Part shown: positions 1 through 42,979 of the stretch, one piece after another | Numbering within the stretch: position 1 is the first letter of the stretch | Layout of the letters: each line of letters starts with the position of its first letter | NCBI GenBank assembly: GCA_903847275.1 | Contig: CAINDC010000001.1 | Span: 1 to 42,979, forward strand | Length of the DNA: 42,979 nt | Reading direction: 5' to 3' | Origin: an uncultured Pseudomonadota bacterium | GTDB taxonomy: Bacteria > Pseudomonadota > Gammaproteobacteria > Methylococcales > Methylomonadaceae | Program-made: the position numbers and the translations under genes | The notes under the pieces: generated by a model | Told to the model about the DNA's origin: nothing | Databases searched by the model: none | Seen by the model: the letters and a program-made list of their open reading frames with translations, nothing else

Positions 1-69
1 CACTCGTTTACGAAGTTGTGGATGTTGATTGAGTCGGCTAATGAAAATCTGGTCGCTATGTTGAGTCAT
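1..69 (-). CDS. N-terminal 23 codons of an unidentified protein (cut by window edge)
   Basis: An ATG at position 69 on the minus strand opens a frame with no stop to the window edge, reading MTQHSDQIFISRLNQHPQLR and continuing. It starts 48 nt downstream of the AmpG-like stop on the same strand, so it may be the fourth gene of the yicC-nnrS-ampG run. No convincing ribosome binding site is visible. Too little of the protein is present to name it. The NQHPQLRKR stretch looks like the short helical N-terminus of a regulator or transposase-type protein, but that is only an impression. Confidence 0.45.
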   Translation of the reverse strand, partial: MTQHSDQIFISRLNQHPQLRKRV

Positions 70-117
70 GGTTTATGTCAATCCAAATGACAGTATTTTA
101 CATAATTCCCCTCACTT

Positions 118-1419
118 TTAATCACACCCGATCATAAGTTCCAAAAGATGTTCGCGTCGCCAAAACCAACACACTAAAAAAATCGCTGGTAATCCAATTA
201 TTGACGCATAGATGAAAAAATTGATGTATCCAAAACGGTCAACAACGATTCCAGAGAATCCACCGAGGAGTTGCGCGGGAAACGTCATTAACGAACTGAA
301 TAACGCATATTGCGTGGCAGTGTAACCGCTTCGAGCTAATCCTGATAAGTAAGCAATAAAAACAGCGGTTGCAAATCCACCACTTAAATTATCCGCACTA
401 ATTACACCCGCAAGTAAAACTAAATCAGGTTTGGTATTTGCCAATGCCGCAAAAAGTAAATTGGTGCCAGCTGAAGCAATTGCACCGACTAACAACGGAC
501 GCATCACACCATATCGCACCACAAAAACACCACCTAAAGCTGCGCCTGTAATCGTCATAAAAAAACCAAAAATTTTGCTGATTTCCGCAATATCTTTTTT
601 ATTAAAACCTAAATCCAAATAAAAAGGATTTGCCATCACCCCCATCGTGACATCGCTCATTTTGTAAATCGCAATTAGCAACAAAATTAACCAGCCAATT
701 TGTCCTTGTCGTGTAAAAAAATCAGTAAATGGATGAATGATTGCATCACGAACTTGGTTTGAAAATGTAGATTTTGATAATGTTTGAACGGCATTTTCGA
801 GCGACGGAGATTTCAAACAAAGTGTTGTCATTAGCCCAAAAATCATTGCAGCCGCCATGACAAAATAAGCTGTGTGCCAATCAAAAAACTCAGCAATATA
901 AAATGAACCTGCACCTGCTACTAATAATGCGAGTCGATAGCCCAATACATACATTGCCGCCATCGCGCCTTGATATTCGGTGATAGTCGATTCAATCCGA
1001 AACGCATCAATACTGACATCTTGCGTTGCTGAACAAAATGCCACAAGTATCGCACAAGCAGCAATTGTTGAAAGTTGTGTATGCGTATCGACACTCGCCA
1101 TGCCGCATAATCCGCCAATAATTCCGAGTTGTGCAAGTAACATCCAACTACGGCGTTGTCCTAAAAGTCGATGAAGAATTGGCAAGCGCACTTTATCAAC
1201 AATGGGCGACCACAGAATTTTGATGGAATACGTTGCGCTGACCCAGCTGAAAAAACCAATGACCGAACGTTCAATTCCTTCATCTCGCAACCATGCAGAA
1301 AGCGTTGAAAAAATCAGCAAATACGGAAGTCCCGCTGAAAATCCCAACGCAATCATACTTAAAACTTTTGGCTGAATATAAACCGCAAACGCGGTGAGCC
1401 AACTTTTAGGAGTTATCAT
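118..1419 (-). CDS. ampG: AmpG-family MFS transporter (muropeptide permease)
   Basis: A 433-residue inner-membrane protein with about 12 hydrophobic helices. The N-terminal block (GFSAGLPYLLIFSTLSAWLR), the following WSPIVDKVRLP loop, and the ATQDVSIDAFR motif near residues 132-142 are typical of AmpG, the proton-driven importer of anhydromuropeptides (GlcNAc-anhMurNAc peptides) from periplasm to cytoplasm for cell-wall recycling. It is shorter than E. coli AmpG (about 490 aa), matching the shorter AmpG forms of other proteobacteria. It lies 34 nt downstream of nnrS on the same strand and is probably co-transcribed. No beta-lactamase or AmpR gene is nearby, so the role is inferred to be recycling. 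Substrate assignment rests on family resemblance only. Confidence 0.8.
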   Translation of the reverse strand: MITPKSWLTAFAVYIQPKVLSMIALGFSAGLPYLLIFSTLSAWLRDEGIERSVIGFFSWVSATYSIKILWSPIVDKVRLPILHRLLGQRRSWMLLAQLGIIGGLCGMASVDTHTQLSTIAACAILVAFCSATQDVSIDAFRIESTITEYQGAMAAMYVLGYRLALLVAGAGSFYIAEFFDWHTAYFVMAAAMIFGLMTTLCLKSPSLENAVQTLSKSTFSNQVRDAIIHPFTDFFTRQGQIGWLILLLIAIYKMSDVTMGVMANPFYLDLGFNKKDIAEISKIFGFFMTITGAALGGVFVVRYGVMRPLLVGAIASAGTNLLFAALANTKPDLVLLAGVISADNLSGGFATAVFIAYLSGLARSGYTATQYALFSSLMTFPAQLLGGFSGIVVDRFGYINFFIYASIIGLPAIFLVCWFWRREHLLELMIGCD

Positions 1420-1453
1420 TCTTGGCTGTAGAGGCTATTGGCTATTAGTCGTT

Positions 1454-2629
1454 TTAACCTTCCTTACCATCAGCGCGTGCTTCAATAAGTATTGGTGCAT
1501 ATACAAAAATAAATAATGCAAATGCCGCCAACCAAACTAATGTTGCAATATAAATTAACGCGCTAGACCACGATACAATTAGGGCAGGTAAAATTACTCT
1601 AAATAACGTAGCTATATTCATCAAAACAAACGCTATCGTAACTGCATTCGAGGCTTTCATCGTGCGTCCTGTGTGACCTAATGACACTCGCGCCATCATG
1701 CCCAATGTCAAAACACCAATGCCTCCTACCGTAAAAGCGTGTAACGCTAACGACGGCAAAATTATTTTCCACTCTGCAAACGCAGTAAAAATAAAACCTA
1801 AAATCAACCAACCATAACCTAAATATAACACCCACAATAATGGCACAAACCAAATTCTAAACACGAACCAACTTGCTAATCGCCAGCCATTTAATATAGC
1901 CGTAATTAACGCTGTTAACGCTAAAAATGTGCCTGAAATACCAAATAATTGGAGCGTGAATAATAATGCCGCACTGCCAATCGCTAACGCATCAAGCAAT
2001 GAATTACGCGGAATCAAAACACCTTTCAATCCTTTTTCAGTAAAAAAGGGAAATACTCGACCTGCAATGACGAGAATCATCAATACAATTGTCGCAATCA
2101 CAATTTGAATTCCAATCGCTGCACTATTTTGACAAAGAGCCAACATTTGTGCGTGAATCAAACCATTACCCAACATTAACAACATCAACAAACCGACAAA
2201 CAATAAATTTTTATAATTTTTTGTGCGAATTAACGTGTTCGCAACGACGTAAATCAGCACAGGTAAAAACGCGAAATCCACCAACGCAATCAACCCATCG
2301 GGTAACGAACCTGCATAAAACGGTAAAATTCGCCCATACAACCATAACAAACTCAAACCGAATAACGCCTCACCTTGTAACGTGATTTTACCCGTCCAAT
2401 TACTGACAGCCGTGAGTAAAAAACCTGAAATTACCGCAACAGTGTAACCAAGCAGCATTTCATGAGCGTGCCAATAAGTACCTGTAAAATAAGCTGAATG
2501 ACTGATTGAGCCTTGCGTCATAGCTTGCCAAATAATCAATAACGCTAATGCCGCAAAACCTGCGAGTAAAAAAAAGGTTCTAAAGCCTAAAGAAAATAAT
2601 GGGTAATTAAAAATAGTGGTGGGTTTCAT
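1454..2629 (-). CDS. nnrS: NnrS family heme/copper membrane protein
   Basis: A 391-residue protein of about 12 transmembrane helices. Family hallmarks are visible: an early GTYWHAHEMLLGY block with two histidines, FLLTAVSNWTG, FPFFTEKGL, and late HAFTVGGIGVLTLGMMARVSLGHTGR. NnrS proteins bind heme and copper and protect cells from nitric oxide and related nitrosative stress in denitrifiers and pathogens. I placed the start at the ATG 5 nt past the yicC stop; an in-frame ATG further up lies inside yicC and gives an unlikely polar N-terminus. The close spacing suggests translational coupling with yicC. It fits functionally with the heme d1 genes (nirFGH) 25 kb away, although the two are not linked. 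Confidence 0.9.
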   Translation of the reverse strand: MKPTTIFNYPLFSLGFRTFFLLAGFAALALLIIWQAMTQGSISHSAYFTGTYWHAHEMLLGYTVAVISGFLLTAVSNWTGKITLQGEALFGLSLLWLYGRILPFYAGSLPDGLIALVDFAFLPVLIYVVANTLIRTKNYKNLLFVGLLMLLMLGNGLIHAQMLALCQNSAAIGIQIVIATIVLMILVIAGRVFPFFTEKGLKGVLIPRNSLLDALAIGSAALLFTLQLFGISGTFLALTALITAILNGWRLASWFVFRIWFVPLLWVLYLGYGWLILGFIFTAFAEWKIILPSLALHAFTVGGIGVLTLGMMARVSLGHTGRTMKASNAVTIAFVLMNIATLFRVILPALIVSWSSALIYIATLVWLAAFALFIFVYAPILIEARADGKEG

Positions 2630-2633
2630 AATG

Positions 2634-3500
2634 TTATTCAATGTTTTGGATTTGCTCGCGCATTTGTTCAATTAACACTTTTAGTTCAATCGCGATTTGG
2701 GTCATTTCAATATCAGCAGCTTTCGAGCCAAGTGTGTTTGCTTCGCGATTCATTTCTTGCATCAAAAAATCCAAGCGTCTGCCAACGGGTTCGGTTTGTT
2801 TTACAATCCGTAACACTTCGTTGATGTGCGTATTCAAACGGTCTAATTCTTCAGCAATATCAAGTTTTTGCGTCAAATGCACCAACTCTTGTTCAAGACG
2901 ATCGGGATCGGGATTTGCAACCAATTCTGTTACGCGCTCTTGTAATTTCGTGCGAATGTTAATGAGAACTTCAGGCATACGTTGTGCGGCTTGCGTGACA
3001 AATGTTTGCATTTTGTAACAACGTTCTTCAATCAACGCGCCAAGTTGCCGACCTTCACGTTCACGAGTTTCAATCAATTGCGTGAGTGTGCGTTGAATCA
3101 ACGTCACCAAACCATCGTGTAATAATTGTCTATCTACACTGTTTTCATTTTGAATAGCGGGCAATGCCAAAATATCCAACGCGGAAAATCGAGCGGGCGA
3201 TTGCATCAAATGTTCAATTTGTTGCGTTGCTTTTAACAACGCTGCGACCGCTTCTAAATTGATGTTAAATGATTGTCCATCACGGTTTTGTTTTTTGTAA
3301 CTCAACGCGCATTCGATTTTGCCACGATTGATTTTCGCACTAATAATGCTGCGTGCGTCGCCTTCAATAAACCGTAATCTGTCTGGGATTTTGAGCGTAA
3401 TATCACAATAACGATGATTCACCGTTCGCAATTCACAATTTACTGTCAAATCCCCTAATTCCATTTCACCATTTGAAAACGCAGTCATACTTTTAATCAT
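2634..3500 (-). CDS. yicC: YicC/YloC family endoribonuclease
   Basis: A 288-residue protein with the family N-terminus MIKSMTAFSNGE and the RTVNHRYCDITLKIPDRLR block (residues about 25-43). The C-terminal signature GRRLDFLMQEMNREANTLGS and IELKVLIEQMREQIQNIE are those of the YicC domains. Family members are hexameric metal-dependent endoribonucleases implicated in small-RNA and mRNA turnover. The gene diverges from rph, the same arrangement as in E. coli, which supports both names. AGGA lies just upstream of the start. nnrS follows after 4 nt. Confidence 0.93.
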   Translation of the reverse strand: MIKSMTAFSNGEMELGDLTVNCELRTVNHRYCDITLKIPDRLRFIEGDARSIISAKINRGKIECALSYKKQNRDGQSFNINLEAVAALLKATQQIEHLMQSPARFSALDILALPAIQNENSVDRQLLHDGLVTLIQRTLTQLIETREREGRQLGALIEERCYKMQTFVTQAAQRMPEVLINIRTKLQERVTELVANPDPDRLEQELVHLTQKLDIAEELDRLNTHINEVLRIVKQTEPVGRRLDFLMQEMNREANTLGSKAADIEMTQIAIELKVLIEQMREQIQNIE

Positions 3501-3579
3501 TTTTTTTCCTATATTTTTGATAAAGAAGTAAGCACCATTCTAACCGTGCGCGGCGTGGCTTGCACCATTTAACTCTGCG

Positions 3580-3607
3580 TTCACGCGCCATCTTTATAAG
3601 TTATACT
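3580..3607 (+). promoter_or_regulatory. Candidate sigma70 promoter for rph
   Basis: TTCACG at 3580-3585 and TATACT at 3602-3607 are separated by 16 bp, in the yicC-rph divergent gap. The -10 is a 5/6 match to consensus and the -35 a 4/6 match. This is a visual call only. Confidence 0.4.
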
Positions 3608-3639
3608 GTGCAACAACTTTATTTTGAGGAGTTAAATTG

Positions 3640-4365
3640 ATGAGACCGAGTGGACGCGATGCCGCGCAATTAAGAGAAATTAAACTGACTTGTGGTTATA
3701 CCAAACACGCTGAAGGTTCAGTTTTAGTTGAATTTGGTGATACCAAAGTTTTGTGTAATGCCAGCGTAGATAAAAGCGTGCCGCGTTTTTTAAAAGGTAA
3801 AGGTGAAGGTTGGGTAACGGCAGAATATGGAATGTTGCCACGTTCAACTCACAGCCGAATGAGTCGCGAAGCAAGTAAAGGTAAACAAAGCGGACGCACG
3901 TTAGAAATTCAACGTTTGATTGGACGTTCATTACGCGCTGTCATGGATATGAAAGCGTTAGGCGAACAAACGATTACGATTGATTGTGACGTTTTACAAG
4001 CCGATGGCGGTACGCGCACCGCAGCGATTACAGGCGGTTATGTCGCGTTATGTCTTGCTGTTCAAAATATGTTGTCACGCAAACAAATTAAATTTAATCC
4101 GATTCACGGACAAATTGCAGCGGTTTCAGTTGGAATTTTCAATGGTGAACCTGTTTTAGATTTAGATTATGACGAAGACAGCAATGCAGAAACCGATATG
4201 AATATCGTAATGAATGATGCTGGTGCGTTCATTGAAATTCAAGGAACCGCAGAAGGTCATGCGTTTCGTAAAGATGAACTCGATGCGTTGTTAGAATTAG
4301 CGAATAGTGGAATTCAAACCTTGTTAGCCAAACAGCTAGAAGCCCTTGCATCTGTGCAGGTTTAG
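3640..4365 (+). CDS. rph: Ribonuclease PH
   Basis: A 241-residue protein close to the usual 238 aa. It begins [22 protein letters not shown] and contains [19 protein letters not shown] and the [18 protein letters not shown] block, all diagnostic of RNase PH. This phosphate-dependent 3'-5' exoribonuclease trims tRNA 3' ends and acts in rRNA decay. I chose the ATG at 3640, which has GAGGA nine bases upstream; a TTG codon immediately before it is also in frame but is unnecessary. It is divergent from yicC. No pyrE follows, unlike enterics. Confidence 0.96.
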
Positions 4366-4457
4366 CTAAAATTACATTGCAGTAAGAATATGTGAAGGCT
4401 AGAATTCAAATCGTTGTTGTGTTTTTTAGTGTTATTTTTTAATAAAGAGGATTTGCC

Positions 4458-4697
4458 ATGTTGTACACCCAAGCATTAGTAGACGAATTGAATGTGTTAG
4501 CACGTTACAATTTAACCAGTACACAAGAAGGAATTAAAGTTCACAAAGATGCAGATTCTGCTGTCATTGAAGCAACTGCACGATTGTTCCACAAAGGATT
4601 AGTTGACCATGAAGACGGTGGTTATTTAACGCATTTAGGATTGGAAGCGGCTGAAAAAGTTCAAGCTGTTTTGACGATATTGTCTGAAACAGTTTAA
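4458..4697 (+). CDS. TIGR02647-type small conserved protein
   Basis: A 79-residue protein with a good AGAGG ribosome binding site. The pattern ELNVLARYNLTSTQEGIKVH then LFHKGLVDHEDGGYLTHLG then AAEKVQAVLTIL resembles the small gammaproteobacterial family TIGR02647, which has a winged-helix-like layout and is often described as putative DNA-binding. Function is not established. It stands alone between rph and lptE and is followed directly by a strong terminator, so it is probably the last gene of an rph transcript or a single-gene unit. Confidence 0.75.
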   Translation: MLYTQALVDELNVLARYNLTSTQEGIKVHKDADSAVIEATARLFHKGLVDHEDGGYLTHLGLEAAEKVQAVLTILSETV

Positions 4698-4710
4698 TTT
4701 TTAAAATTTA

Positions 4711-4740
4711 AAAAGAGGGCGAAATTTTGCCCTCTTTTTT
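4711..4740 (+). terminator. Rho-independent terminator
   Basis: A perfect 10-bp stem (AAAAGAGGGC at 4711-4720 with GCCCTCTTTT at 4729-4738), an 8-nt loop and a T run. It closes the small gene that stops at 4697. Confidence 0.9.
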
Positions 4741-4833
4741 GCTTTGTACTTCCTCAATTTATATATTCTTCGTCGCTCGTGTTTTAAGCCGTTCGACACG
4801 CGCAAAAAAATCTCAAAACTTAATTAAAAAATC

Positions 4834-5337
4834 ATGATGTATTCCCGCTTAAACACACTGTTACTTTTATTATTGACCATTACATTAACTGCGTGTGGTT
4901 TTCATGCACGCGGCGGTGAAACGTTACCTGCTGAATTGAAAAATGTTTATCTCGAAGGCGGAACACCTGCTCTGCGTGATCAAATGTTGCAACAATTAAG
5001 AGCGGCACACGCTCAACTTGCACCACGCGAAACCGCTAGCATGGTAATTACATTATTTGATGAACAATTTCGCCGACGTGGCGTTTCATTAAGTGAACGC
5101 AGTAAAACCAATGAATATGAATTGATTTATCATGTTGAATACGAACTCAGTACACCAAAAAATGCTGTGTTATTACCACGTCAACCGTTAGAAATTCGCC
5201 GTGATTATTACAACGATCAACAGGCAATTTTGGCACGCGATAATGAAGAAAATGTTTTGCGTGCAGAAATGACACAACAAGTTATACGAACACTTTTGAA
5301 TCAAGTGCGTTTCACATTAGCGAAAAGTGAAAAATAA
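4834..5337 (+). CDS. lptE: LPS-assembly lipoprotein LptE
   Basis: A 167-residue lipoprotein: a hydrophobic signal (residues 4-20), lipobox LTAC with Cys21, then GFHARGGETLPAELKNVYLEG, the LptE (RlpB) fold start. LptE forms the outer-membrane plug of the LptD translocon that delivers lipopolysaccharide to the cell surface. Two ATGs are adjacent (4834 and 4837) and either could start it. Its stop shares one base with the start of holA, and lptE-holA is a conserved pair in gammaproteobacteria. leuS, the usual upstream neighbour, is absent here. Confidence 0.92.
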   Translation: MMYSRLNTLLLLLLTITLTACGFHARGGETLPAELKNVYLEGGTPALRDQMLQQLRAAHAQLAPRETASMVITLFDEQFRRRGVSLSERSKTNEYELIYHVEYELSTPKNAVLLPRQPLEIRRDYYNDQQAILARDNEENVLRAEMTQQVIRTLLNQVRFTLAKSEK

Positions 5338-6338
5338 TGCGCTTGAAACCTGAACAATTAGCAGATTCCTTACAAAAAAGTCTTGGCTCGGTTTATTTAA
5401 TCAGTGGTGACGAACCGCTGCAAATTGTGGAATTATCGGATTCAATTCGCCAAGCCGTAAAAAAAGCGGGTTTTGTGCAGCGGGAAATTTTTTCCACCGA
5501 CACAGGTTTTGAATGGTCAGAAATTACCACCTCCGCGCAATCGTTATCCATTTTTGGTGATAAAAAAGTTCTCGATGTGCGCGTACCGAGTGCAAATTTT
5601 GGTAACGAAGGCGCGAAAACTCTGATTTCATATTGTGAACGTTTGCCCGCCGATACGATTTTGTTGATTACTTGTGGAAAATTAAACGCTGCTGGAATGA
5701 AAACAAAATGGTTTGAAGCCGTTGATAGAGTTGGTGTGACGATTCAGGTTAAACCACTTGAAGGTGACGAATTACTGCAATGGTTACAAAATCGTTTGCA
5801 ACAACGTGGTTTAAATTCAGATAAAGCGGGACTGTTATTATTAGCCGAACGAGTCGAAGGTAATTTACTCGCGGCAGCACAAGAAATTGAAAAACTTTAT
5901 GTACTTTATGGCGCGACATCATTAACGCAAGCGCAAATTTTTGATGCCGTTGCCGACAGTTCACGTTATGACGTATTTAAATTGATTGATGCGATTTTGG
6001 CGGCAAACGTAAATCGGATTTTTAAAGTATTAGCGGGTTTGCGAAATGAAGGAATTGCGCCGCCCGTTGTTCTTTGGGCGTTAATGCGTGAAGCTCGAAT
6101 ACTTTGCAAAGTACACATTGAATTAAGCAGTGGTAAAAGCAAAGACATGGTTTTTCGCAATAATCAGATTTGGGATAAGCGCGTCGGATTAGTCGATAAA
6201 GCTTTAAAGCGTTTGTCACACAATCAGTTATTTGAAATTTTAACGCTCAGTGCAAAAGCCGATCGACAAGCAAAAGGTCAAGAATCGGACGATGTTTGGG
6301 AAACGATTTTGGCAGTATGTTTGTTATTTACTTCGTGA
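5337..6338 (+). CDS. holA: DNA polymerase III delta subunit
   Basis: A 333-residue protein, normal for HolA (about 340 aa). It starts MRLKPEQLADSLQKSL and has VYLISGDEPLQIVE near residues 19-32, the region of the clamp-loader AAA+-like domain, and a C-terminal helical collar with ALKRLSHNQLFE. Delta is the clamp-opening wrench of the DnaX clamp loader that places the beta clamp on primed DNA. It overlaps the lptE stop by one base, indicating coupled translation. Confidence 0.94.
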   Translation: MRLKPEQLADSLQKSLGSVYLISGDEPLQIVELSDSIRQAVKKAGFVQREIFSTDTGFEWSEITTSAQSLSIFGDKKVLDVRVPSANFGNEGAKTLISYCERLPADTILLITCGKLNAAGMKTKWFEAVDRVGVTIQVKPLEGDELLQWLQNRLQQRGLNSDKAGLLLLAERVEGNLLAAAQEIEKLYVLYGATSLTQAQIFDAVADSSRYDVFKLIDAILAANVNRIFKVLAGLRNEGIAPPVVLWALMREARILCKVHIELSSGKSKDMVFRNNQIWDKRVGLVDKALKRLSHNQLFEILTLSAKADRQAKGQESDDVWETILAVCLLFTS

Positions 6339-6344
6339 ACTTAT

Positions 6345-6444
6345 ATGAAAGAAATTGCTTTTTGAATATCAAGGCGATTTTTTACAACCGCAAGCCACTT
6401 ATATTTCGCGGGGTGTTTATGCAAAATTCAATTGGCAGTTTTAG
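6345..6444 (+). pseudogene. Possible C-terminal remnant of an outer-membrane barrel protein
   Basis: Between holA and the kinase, a frame ends ATYISRGVYAKFNWQF and a stop at 6444. The alternating pattern and terminal Phe look like the last beta strands of an outer-membrane barrel. An ATG at 6345 reads MKEIAF then stops; removing one T from the T run at 6359-6363 would join it to the barrel-like frame. I see no longer ORF feeding into it, so it may be a decayed gene end. This rests on about 30 codons and is weak. Confidence 0.3.
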
Positions 6445-6475
6445 TTCGTTAATTTTTAAAAATTCATAAAATATC

Positions 6476-8380
6476 ATGCAAACACTTATTGATTTTTTTG
6501 GTGCTAATGGTTTTATGCCGCACGGTTATTGCTTAGGTTGGGATTCTCCTTTACTTTGGTTAACTGCCACCTCAGATATTATTATGGCAATTGCTTATGC
6601 CACTTATCCGATAGGTATCACTTATTTCGTCTATAAACGTAACGATCTTAGTTATCGCTGGTTGTATCTTGGTTTTTTTATTGCTTTCATTCTAACCTGC
6701 GCTAGCACCCACTTTCTTGCGGCAGTAACAATTTGGATTCCGATGTATTGGCTAGGAGCTTATGTCAATGCGATAGCTGCTTTCGTTGCAACAGCAACCG
6801 TGTTCGCGATTTGGTGGGTCATTCCACGAGCTTTGGAATTACCCAGTACCTCGCAATTACAAGCTGAAATAGATAAACGTAGAACATTAACAAATGAATT
6901 AACTAACACCGCTGTTGAATTAGAGAAACACCGTCAATCACTCGAAAAAACAATCCAAGAATTATCTATTGCCAAAGAAGCAGCTGAAGCTGCAAACATC
7001 GCTAAAAGCACATTTATCGCCACCATGAGTCATGAATTACGCACGCCACTAAATGCAATTTTAGGCTTTTCGGAATTGATGAGTTTAGATAAAAGTGCCA
7101 CGACAACACAAAAGGAAACATTAGCGATTATTAATCGAAGTGGCGGACATTTACTAAGTATGATTAACAATGTGCTGGACATTTCAAAAATTGAAGCAGG
7201 ACGACTTGAACTAGAGGTTCAATCTGTCGATATAATTAAATTGCTACAAGATATTGGTGAAATGATTAACTGTCGAGTGTTGAATAAACAGTTGGATTTT
7301 AACTTAGAAATCGCTGCTGATATGTCACAATTCGCTAATATAGACAGTGGAAAACTTCGACAAGTCGTTATCAATTTACTTGGTAATGCCATTAAATTTA
7401 CAACGCAAGGCACCGTCATTTTACGCGCCCATTCACAACCGTCTTCTGTCGCTAAAATAAGCCTTTTAATTATCGAAGTAATTGATAGCGGTATTGGTAT
7501 TTCTGACGATGAAAAAAATCAGCTGTTTCAACCTTTTGTGCAATTAACACAAGAAAATTCAGACGTAAAAGGCACGGGGTTGGGTTTGGCTATTTCTAAA
7601 TCATTGATTGAATTGATGAGGGGAACGATTAGTGTTAGTAGTGTATTGGGCGAAGGTTCAACGTTTAGAATTGAATTACCCGTAGAATTGGCAACTACTA
7701 ATGAAATTGTGACGGAAACTAATTTTCAAATGGTGAAAAGTCTTGCTCCGAATCAACAAATTTGGCGACTATTAATTGTAGACGATAATACCGACAACCG
7801 ATTGTTGTTGGTCACTGCGTTAAATAATTTGGGCTTTCAAGTTTACGAAGCTGAAAATGGACAAACGGCAATTGAGGCATTTAAAACGTGGCATCCACAT
7901 TTAATTTGGATGGATATGCGAATGCCAACGATGAATGGTTATGAAGCGACAGCTAAAATTCGACAACTTGAAGGCGGCGATGCCGTAAAAATCATTGCGT
8001 TGACAGCAAGTGTATTTGTAGATCAACACAAAAACATCATTGATGCTGGATGTGATGCAGTTATGCACAAGCCATTTCATATTCCAGAAATTTTTGCGGC
8101 TTTGACTAAACATCTTGGAGTTCAATTCATTTTTCAAAAAGAAAGAAGAGAAACAGCAAGATTGCCAGCGTTGAAAATTACTGCTGAAATGATTGCAACA
8201 TTGTCGTTAACATTACGCCGACAATTACATCAAGCCACATTAAAGCTAGATACAGAAGAAATTGATGGAATTATTACGCAAATTCGTAAAACAGATTCTG
8301 AGATTGCTAATAGCTTAGATGCGATGGCAAAGAATTTTCAATTTGAACAGATTTTAGAGCTTGTTGCGGTGATGGAATAA
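6476..8380 (+). CDS. Hybrid histidine kinase with ethylene-receptor-like N-terminal domain
   Basis: 634 residues. Residues about 25-118 hold three transmembrane helices like the plant ETR1 ethylene-binding domain. ETR1 residues Asp25, Tyr32, Pro36, Ile62, Cys65 and His69 correspond to Asp34, Tyr41, Pro45, Ile72, Cys75 and His79 here (core motif ILTCASTH). Then come a coiled-coil linker (about 126-175), a HisKA domain with [10 protein letters not shown] (His186), an HATPase domain with Asn304 and GTGLGLAIS, and a receiver domain (about 431-545) with Asp480, Thr510 and Lys532. A short C-terminal helical tail follows that could be a degenerate phosphotransfer domain; no clear HPt histidine motif was found. 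A Cu(I)-dependent sensor of ethylene or a similar small ligand is inferred. No separate response regulator is adjacent, so its output is unknown. Confidence 0.9.
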
Positions 8381-8387
8381 AAAGTCG

Positions 8388-8786
8388 CTATTTACCTAAT
8401 TCAATCCGCTGATCATTATCTTTATCTGCTTCGGCGAACCATTTTAAACGTGACTGGTTATATTCTTGCTCACTGATTTTCGTATCGTGATTTTCGTCTA
8501 ATTTATCAAACACTCGTTGCCCAACTTCTGCACCAGAATCAGTAGTTGTCGGATGTGAATGTTCCGCGTAACGCTGCAAAAATTCACTTTGCTCAATGGC
8601 ATGATCGCCATCAATATCCATTGTTTTAAAGCGTTGTGTAGCGGATTCTAAAAATTCTTCTTGCGTTACAACACGATCCCCATTGTGATCAAATTTTTCA
8701 ATCATATAGGCATTTTTGTTTCCATCTTCCGCGTAAACAATGCCACTCAAAAATAAACCGATAAACCAAACATTTCTTTTCAACAT
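8388..8786 (-). CDS. Secreted EF-hand calcium-binding protein
   Basis: 132 residues with a signal peptide (cleavage near VYA-ED, about residue 19). Four EF-hand loops are visible: Asp33-Glu44, Asp57-Glu68, Asp97-Glu108 and Asp121-Lys132. The first three have the D-x-D/N-x-D...E pattern. The last ends with the protein and has Lys in place of the twelfth acidic ligand, so it probably binds poorly. It lies 10 nt downstream of pilU and may be read from its transcript. Exported, likely periplasmic; specific function unknown. Whether it has anything to do with pili is only suggested by proximity. Confidence 0.8.
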   Translation of the reverse strand: MLKRNVWFIGLFLSGIVYAEDGNKNAYMIEKFDHNGDRVVTQEEFLESATQRFKTMDIDGDHAIEQSEFLQRYAEHSHPTTTDSGAEVGQRVFDKLDENHDTKISEQEYNQSRLKWFAEADKDNDQRIELGK

Positions 8787-8796
8787 AAAATTAATT

Positions 8797-9909
8797 TTAA
8801 TCCTCTAAATCGTGTAACTTCATTTTGATTGGAGCTGTGACTCCAGCCGTGTTATTACTCAAGCTAATTTTCAAACGCAAATTATTGGGTGAGTCAGAAT
8901 TCGCTAACGCTTCATCAAGCGATATTTTTCCTTGGTCGTAAAGTTTTTGTAAATGTGAATCGAAAGTTTGCATTCCAACTTCTTCTGATTTTTCCATCGC
9001 TTCTTTGATAGCGTGAATTTCACCTTTTAAAATTAAATCGCTGACGTATTGGGTATTTAATAAAATTTCAACCGCAGCCACACGTTTATTATCAATGGTT
9101 GGCACTAAACGTTGCGACACAAACGCTTTCATATTTAATGACAAATCCATTAATAATTGCGAGCGTCGTTCTTCGGGGAAAAAATTGATGATTCGATCGA
9201 GTGCTTGATTTGAATTGTTTGCGTGCAACGTTGATAAACATAAATGCCCTGTTTCGGCAAAAGCCAGCGCGTGTTCCATCGTTTCACGCGAACGAATTTC
9301 ACCAATCAAAATCACGTCTGGAGCTTGACGCAACGTATTTTGAAGTGCGTCTTCATAACTCAACGTATCAACACCCACTTCACGCTGATTCACCAACGAT
9401 TTCTTGTGCGAATGAATGAACTCAATTGGGTCTTCAATGGTAATAATATGACCTGAAGCATTGCTATTCCGATAATCAATTAACGCTGCTAAAGAAGTTG
9501 ATTTTCCAGAACCTGTGCCGCCGATTAACAAAATTAAGCCGCGCTTTTCCATAATAGATTGCTTCAAAATGGGCGGCATTCCTAATGTGTCGATGTTTGG
9601 GATTTCAGTTTTAATGTTCCGAATTACCAGTGAAAAGTTATTCCGTTGACGAAAAATGTTAACGCGAAAACGTCCGATACCAGATTCCGAAATCGCTAAA
9701 TTCAATTCGGGTTGAATCTCGAAGGCTTTAATTTGATCTTCCGTCATCAAACTGTGTGCAATTTCTTTCAAGCGGGGCGGCATGAGTTTGATATTTTCAA
9801 GTGGTTTTAACACGCCTTGAAACTTTGCGGCGGGCGGTGCATCAACGGTTAAATATAAATCTGAACCGTCGTTTTGCGCCAAAATTCGTAAATAATCTTT
9901 AAATTCCAT
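8797..9909 (-). CDS. pilU: Type IV pilus retraction ATPase PilU
   Basis: A 370-residue secretion ATPase. The Walker A motif GGTGSGKST, the Asp box ITIEDPIEFIH, Walker B VILIGEIRSRETM and His box AETGHLCLSTLHANN are all present. The N-terminus MEFKDYLRIL, NQREVGVDTLSYEDALQNTLRQ and the extended C-terminus past the catalytic core distinguish PilU from PilT. PilU assists PilT in depolymerising the pilus, powering twitching motility and DNA uptake. pilT, often just upstream, is not in this gap, so the gene is separated from its usual partner. The ribosome binding site is weak. Confidence 0.9.
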   Translation of the reverse strand: MEFKDYLRILAQNDGSDLYLTVDAPPAAKFQGVLKPLENIKLMPPRLKEIAHSLMTEDQIKAFEIQPELNLAISESGIGRFRVNIFRQRNNFSLVIRNIKTEIPNIDTLGMPPILKQSIMEKRGLILLIGGTGSGKSTSLAALIDYRNSNASGHIITIEDPIEFIHSHKKSLVNQREVGVDTLSYEDALQNTLRQAPDVILIGEIRSRETMEHALAFAETGHLCLSTLHANNSNQALDRIINFFPEERRSQLLMDLSLNMKAFVSQRLVPTIDNKRVAAVEILLNTQYVSDLILKGEIHAIKEAMEKSEEVGMQTFDSHLQKLYDQGKISLDEALANSDSPNNLRLKISLSNNTAGVTAPIKMKLHDLED

Positions 9910-10160
9910 AAATGTTTCGTGATTGATAAACTTAAATGAGATGTGGTTTTAGAATTGTAGTCGTATTGAAACTTATTTTTGTCATTCTATGTCAATTCAA
10001 CGGCTTGGGCTAAACAAAACCTTTTGGATTTTGATGAGTTTGTCACGCTGTCGTAAAACTACACCGATTTGTATATACTACTTAAAACCCACATAACACG
10101 CGGTTTTGTGTGTCTTTAATGCTTTAATTTTTCTCTTTTCACAAACTTTAGGATTACTTT
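9910..10160. other. Divergent intergenic region pilU/aceE
   Basis: 251 bases between the starts of pilU and aceE. A TATACT hexamer at 10074-10079 could be the aceE -10, but I see no good -35 at the right distance. AGGA ahead of the aceE start is the likely ribosome binding site. No ORF, repeat or strong hairpin was seen. Confidence 0.4.
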
Positions 10161-12842
10161 ATGAGTAGCACTTTTTTTTCAGATATTACGGGTCAAAACG
10201 ACGTTGATCCTGCCGAAACCCAAGAATGGATCGAAGCATTGCAATCTGTTTTAGAAAACGAAGGCAGCGAACGCGCCCATTTTTTAATTGAACGCTTAGT
10301 TTCTGTGACGCGCCATGCGGGTTTTGATATTCCTTTCAGTGCGAATACTGCTTATTTGAATACGATTCCTGTTGATAGACAACTGCAATTCCCAGGTGAT
10401 GCGACGCTTGAACATCGCATTCGTTCTTATGTTCGTTGGAACGCAATGATGATGGTTTTGCGTGCCAATAAAGATACAAATGTCGGAGGACACATTGCGA
10501 GTTTTGCCTCTGCCGCGACTTTATATGACGTGGGTTATAACCATTTCTGGCACGCACCTTCTGAAAAACACGGTGGTGATTTAATTTACACACAAGGGCA
10601 TTCTTCACCAGGCGAATATGCCCGCGCCTTTTTGCTTGGACGTTTTACGCATGAACAAATGGATAATTTTCGCCAAGAAGTCGGTGGCAATGGTTTGTCG
10701 TCGTATCCGCATCCTTGGTTGATGCCTGAATTCTGGCAATTCCCGACCGTTTCAATGGGCTTAGGGCCAATTTGTGCGATTTATCAAGCGCGTTTTATGC
10801 GTTATTTGCGTGACCGTGGTTTGGCAAATACGGACGGACGCAAAGTCTGGGCATTTTTGGGCGACGGTGAAACCGACGAACCAGAATCACTTGGCGCAAT
10901 TGGCATGGCAGGACGTGAACATTTAGACAATTTGATTTTTGTGGTGAATTGCAACTTGCAACGCCTCGATGGACCAGTGCGTGGAAATGGCAAAATCATT
11001 CAAGAACTCGAAAGTGAATTCCGTGGTGCGGGTTGGAATGTCATTAAACTCGTTTGGGGAAATCGTTGGGATAGCCTATTTGCACGTGATAAAGACGGTA
11101 TTTTAGCGGCACGAATGATGGAATGTGTTGATGGTGATTTCCAAACTTTCAAAGCAAAAGATGGTGCGTATGTGCGCGAACATTTCTTTAATTCGCCTGA
11201 ATTAAAAGCAATGGTTTCTGATTGGTCAGATAGAGATATTTGGGCATTGAATCGTGGTGGACACGATCCGTCAAAAATATTCTCAGCCTTCCAAACAGCT
11301 GCAAATCATAAAGGTCAACCGACTGTAATTCTCGCCAAAACTATTAAAGGTTATGGCATGGGTTCATCGGGTGAAGCGCAAAATACCTCGCATCAACAGA
11401 AAAAAATGAGTGATACGGATTTAAAACATATTCGTGATTTGTATCAATTGCCAGTAACCGACGAGCAATTACACGATTTGCCGTACATCACATTTGAAGA
11501 AGGTTCAAAAGAACTCACTTACATGCGTGAACGTCGTGCGGCATTAGGCGGTTATTTGCCTGCTCGTCGTCCGAAATCTGACGCACTTCCTGTTCCGACT
11601 TTAACCGATTTCAAAGCCTTGCTTGAAGCCAATGATAAAGAAGCCTCAACCACGATGGCGTTTGTGCGAATTCTGAACATTTTGGTAAAAGACAAAACGA
11701 TTGGAAAACGTATTGTGCCGATTGTGCCAGATGAATCGCGTACTTTTGGAATGGAAGGAATGTTCCGTCAATTGGGTATTTGGTCGCAAGTCGGACAACT
11801 TTATACGCCGCAAGATGCTGACCAATTGATGTTCTACAAAGAAGATAAACACGGTCAAGTTTTACAGGAAGGCATCAACGAAGCGGGCGGTTTAGCGGAT
11901 TGGATTGCGGCGGGAACGTCTTATTCAACACATAACGTACCGATGATTCCGTTCTACATTTTCTATTCTATGTTCGGTTTCCAACGTGTGGGTGATTTGA
12001 TTTGGGCAGCGGCAGACCAACGAACACGAGGTTTCTTATTAGGTGGAACAGCAGGACGTACAACCTTAAACGGCGAAGGTTTACAACACGAAGATGGTCA
12101 CAGCCATTTAATGGCGGCGACAGTGCCAAATTGTATTTCTTTCGATCCAACTTATTCTTATGAACTTGCAGTAATTATTCAAGACGGTTTGCGTAGAATG
12201 TATGCAGAGCAAGAAGACGTTTTCTATTACTTAACCGTAATGAACGACAATTACACACATCCTGCAATGCCAGAAGGTATTGAGCAAGACATTTTGAAAG
12301 GAATGTATTTGTTTAAACAAGGTGAAAAAAGCAGTAAAAAACATGGCTTGCGTGTAAATTTATTGGGTTCGGGTGCAATTTTCCGTGAAGCAGTTTTTGC
12401 GGCTGAATTATTACATAACGATTGGGGTGTGGAATCGAATTTATGGAGTTGTCCAAGTTTCACTGAATTGGCGCGTGATGCTCAAAGTTGTGAGCGTTGG
12501 AATCGTTTACATCCAACCGAAAAACCACATCAATCACACGTTAGCAAATGTTTACCACACGATAACATTCCTGTTGTTGCTGCAACCGATTACATTCGCG
12601 CTTTTGCTGAACAAATTCGCAGCGAAATCAAAGCACCTTATGTTGTTTTAGGTACAGACGGTTTTGGACGTTCTGACACCCGCGAACATTTACGTCGTTT
12701 CTTTGAAGTTGACCGTTATCACATCACCATTGCCGCGCTGAAAAGTTTGGCAGATAACGGACAATTTGAACTCGGCAAAGTCGAAGTTGCGATTGCGAAA
12801 TACGGCATCGATGCTGATGTGAAAGCCCCTTGGTTGAAATAA
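10161..12842 (+). CDS. aceE: Pyruvate dehydrogenase E1 component (homodimeric)
   Basis: An 893-residue homodimeric E1, the type found in gammaproteobacteria (about 887 aa). The thiamine diphosphate motif GDGETDEPESLG is followed by NCNLQRLDGPVRGNGKI, the conserved E1 loop, and the C-terminal half holds VLGTDGFGRSDTRE. It decarboxylates pyruvate and reductively acetylates the E2 lipoyl group, feeding acetyl-CoA to the TCA cycle. aceF and lpd follow directly, making a full PDH operon. pdhR is not upstream; pilU is. Confidence 0.97.
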   Translation: MSSTFFSDITGQNDVDPAETQEWIEALQSVLENEGSERAHFLIERLVSVTRHAGFDIPFSANTAYLNTIPVDRQLQFPGDATLEHRIRSYVRWNAMMMVLRANKDTNVGGHIASFASAATLYDVGYNHFWHAPSEKHGGDLIYTQGHSSPGEYARAFLLGRFTHEQMDNFRQEVGGNGLSSYPHPWLMPEFWQFPTVSMGLGPICAIYQARFMRYLRDRGLANTDGRKVWAFLGDGETDEPESLGAIGMAGREHLDNLIFVVNCNLQRLDGPVRGNGKIIQELESEFRGAGWNVIKLVWGNRWDSLFARDKDGILAARMMECVDGDFQTFKAKDGAYVREHFFNSPELKAMVSDWSDRDIWALNRGGHDPSKIFSAFQTAANHKGQPTVILAKTIKGYGMGSSGEAQNTSHQQKKMSDTDLKHIRDLYQLPVTDEQLHDLPYITFEEGSKELTYMRERRAALGGYLPARRPKSDALPVPTLTDFKALLEANDKEASTTMAFVRILNILVKDKTIGKRIVPIVPDESRTFGMEGMFRQLGIWSQVGQLYTPQDADQLMFYKEDKHGQVLQEGINEAGGLADWIAAGTSYSTHNVPMIPFYIFYSMFGFQRVGDLIWAAADQRTRGFLLGGTAGRTTLNGEGLQHEDGHSHLMAATVPNCISFDPTYSYELAVIIQDGLRRMYAEQEDVFYYLTVMNDNYTHPAMPEGIEQDILKGMYLFKQGEKSSKKHGLRVNLLGSGAIFREAVFAAELLHNDWGVESNLWSCPSFTELARDAQSCERWNRLHPTEKPHQSHVSKCLPHDNIPVVAATDYIRAFAEQIRSEIKAPYVVLGTDGFGRSDTREHLRRFFEVDRYHITIAALKSLADNGQFELGKVEVAIAKYGIDADVKAPWLK

Positions 12843-12852
12843 GGAAGACACC

Positions 12853-14139
12853 ATGAGTACAACAATTGAAATTAAAGTTCCCGACATTGGCAATGTGCAT
12901 GATGTTGACGTGGTGGCGGTTGAAATTCAAACGGGCGACGTGATTGCAGTTGACCAAACCTTGATTACACTTGAAACCGATAAAGCAAGTATGGACGTTC
13001 CGTCGTCTGCGGCGGGAACGGTTCAGCAAGTGCATTTAAAAGTGGGCGATAAAGTGAACGAAGGTTCAGTAATTATCACGGTTTTAGTCAGTGATGAAGC
13101 CGCTGCACCTGCGCCTGTTGCTGAATCGAAATCTGCTCCCACGCCAGTCGTTGAAGAAGTCAAAGCAGTTGAAGTTGCACCTGCGCCAAAACCTGCCGCA
13201 CCTGCACCTGTGGAAGTTTATGCGCCAATCGTGTCAAAAGGCAAAGCACACGCTTCACCAGCCATTCGTTTATTTGCAAGAGAATTAGGTGTTGATATTA
13301 GCCAAATTGCCCAAGGTAATGGTCGAAAAGGTCGTATTTTAAAAGATGACGTGAAAACTTATGTCAAAAAAGCCTTGACCGAAGGCATCACCGTCACAGG
13401 TGGTTCGACATTACCGAAAATTGCTGTGCCAGATTTTGCTGCATTTGGTGAAATTGAAGCCCAACCATTAAGCAAAATCAATAAACTCACAGGTCAACAC
13501 ATGACCAGCGTTTGGTTGAATTTGCCGATGGTGACGTATCACGACGACGTTGATATTACCGAAATGGAAGCATTCCGTGTGTCGTTGAATTCAGAAAAAA
13601 ATAACACGCTCAAATACACAGGTTTGTTATTTATCATCAAAGCGTTAGCAGCAGCGATGCAACAATTCCCACGCTTCAATTCATCACTTTCAAGTGATGG
13701 GCAAAGTTTGATTTTCAAAAAATACTTAAATATTGGCATTGCCGTTGATACACCGAATGGTTTGGTCGTTCCCGTTTTGCGCGATGTTGCTAACAAATCA
13801 ATTAAGCAACTCGCGCTTGAAATCACTGAAAAAGGCGAAAAAGCTCGCGCGGGTAAGTTAACGCCTGCGGATATGCAAGGCGGTTGTATGAGTATTTCAA
13901 GTTTGGGCGGCATCGGTGGCAAAGCCTTTACGCCGATTGTGAACGCGCCAGAAGTGGCGATTTTAGGCGTAACAAAATCAACGATTCAACCCATTTGGAA
14001 TGGCAAAGAATTTGAACCGCGTTTGGTGTTGCCGCTCGATTTAACGTATGACCACCGCGTGATTGACGGTGCAGAAGGCGCACGGTTTATGGAAGCGTTG
14101 AAATACTATTTGAGCGACGTGCGTCGTTTGTTGGTTTAG
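12853..14139 (+). CDS. aceF: Pyruvate dehydrogenase E2, dihydrolipoamide acetyltransferase
   Basis: 428 residues. There is one lipoyl domain with the lipoylated Lys44 in ETDKASMDVP, then an Ala/Pro/Val-rich hinge (about 85-125), a peripheral subunit-binding domain (about 135-172, ASPAIRLFARELGVD) and the catalytic acetyltransferase core. The core ends in DLTYDHRVIDGA with catalytic His401 and Asp405. E. coli AceF has three lipoyl domains; this copy has one, as in several other proteobacteria. It is 10 nt downstream of aceE, with GGAAG as ribosome binding site. Confidence 0.96.
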   Translation: MSTTIEIKVPDIGNVHDVDVVAVEIQTGDVIAVDQTLITLETDKASMDVPSSAAGTVQQVHLKVGDKVNEGSVIITVLVSDEAAAPAPVAESKSAPTPVVEEVKAVEVAPAPKPAAPAPVEVYAPIVSKGKAHASPAIRLFARELGVDISQIAQGNGRKGRILKDDVKTYVKKALTEGITVTGGSTLPKIAVPDFAAFGEIEAQPLSKINKLTGQHMTSVWLNLPMVTYHDDVDITEMEAFRVSLNSEKNNTLKYTGLLFIIKALAAAMQQFPRFNSSLSSDGQSLIFKKYLNIGIAVDTPNGLVVPVLRDVANKSIKQLALEITEKGEKARAGKLTPADMQGGCMSISSLGGIGGKAFTPIVNAPEVAILGVTKSTIQPIWNGKEFEPRLVLPLDLTYDHRVIDGAEGARFMEALKYYLSDVRRLLV

Positions 14140-14151
14140 GAGAACGGAATC

Positions 14152-15555
14152 ATGAGTGAAAATTTACAAACAGAAGTTCTCGTTTTAGGCGGAGGCCCTG
14201 GTGGTTATACGGCAGCGTTTCGCGCGGCGGATTTGGGTAAAAATGTCGTTTTAGTTGAACGTTATCCTGTGTTGGGCGGCGTGTGTTTGAACGTCGGTTG
14301 TATTCCGTCGAAAGCTCTTTTGCATTTAGCGCACACGATTCACGAAGCCGAAGAATCTGAAAACTTTGGCGTGACATTTGCCAAACCACAGCTCGACATC
14401 GACAAAATTCGTGCGTGGAAATCGAGCGTCACAAAAGGCTTAAATGATGGACTTGGCGCGTTGGCAAAACAACGCAAAGTGACTGTAATTCAAGGCGTGG
14501 GAAGTTTTACCAGCGCGAATACGTTGGTGGTTGGTGAAACAACCGTAACCTTTGAAAATGCGATTATTGCCGCAGGTTCGCAAGCCACTGAAATTCCCAT
14601 TTTCCCCAACGACGACCCACGACTTTGGGATTCGAGCGATGCGTTAGCGTTACCGTTTATTCCGAAAAAGCTGTTGATTGTCGGCGGCGGGATTATCGGG
14701 TTGGAAATGGCGACGGTTTATCACGCGCTCGGTTCTGAAATTCACGTTGTGGAATTGATGGAGCAAATTATTCCAGGTTGTGACAAAGATTTGGTTACGC
14801 CGCTATTCCGCAGAATCAAAAAACAATACAAAAACATCTGGCTTGAAACCAAAGTGAGCGCGATTGAAGCACAAGCGGACGGTTTAAAAGTGTCATTTGA
14901 AGGCAAAGGTGCGCCTGAATCAGAAGTTTTCGATGCGGTTTTAGTAGCGGTTGGACGCAGACCGAATGGCAAAAAAATCGGTGCTGAAAACGCTGGCGTG
15001 ACGGTTGATGATTACGGTTTTATTGCCGTCGATAAACAACAACGCACCAATGTTTCAAACATTTTTGCGATTGGCGATATTGTCGGGCAACCGATGCTCG
15101 CGCATAAAGCGGTACACGAAGGCAAAGTTGCCGCCGAAGTGATTGCAGGACATAAATCGTATTTCGACGCGCTGACAATTCCATCGGTGGCGTACACCGA
15201 CCCTGAAATTGCGTGGATGGGTTTGACCGAAAATCAAGCCAAAGCGCAAGGCATCGAATACGAAAAAGGTGCGTTTCCTTGGGCGGCGAGTGGGCGTTCA
15301 TTGAGTACGGGACGCAAAGAAGGCATGACCAAAATTTTGGCTGACAAAGAAACGGGGCGCATTTTAGGTGCAGGTTTTGTCGGGACAAATGCAGGTGAAT
15401 TGCTTGCTGAAGCGGTTCTTGCGCTCGAAATGGGCGCAGATATGCAAGATATTAGTTTGACTATTCACGCGCATCCGACTTTGTCTGAAACCTTTGCGTT
15501 TGCCGCTGAAATGATTGAAGGCACGATTACGGATTTGTATGTGAAGAAAGGTTAG
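14152..15555 (+). CDS. lpdA: Dihydrolipoamide dehydrogenase (E3)
   Basis: 467 residues. The FAD motif GGGPGGYTAAFRAADLG, the redox disulfide GGVCLNVGCIPSK (Cys45 and Cys50), the NAD motif GGGIIGLEMATVYHALG and the C-terminal active-site HAHPTLSE are all present. E3 reoxidises the lipoamide of PDH E2 and transfers electrons to NAD. It sits 12 nt after aceF with GGAG ahead of the ATG, and the operon ends in a hairpin terminator. Confidence 0.97.
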   Translation: MSENLQTEVLVLGGGPGGYTAAFRAADLGKNVVLVERYPVLGGVCLNVGCIPSKALLHLAHTIHEAEESENFGVTFAKPQLDIDKIRAWKSSVTKGLNDGLGALAKQRKVTVIQGVGSFTSANTLVVGETTVTFENAIIAAGSQATEIPIFPNDDPRLWDSSDALALPFIPKKLLIVGGGIIGLEMATVYHALGSEIHVVELMEQIIPGCDKDLVTPLFRRIKKQYKNIWLETKVSAIEAQADGLKVSFEGKGAPESEVFDAVLVAVGRRPNGKKIGAENAGVTVDDYGFIAVDKQQRTNVSNIFAIGDIVGQPMLAHKAVHEGKVAAEVIAGHKSYFDALTIPSVAYTDPEIAWMGLTENQAKAQGIEYEKGAFPWAASGRSLSTGRKEGMTKILADKETGRILGAGFVGTNAGELLAEAVLALEMGADMQDISLTIHAHPTLSETFAFAAEMIEGTITDLYVKKG

Positions 15556-15566
15556 TTATTTTTGTG

Positions 15567-15594
15567 AGCAGGCAATTTTGATTGCCTGCTTTTT
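15567..15594 (+). terminator. Rho-independent terminator of the PDH operon
   Basis: A 9-bp perfect stem (AGCAGGCAA at 15567-15575 with TTGCCTGCT at 15582-15590), a 6-nt loop and TTTT. It lies 11 nt after the lpd stop. Confidence 0.9.
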
Positions 15595-15633
15595 CACTTT
15601 AAATTAGAAATTAGATAGACAAATAACAAACTT

Positions 15634-15822
15634 ATGGCAATTCTTGAAATCAACACAAATTTACTCAACGAGCTTTACAAGCACAACATACTGCTTTCAT
15701 ATAATTCCCCGCCCCCTAACGAAAATGGTTATGGCTGGCTTAAAATAGGACAACAAATTGAAGTTAAAAATTCTCTGATTGTTGAAGAAAATTGGATAGT
15801 CCCTGCAAACCCGTGCGGGTAG
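15634..15822 (+). CDS. Hypothetical 62-aa ORF, C-terminus supplied by a repeat
   Basis: A 62-codon ORF that I do not recognise. It has no clear ribosome binding site (the upstream bases are AT-rich). Its last ten codons, ending IVPANPCG, lie mostly inside the 162-bp repeat that starts at 15795, and the stop TAG is also in the repeat. A longer ancestral gene was therefore probably truncated by insertion. It may be a non-functional remnant. Confidence 0.35.
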   Translation: MAILEINTNLLNELYKHNILLSYNSPPPNENGYGWLKIGQQIEVKNSLIVEENWIVPANPCG

Positions 15823-15956
15823 TAAAATCAATAAGATATAAAAAAATAAGAGGATATTGATATTTTTAAAACCTTTAAAAATCAAGGTACTTTAAAATAG
15901 TGAATCACTGATTTTGCATAAAATTAACCCACCTGCATTGGTTTGTGGGGACTATC
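15795..15956 (-). repeat. MITE-like 162-bp repeat, copy 1
   Basis: The ends are inverted repeats of about 26 bp, outermost GATAGTCCC, innermost GCAGGT or the diverged GCGGGT. Its reverse complement aligns without gaps over the whole 162 bp to copy 2 at 18296-18457, with roughly three quarters of bases identical by hand count. There is no transposase inside. No target duplication is obvious. The short stretch just right of it (15957-15980) is unusually GC-rich and may be more of the same mobile debris. Confidence 0.8.
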
Positions 15957-16031
15957 AAGCTGCGGGCTGCTGCGTAACATTCGTTATGAAGTAAAAACCA
16001 ATTTGTTATCCCAACATAAAAGATTAAATAA

Positions 16032-18173
16032 ATGCGCTTTCTAAAAATAAAACTTCCTGCTGGTTTATCCATTGCTACTTTATGTGGTTTGATTTTGCTA
16101 TCGTTGCAACTAATGAGCAGCGCAACCCAAGAATCGTCGGCGTTGAATTCTATGTATTCGTGGTTATTGCTCGTCAATGGCGTGGGAATGGTCGTTTTAT
16201 TAGGCTTAGTGGGAGCGAATTTATATTCTCTTACTCGCCAACTCAAACGCCGCGAAGCAGGTTCTCGCCTGACGATTCGCATGGTTTCATTGTTTGTTGT
16301 GTTGTCACTTGCGCCCGCTGGAATCGTATTTTATTTTTCAATGCAATTTCTGCATCAAGGCATCGACAGTTGGTTTAATGTCGAAATGGATAGAGCGATG
16401 GAAGACGCGCTCGAACTTAGTCAAGCCTCACTCGATCAACGTATTCGCTGGAACAAAGCGCAAACACAACAACTTGTCGAAAAAATTTCAGAACTTCCAG
16501 AATCGCAAGTGTCATTAGAAATGGAAAATTTTCGGGGACTTTCTGGTGCCACAGAAATGACGTTATTTTCGCGTCAAGATAGAATTATTGCTTCCAGTAG
16601 CGCGAATCCAAGCGATATTTTACCGAGTTTGCCCGACGAGCAGACTTGGTTGCAATTACGTCAAAATGGTGAATTTGCAGCACTTGCATCTGTGCGAGAT
16701 GATCAGCTAATGATTCGCATCATTTTAAAAGTGAAATCCAAAGAACCCCATTATTTACAAGCGTTATATCCTGTGCCTGTTCGGATTGCAGATTTAGCTG
16801 ATTCGGTGGAATTTGCGTTCGTGCGTTATCAAGAAATGAATTTTTTGCGGGATTCACTCAAAATGACCTTTTCTTTAGCCTTATCATTGGTTTTATTAAT
16901 GAGCTTATTGGCGGCGATTTGGATTGCGTTTATCAGTATTCGCACCATTGTTGCCCCTGTAAAAGAGCTAGTGAAAGGTACGCAAGCTGTAGCTTCGGGG
17001 AAATATGACCAACAATTACCTGTGATGGCGCAAGATGATTTGGGTTTTTTGGTTGAATCATTTAACGAAATGACACAACGCATTGCGCGAGCCAGTCAAG
17101 AAACACGCATGGCGAGTTTTGAAGTTGAAAATCAACGTGCTTATTTAGAAACGATTTTGGCAAATTTAACGGCTGGTGTGATGAGTTTTGATGCGAATCA
17201 TAAAATTCGTACTGCAAATCAAGCCGCTTTTAAAATTTTTCACGTTTCAGCACCACAGTTTATAGGTGAAACGCTGTCAAAACTTACTCAAGATTATGAA
17301 GAATTGGCTGAACCATTAAAAGCAATTCAACGATTTTTAGAGCAAGCAGATGATATTTGGCAACAACGATTGGCATTTTTAGGTTCAAACGGACGACAAG
17401 AATTGTTATGTCGCGGCACACCATTATTTTCACAAGACGGACGAAAAGTCGGTGCAGTAGTCGTTTTCGATGATGTAACCGATTTAATTCAAGCCCAAAA
17501 AAATGCGGCGTGGGGCGAAGTTGCCCGACGATTGGCGCATGAAATTAAAAATCCACTCACGCCAATTAAACTGTCAGCAGAACGTTTACAACATAAACTC
17601 GCGGACAAATTAGAATCAGCTGATGCCGATATGTTGCAACGCTCAACACGCACGATTGTTCAGCAAGTCGAAGCAATGAAAGAGATGGTTGATGACTTTT
17701 CTGAATATGCGAAACCGTCTAAAAAACAGGCGGTAAACATTAATTTATCAGCATTGATTCAAGAAGTTTTATCGCTTTATGTTTTGAAATCAGGCGTGCG
17801 TTTTAATGTCCGTTATGAAAATGAGCTGTTAATTATTCACGGTGATCCCGTGAGTATTCGACAAGTGCTACACAACTTAATTAAAAACGCGCTAGAAGCG
17901 ATTGATGGTCATGGACAGATTGATATTGACGTTCATCGGGTGCAAAAAAATGACATCGATTTTATCGAAATCGGTTTACATGATGATGGTGTAGGGATTA
18001 AAGATGAACAAATTGAACAAATTTTCGAGCCTTACGTCACCACAAAAGTAAAAGGAACAGGCTTAGGTTTAGCCATTGTGAAAAAAATTATTGAAGAACA
18101 CGGCGGCGCGATTTGGGTCGATACCAGTCGCAAAGTGGGCGCGGGCTTTATTCTTCAACTGCCTGCGTTGTAA
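16032..18173 (+). CDS. ntrY: NtrY-type nitrogen-regulation sensor histidine kinase
   Basis: 713 residues. Three or more N-terminal transmembrane helices (about 8-30, 42-66, 83-106) and another near 275-302 bracket a periplasmic sensor region. A HAMP domain (about 303-355), a PAS domain (about 368-490), and a HisKA domain with RRLAHEIKNPLTPIKLSAER (His503) follow, with HATPase motifs NLIKNALEA and [12 protein letters not shown]. This is the NtrY layout. NtrY normally pairs with the sigma54 activator NtrX, encoded directly downstream; here no ntrX follows and a repeat copy intervenes, so the kinase is orphaned locally. It may act on NtrX elsewhere. The ribosome binding site is weak. Confidence 0.9.
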   Translation: MRFLKIKLPAGLSIATLCGLILLSLQLMSSATQESSALNSMYSWLLLVNGVGMVVLLGLVGANLYSLTRQLKRREAGSRLTIRMVSLFVVLSLAPAGIVFYFSMQFLHQGIDSWFNVEMDRAMEDALELSQASLDQRIRWNKAQTQQLVEKISELPESQVSLEMENFRGLSGATEMTLFSRQDRIIASSSANPSDILPSLPDEQTWLQLRQNGEFAALASVRDDQLMIRIILKVKSKEPHYLQALYPVPVRIADLADSVEFAFVRYQEMNFLRDSLKMTFSLALSLVLLMSLLAAIWIAFISIRTIVAPVKELVKGTQAVASGKYDQQLPVMAQDDLGFLVESFNEMTQRIARASQETRMASFEVENQRAYLETILANLTAGVMSFDANHKIRTANQAAFKIFHVSAPQFIGETLSKLTQDYEELAEPLKAIQRFLEQADDIWQQRLAFLGSNGRQELLCRGTPLFSQDGRKVGAVVVFDDVTDLIQAQKNAAWGEVARRLAHEIKNPLTPIKLSAERLQHKLADKLESADADMLQRSTRTIVQQVEAMKEMVDDFSEYAKPSKKQAVNINLSALIQEVLSLYVLKSGVRFNVRYENELLIIHGDPVSIRQVLHNLIKNALEAIDGHGQIDIDVHRVQKNDIDFIEIGLHDDGVGIKDEQIEQIFEPYVTTKVKGTGLGLAIVKKIIEEHGGAIWVDTSRKVGAGFILQLPAL

Positions 18174-18239
18174 CCCACGGCTTTCTCATAAAAAATTAGC
18201 TTGACTGTAAAATGTAGCATTTCAGATTAGAAGACAGCG

Positions 18240-18323
18240 ATGAAATGCCGTGATTTAAAATTTATTGATGCGTTAAAAAAACTTCCAGATTTACGGATAG
18301 TCCCTACAAACCAATGCAGGTAA
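18240..18323 (+). CDS. 27-codon ORF ending in a repeat
   Basis: ATG at 18240 with AGAAG eight bases upstream. It reads MKCRDLKFIDALKKLPDLR and then runs into the 162-bp repeat, which supplies IVPTNQCR and the stop. The start looks like the N-terminus of a small cytoplasmic protein, such as a toxin-antitoxin or DNA-binding family, but cannot be named. It is most likely a gene truncated by the repeat insertion. An 8-bp inverted repeat (GCATTTCA at 18217-18224, TGAAATGC at 18241-18248) overlaps its start codon. Confidence 0.3.
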   Translation: MKCRDLKFIDALKKLPDLRIVPTNQCR

Positions 18324-18457
18324 GCTAATCTTATGCAAAATTGGTAATTGATGATTTTAAAGTTACTTGATTTTCAACAACTTTTCAAAATCGAGATGGC
18401 GTTTATTTTAATGTATCCTATTGATTTTATTACCTGCATTGGTTTGTGGGGACTATC
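18296..18457 (+). repeat. MITE-like 162-bp repeat, copy 2 (inverted relative to copy 1)
   Basis: The terminal inverted repeats are 28 bp with a single mismatch, outermost GATAGTCCC, innermost GCAGGTAA. The length equals copy 1 exactly. The two copies are in opposite orientation and flank ntrY (16032-18173). It carries no gene of its own. Its right end abuts the terminator hairpin at 18458. Confidence 0.85.
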
Positions 18458-18487
18458 AAAAACGCGACTTTTTAGGGTCGCGTTTTT
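18458..18487. terminator. Bidirectional hairpin terminator, copy A
   Basis: An 11-bp stem (AAAAACGCGAC at 18458-18468 with GTCGCGTTTTT at 18477-18487), loop TTTTTAGG. T runs flank it on both strands. On the minus strand it follows the 79-aa gene by 14 nt. The same hairpin, stem and loop, occurs again at 19609-19637. Confidence 0.85.
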
Positions 18488-18501
18488 TGTTTTGGTACCA
18501 T

Positions 18502-18741
18502 TTATTTTTGAGTTGTATTTTTTACGTCACTATCAACAACACTAGTCTTATCAATTTTTATTTGATTATTTTGGCTGTTTGATCGTTGAGTGTCATTAGT
18601 TACATCATTCTGTCTTTTATCAATAACAATGTTGTCTACATTTGTGCTGAGAACATTGTTATTCTCTGTATTTCCCCAAACCGCTGTAAATGGAATACTA
18701 CTTAGGAAAACATTAACAACTACAATTTTTAATAACTTCAT
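18502..18741 (-). CDS. Small exported Asn/Asp/Thr-rich protein
   Basis: 79 residues from the ATG at 18741: signal peptide MKLLKIVVVNVFLSSIPFTAVWG, then a low-complexity polar tail rich in Asn, Asp, Thr and Ser with several acidic residues. Its start overlaps the stop of the 55-aa gene by the ATGA arrangement, showing translational coupling. An upstream in-frame ATG lies inside that gene. No family is recognised. The polar tail full of hydroxyl and acidic side chains would be a conceivable substrate for ester crosslinking, but nothing shows this. Confidence 0.65.
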   Translation of the reverse strand: MKLLKIVVVNVFLSSIPFTAVWGNTENNNVLSTNVDNIVIDKRQNDVTNDTQRSNSQNNQIKIDKTSVVDSDVKNTTQK

Positions 18742-18905
18742 TTCACTACGCCCGTTTTTCCATCTACACAACGTAATACTGCTAATGCCTCACCATGTGT
18801 TTCGTCAAAATATGCAGCAGCAGTCATGCACGCTCTTAGACTGGTAAATTGAATCGTGGTAACTGGGGTAGATGCGTAAACCCACATCATAATTAACGTA
18901 ACCAT
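18738..18905 (-). CDS. 55-aa small protein
   Basis: A gene below common length cut-offs. The ATG at 18905 is preceded by AGGAG at good spacing. The protein has a hydrophobic start (MVTLIMMWVYASTP), TTIQFTSLRACMTAAAYFDE, and a late VLRCVDGKTGVVK, with two Cys. Small proteins of this layout (hydrophobic start, IEF-like strand, one Cys in each half) are common in phages and islands, but I cannot name a family. It is coupled to the next gene by a 4-nt ATGA overlap, and 40 nt separate it from the 194-aa gene upstream, so three genes form one minus-strand unit. Confidence 0.75.
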   Translation of the reverse strand: MVTLIMMWVYASTPVTTIQFTSLRACMTAAAYFDETHGEALAVLRCVDGKTGVVK

Positions 18906-18945
18906 TTTAAAATCTCCTGTTTAAAATACACCTTATAGTCTTTAA

Positions 18946-19530
18946 TCAACCATTGAATGGCTGAATAAACTTTTTAGCTTGCCTATAGTCTAAAACCTTC
19001 TCGTTTTGATTTTTCAAATTAAAAACATGATATTCGTCACCGACTGCATTCCCCCCACAAGCTGTCACGACCAATAAAAGAGACTCAACGCCTTTATATT
19101 CAACGCATGACATTTCAGAATAGCAACTAGGATCTAATGTGATGTCATTGTCATCAAAACTCAAAACAGGGCTAAAATCCACTGGTGTCCAACGCATTCC
19201 GCGTGCAAATTGAATTTTCGTTGCTGAACACTGTAAAGTCCCAACAGTCTGTTCTTCTAGTGAGTACAATTTCCCATTATTAAGACTTACCCGCTGATTT
19301 TTCTTTTTTTTAGCCGTTTTCTTTTTTGTATTTTGTTTTGCAGAATCTTTTTTCTCATCAGCAAAAAGCGTTTTTTCTACCGCTGTACCTGCTAACGCGC
19401 CACTAACAGTTTTTGCTCCCCATTTCAAAACACCAGAAAGTGAATTTGCAAAAATCATTGGGCTAAACAACAAAATTGCCAACATCATCACAAATTTGAG
19501 AATCGTAGTCTTAGATAATTTGATTGCCAT
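18946..19530 (-). CDS. Exported hypothetical protein, 194 aa
   Basis: I start it at the ATG at 19530 giving MAIKLSKTTILKFVMMLAILLFSPMIFAN, a clear signal peptide. Longer in-frame starts run through the terminator hairpin at 19609 and are unlikely. After the signal come a short glycine/alanine segment (SGVLKWGAKTVSGALAG), a strongly basic stretch KKTAKKKKNQR (about 73-83), and a C-terminal domain with four cysteines. The pattern suggests an exported or periplasmic protein with one or two disulfides. No family recognised; the ribosome binding site is weak. Confidence 0.7.
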   Translation of the reverse strand: MAIKLSKTTILKFVMMLAILLFSPMIFANSLSGVLKWGAKTVSGALAGTAVEKTLFADEKKDSAKQNTKKKTAKKKKNQRVSLNNGKLYSLEEQTVGTLQCSATKIQFARGMRWTPVDFSPVLSFDDNDITLDPSCYSEMSCVEYKGVESLLLVVTACGGNAVGDEYHVFNLKNQNEKVLDYRQAKKFIQPFNG

Positions 19531-19608
19531 AAAAATTCTAATTTTGTTATGAAATTTTTTATTTTTGTTTTTCAATAATTTTATGCACACCATGTCGTGC
19601 AAACACAT

Positions 19609-19637
19609 AAAACGCGACTTTTTAGGGTCGCGTTTTT
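19609..19637. terminator. Bidirectional hairpin terminator, copy B
   Basis: A 10-bp stem (AAAACGCGAC at 19609-19618 with GTCGCGTTTT at 19627-19636) with loop TTTTTAGG, the same as the hairpin at 18458. It lies 17 nt past the end of the 163-aa gene on the minus strand and so ends the graspetide operon. Confidence 0.85.
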
Positions 19638-19653
19638 CATAAAGCAATAAACG

Positions 19654-20145
19654 TTAAAGTTTTCCTTTTACTCGTTTTTCAATTTCGTAAATAGATAAAA
19701 AATTGGCAGGTTTATAGATGAAATCGCTTAATACAAGTGGTATCGAAAACTTATGCTTTCCAGATCTTGCAATTTCATTCCTAACCAAATTGTTATTTAT
19801 GATAATTTCAGTGGGGAAATAAATCGGTACGCAATTATAATTGGGCAACAAAGGTAACTTCGCTATCCAACTGTATGAAAAAGCCCTAGCATCTGTTTTA
19901 AGAGGTGCCAAAATAAGCATTGGTATTTCATTATTACAACCATGTGGTTCATCCGTATAAAATTCAACATAACTTTGTTTTAACGAACGCTCCGTTTCTG
20001 CCTCCAATAAAGGCTTTAAAAAATCGTTTAACGCCTTAACTAAATCAGTAAAATAAGCCGACGAGCAAATAAAATTTTCTACATCTTTGTTTGCACTAAT
20101 TTCTTGTACAACATCTGGAAAAAGACCAATTTGACTAAGATTCAC
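19654..20145 (-). CDS. Unknown protein, third gene of the graspetide-type operon
   Basis: 163 residues, GTG start at 20145 with GGAG six bases upstream, 23 nt after the ATP-grasp stop. It has no signal peptide and no long hydrophobic helix, so it is probably cytoplasmic. Notable stretches are VEFYTDEPHGCNNEIPMLIL and NYNCVPIYFPTEIIINNN. I do not recognise the family. Position directly behind the ligase, before the terminator, makes it a candidate accessory factor for maturation, immunity or export. Confidence 0.7.
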   Translation of the reverse strand: MNLSQIGLFPDVVQEISANKDVENFICSSAYFTDLVKALNDFLKPLLEAETERSLKQSYVEFYTDEPHGCNNEIPMLILAPLKTDARAFSYSWIAKLPLLPNYNCVPIYFPTEIIINNNLVRNEIARSGKHKFSIPLVLSDFIYKPANFLSIYEIEKRVKGKL

Positions 20146-20168
20146 AATTCACTCCAAAAAATTAAACA

Positions 20169-21059
20169 TCAATTTGGCAAAAGATATTTTGCCACCATTT
20201 TTACTAAACCAATTTCTTCCGAATAATCCAAAAATACCCATTGACCATTTGCATTGAATTCAAGAAAAATTAAATCGTCGTTTAACGTCATCAAATCCAA
20301 ACGCCCAAAATCAACGCCTAAATCGTTTGCAAAGTTCACAATCGACGTTGATTGTTTTTCAGTCAAATCAAACAAAAACCACTCTTTTTTGTTCATGTCG
20401 AAAGTTTGTTCTTTTCGCCAGTCCAAACCTTCTAAATCACCACGACTACGATAAAAAGCAAACTGTTTATCTCCACAAATAAAAATAGTCACATCTGCAT
20501 CGCTAGTAATTTTTTCTTGCAAAAACCACTGAAACTCAGGATGCAAGGTTTCTGCTTTAACTTCCGTTGTGAATAATGCTTTGTTAGTTGTTGTCAGTCC
20601 AGATGTTAAAGACTTTGCAACAGTTGGCTTGTTTTCGAGTTTTTCCAAACCGCCAAGTCCCAATGTAATCAACGTATGAGGAATTTTGAAATAATTTGAG
20701 GCAATGTTGAGAATGTTCATTTTTCCCATGTGATTATGAAAATCATGGGGGTTGCCTTTTGCTAAACCTTTTAATCGACACCAATGATACAGTTCACGAC
20801 AAACATATTTCGCTTCCTCAACAATAAAGGGTTCTTCATCCATCAAATAAAAACTAAACGCTTTCCACCAAAACGCACTCGTCACTGTATTTGAATTGAT
20901 ATTGTGACCAACAGGATTTGAAATTTCCCAATAATCAGGCGTGAATTGAAAACGATATTCTTTGAATAAATCGTAATTAAACCGAAAAACATTCGTCCCC
21001 AATTCTTGAATAAGACGGTCGCTAGTGCCATCCAGCGAACCTGTAAATAATAACAGCAC
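20169..21059 (-). CDS. Graspetide-type (MvdC/MvdD-like) ATP-grasp peptide ligase
   Basis: 296 residues. I start it at GTG 21059 because GGAGA sits six bases upstream; the TTG two codons earlier would sit directly on that site. The sequence follows the layout of RiPP-modifying ATP-grasp ligases: a pre-ATP-grasp N-terminus (VFRFNYD), FWWKAF at 63-68, a lysine near 149 (VAKSL), DWRKEQ from 213, and the metal/ATP site RLDL...FLEFNANGQW with Asp255, Glu267 and Asn269. The final NxNGQW motif is characteristic of graspetide ligases, which use ATP to join Thr/Ser or Lys side chains to Asp/Glu in a precursor. It is directly downstream of a 66-aa precursor candidate. RimK-type enzymes are the alternative, but the WW block and NGQW end favour graspetide. 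Confidence 0.85.
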   Translation of the reverse strand: MLLLFTGSLDGTSDRLIQELGTNVFRFNYDLFKEYRFQFTPDYWEISNPVGHNINSNTVTSAFWWKAFSFYLMDEEPFIVEEAKYVCRELYHWCRLKGLAKGNPHDFHNHMGKMNILNIASNYFKIPHTLITLGLGGLEKLENKPTVAKSLTSGLTTTNKALFTTEVKAETLHPEFQWFLQEKITSDADVTIFICGDKQFAFYRSRGDLEGLDWRKEQTFDMNKKEWFLFDLTEKQSTSIVNFANDLGVDFGRLDLMTLNDDLIFLEFNANGQWVFLDYSEEIGLVKMVAKYLLPN

Positions 21060-21080
21060 TAGCAATCTCCAAATTTTTAA

Positions 21081-21281
21081 TCAATCGTTGTCGTTATCTC
21101 TAGGACTGCCGTGACTGTCGAATGTAGCAGTTCCATTGTTAGTTGATTGATAAATAGGCTCATTATTCATAGAAACAACTACTTGTTCTTGATGACTGTA
21201 TTTTGTTTGTTCATCGATTGTAATCGCGGCAGGTGCTGCGGCAAGAGCCAATGGTGTAATTAACGCTGCAATTGTAAGCAT
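21081..21281 (-). CDS. Putative graspetide precursor peptide (66 aa)
   Basis: ATG at 21281 with a strong AGGAGA seven bases upstream. The N-terminus is a hydrophobic leader (MLTIAALITPLALAAAPAA) without basic residues, followed by a polar middle and a C-terminal tail TATFDSHGSPRDNDND. Thr47, Thr51, Thr53, Ser56 and Ser59 are possible hydroxyl donors; Asp55, Asp62, Asp64 and Asp66 are possible acceptors. The typical microviridin leader motif PFFARFLE is not present. The gene is the first of the operon, 21 nt before the ligase. The precursor role is inferred from size, position and composition. Confidence 0.65.
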   Translation of the reverse strand: MLTIAALITPLALAAAPAAITIDEQTKYSHQEQVVVSMNNEPIYQSTNNGTATFDSHGSPRDNDND

Positions 21282-21300
21282 GATTTTCTCCTTGAGAATT

Positions 21301-21336
21301 TTGTGAATTTTTATCGCAAACCGTCTGTGACGGTAA
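21301..21336 (-). promoter_or_regulatory. Candidate promoter of the graspetide-type operon
   Basis: On the minus strand, TTACCG (21336-21331) and TAAAAA (21313-21308) are 17 bp apart, about 27 nt from the precursor start. The -35 match is poor. It overlaps a palindrome at 21320-21334. Confidence 0.35.
21320..21334. promoter_or_regulatory. Palindromic operator candidate (XRE regulator site)
   Basis: A perfect 6-3-6 inverted repeat, ACCGTC-TGT-GACGGT, in the gap between the divergent precursor gene and the XRE gene. It lies across the -35/spacer of both predicted promoters, as expected of an autorepressor site. Confidence 0.45.
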
Positions 21337-21355
21337 GCGGCGAGTAGTGTAAAAT
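21327..21355 (+). promoter_or_regulatory. Candidate promoter of the XRE regulator gene
   Basis: GTGACG at 21327-21332 and TAAAAT at 21350-21355, spacer 17 bp. The -35 overlaps the palindrome. A leader of about 55 nt would precede the ATG at 21416. Confidence 0.4.
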
Positions 21356-21415
21356 CGCGTTCACCTATTTACCAACAACAAACAGTGGTTACATACACCC
21401 TTTCAGTGTGGATTT

Positions 21416-21814
21416 ATGAAAATACATGAAAAAATACGTTCAATGCGTGAGTCTAGCAATTGGTCACAAGAAGAAATGGCGGACAAACTCAATATGTCGG
21501 TAAATGGCTATTCAAAAATTGAACGCGGTGAAACAAATCCCCATATTCCAAAATTAAAACAAATCGCCAAAGAATTTAATGTAGATTTACTTGAATTGAT
21601 GTCTGAAAACAGAAATGTTTATTTAATTAGCGATAACGGAAACAATCATGGTTGCAACGTCATCGGCTCATCAACCGAAATCGCCTTTGAAATTCAAAAA
21701 TTAAAATCTGACCTTGAACACAAAAACGAAATTATTGAGTTGCAAAAACGTGATATTTTGCGATTAGAAGAAATGCTTGAGTTAATGAAATCTGTGAATT
21801 TGGAGCGAACATGA
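21416..21814 (+). CDS. XRE-family transcriptional regulator with coiled-coil tail
   Basis: 132 residues. Residues about 1-60 form a Cro/C1-type helix-turn-helix (IRSMRESSNWSQEEMADKLNMSVNGYSKIERGETNPHIPKL). A short linker follows, then a helical stretch from about residue 83 (IAFEIQKLKSDLEHKNEIIELQKRDI) that looks like a dimerising coiled coil. It diverges from the putative precursor operon with a palindrome between, so control of that operon is likely but unproven. Its stop overlaps the start of the next gene by ATGA. Confidence 0.85.
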   Translation: MKIHEKIRSMRESSNWSQEEMADKLNMSVNGYSKIERGETNPHIPKLKQIAKEFNVDLLELMSENRNVYLISDNGNNHGCNVIGSSTEIAFEIQKLKSDLEHKNEIIELQKRDILRLEEMLELMKSVNLERT

Positions 21815-22206
21815 AATCAAAATTAGTTGTTGCGGCACTTTTGTTGGCGTTACCTTTTGTGGCGAACGCTGACCGATATGGACATCGTGGCGGACATCAT
21901 CGCGGCGGCGGTAATCAGTGGATTGCACCTGCCATTATCGGTGGCGCGATTGTAGGTTCAGCAATATATGGCATTACTCGCGATGATGAACCGCAATATG
22001 AACATAATGACAGACATTACCGCCGAGAATTAACGCAACGTGAAATTCGAGAAGAACAATTAAGGCAACGTGAAATGGAACTTGAACGCCGTGAACATGA
22101 GTATTACGAACGTCAAAATCGCGCCCGTGGTTACAATCGTGAAAATTGCAAAGAGTATTATCGCGATGATGGCAATTCAAATTATTACTCAAGAAATTGC
22201 TGGTAA
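21811..22206 (+). CDS. Exported basic/glycine-rich hypothetical protein
   Basis: 131 residues: signal peptide MKSKLVVAALLLALPFVANA, then a His/Gly/Arg-rich stretch (DRYGHRGGHHRGGG), a glycine-zipper-like hydrophobic segment (IAPAIIGGAIVGSAIYG, about 45-61), a charged helix rich in Glu/Arg, and a Tyr/Asn-rich tail with two Cys. Such layouts are seen in envelope-associated proteins. The His cluster could bind metal. Coupled to the XRE gene by a 4-nt overlap. Confidence 0.75.
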   Translation: MKSKLVVAALLLALPFVANADRYGHRGGHHRGGGNQWIAPAIIGGAIVGSAIYGITRDDEPQYEHNDRHYRRELTQREIREEQLRQREMELERREHEYYERQNRARGYNRENCKEYYRDDGNSNYYSRNCW

Positions 22207-22285
22207 CACGCATAAGTCAGTAATTTTGAATAATATCATTCGCGCATGAGCTGATTTTGCTAGAATAGCGCAAACAAACACAGTA

Positions 22286-22321
22286 CGGATTAGCTGCATC
22301 GTTGGCTAATCCGATTTTTTT
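22286..22321 (+). terminator. Rho-independent terminator before lepA
   Basis: A 9-bp stem (CGGATTAGC at 22286-22294 with GCTAATCCG at 22305-22313), a 10-nt loop, then a long T run. It ends the XRE/131-aa unit 80 nt after the stop, or could act as an attenuator for lepA 27 nt downstream. Confidence 0.85.
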
Positions 22322-22347
22322 ATCGTCAAATTACAAAAAAGAAGCCC

Positions 22348-24147
22348 GTGGATTTAAAACATATTAGAAACTTCTCCATCATCGCGCACATTGATCATGG
22401 CAAATCAACGCTCGCCGACCGTTTTATTCAACTTTGCGGCGGCTTATCTGACCGCGAAATGTCGGCACAAGTGCTTGATTCAATGGATATTGAAAAAGAA
22501 CGTGGCATTACAATTAAAGCGCAAAGCGTCACGCTTGATTTCAAAGCGGCTGATGGTGAAACGTATCAACTCAATTTTATTGACACACCAGGACACGTTG
22601 ATTTTTCGTATGAAGTGTCGCGTTCTTTAGCAGCGTGCGAAGGTGCATTACTTGTTGTCGATGCCGCGCAAGGCGTTGAAGCACAAAGCGTAGCGAATTG
22701 TTACACCGCGATTGAACAAGGGCTAGAAGTTGTACCTGTTTTAAACAAAATCGATTTGCCGTCAGCTGAACCCGAACAAGTCAAAAACGAAATTGAAGAA
22801 GTTATTGGTATTCCCGCTGATGAAGCGTTGATGATTAGCGCGAAAACAGGTTTGGGCGTGAAAGACGTTTTAGAGCAACTCGTTTTAAAAGTACCTTGTC
22901 CTGTTGGTGATGCAGATGCACCGTTGCAAGCCTTGATTATTGATTCGTGGTTTGACAGTTATTTGGGTGTCGTGTCTTTAGTTCGCATCATGAACGGCAG
23001 CATCAAGCGCAAACAAAAAATCACGATTATGTCCACGGGCAAATCCTTTTTGGCTGAAAAAGTGGGCGTATTTACACCAAAGCGGGTTGAAAAAGAAATT
23101 TTAAACACGGGCGAAGTGGGCTTTTTAGTCGCAGGCATCAAAGATATTTTCGGTGCGCCCGTTGGTGATACGGTCACATGGACAGATAACCCTGCTGCCG
23201 AACAACTAACAGGTTTTCAACGTGTTCAACCGCGTGTTTTTGCGGGTTTATATCCTGTGAGTTCAGATGATTACGAAGGTTTGCGCGAAGCCTTAAATAA
23301 ATTGAATTTGAATGATGCGTCATTGCAATTTGAACCTGAAACCTCTCAAGCATTAGGTTTTGGATTCCGTTGCGGATTCTTGGGAATGTTGCACATGGAA
23401 ATTGTGCAAGAACGGCTTGAACGTGAATATGACGTAGATTTAATTACCACTGCACCAACCGTAATTTACGAAGTCATTACGCAAACGGGTCAAACCATCA
23501 TGGTGGATAACCCTGCAAAATTACCTGAAAACGGCACGGTTCAAGAAATTCGTGAGCCGATTATTCGTGCAAACATTCTTGTACCCGAAACGTATGTCGG
23601 AAATGTGATTACGTTGTGTATTGAAAAACGTGGTGTACAAAAAGATATGCAATACGTTGGACGACAAGTGTCGTTACATTACGAAATGCCGTTAAACGAA
23701 GTCGTGCTAGATTTTTTTGACCGTTTAAAATCAGTGAGTCGTGGTTTTGCATCGTTTGATTATGAATTCTTACGCTTTCAAGTCGCGTCATTGGTGAAAT
23801 TAGATGTGTTAATTAACGGTGAAAAAGTCGATGCGTTGTCGAGTATCGTTCATCACGATTTGAGCGTAAAACGCGGACGTGATTTAGTCGAAAAGATGAA
23901 AGATTTGATTCCTCGTCAAATGTTTGAGATTGCGATTCAAGCGGCGATTGGTTCAAAAGTCATTGCGCGTTCGACGGTAAAAGCCATGAGTAAAAACGTA
24001 TTAGCGAAATGTTACGGCGGCGATATTTCGCGCAAGAAAAAACTACTCGAAAAACAAAAAGCAGGTAAAAAACGCATGAAACAAGTGGGCAATGTTGAAA
24101 TTCCACAAGAAGCGTTTTTAGCGGTTTTGAAATTGAACAAAGAATAA
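22348..24147 (+). CDS. lepA: Elongation factor 4 (LepA)
   Basis: 599 residues, the usual length. GTG start. G1 motif [11 protein letters not shown]3 DTPGHVDF, G4 NKID and the LepA-specific C-terminal domain ending [23 protein letters not shown]. LepA is a translational GTPase that remodels ribosomes and acts in 30S assembly or under ionic stress. It heads the lepA-lepB-rnc-era cluster. Confidence 0.97.
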
Positions 24148-24158
24148 CGGTGATATAA

Positions 24159-24935
24159 ATGGATTTTGATTTTTCATTTTTTTTATTTGTCGCGACGGTG
24201 GTAACAGGAGTTATTTGGGGCGGTTATGCGTGGTATTTGAAACGTCAAAATGTCCCTTATGATATTGAAAAAGAACCAATTTTAGTTGAATACGCGCATT
24301 CCTTTTTCCCTGTTGTGTTAATTGTATTTTTGCTGCGTTCGTTTATTGCCGAGCCATTTCGGATTCCGTCTGGTTCAATGATGCCGACGTTGTTGGTGGG
24401 TGATTTTATTTTGGTGAATAAATTTACCTACGGCATCCGTATTCCTGTGATTAACAAAAAAGTCATCGAATTAAGTCAGCCTAGACGTGGCGATATTGTC
24501 GTTTTTCGTTATCCAAAAAATCCTGAAATTGATTATATTAAACGGCTGATTGGTTTACCACACGATAAAATTTCGTATATAAACAAACGATTAACTGTAA
24601 ATGGGCAAGCGATTCCTGAAACCGCGTTGGGAGAATATCAAGGCGTAGGTCAAGGCGAAGATATGACAGGCGCGGCGAATTTCTTGGAAAATTTGACTGG
24701 CGTGGAACATCAAATTTTGAATCGTGATGGCGTGCAATCGGTTGAATTTACTTACACAATTCCCGAAGGTCAGTATTTCATGATGGGCGACAACCGCGAT
24801 AACAGTAATGACAGTCGCTATTGGGGAACGGTTCCTGAAGAAAATTTAGTAGGTAAAGCGTTTTTTATTTGGATGAGTTGGGATTGGCAACACAAAGGTG
24901 TTGATTTTTCACGGATTGGAACGGTTTTGAAATAG
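24159..24935 (+). CDS. lepB: Signal peptidase I
   Basis: 258 residues with two N-terminal transmembrane segments (about 5-25 and 48-63). Catalytic Ser73 in RIPSGSMMPTLLVGDFILV and the Lys128 base in DYIKRLIGLP are present, and MGDNRDNSNDSRYWG is the box E motif. It removes signal peptides from exported proteins at the outer face of the inner membrane. Its stop abuts the rnc start. Confidence 0.96.
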   Translation: MDFDFSFFLFVATVVTGVIWGGYAWYLKRQNVPYDIEKEPILVEYAHSFFPVVLIVFLLRSFIAEPFRIPSGSMMPTLLVGDFILVNKFTYGIRIPVINKKVIELSQPRRGDIVVFRYPKNPEIDYIKRLIGLPHDKISYINKRLTVNGQAIPETALGEYQGVGQGEDMTGAANFLENLTGVEHQILNRDGVQSVEFTYTIPEGQYFMMGDNRDNSNDSRYWGTVPEENLVGKAFFIWMSWDWQHKGVDFSRIGTVLK

Positions 24936-25622
24936 ATGATGAAAAAACCAGAAGTATTAAGCAAAAAATTAGGCTTAGTTTTTAACGATCCGAAATTATT
25001 TATCCGTGCGTTGACACATCGCAGCGTGAGTTCTAGCAATAATGAACGACTAGAATTTTTAGGTGATGCAATTTTAGGTTTTGTGATTGCCGAACAATTA
25101 TATATTTTGTTCCCAGATGCACCCGAAGGCGTATTAAGTCGTTTACGCGCCAGTTTAGTGAATCAACGTTCGTTGGCGGAATTGGCACGAGAACATAATT
25201 TAGGTGATTATTTATTACTCGGTTCAGGTGAACTAAAAAGTGGTGGTTTTCGTCGTGATTCCATTTTATCTGATGCGGTTGAAGCCATTATTGCCGCGCT
25301 CTATCAAGATCAAGGAATGCCCGCGTGCCAAAAATGGGTGATTGAATTGTTTGCTGAAAAATTAAAAAACTCCTCATTAAACACGGGACAAAAAGACCCC
25401 AAAACTCGTTTGCAAGAATTCATGCAAGCCAAACAATTAGAATTACCACACTACGAATTATTGACGGCATCGGGTTTGGCACATGAACAAACATTTAAGG
25501 TTCAATGCAAAATTTCGTTATTGTCTTCACCCAGCATCGGCGCAGGCGTAACTCGTAAAGGCGCAGAACAAGCTGCTGCCGAAATCCTCCTCGAATTATT
25601 AGCTAAGGAATACAAAATATGA
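24936..25622 (+). CDS. rnc: Ribonuclease III
   Basis: 228 residues: RNase III domain with the signature NNERLEFLGDAILGFVIAE and second acidic motif SDAVEAIIAALYQDQG, followed by a double-stranded-RNA-binding domain (about 154-224) ending AAAEILLELLAKEYKI. It cleaves structured RNA, notably the 30S rRNA precursor. Directly behind lepB; overlaps era by 4 nt (ATGA). Confidence 0.96.
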   Translation: MMKKPEVLSKKLGLVFNDPKLFIRALTHRSVSSSNNERLEFLGDAILGFVIAEQLYILFPDAPEGVLSRLRASLVNQRSLAELAREHNLGDYLLLGSGELKSGGFRRDSILSDAVEAIIAALYQDQGMPACQKWVIELFAEKLKNSSLNTGQKDPKTRLQEFMQAKQLELPHYELLTASGLAHEQTFKVQCKISLLSSPSIGAGVTRKGAEQAAAEILLELLAKEYKI

Positions 25623-26500
25623 ATTGCGGTTACGTCGCGTTAATCGGTCGCCCGAATGTAGGCAAATCGACTTTAATGAACCATTTGCTCAAACAAAAAA
25701 TCAGTATCACTTCACGCAAGCCACAAACCACACGCCATCGAATTGTCGGTATCAATACGACAGACGCGGGACAAGCCATTTACATGGATACACCTGGAAT
25801 GCACGCCGATCAGAAAAAAGCTTTGAATCGCCAACTCAATCGCACGGCTGACAGCGCGTTAATGGGTGTGAATGTCGTGGTGTGGCTCATTGACGGACTA
25901 GCGTTTCAAGAATACGACGAAGTAATTTTCGAGAAATTGAAACAAGCAGGTTTGCCCGTGATTTTGGCGGTCAATAAAATCGACCGTGTTGTAGACAAAG
26001 ACAGGGTTTTTGCTTTTTTTGCAGCAGCACAAGAACGCTTTCCGTTTCACGCGATTTTGCCGATTTCAGCGTTAAAACGTATTCATTTGGACGAGCTAGA
26101 AAATGAAATTATGGGTTTGTTGCCCGAAGGCGATTTGATTTATCCAGCGGATCAAATCACCGACAGACCCGAACGGTTTTTGGTAGCTGAAATTATTCGT
26201 GAAAAATTGATGCGGCGTTTAGGTGCTGAATTGCCGTATGAATTAACGGTTGAAATTGAACGTTATGAAGAACTCGAAAATATCAGCAAAATTTACGCGA
26301 TTATTTGGATTGAGCGACTCTCGCAAAAGAGCATCATTATTGGCACGGAAGGCGAAATGTTGAAAAAAGTCGGTACCGATGCGCGACTTGATATTGAGCG
26401 TTTAATTGGACAAAAAGTCTTTTTACAGCTTTGGGTAAAAGTTAAAAAAGGTTGGTCGGACAACGAACGGGCTTTGCAAAGTTTGGGTTATCGGGATTGA
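25619..26500 (+). CDS. era: GTPase Era
   Basis: 293 residues. G1 GRPNVGKSTLMN, effector region SRKPQTTRHRIVG, G3 DTPGMH, G4 NKID, and a C-terminal KH domain (about 200-285) with IGTEGEMLKKVGTDAR. Era binds the 16S rRNA 3' end and promotes 30S assembly. Co-translated with rnc; recO, often next, is absent, and a terminator follows. Confidence 0.96.
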   Translation: MNCGYVALIGRPNVGKSTLMNHLLKQKISITSRKPQTTRHRIVGINTTDAGQAIYMDTPGMHADQKKALNRQLNRTADSALMGVNVVVWLIDGLAFQEYDEVIFEKLKQAGLPVILAVNKIDRVVDKDRVFAFFAAAQERFPFHAILPISALKRIHLDELENEIMGLLPEGDLIYPADQITDRPERFLVAEIIREKLMRRLGAELPYELTVEIERYEELENISKIYAIIWIERLSQKSIIIGTEGEMLKKVGTDARLDIERLIGQKVFLQLWVKVKKGWSDNERALQSLGYRD

Positions 26501-26522
26501 TTTCAACCAAGTTTTGAACCTA

Positions 26523-26551
26523 AAAAAAACCGCCATCAAGGCGGTTTTTTT
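26523..26551. terminator. Bidirectional terminator between era and rpoH
   Basis: ACCGCC at 26529-26534 pairs with GGCGGT at 26540-26545 around a 5-nt loop. A runs on the left and T runs on the right extend the stem, so it can serve both convergent genes. Confidence 0.88.
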
Positions 26552-26567
26552 ATGCGTGAAAAAATAT

Positions 26568-27425
26568 TTATGCCACAAACACCGAAGCATTGCGGATTTT
26601 TTTCATGGCATTTTGTTCGAGCTGACGAATGCGTTCCGCTGAAACGTTATATTTCGCCGCTAAATCTTGCAACGTCAATTTTTTTTCCACCAACCAACGA
26701 CTTGCCAAAATGTCTAAACTACGTTCGTCCAACGATTTCATTGCTTCTGTTAATAACTCATGCTCGCGTCCTTCCCAATCCGACGCTTCCAATAATTCCG
26801 CTGGGTCAGCGTGATATTGTTGTAAATAATTTACGGGGGCAGCGTAATTTTCGTCGTCGCTGTCATCGTTCGACATATCAAACGACATATCGTGACTACT
26901 CAAGCGTTTTTCCATTTCATAAACATCACTCAAATTCACATTCAAATCTGCTGCAATCGCTTGTGCATCATCATGTGAAAGCCAATTCAAATCTTTTTTC
27001 ATTTTGCGTAAATTAAAAAATAATTTACGTTGGGCTTTCGTGGTTGCAATTTTGACGATGCCCCAATTTTTAATCACATATTCGTGAATTTCGGCTTTAA
27101 TCCAATGCACTGCAAATGACACCAAACGCACGCCCATATTAGGATCGAAACGTTTTACGGCTTTCATTAAACCGACGTTGCCTTCTTGAATTAAATCTGG
27201 CATCGACAAACCGTAGCCGCTATAACCGCGTGCGACATGCACCACAAAACGCAAATTGGTCATAACCAATTCACGAGCGGCTTCCAAATCGCCGTCATCA
27301 CGAAAACGTAACGCAAGTTCACGTTCTTGTTCACTGGTCAATTGCGGCATTTGACGAACAACATTTAAGTAAGCGTCAAACGTTCCAACAGATAAATTTG
27401 TAGGTAAAGCTAAAGCGTTTGTCAT
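26568..27425 (-). CDS. rpoH: RNA polymerase sigma-32 factor
   Basis: 285 residues from ATG 27425, which has CGAGGT upstream; earlier in-frame starts have no family resemblance. Region 2 holds NLRFVVHVARGYSGYGLSMPDLIQEGNVGLMKAVKRFDP, and the RpoH box is TTKAQRKLFFNLRK. Region 4 ends with an HTH, LQDLAAKYNVSAERIRQLEQ. It directs transcription of heat-shock genes. ftsEX, its usual neighbours, are absent. Convergent with era. Confidence 0.96.
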   Translation of the reverse strand: MTNALALPTNLSVGTFDAYLNVVRQMPQLTSEQERELALRFRDDGDLEAARELVMTNLRFVVHVARGYSGYGLSMPDLIQEGNVGLMKAVKRFDPNMGVRLVSFAVHWIKAEIHEYVIKNWGIVKIATTKAQRKLFFNLRKMKKDLNWLSHDDAQAIAADLNVNLSDVYEMEKRLSSHDMSFDMSNDDSDDENYAAPVNYLQQYHADPAELLEASDWEGREHELLTEAMKSLDERSLDILASRWLVEKKLTLQDLAAKYNVSAERIRQLEQNAMKKIRNASVFVA

Positions 27426-27543
27426 AATAAAAATACCTCGTTGTCTTTGAATAATTGGGAAAATTCTAACATTTTTTAGCATGAATGAATGCCTTTTCTT
27501 GCTATTATGCTCGGCATTATTCCGTTTATTTTTAGTCGTTTTT

Positions 27544-28710
27544 ATGAAAAAAATTATTTCTTTTTTGAGTTTAATTTTCACCCTAAATGTTCACGCTGAC
27601 GATTTACGCGCGACGGGTGATTTAGGTTTGGTCATTGAACGCGAATCAAATTCTGCTCTAATTATCAATACGTCACAACCAAGTCAGCTCGCTAAAATCG
27701 AAGGTCTAGGTGATTTATCACACGCTTCAGTGGTTTTTTCGCACAATGAACGTTTTGCTTATGTTTTTGGGCGCGATGGCGGCTTGACTAAAATAGACTT
27801 GCTCTTAGATGAGGTCGAAAAGCGAATAATTCAAGGGGGAAATTCAATTGGTGGTGCAATTTCTCAAGACGGCGAAATTATTGGGGTGTCGAATTATCAA
27901 CCTGCCAGTGTGAAATTATTTTTAGCTGAAACGCTAGAATTACTTGCCGACATTCCAGCCATCGATGCAAATGGAAAATTATCGAAAACAGTTGGATTGG
28001 TTGATGCTCCAAATCAAAAATTTGTGGTGAGTTTATTTGATGCGGGTGAAATTTGGGTAATTGATGCAAAAAATCCAAAATCACCACAAATTCAAAAATT
28101 CACCAACATTGGCAAACAACCTTATGATGCGCTAATTTCATCCGATGGACGTTATTACATTGCGGGTTTATTTGGTGAAAAAGGTTTGGCATTTTTGGAT
28201 TTGTGGCATCCCGAATTGGGCGTAAAACGTATTTTGGAAAATTATGGCAAAGACGATGAGCAATTGCCCGTTTATAAAATGCCGCATTTTGAAGGTTGGG
28301 CAATGACTTCTGATTATGTTTTTGTGCCAGCCGTTGGACGGCATGAAGTGTTAGTTGTCGATAAAAAAACGTGGCAACTGGTTAAAACGATTCCCGTGGT
28401 TGGACAACCCGTTTTTGTTATAGCACGACCTGATGGGCGGCAGATTTGGGTGAATTTTGCTATGCCCGATAATGCACAAATCCAAGTCATTGATGCCAGC
28501 AAATTAGAAATTGAAAAAACATTTAGCGCGGGAAAAGCGGCATTACATTTTGAATTCACACCACGCGGCGAACAGGTTTGGATTGCGTTACGCGACGATA
28601 ATGCGGTTGCTGTTTATGATACCGATACGTTGAAAGAAGTGGCGCGTTTACCTGCCGAAAAACCAAATGGTATTTTCTTTTCAGCGCGAGCGCATCGGAT
28701 TGGAATGTAA
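27544..28710 (+). CDS. nirF: Heme d1 biosynthesis protein NirF
   Basis: 388 residues from ATG 27544: signal peptide MKKIISFLSLIFTLNVHA, then DDLRATGDLGLVIERE. The family-typical GLGDLSHASVVFSHNERFAYVFGRDGGLTKIDLL, NSIGGAISQDGEIIGVSNYQPASVKLF and later beta-propeller repeats follow. NirF is a periplasmic protein that acts late in the synthesis of heme d1, the cofactor of cytochrome cd1 nitrite reductase. An upstream in-frame ATG gives a second hydrophobic stretch and is less likely. It starts a nirF-nirG-nirH-acs run. NirN is the nearest paralogue, but the N-terminus here is NirF-like. Confidence 0.88.
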   Translation: MKKIISFLSLIFTLNVHADDLRATGDLGLVIERESNSALIINTSQPSQLAKIEGLGDLSHASVVFSHNERFAYVFGRDGGLTKIDLLLDEVEKRIIQGGNSIGGAISQDGEIIGVSNYQPASVKLFLAETLELLADIPAIDANGKLSKTVGLVDAPNQKFVVSLFDAGEIWVIDAKNPKSPQIQKFTNIGKQPYDALISSDGRYYIAGLFGEKGLAFLDLWHPELGVKRILENYGKDDEQLPVYKMPHFEGWAMTSDYVFVPAVGRHEVLVVDKKTWQLVKTIPVVGQPVFVIARPDGRQIWVNFAMPDNAQIQVIDASKLEIEKTFSAGKAALHFEFTPRGEQVWIALRDDNAVAVYDTDTLKEVARLPAEKPNGIFFSARAHRIGM

Positions 28711-28712
28711 TT

Positions 28713-29171
28713 GTGCTGACCGATTTACAAAAAAAATTGCTCAATGATTTTCAACGTAATTTTCCAATTTCGCCAACGCCTTACGCCGATATTGCAGCCC
28801 AATTAAATGTGACTGAAAGCGAAGTTTTGCAAGCCTTTCAAGATTTAAATAAACAAAATTTTATCAGTCGAATCGGTGCAATTATTCCACCGAATAAAAT
28901 TGGAATAAGTACATTAGCCGCAATGTCTGTCCCTGAAAATGAATTAGAACGTGTTGCAAAACAAGTGAGTTTTTTCAGCGAAGTAAATCATAATTATGAA
29001 CGTGAAAATGACGTGAACTTGTGGTTTGTGATTATTGCAAATAACACGGCACATTTGAACGAAGTGATTAAAGCCATTGAAGTTGAAACAGGTTTTAACG
29101 TGCTACGTTTTCCATTGGAAAAAGAATTTTTTATCGATTTAAGTTTTAAGTTGGATTTCAAAAATGCTTGA
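28713..29171 (+). CDS. nirG: Siroheme decarboxylase subunit NirG (AsnC-like)
   Basis: 152 residues, GTG start 2 nt after nirF. N-terminal HTH-like part (FPISPTPYADIAAQLNVTESEVLQAF), then RIGAIIPPNKIG, VNHNYERENDVNLWFVI and a FPLEKEFFIDLSF tail, which match the Lrp/AsnC-like NirD/L/G/H proteins. These enzymes decarboxylate siroheme to 12,18-didecarboxysiroheme on the way to heme d1. Which letter applies is judged from my memory of tail motifs, so NirD remains possible. It overlaps nirH by 8 nt. Confidence 0.78.
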   Translation: MLTDLQKKLLNDFQRNFPISPTPYADIAAQLNVTESEVLQAFQDLNKQNFISRIGAIIPPNKIGISTLAAMSVPENELERVAKQVSFFSEVNHNYERENDVNLWFVIIANNTAHLNEVIKAIEVETGFNVLRFPLEKEFFIDLSFKLDFKNA

Positions 29172-29652
29172 TGATTTGAATCAAAAATTACTCGAACAAA
29201 TTGCCGAAGGTTTGCCAATTTGTTCACGTCCATATTTAGAAATTGGCGAAGCGTTGGGAATTGAAGAATCTGAAGTGATTGAACGATTAACACAACTACA
29301 ATCAAACGGAATCATTAAACGCTTTGGTGTGATTGTGAAACACGCTGCAATTGGTTATCGCGCCAATGCCATGTGTGTCTGGAAAGTTCCCGAAGAAAAA
29401 ATTGATGAAATATCGCAGTATTTATTGGAATTTCCGTTCGTAACGCTTTGTTATCAACGTCCCGCCTTGCTTGAATGGGATTACAATTTATACTGCATGA
29501 TTCATGGAAAAGATAAAAATACGGTTCTTGCTCAAATAGCAGAAATTAATGTTCACCCAAAAATGCAGCAAGCATTTCAACATCAAGTGTTATTTAGTCG
29601 CCGATGTTTTAAACAACGCGGTGCAGTTTATTCAACAACGCTTAATCATTAG
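29164..29652 (+). CDS. nirH: Siroheme decarboxylase subunit NirH (AsnC-like)
   Basis: 162 residues. The N-terminus is similar in layout to nirG, then [54 protein letters not shown], and [14 protein letters not shown], the latter being a NirH-type ending. It works with the partner above as a two-subunit siroheme decarboxylase. Its stop overlaps the acs ribosome binding site. NirS, NirJ and NirE are not in the window. Confidence 0.8.
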
Positions 29653-29659
29653 GATTTTC

Positions 29660-31597
29660 ATGTCAGACCACAAAATTTACCCTGTTAAATCACATATTGC
29701 CGAACACGCGCACATTAACGCCGAGCAATATCACGCACTTTATCAACAATCGATTCAACATCCCGAAGCGTTCTGGTCAGAACAAGCAACGCAATTTTTA
29801 GACTGGCACGCGCCTTGGCATACAGTGTTGGATTACGATTTTCTAACGGCAAAAATTCGTTGGTTTGAAGGCGGAAAACTCAATGTCAGCGTCAATTGTT
29901 TAGATAGACATTTGCCCACAAAAGCGAATCAAACCGCGATTATTTGGGAAGGCGATAATCCTGAAAATTCAAAAACACTTACTTACGCGCAATTACACGA
30001 GCAAGTTTGTAAATTCGCCAACGTGTTGAAAAATCACGGTGTTCAAAAAGGCGACCGCGTGTGTATTTATATGCCGATGATTTTGGAAGTATCGGTTGCG
30101 ATGTTAGCGTGTACGCGAATTGGTGCGGTGCATTCGATTATTTTTGGTGGGTTTTCGGCTGAATCGCTCAAAGAACGTATTTTAGATTGTGATTGCCGTT
30201 ATGTAATTTGTGCGGATGAAGGTTATCGCGGCGGCAAAGTCATCCCAATGAAAACCACCGTTGATAAAGCCCTCGAAGGTTGCCCTCACATTAAAACGGT
30301 TGTCGTCGTGCAAAACACGGGAAATTCGGTTAGTTGGCAAAACGGACGAGATGTTTGGTTTCATGACGAAATGGCGAATGCGTCGAATGTTTGCGAACCT
30401 GAATGGATGGATGCAGAAGACCCGCTTTTTATTTTGTACACATCGGGTTCGACAGGAAAACCAAAAGGCGTTTTGCACACCACAGGCGGTTATTTGCTTT
30501 ATGCCTCGATGACGCACAAATATATTTTCGATTATCAAGAGGGCGAAATTTATTGGTGTACGGCAGACGTGGGTTGGATTACAGGACATTCGTATGTGAT
30601 TTACGCGCCACTTTGCAACGGCGCGACAACCTTGATGTTTGAAGGCGTGCCAATGTATCCAACCGCTTCGCGTTTTTGGGAAGTCGTTGATAAACATCAA
30701 GTGAACATTTTTTACACCGCGCCGACGGCAATTCGCGCTTTGATGGCAGAAGGCGATGAATTTGTCACCCGAACAGAAAGAACCAGTTTGCGAATTTTGG
30801 GAAGTGTTGGCGAACCGATAAACTCGGAGGCGTGGGAATGGTATTACCACGTTGTGGGACACAATGAATGCCCAATTGTCGATACTTGGTGGCAAACTGA
30901 AACAGGCGGTATTTTAATTACGCCGCTTGTTGGCGCGATGGATTTAAAACCAGGTTCGGCAACCCGTCCATTTTTTGGCGTGCAACCTGTGATTTTAGAC
31001 AACGACGGACATATTCAACACGGGGCGGCAGAAGGCGTTTTAGCGATTCGTTACCCAACGCCTGGCATGGCGCGAACAATTTACGGCGACCATCAACGTT
31101 TTATAGACACTTATTTCAAACTTTATCCGAATTATTATTTTACAGGCGACGGCGCACGACGTGATGAAGACGGTTATTTTTGGATTACGGGGCGTGTCGA
31201 TGACGTGTTGAATGTGTCAGGGCATCGAATGGGAACCGCTGAAATTGAAGATGCGCTGGATTTACACGAACACGTTGCCGAATCGGCGGTTGTAGGTTTC
31301 CCTCATGCAATAAAAGGGCAGGGGATTTATGCTTTCGTTTCTCTAAAACACGACACGCCGCCGTCGGATGAATTAAAAAAAGAATTAGTAAAATTAGTGC
31401 GTGCTGAAATTGGTGCGATTGCGACAATTGATGTCATTCAATGGTCGCCGAATTTACCCAAAACCCGTTCAGGAAAAATTATGCGTCGTATTTTGCGGAA
31501 AATTGCTGCCAATGAACTCGATAATTTGGGTGATATTTCAACATTGGCAGATTCGTCAGTGGTTGAAGATATTATTGCGAATCGACAGGTTATTTAA
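29660..31597 (+). CDS. acs: Acetyl-CoA synthetase (AMP-forming)
   Basis: 645 residues, the normal size. ATG 29660 has AGGA just upstream and gives [17 protein letters not shown]; an earlier in-frame start lies within nirH. The adenylate motif [44 protein letters not shown] and the acetylated-lysine motif [15 protein letters not shown] are present. It activates acetate to acetyl-CoA. It follows nirH in the same strand, probably in the same transcript. Confidence 0.96.
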
Positions 31598-31679
31598 TTT
31601 CAAAAAAACAGCGTGTGTTACGGTAAAATGCCGCACGCTAAAAAAGCGATTCACTTCATTTTAAATTACAGGAAAAATC

Positions 31680-32696
31680 ATGCACAGCGTAACCCTTATT
31701 AAAGGCGACGGTATTGGTCCATCGATTATGGACGAAGCAGTAAAAATCATTAACGCTTCGGGCGCGAAAATTAACTGGGAAGAAACACACGCGGGTTTGG
31801 GTGCGTTTGAAGTTTTTGGTACACCGATTCCCGAAGAAACGATGGCATCGATTGACCGCACTCGATTAGCATTTAAAGGTCCTTTAACAACACCGATTGG
31901 AGCGGGTTTTAGAAGTATTAACGTGGCATTACGTCAAAAATACGATTTATACGCAAACGTTCGTCCAGCAAAAAGTTGGAAAGGCGTAAACACGCGCTAC
32001 GAAAATGTTGATATTGTAATTGTGCGTGAAAATACCGAAGGACTTTACGCGGGTTTGGAACATTATTTAACGCCTAAAAAAGACATTGCGGAAAGTATTG
32101 CTGTGGTTACTCGCGTAGCTTCGGAACGCATTATTGATTATGCGTTTCAATATGCGCGTGACAATGGACGCAAAAAAGTCACCGTTTGCCACAAAGCCAA
32201 CATTTTAAAATACACACAAGGTTTGTTTTTAGACATTGCGCGTGAAACGGCAGCACGTTATCCCGATATTCAATTTGAAGACGTGATTATTGATGCAGCT
32301 TGTATGCACATGGTCATGAATCCACAAAAATTCGACGTGATTGTTTGCACCAATATGTTTGGTGATATTTTGTCCGATTTAACCGCTGGTTTAGTGGGCG
32401 GTTTAGGTTTAATTGCTGGCGCGAATATCGGCAAAGATGCGGCTTTATTTGAAGCGGTTCATGGGAGTGCGCCTGATATTGCTGGACAAAATAAAGCGAA
32501 TCCAACAGCTGTCATTATGGCGGGCGTGATGATGTTGCATCATATCGGCGAACATGAAGCGGCTGAAAAAATTAAAACGGCGGTTGAAAAAGTCGTGAAT
32601 GAAGGCATTTTTGTTACACCCGATTTAAACCCAAATACCAAAGCTGGCACGATTGAAATGGGCGATGCGATTGTTGCCGCAATGGCGAATTTATAA
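31680..32696 (+). CDS. NAD-type isocitrate dehydrogenase
   Basis: 338 residues. Substrate motif RENTEGLYAGLEH, LTTPIGAGFRSINVALRQ and the metal site of this decarboxylating dehydrogenase family are visible. In the cofactor loop the sequence is HGSAPDIAGQNKANPTA; Asp in this position is the mark of NAD use, where NADP enzymes carry Lys. It converts isocitrate to 2-oxoglutarate in the TCA cycle. Isopropylmalate dehydrogenase is excluded by the motif wording as I recall it. About 80 nt separate it from acs, containing AGCGTG/CACGCT arms but no T run on the plus strand. Confidence 0.9.
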   Translation: MHSVTLIKGDGIGPSIMDEAVKIINASGAKINWEETHAGLGAFEVFGTPIPEETMASIDRTRLAFKGPLTTPIGAGFRSINVALRQKYDLYANVRPAKSWKGVNTRYENVDIVIVRENTEGLYAGLEHYLTPKKDIAESIAVVTRVASERIIDYAFQYARDNGRKKVTVCHKANILKYTQGLFLDIARETAARYPDIQFEDVIIDAACMHMVMNPQKFDVIVCTNMFGDILSDLTAGLVGGLGLIAGANIGKDAALFEAVHGSAPDIAGQNKANPTAVIMAGVMMLHHIGEHEAAEKIKTAVEKVVNEGIFVTPDLNPNTKAGTIEMGDAIVAAMANL

Positions 32697-32713
32697 TTTA
32701 ACTTAGGACTGTT

Positions 32714-33277
32714 ATGCACGAACTTATTGAACGCGAACTTTTTGAAGCTTTGGAATATGCGCGTAGTGTTGATGAAGAACAAGGTAGACATATTTTGATT
32801 CAATTTGAAATTGATCAACCCATGTTTTCGACCACGTTATTCAACGTTTTCCCATCGGTTATCGATAATCAAAGCAGCGAAATAAAATACCAAAACTTAG
32901 CTCAACATTTCGCGGATTTATGTTTTGACGTATTGTGTGTTTATACGAAAGCGTTTGGCAAAATGCCAAATTGTGAAGACGATCCATTGTGGATTGAAAG
33001 CCAAGCAAAATTGTTAGATAAAGAACTTGCACCATTATTAACGTCAAATCACGTCAGCGATAAAGCAGCAAAAAAAATGCGTGAAGATTTTTTCAAACCT
33101 AAAGAAGGCGAATTTATTCAAACGGGTTTGGTCGAATTTATGAATATGGCGGTGGATGATTACGCTAAAAATTCAGGCGATGAGTATCACGATTCGATGT
33201 TGGATTTAACAAAAACGATGCTGTTTGTTGTGGTAAGAATGTTCAATAACCTTTATACGCCGAAAGTCATTCATTAA
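32714..33277 (+). CDS. Conserved hypothetical protein, 187 aa
   Basis: Unrecognised. ATG at 32714 with AGGA upstream, 17 nt after the isocitrate dehydrogenase stop, so likely co-transcribed. The protein is acidic, without signal or membrane helices, mostly helical by eye (IERELFEALEYARSVDEEQG and later EYHDSMLDLTKTMLFVVVRM). A strong terminator follows. Confidence 0.75.
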   Translation: MHELIERELFEALEYARSVDEEQGRHILIQFEIDQPMFSTTLFNVFPSVIDNQSSEIKYQNLAQHFADLCFDVLCVYTKAFGKMPNCEDDPLWIESQAKLLDKELAPLLTSNHVSDKAAKKMREDFFKPKEGEFIQTGLVEFMNMAVDDYAKNSGDEYHDSMLDLTKTMLFVVVRMFNNLYTPKVIH

Positions 33278-33288
33278 AAATCAAATTC

Positions 33289-33320
33289 AAAGGCTCAATA
33301 TATTTGTGTTGAGCCTTTTT
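33289..33320 (+). terminator. Rho-independent terminator
   Basis: A 10-bp perfect stem (AAAGGCTCAA at 33289-33298 with TTGAGCCTTT at 33309-33318), a 10-nt loop and Ts. It ends the isocitrate dehydrogenase/187-aa unit. Confidence 0.9.
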
Positions 33321-33346
33321 CCCCATTTATTCCAGACTCCGACTTC

Positions 33347-34696
33347 ATGAAAAAAATTGAACTACTTTCCCCAGCGGGAACCATTAGAAATATGCGTTAT
33401 GCGTTTGCTTACGGCGCAGATGCGGTTTATGCAGGACAACCGCGTTACAGTTTGCGTGTGCGAAATAATGATTTTCTGCACGACAATTTACAAATTGGTA
33501 TCAACGAAGCACATCAACTCGGTAAAAAGTTTTTTATTGCGGCAAATGTGATTCCACATAATGCGAAAATTAAAACTTTCATGAAAGACATCGCGCCGAT
33601 TGTTGCGATGAAACCTGACGCGCTGATTATGGCTGATCCTGGTTTGATTATGATGATGCGTGACACTTATCCCGAAATGCCAATTCATTTGTCGGTGCAA
33701 GCAAATACGGTGAATTTTGCCAGCGTGAATTTTTGGAAACGCATGGGCGTGGAACGTGTGATTTTATCGAGAGAATTATCGCTCGATGAAATTGCTGAAA
33801 TTCGTCAAGAATGCCCCGATACCGAAATTGAAGTTTTTGTGCATGGTGCGTTGTGTATTGCTTATTCAGGACGTTGTTTGTTGTCGGGTTATTTCAATCA
33901 CCGCGATCCAAATCAAGGAACGTGTACCAATTCTTGCCGTTGGAAATATGATACAAAACCTGCCGAAGAAAATGCCGAAGGTGATTTAATTTTACCTGCT
34001 GAAAATGGTGAGGTTTTATCAATGAGCGACATTAGCAACGCCAGTTGTGGCGGCGCAGAACGTCATCCGCTTGCAGATAAAGTTTATTTTCTCGAAGAAG
34101 AAGGTCGCAAAGGTGAACTATTACCTGTGATGGAAGACGAAAATGGCACTTACATCATGAATTCTAAAGATTTACGCGCCATCGAACACGTTCAACGTTT
34201 AGTCGAAATTGGCGTGGACAGTTTGAAAATTGAAGGTCGTACCAAATCACATTATTACGTTGCTCGCACCGCACAAACGTATCGTCAAGCGATAGACGAC
34301 GCGCTTGCTGGACGCGAATTTAATCCCGAATCGCTTGGCGTTTTAGAAAATTTAGCGAACCGTGGTTATACCGACGGGTTTTATCAACGTCATCACACGC
34401 ACGAGCAGCAAAATTATTTAACAGGTTATTCAAAAAGCCATCAACAACAATTCTGCGGTGAAATTCGCAGTTACGATAAAGAAGCGGGTTTGGCGACAAT
34501 TGATGCGAAAAATAAATTTGCGGTGGGCGACAAAATTGAACTGATTTTGCCCGAAGGCAATCAAGATTTTGTTATCGAACGCATGGAAAATATGTACGGA
34601 CAAGAAATACAAGAAGCGAGTGGCGGCGGTTATGAAGTGAAAATTCCATTGCCTGAAATGAATGGGAATTATGGGTTGATTTCTCGCTACATTTAA
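33347..34696 (+). CDS. trhP: tRNA hydroxylation protein P / peptidase U32 family
   Basis: 449 residues. Begins MKKIELLSPAGTIRNMRYAFAYGADAVYAG; contains the U32 signature EVFVHGALCIAYSGRCLLSG and a cysteine cluster, NQGTCTNSCRWKYD, followed by MNSKDLRAIEHVQRLVEIGVDSLKIEGRTKS. In E. coli TrhP (YegQ) is needed for 5-hydroxyuridine formation in tRNA wobble position 34; the Fe-S nature is inferred from the cysteines. It stands alone between a terminator and ntrC. Confidence 0.9.
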   Translation: MKKIELLSPAGTIRNMRYAFAYGADAVYAGQPRYSLRVRNNDFLHDNLQIGINEAHQLGKKFFIAANVIPHNAKIKTFMKDIAPIVAMKPDALIMADPGLIMMMRDTYPEMPIHLSVQANTVNFASVNFWKRMGVERVILSRELSLDEIAEIRQECPDTEIEVFVHGALCIAYSGRCLLSGYFNHRDPNQGTCTNSCRWKYDTKPAEENAEGDLILPAENGEVLSMSDISNASCGGAERHPLADKVYFLEEEGRKGELLPVMEDENGTYIMNSKDLRAIEHVQRLVEIGVDSLKIEGRTKSHYYVARTAQTYRQAIDDALAGREFNPESLGVLENLANRGYTDGFYQRHHTHEQQNYLTGYSKSHQQQFCGEIRSYDKEAGLATIDAKNKFAVGDKIELILPEGNQDFVIERMENMYGQEIQEASGGGYEVKIPLPEMNGNYGLISRYI

Positions 34697-34764
34697 CGAT
34701 TAGAAAAGCTCTGGCAGCGTAGAGAAAATTTATGAAAACTCTTTAAAATTACCAAAAGAATCGC

Positions 34765-36174
34765 ATGAATGAATTAGAAATTGTTTGGATTGTTGATGAT
34801 GATAAATCCATTCGCTGGGTGATGGAAAAGGCTTTCCAAAAAGCTAAAATGGTCGTGCGAAGTTTTCAAAATCCAAAAGAATTACTCACTGCGCTACAGC
34901 ATGATATTCCAGATGTTCTGATTACAGATATTCGGATGCCTGGCATGAATGGTTTGGAATTACTGAATAAAATTCAATCGAATTACGCAAAATTGCCTGT
35001 GATTGTAATGACTGCACATTCGGATTTAGAAAGTGCTGTGGCGGCATTTCAAGGTGGTGCATTTGATTACTTACCTAAACCATTTGATATTACTGACTTA
35101 ATTGAGTTAACGCGCCGAGCTTACATTCATTCTCAACAATGCCAAAATGCAATAAGTCCTGCTTCATCAACACAAAGCGTTATTTCAGATATTGTGGGTG
35201 AAGCTCCAGCCATGCAAGATGTTTTTCGGGCGATTGGGCGTTTAGCTCGTTCGCAAATTACGGTGTTAATCAATGGTGAATCTGGAACAGGGAAGGAATT
35301 AGTTGCAAAGGCATTACACCGCCATAGCCCACGCAATACAAAACCATTTATCGCGTTGAATATGGCGGCAATTCCAAAAGAGTTAATGGAATCGGAATTA
35401 TTTGGTCATGAAAAAGGTGCATTTACTGGTGCGATTCAACGTCGTGCTGGGCGATTTGAACAAGCAAATGGTGGCACATTATTTTTGGATGAAATTGGCG
35501 ATATGCCCGCTGAATTACAAACTCGTTTGTTACGCGTATTGTCAGATGGTGAATTCTATCCCGTTGGTGCTTATGCTTCGATAAAAGTAGATGTACGAAT
35601 CATTGCAGCAACACATCAAAATTTAGAAGAGCTTGTGAAGCAAGGGCGTTTTCGAGATGATTTATTTCACCGATTGAATGTGATTCGGATTCATATCCCT
35701 CCTTTACGAGAACGCAAACAAGATATTCCATTATTGCTACGTCACTTTTTACAGCAAGCGGCTAAAGAATTAGATATGGAAATTAAAGTGTTGAAACCTA
35801 ATGTGGAAGTATTTTTAAGTGCGTTAGATTGGCACGGAAATGTGCGGCAATTGGAAAATACTTGTCGATGGTTAACCGTAATGGCATCGGGACATGAAAT
35901 TCATATTCACGATTTGCCGCCTGAATTATTGGTAAAAAAAATACCACAAGGTGGAGATTGGGAAAGTTTATTACGCTCGGCAATTGACCAACATTTGCTT
36001 AATAAAACTGCCGAAATTGCCAAACAAATTATTCCAATCGTCGAAAGTATTTTGATTAAATCTGCATTAGATTTTACTGGCAATAAACGTCATGAAGCCG
36101 CTAATTTATTGGGTTACGGACGCAACACATTGACAAGAAAAGTAACCGAATTAAACATTGATATTAGCGATTAA
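34765..36174 (+). CDS. ntrC: Nitrogen regulation protein NtrC (sigma54 activator)
   Basis: 469 residues. Receiver domain with Asp55 (ITDIRMPG), AAA+ domain with Walker A GESGTGKE (171-178), the sigma54-contact loop GAFTGA at 218-223, Walker [12 protein letters not shown], and a C-terminal Fis-type HTH ([19 protein letters not shown]). It activates nitrogen-assimilation genes when phosphorylated by NtrB. ntrB and glnA, usually next to it, are absent, so it is isolated here. The orphan NtrY at 16-18 kb is a different two-component family. Confidence 0.95.
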
Positions 36175-36252
36175 AGAAAAAAAATTTTCTGTCACACGCG
36201 CTGTAAAGATAGTGTGATACCATTCACGCCATTTTTTAATTGAGACAAAACT

Positions 36253-36672
36253 ATGAAAGCAACCGTTAAATGGGTAGATGGCGTAATGTTTGTCGGTGAA
36301 TCTGGCAGCGGTCATGCAATCGTCATGGATGGACCTCCTGATTTAGGTGGACGAAATATGGGCATTCGCCCGATGGAAATGTTGTTATTGGGTGTGGGTG
36401 GATGTTCATCGTTTGACGTAGTACAAATCCTTCAAAAGGGACGCAATGATTTAATGAGTTGTGTTGCCGAATTAACGGCTGAAAGGGTAGATGCAGTTCC
36501 TGCTGTTTTCAGTAAAATTCATTTACATTTTGTGGTCAGTGGACGAGATTTAAAACCCGCTACTGTTGAACGCGCTGTAAAATTGTCAGCAGAAAAATAC
36601 TGCTCTGCGGCAATTATGTTAGGAAACGCAGGGGTTGAAATGACCCATGATTTTGAAGTTATTGAGGTTTAA
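36253..36672 (+). CDS. OsmC-family protein
   Basis: 139 residues of the OsmC/YhfA-like group: [39 protein letters not shown] with the first conserved Cys, and [24 protein letters not shown] with the second. OsmC family members reduce hydroperoxides through a pair of cysteines. The gene is 5 nt upstream of speD; this pairing suggests co-regulation with polyamine synthesis. Confidence 0.88.
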
Positions 36673-36677
36673 AAACA

Positions 36678-37466
36678 TTGAATACGAAATTACAATTACA
36701 CGGCTTTAACAATTTAACAAAGTCACTTAGTTTTAACATTTATGACATCTGTTACGCACCAGCTGAACAGCAAAAATCTTACATTGAATACATCGATGAG
36801 GCATATAACGCGGATAAATTGACACAAATCTTGAAGAATGTTGCTGAAATTATTGGCGCACAAATTTTGAATATCGCTCGTCAAGATTACGATCCACAAG
36901 GTGCGAGTGTTACGATTTTGATTTCGGAAGGTGATTCACCTCCGCCTCCGAGCATGAATACACAATCCCCTGGTCCTTTGCCAACGAATACGATTTTGGC
37001 GCATTTGGATAAAAGCCACATTACCGTTCACACTTATCCAGAAAGTCATCCTGATAGCGGTATTAGTACATTTCGCGCGGATATTGATGTTTCGACGTGT
37101 GGACGTATTTCGCCATTGAAAGCATTGAATTATTTGATTCACAGTTTTGAATCGGATGTGGTGACGATGGATTACAAAGTGCGTGGTTTTACTCGCGATA
37201 TTGAAGGAAAAAAACTGTATATCGATCACAGTATTACTTCAATTCAAGATTTCATTGCGATTGATACACAAAAAAGTTACCAAATGATTGACGTGAATGT
37301 GTATCAGGAAAACATTTTTCACACCAAAATGATGTTGAAAGAGACCGAATTGGAAAATTATTTGTTTGAAAAAGAATGTAATTTATCGGCTGAACAAAAA
37401 GACGAAATTGAAAAGAAAGTTCACAAAGAAGTAACAGAGATTTTCTACGGTCGAAATTATCGCTGA
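36678..37466 (+). CDS. speD: S-adenosylmethionine decarboxylase proenzyme
   Basis: 262 residues, E. coli-type (264 aa). TTG start with GAGG about ten bases upstream, inside the end of the preceding gene. The proenzyme self-cleaves before Ser113 in [16 protein letters not shown] to make the pyruvoyl group. It supplies decarboxylated AdoMet for spermidine synthesis. The speE partner is not adjacent in this window. A strong bidirectional terminator follows. Confidence 0.95.
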
Positions 37467-37474
37467 ATATTTTT

Positions 37475-37503
37475 AAAAATGGCGCGAATTTCGCGCCATT
37501 TTT
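37475..37503. terminator. Bidirectional terminator between speD and the glcF-like gene
   Basis: A 12-bp perfect stem (37475-37486, AAAAATGGCGCG, with 37492-37503, CGCGCCATTTTT), loop AATTT. It serves both convergent genes. Confidence 0.92.
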
Positions 37504-37506
37504 GTT

Positions 37507-38697
37507 TTAATTCACCAGTTGTTTTGCCAATAAAACAATCGGGTGAACTACTGTCGCATCTTCTCCGCGTTCCCGTAAACCTGCCGCAATGTGTAACGCA
37601 CAACCGATATTTGAACTCACTAAATAATCGGTCGGTTTTTCAAGTGCTGTTTCAAGCAATTCGTTCAATAATGTTTGTGCCATTTTATCGTGTCGTAAAC
37701 TGTAACTTCCCGCTGCACCACAACATTGCGTGGTTTCTGGTAAAGATGAAATGTTTGCCTCTGGGATTTGTTTTAGTAATTTCAAAACACTTTTATCAGT
37801 TTTCAATACGTTTTTAAGCGTACACGGTGAATGCACACAAATGTTTGCGGCAAGTGGTTTTAAATTAAACTCGAATTGAGAAATAAAATGACTAATATCC
37901 ACCACATTTGGCGCGTAATCTTTCAATGTACTTCCACAACCACTGGCAATCGTAATAATCGCTTGTAAATTTTCATTCGCAAAGGCAGTTTTATTTTGTT
38001 TCGCTAAATTTTCTGCCGTATTAGCATCGCCTTCATGCAAGGCTAAAGCGCCACAACATACTTGTGTTTCTGGCAAATGCACATTGAAACCAATATGCGT
38101 CAAAACGTTAATCGCTGCATTTATCGTTTTAAAATCAAGTAATTCACCCATGCAACCAATGAATAAACCCACGTCACCTTTAACTTCATTTAGTGCAGGA
38201 TAATAGTTTTTTAACGGCTGTGATTCTTGATAATTGGGGACTAAACGCTCTAATTTCCCCAAACCAAATAACGTCGGTAAGTGTAAAAAACGAGCTGTTT
38301 TTTGCAGATTATTTTTTTGATAAAACGTTAAGCCTGATTTTGCCCAACCTTGAATACGCTTATTTTCAGCAAGTATTTTCACCCATCGCACGGACATCGG
38401 AATAGATTGTTCACCGTGCATTTCAGCCCGAAAATCATCAATCAATTTCGCATAAGGTACAACCGCTGGACACGCTTTTTCACACGCACGACACAACAAA
38501 CAACTATCAATGTGATTAAGCAAATTATTGGTCACATTTAAATTTCCACCTGCCCATGCTTGAATCAAGGCAATCCGCCCACGGGGTGACTCGTTTTCAT
38601 TTTGAGTCTGTGTATAAGTGGGGCAATGCGGCGCACAAATTCCACATTTCACGCAACTATCAGCAATCGCTAATAATTCTTTTTTTGTATTAGTCAT
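37507..38697 (-). CDS. glcF: GlcF-type iron-sulfur oxidoreductase subunit
   Basis: 396 residues. Two 4Fe-4S motifs, CVKCGICAPHCP (about 15-26) and CLLCRACEKACP (about 66-77), with SPRGRIALIQAW between, then two cysteine-rich CCG domains (ETQVCCGALALHEGD and ETTQCCGAAGSYSLRH). This is the glycolate oxidase Fe-S subunit or a LutA/GlpC-like relative. It passes electrons from an FAD oxidase to the quinone pool. No GlcD/GlcE is in the window, so the partner is unknown. Overlaps the upstream membrane protein by 8 nt. Confidence 0.82.
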   Translation of the reverse strand: MTNTKKELLAIADSCVKCGICAPHCPTYTQTQNENESPRGRIALIQAWAGGNLNVTNNLLNHIDSCLLCRACEKACPAVVPYAKLIDDFRAEMHGEQSIPMSVRWVKILAENKRIQGWAKSGLTFYQKNNLQKTARFLHLPTLFGLGKLERLVPNYQESQPLKNYYPALNEVKGDVGLFIGCMGELLDFKTINAAINVLTHIGFNVHLPETQVCCGALALHEGDANTAENLAKQNKTAFANENLQAIITIASGCGSTLKDYAPNVVDISHFISQFEFNLKPLAANICVHSPCTLKNVLKTDKSVLKLLKQIPEANISSLPETTQCCGAAGSYSLRHDKMAQTLLNELLETALEKPTDYLVSSNIGCALHIAAGLRERGEDATVVHPIVLLAKQLVN

Positions 38698-39151
38698 TTT
38701 CGTTCTCTGTTAATGAATCTAGGATTTGCTGATATTCATTCAGTTTTGGACGGTATAAAAATACACCTAAAGCCGCAATGCCCGTCAAAATGTGCAACGA
38801 TCTAAAACCATCGCCGAAATAGAACATCGTTGCGCCCAAACAGCCAATTATCAGCATCATCGACATCGACATCGTGATAGTTAACATATAGCGAATTTTT
38901 ATAACACGTTCTAAATTGGCATTTGCTAGAAGTGGCATCGTTTGATTTAGACGCAAAAAAATATGACGCAATAAATTCGTCAATGGCAGCATGATAATCG
39001 ATAAAATATAAAAAATGGTGCGCCAAAAAATTCGGGGTTCTTCAGTTAACAAATTTTGAAAAGTATAAAAGTGTGCAAAAGTAATACTTAAAATTAGCAT
39101 CACAATAACAAAACTGGTGATGAACCAAGGTAAAAATAAAGGGGATTTCAA
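38690..39151 (-). CDS. Four-helix membrane protein of unknown function
   Basis: 153 residues with four predicted membrane helices (about 8-30, 42-65, 88-110 and 118-135). Between helices 2 and 3 is a conserved-looking basic loop (RHIFLRLNQTMPLLANANLERVIKIR). No family recognised. It overlaps the glcF-like gene by 8 nt and so is translated with it; it might anchor the Fe-S protein to the membrane or provide a quinone site, but no heme or quinone motif was seen. Confidence 0.7.
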   Translation of the reverse strand: MKSPLFLPWFITSFVIVMLILSITFAHFYTFQNLLTEEPRIFWRTIFYILSIIMLPLTNLLRHIFLRLNQTMPLLANANLERVIKIRYMLTITMSMSMMLIIGCLGATMFYFGDGFRSLHILTGIAALGVFLYRPKLNEYQQILDSLTENEND

Positions 39152-39218
39152 AGGTCTAACTCGTTGATGAATCTAAATGATGGCGTATTTTAAGCGGTAA
39201 TGCGGGTTTTTGATAGGC

Positions 39219-39393
39219 AATAAAAAGCCCGCGTAAAGCGGGCTAACTTGAGTAATTATTTTTATTATTATCTTGTCGTTCTAAGCAAATTACCCAGCGA
39301 CGTGACTCAAGTGAAAGTATTTCTAACTATTTATTGTTATTGTTATTTAGCTTTGTTTAAAAGCTACCTACCTAAATGCTTTCCTTCGAAAGC
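39219..39393 (-). ncRNA. Candidate structured small RNA or leader RNA
   Basis: A sigma70-like promoter on the minus strand (TAGACA at 39429-39424, TAAAAT at 39405-39400, spacer 18 bp) leads to about 175 nt ending in a terminator hairpin with T run (39222-39244). The RNA would start with a 5' hairpin (GCUUUC-GAAG-GAAAGC, 39393-39378), then AGCUUU-UAAAC-AAAGCU (39365-39349), then an 8-bp long-range pair (39312-39305 with 39253-39246). No ORF of note lies inside. It does not match a named RNA family I know. It could be an independent sRNA or an attenuator for the glcF operon, whose first start is 68 nt past its end. Confidence 0.6.
39222..39244 (-). terminator. Terminator of the candidate small RNA
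   Basis: A 7-bp stem AGCCCGC/GCGGGCT with a 5-nt loop (TTTAC on the minus strand), followed on the minus strand by TTTT. Nothing else on this strand within 340 nt upstream ends here except the nuclease gene, which lies beyond. Confidence 0.8.
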
Positions 39394-39399
39394 GGGCGC

Positions 39400-39429
39400 A
39401 TTTTAGCCGCAATAAATAGATTGTGTCTA
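39400..39429 (-). promoter_or_regulatory. Candidate promoter of the small RNA
   Basis: TAGACA and TAAAAT separated by 18 bp on the minus strand, each 5/6 to consensus. Position fits a transcript starting near 39393. Confidence 0.5.
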
Positions 39430-39589
39430 TTTAAAAAACAGATTATTTCTAAAAAAATAAATACATTCCAATAAAGGTTAATAAATACAATTTAGTAGCG
39501 ATTTTATGACCAATTGTTGAATTAATTTCACCGCCGCAAATAGCGATGGATTTTTAGAAAGCAAAAATTGAGCCTTCAACGCTCTATAT
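39430..39589. other. Non-coding stretch behind the nuclease gene
   Basis: AT-rich sequence between the nuclease stop and the small-RNA promoter. No ORF, repeat or strong hairpin seen. The nuclease gene has no obvious terminator here. Confidence 0.5.
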
Positions 39590-40462
39590 TCACGGATAAC
39601 GCGATGGTATTTTATTTATTGCATTCAAATTCCACGGCACCGTTTCAATCGTACCTTCTAAATGATTTTCGGTTTTATCATCAAAATCACTTAAAAAATC
39701 TAAACCTGTTTGTGCTTCCACCGTGTCAATCGTCGTTACAAATTGTGATAACGGTTCTTTTCCAGTCACCGTTTGAGGCATGATAAACGCCAAAGCGAAA
39801 GCGGGTTTGCTATCGCTTTCTTCGGTGATATAAATTTTATAAAACGCTTTCGGAATATCAATGTGCCATAACGATGATGAAATTTGTTCAGAATTATTAC
39901 CAAAAATTGGCCCTGTAATTACCCAAACTTTGCCAAAATTTTTCGCAAAAAAAGACAGTTCGGCTTCTTCCAATCGTTGCCAAATTTGTTGATTTAATTT
40001 TGGACGTTGCGGACTGATGTTGGTCATCAAAAAACTGTCCGCTTGCCCATATTTTCCGTACAGCGTACTCATTGCATGATTTGGCGCATTATGCCCACGA
40101 TCAAAACCACTTTTGGTGTAATCATCGTGACTGACGCGATTCAATCCGCGCCAATCCGTTTGAAAACGTGACGGGCGTTTTAAATGCGGTGCGTTATCAG
40201 TAACTGGTGTGAGCGCATATTCCACCCACAACGGATTACCGCGCAAATCTGAATACCCCACGATAAACCCATTATTCCGTAACACCCGAAACCATGTATT
40301 TGTATTAAAATCCGAAATGGCTTTCGGTTCACCTTGATACATCAACGCAGGTCGTGCCACCAACATTTCATAACCATAGCCGCACAGCAACAATGTCAAT
40401 ATCGGCATAATGACACGCGGATAGGCTTGAATGAATCGAAATACTGCTAAAATTTTATTCAT
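39590..40462 (-). CDS. Membrane-anchored DNA/RNA non-specific endonuclease
   Basis: 290 residues. One N-terminal transmembrane helix (about 16-34) followed by a NUC1-type beta-beta-alpha-metal nuclease domain: YSDLRGNPLWVEYAL, then the catalytic motif DRGHNAPNHAM at 121-131 (general base His124) and the metal Asn157 in NISPQRPKLNQQIW. It would cut DNA and RNA without strict specificity on the periplasmic side of the membrane. Role may be nutrient use or DNA processing; not shown. It follows pepN by 11 nt and is probably co-transcribed with it. Confidence 0.9.
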   Translation of the reverse strand: MNKILAVFRFIQAYPRVIMPILTLLLCGYGYEMLVARPALMYQGEPKAISDFNTNTWFRVLRNNGFIVGYSDLRGNPLWVEYALTPVTDNAPHLKRPSRFQTDWRGLNRVSHDDYTKSGFDRGHNAPNHAMSTLYGKYGQADSFLMTNISPQRPKLNQQIWQRLEEAELSFFAKNFGKVWVITGPIFGNNSEQISSSLWHIDIPKAFYKIYITEESDSKPAFALAFIMPQTVTGKEPLSQFVTTIDTVEAQTGLDFLSDFDDKTENHLEGTIETVPWNLNAINKIPSRYP

Positions 40463-40473
40463 CGTATCGACGT

Positions 40474-42979
40474 TTAACCCAAACTTTTGCTCGCTAATTC
40501 AAAGACATCATTAGAAATATCTTTTGTGTCGATGAGGCGTTGCAATTGAGATTTCATCAAAAGTTGACGAGCGGTTTCAGCTTTTCGCCACGCAGTTAAT
40601 GGTGCAATCATACGGGAAGCAACTTGTGGATTTATTGCGTTGAGTTCCAAAATCGCATCTGTCAAAAACGCATAACCTTGACCATTCGCCGCGTGAAAAT
40701 GCACAGGATTTGTTTGGCTAAATGCGCCAATCAATGAACGCACTCGATTTGGATTTTTCATATCAAACGCGGCGTGTGAACGTAAATTCTGCACAATTTC
40801 AAACGCATCAGCCGCTGGACTACTGGCTTGCAAGGCAAACCATTTATCAATCACTAGCGGTTCATTTTGCCATTGTGAATAGAATTTTTCTAAACATTCA
40901 TTTTTTGCAGGGTGATTATTGTGAACAATCGCCACCAACGCCGACATTTGGTCAGTCATATTTTTAGCATTTTCAAATTGTGATTGAGACAACGCATGAA
41001 TTTCAGTCGAACACACGCGACTCAAAAACGCCAAACACGCATTTTTCACGCGACGACGACCAATCGCTTCGGGACTGAAATCGCCTGATTCGTCTTTGTG
41101 ATTTACCACATAAATCGCACTAAATTGTGTTTGGAATGTTTCCGCCAAAGTTTTCAACACGCCTTCACGCGCCAAATGAATGCCTTCAAAATCCACAATC
41201 GTCATGCGTTCGGCTAAATAATTTTCGGACGGCAACGACAGCAACAACGAAAAATACGCCAAATCGTCAATCGGTGAAGTTAAAACGGTTTCAAACGTCG
41301 CCAATAAAATCGGATTCACGTCAGAAGATTTGGATTTTACTAAATCCAAAATAATGCGTTCCGCCACAGATTGTGCCGCGTCCCAACGATTAAAGGAATC
41401 GCTGTCGTGTTGCGACAAAAACGCAAGTTCGTCCAAACTGCGTGGCATTTCAACATTCACCGGTGCAGAAAATCCCCGCAACATTGAAACGATTGGCGCA
41501 GATTCTAGCGCGTCAAACGTGAACGTTTGTTCCATTTCGTTAAACTGCAATAACGTTTCAGGCAACAAATCCGCGCCTGTTTCTGCATTCAACAAACCAA
41601 TTCGGATAGGGATTAACAGTGGTTCGGTTTGGTTCGGGTAACTTTGTTTCAACGTCAGCGTGAACGTTTTTGCGCTTGAATCGTAATTCGTCGAAACATT
41701 CACAACGGGCGTTCCGGCTTGTGAATACCAGCGACGAAATTGACTCAAATCCACGTCGTTCGCGTCTTGCATCGCGTTGACAAAATCATCACACGTTACC
41801 GCTTGTCCGTCGTGACGTTCAAAATACAAATCGCTGCCACGTCTAAAACCGTCCACGCCCAATAAGGTGTGCAACATCCGCACAACTTCCGCGCCTTTTT
41901 CATAAACCGTGAGCGTGTAAAAATTATTGATTTCGATATAGGAATCGGGGCGAATCGGATGCGCTAATGGGCTGGCATCTTCGGCAAATTGGCGCGTGCG
42001 AAGTTGCGTCACATCTTCAATGCGTTTCACGGATTTTGACACGCGGTCAGCGGTAAATTCTTGGTCGCGGAAAACGGTGAAACCTTCTTTTAAACTCAAT
42101 TGAAACCAGTCGCGGCAAGTGATTCGGTTGCCTGTCCAATTGTGAAAATACTCGTGTGCAATCACGCCTTCAATGCCTTCATAATCAAAATCGGTCGCAG
42201 TATCAGGTCGCGCCAACACGAATTTTGTGTTGAAAACGTTTAAGCCTTTGTTTTCCATCGCGCCCATATTGAAATGGCTGACGGCGACAATCATGTACAA
42301 ATCTAAATCGTATTCGCGCCCATAAACGTTTTCATCCCAACGCATGGCGTGTTTCAACGATTGCATGGCGTGAGCGCATTTGTCTTTGTCGTGCGCTTCG
42401 ACAAAAATTTCTAGCTCAATTTCACGTCCTGATTGCGTGATAAATGTGTCGGCGACGCATTCTAATTGACCAGCAACCAACGCAAATAAATAACTCGGTT
42501 TTGCAAATGGGTCGTTCCATGTGACCCAATGTTGGTTATTTTCAAATTCACCGCTGGCGACTTTGTTGCCATTTGAAAGTAAAACGGGGAATTCGGTTTT
42601 GTCGGCAACGATTGTGACGGTGAATTTCGTCATCACGTCGGGACGGTCGAGGAAATAAGTAATTTTACGAAACCCTTCCGCTTCACATTGCGTGCAAAGC
42701 ATTCCGTTCGACAAATACAGCCCTTCGAGCGCGGTATTTTCTTTCGGATTGATGGTGTTTTCAATTATCAGCGTGAACGTTTCAACTTGCGGCACGTTTA
42801 AAATCGTCAACGTTTCGGGCGTTAAAACATAATCGGTCAATTCCGATTCATTCAACGTGACACGATTCAAAATCAATTTTTCGCCATGCAAAACTAAATC
42901 AGAACTGGAATTTTTACTGACAGAATTACGTTGCAACGTCAGCGTCGAAAGCACTTTGGTATTTTCAGTATCGAGTAAA
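40474..42979 (-). CDS. pepN: Aminopeptidase N (partial, N-terminus beyond window)
   Basis: The open frame runs to the window end with no stop: upstream of the first in-frame GTG the codons LLDTENTK continue the PepN N-terminal domain, so about 20 residues are missing. M1 zinc aminopeptidase motifs are present: [14 protein letters not shown], the zinc site [11 protein letters not shown], and [11 protein letters not shown] with the third zinc ligand Glu. [19 protein letters not shown] is typical of gammaproteobacterial PepN. It removes N-terminal residues from peptides in the cytoplasm during protein turnover. Confidence 0.95.

Follow-up and report, generated by a model that had tools for sequence, protein, structure and literature searches.

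I found a two-gene unit in the DNA of an uncultured gammaproteobacterium of the Methylomonadaceae family that is very probably a minimal graspetide (omega-ester peptide) gene pair, consisting of a 66-aa precursor and an ATP-grasp ligase. The window analyzed is the whole 42,979-nucleotide stretch of contig CAINDC010000001.1 (assembly GCA_903847275.1). Judged from the sequences, the pair belongs to a rare graspetide family scattered among Proteobacteria, which is new as a family and not as a class. Newness was judged against the main-text parts of PMC8939145 and PMC13097080, a comparison that stops at the supplementary graspetide group tables (groups 1-43).

Three adjacent genes were found on the minus strand where the earlier note had placed them. 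The precursor gene (positions 21081 to 21281), identified by its ORF call, homology, and purifying selection, is followed by the gene of the graspetide synthetase, an ATP-grasp macrocyclase (20169 to 21059; 296 aa), and by a third gene (19654 to 20145) for a 163-aa protein whose family was not recognized. The ligase may start at a GTG codon (21059; 296 aa) or at a TTG codon (21065; 298-aa frame). The GTG codon is the best start, because the GGAGA Shine-Dalgarno sequence abuts the TTG codon and most homologues begin with MLLL or similar residues. With the GTG start, the gap is 21 nt between the precursor and the ligase and 23 nt between the ligase and the 163-aa gene, as had been claimed, and AAGGAG or GGAG precedes each of the three starts, in agreement with the good ribosome binding sites described before. 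A terminator-like hairpin with a 10-pair stem and then a T-rich tail lies 3′ of the third gene (19609 to 19636, minus strand); in the pattern scan alone, the region has six terminator-like sites against 3.2 ± 1.8 in shuffles.

Is this pair found in other bacteria? One scan of a genome collection, run with two peptide patterns and liable to overlook relatives, gave 12 loci. Of these, L014 was dropped: it is the C-terminal end of a ligase and comes from the bin of L007, where the contig end truncates the ligase. The ligase subfamily occurs in 12 species of alpha-, beta-, and gammaproteobacteria including that of the window: two members of the window's genus (the window and L004), a Methylococcus MAG (L005), Sphingorhabdus and kin (L008, L009, and L015, the Sphingorhabdus trio below), Azospirillum oleiclasticum (L013), an alphaproteobacterial MAG (L010), three betaproteobacterial or Burkholderiales MAGs (L007, L011, and L012), and another MAG (L006). 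Within the window's order, the ligase is present in three of 311 genomes, and a profile search of a 398-genome sample of the phylum gave four distant ligases besides that of the window's genome (E 3e-21 to 2e-13). A lack of the small upstream gene in homologues would have counted against the reading of the earlier note; a homologous precursor gene lies directly upstream of the ligase gene in 12/12 loci. The precursor profile found exactly one precursor in each of the 12 ligase genomes and none in four congeners devoid of the ligase; since the profile was built from the same 12 precursors, this result speaks for uniqueness and not for discovery.

In an all-versus-all comparison of the ORFs (at least 60 aa) around the loci, the recurrent genes were those of the ligase, the precursor, and XRE proteins, along with the 163-aa gene shared by the window and L004. 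The other matches were resolvases of L010 and L013, a kinase-like pair of the window and L009, a pair between L006 and L014, shadow ORFs opposite the ligase, and flanks common to the Sphingorhabdus trio. L010 and L013 have resolvase or integrase genes in their vicinity. Since the ligase tree has weak inner support, horizontal transfer is suggested by the scattered distribution only. Between the window and L004, dS was 0.32 for the ligase but 1.05, 0.81, and 1.16 for the precursor, the 163-aa gene, and the XRE gene, respectively, and the dS of the precursor exceeds that of the ligase in the Sphingorhabdus trio as well; this unevenness may be noise, because the genes are short. As for the host, the window's genome has a pmoA/amoA-family gene (PF02461, E 7.8e-129), as do its congeners G271 and G272. 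Together with the order, this makes it very probable that the host is a methanotroph. The same PF02461 search gave no match in G054, the genome of L005, which is of the same order and is recorded as Methylococcus.

The ligase was compared with family models, known structures, and its homologues. A Pfam scan gave no match for the window ligase, while its NCBIfam matches are all graspetide maturases: TIGR04187 (E 2e-16), MvdC (1.7e-12), MvdD (1.2e-11), and grasp-with-SPASM (4.2e-11). These scores are far below every curated NCBIfam cut-off, among them those of TIGR04187 (60.1 vs 350 bits) and of the microviridin ligases MvdC (47.1 vs 425 bits) and MvdD (44.4 vs 475 bits). The HMM check proposed for the graspetide-type ligase gave matches to TIGR04187 (best E 3.7e-19) and MvdC in 12/12 family ligases and to MvdD and grasp-with-SPASM in 11/12. 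A search of PDB sequences with the family profile returned five matches, all of them ligases of the microviridin type or related to it, namely CdnC, AMdnB, 5ig8 and 5ig9 (both entitled "ATP grasp ligase" and corresponding to MdnB and MdnC), and 9bou, which is PruB. I take PruB to be a graspetide ligase. The AlphaFold model of the window ligase (pLDDT 84.8) has its best structural match in MdnC (Z 24.9, with an rmsd of 2.4 across 276 residues). The nine top structure entries are of MdnC, PruB, AMdnB, CdnC, MdnB, and PsnB (Z at least 20.6), followed by RimK (Z 19.0), and Foldseek placed graspetide-type ligases in ranks 1 to 29. The NxNGQW motif is present as FNANGQW at residues 270 to 276 of the 298-aa frame, but the ligase does not end in it as had been stated, since 22 residues follow. 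In the same numbering, R217, D257, E269, N271, and N273-G-Q-W are kept in 11/11 alignment rows reaching them, and the distant ligases L044 and L047 carry INPNGQW. By its profile matches, the PDB profile search, and the predicted fold, the ligase is assigned to the graspetide-synthetase group and not to RimK.

The precursor consists of a leader (residues 1 to 33; 21183 to 21281, minus strand), with a hydrophobic LITPLALA motif and then YSHxxQ, and a predicted core (residues 47 to 66; 21084 to 21143, minus strand), with the donors T47, T51, and T53, a G58-x-P60 segment, and the acceptors D62, D64, and D66. In the leader, T9, A14, H30, and Q33 are invariant across the 12 precursors and P10, L13, and Y28 are nearly so. 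According to the main-text parts of PMC8939145, a general leader motif of graspetides, Phhx(1,2)h, exists in about half of precursors. This motif (h being A, V, I, L, M, F, Y, or W) was found in 11 of the 12 precursors checked, including that of the window, and is absent from L011. The statement that the microviridin leader motif is missing holds for PFFARFL, which was not found in the window precursor, but the general motif is there. At the C-terminal side, all 12 precursors have [ST]-x3-T-x-T-x8-D-x-D-x-D with fixed spacing, so that alignment of the tails bore out the small peptide with Ser/Thr donors and alternating Asp residues. The 12 sequences share three hydroxyl donors and the same number of invariant Asp acceptors: T51, T53, G58, P60, D62, D64, and D66 never vary, and four residues N-terminal to T51 the donor is Thr in 11 sequences and Ser in the remaining one. 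This core pattern had no second match in the window or the examined loci and did not occur in 60 mononucleotide shuffles of the window (0/60); the shorter tail pattern GxPxDxDxD gave one extra, unrelated match, in L010.

The dN/dS ratio of the precursor is 0.17 between the window and L004 and 0.10 to 0.12 within the Sphingorhabdus trio (0.10 to 0.17 for the four pairs overall), indicating that the 66-aa peptide is under purifying selection. Two of the 12 precursors weakly match TIGR04186, "putative ATP-grasp-modified RiPP" (16.4 and 15.6 bits against a cut-off of 25), and that of the window does not match; across 398 Pseudomonadota genomes, TIGR04186 gave six weak matches, none above the cut-off. 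Four precursors (those of the Sphingorhabdus trio and L012) have exactly two Cys residues, the first placed shortly ahead of the first donor and the second at the C-terminus, and the other eight have none. A natural reading is that the two Cys residues may pair in a disulfide that closes the core on its outside. Such a disulfide would join both core ends and would be compatible with nested and interlocked rings alike. Judged from the ligase tree, the Cys pair may have arisen once or twice.

Could the ligase act on the peptide, or on something else, in another manner? An ATP-grasp enzyme like RimK might extend the peptide at its acidic C-terminus with amino acids and form no crosslinks, and the invariant D-x-D-x-D at the extreme C-terminus of 8/12 precursors, as well as the RimK fold with its only somewhat lower Z, would fit such tailing. 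However, the other four precursors run 4 or 7 residues beyond the third Asp, the conserved Thr residues would be left unexplained, and the NGQW of known graspetide ligases is conserved. Moreover, with E values up to 1 allowed, the RimK HMM did not match the window ligase, and in the family it matched only one of 12 ligases (E 2.9e-4). RimK identity, which the earlier note had named as a test of its reading, was rejected by the HMMs for the window and the family and by the structure ranking, and tailing is very improbable. Still more remote is the idea that the small ORF encodes an unrelated secreted peptide and that the ligase acts on another substrate. Its N-terminus is indeed hydrophobic and signal-peptide-like, but the first 20 residues contain no Lys or Arg in 10/12 precursors and only one in the other two, the gene is linked one-to-one with the ligase in 12/12 genomes, and the donors and acceptors are conserved at fixed spacing. 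The preferred reading is a graspetide precursor with its synthetase. Anti-phage defense, phage origin, and plasmid carriage were also rejected. For anti-phage defense, the best PADLOC match of the ligase had E 0.031 and the precursor and 163-aa protein had none; within the unit, PADLOC matched only the XRE gene (14 HTH families). For phage origin, one pattern-limited scan of viral contigs gave no relative, and in PHROGs the ligase had one match (E 0.019) and the precursor had no match; the XRE gene matches phage regulators there, as the XRE family does. For plasmid carriage, one of 72,556 records, from Agrobacterium, was found (25% identity), annotated as MvdC/MvdD family and not of the window's subfamily.

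The earlier note had counted the 163-aa gene as a member of the system, which would make its product a required partner, like MirC of rosaritide, or a tailoring enzyme. The gene is situated immediately behind the ligase and before the terminator-like hairpin and is present in both ligase-bearing members of the genus, and partner-dependent ligases exist according to the main-text parts of PMC13097080. Against this, the 163-aa protein was found in three of the 311 genomes of the order, all within the window's genus, and in none of the 10 other family genomes (0/10) with a query that gave matches in the three genus genomes. In G272, a 163-aa homologue (54% identical) lies at a site with the same XRE gene (97% identical) and lepA flank, where two other genes occupy the place of the window's precursor and ligase; neither of the latter was found in G272. 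Beyond the 163-aa gene, the flank is an ntrY-like gene in the window and a PIN/MazE-type pair with phosphate-transport genes (by eye) in G272, while in G271 the entire XRE-precursor-ligase-163-aa set is at a different site, beside a hypF-like gene. Comparison of these flanks suggests that the precursor and the ligase are exchangeable cargo and that the 163-aa gene is a bystander. Its protein had no Pfam, NCBIfam, or PDB-sequence match, and no fold was recognized in its structure model (pLDDT 68.5; best Foldseek E 1.1). Thus, a three-gene system is unlikely, if less so than tailing, and the 163-aa gene probably does not belong to the kit. The toxin-antitoxin-like pair that adjoins the homologue in G272 (L019, 758 to 1356) scored 66.2 bits for PIN and 30.4 bits for the MazE-type antitoxin.

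The recurring companion of the pair is not the 163-aa gene but a divergent XRE-family regulator. In the window, this gene is at 21416 to 21814 on the plus strand (HTH_3, 61.8 bits). In 9/11 assessable loci (the window, L004 to L009, L012, and L015), the upstream DNA holds a divergent XRE gene that scores above its Pfam cut-off; in L012, a small gene lacking a Pfam match separates it from the precursor. L011 is outside this count, as the locus begins 472 bases before the precursor. Of the remaining loci, L013 has only a weak small HTH match upstream, on the precursor strand (20.9 vs 23 bits), and L010 has four upstream ORFs with no HTH match. From its position, the regulator probably controls the precursor-ligase pair. 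An inverted repeat, ACCGTC-ACA-GACGGT (21320 to 21334), between the regulator and the precursor may be an operator or a 5′-UTR hairpin; it is weak alone, since 74/300 shuffles reach its arm length, and the like repeat of L004, with paired changes, is reached in 30/300. The Sphingorhabdus trio has the palindrome AATATCCCATATTGGGATATT and close variants in the XRE-precursor gap (L008, 4707 to 4727; L009, 4711 to 4729; L015, 4710 to 4730), with arm lengths reached in 1, 6, and 13 of 300 shuffles. It is likely an XRE operator. An operator common to all loci was not found, the trio alone having a clear palindrome. A block of about 40 bases 5′ of the XRE gene (AAATCCACACT...GTAACCACTGTTTGTTG, with small changes) was observed in the window (21376 to 21415), L024, L025, L027, and L028. 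It is kept across the genus while the divergent neighbor differs, which suggests a regulator with interchangeable cargo. Behind the XRE gene lies a gene for a His/Gly/Arg-rich, secreted-looking protein in the window (21811 to 22206), in G272, and in an XRE-paralogue locus of G271; besides the window, the loci concerned are L024, L033, and L037.

Among eight scanned window proteins (18502 to 22206), there was no protease, exporter, PpiC-like partner, or PCAT. Removal of the leader and export, if any, would therefore depend on unlinked proteins. A signal-peptidase-like gene, recognized by eye, is 3 kb off behind lepA (24159 to 24935) and looks like a housekeeping gene. Downstream of the unit, small genes for secreted-looking proteins lie on the minus strand (18502 to 19560), with a best family match no better than E 0.048.

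The closest characterized product found is rosaritide, a group 21 graspetide of the actinobacterium Micromonospora rosaria, as described in the main-text parts of PMC13097080. It has three Ser/Thr donors (S8, S9, and T11), the last two spaced 2 apart, and three alternating Asp acceptors (D22-x-D24-x-D26) toward the C-terminal end of its core, with a Pro just before them, and its links are T11-D24, S9-D26, and S8-D22. The "undescribed core topology" of the earlier note is consequently unproven. The rosaritide ligase belongs to TIGR04187, the best HMM of the window ligase. In contrast, the donor spacing is T-x3-T-x-T-x8-D here and S-S-x-T-x10-D in rosaritide, the present hosts are Proteobacteria, and neither a PpiC-like partner nor a PCAT protease-exporter, both described for rosaritide, was recognized beside the window genes. 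Since the rosaritide ligase requires its partner MirC (PMC13097080) and no partner was recognized here, activity of the present ligase alone would not be assured by this analogy. The SAV_5884/GRASP_targ systems (TIGR04187/TIGR04186) are similar in that TIGR04187 matches all the ligases and GRASP_targ weakly matches two of 12 precursors, but the scores are far under the curated cut-offs and the hosts here are Proteobacteria. The microviridin systems (MdnB/MdnC and MvdC/MvdD) share the fold, with MdnC giving the best Z, and the NGQW-type active-site motif, while the present unit has one ligase gene, a shorter ligase (296 aa), another core, and no PFFARFL leader. Fuscimiditide (group 13; PMC12291112) has two esters, T3-D22 and T7-D18, and a methyltransferase. 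Its Thr donors before and Asp acceptors after a loop resemble the present core, where a nested stem-loop may also form, whereas three donor/acceptor pairs are predicted here.

In the graspetide class, a carboxylate is phosphorylated with ATP and then attacked by Ser, Thr, or Lys (main-text parts of PMC13097080). By analogy, the ligase would bind the precursor by its N-terminal leader (LITPLALA...YSHxxQ) and use ATP to phosphorylate D62, D64, and D66 on their side-chain carboxylates. The hydroxyls of T47, T51, and T53 would then attack the activated carboxylates, forming up to three predicted macrolactones (-54 Da) across the G-x-P segment. The rings may be interlocked as in rosaritide (T53-D64, T51-D66, and T47-D62) or nested like a fuscimiditide-type stem (T53-D62, T51-D64, and T47-D66). 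A broader proposal, which is tentative and has somewhat less than an even chance of holding as a whole, is that this is an undescribed group with a stand-alone ligase lacking a partner, protease, and exporter. Its three Ser/Thr residues would be joined to the C-terminal D-x-D-x-D in a compact interlocked or nested tri-ester, in some members with an outer disulfide. The product might be XRE-repressed and act in or near the producer, encoded by a small cassette moving between Proteobacteria.

The pair adds a compact, strongly conserved proteobacterial graspetide family, including one in a probable methanotroph. The family joins rosaritide-like D-x-D-x-D acceptors to a ligase without a recurring partner gene. 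Thus, it offers a direct natural test of whether a partner protein is required for D-x-D-x-D acceptor patterns and of which ring connectivity follows from a given donor spacing.
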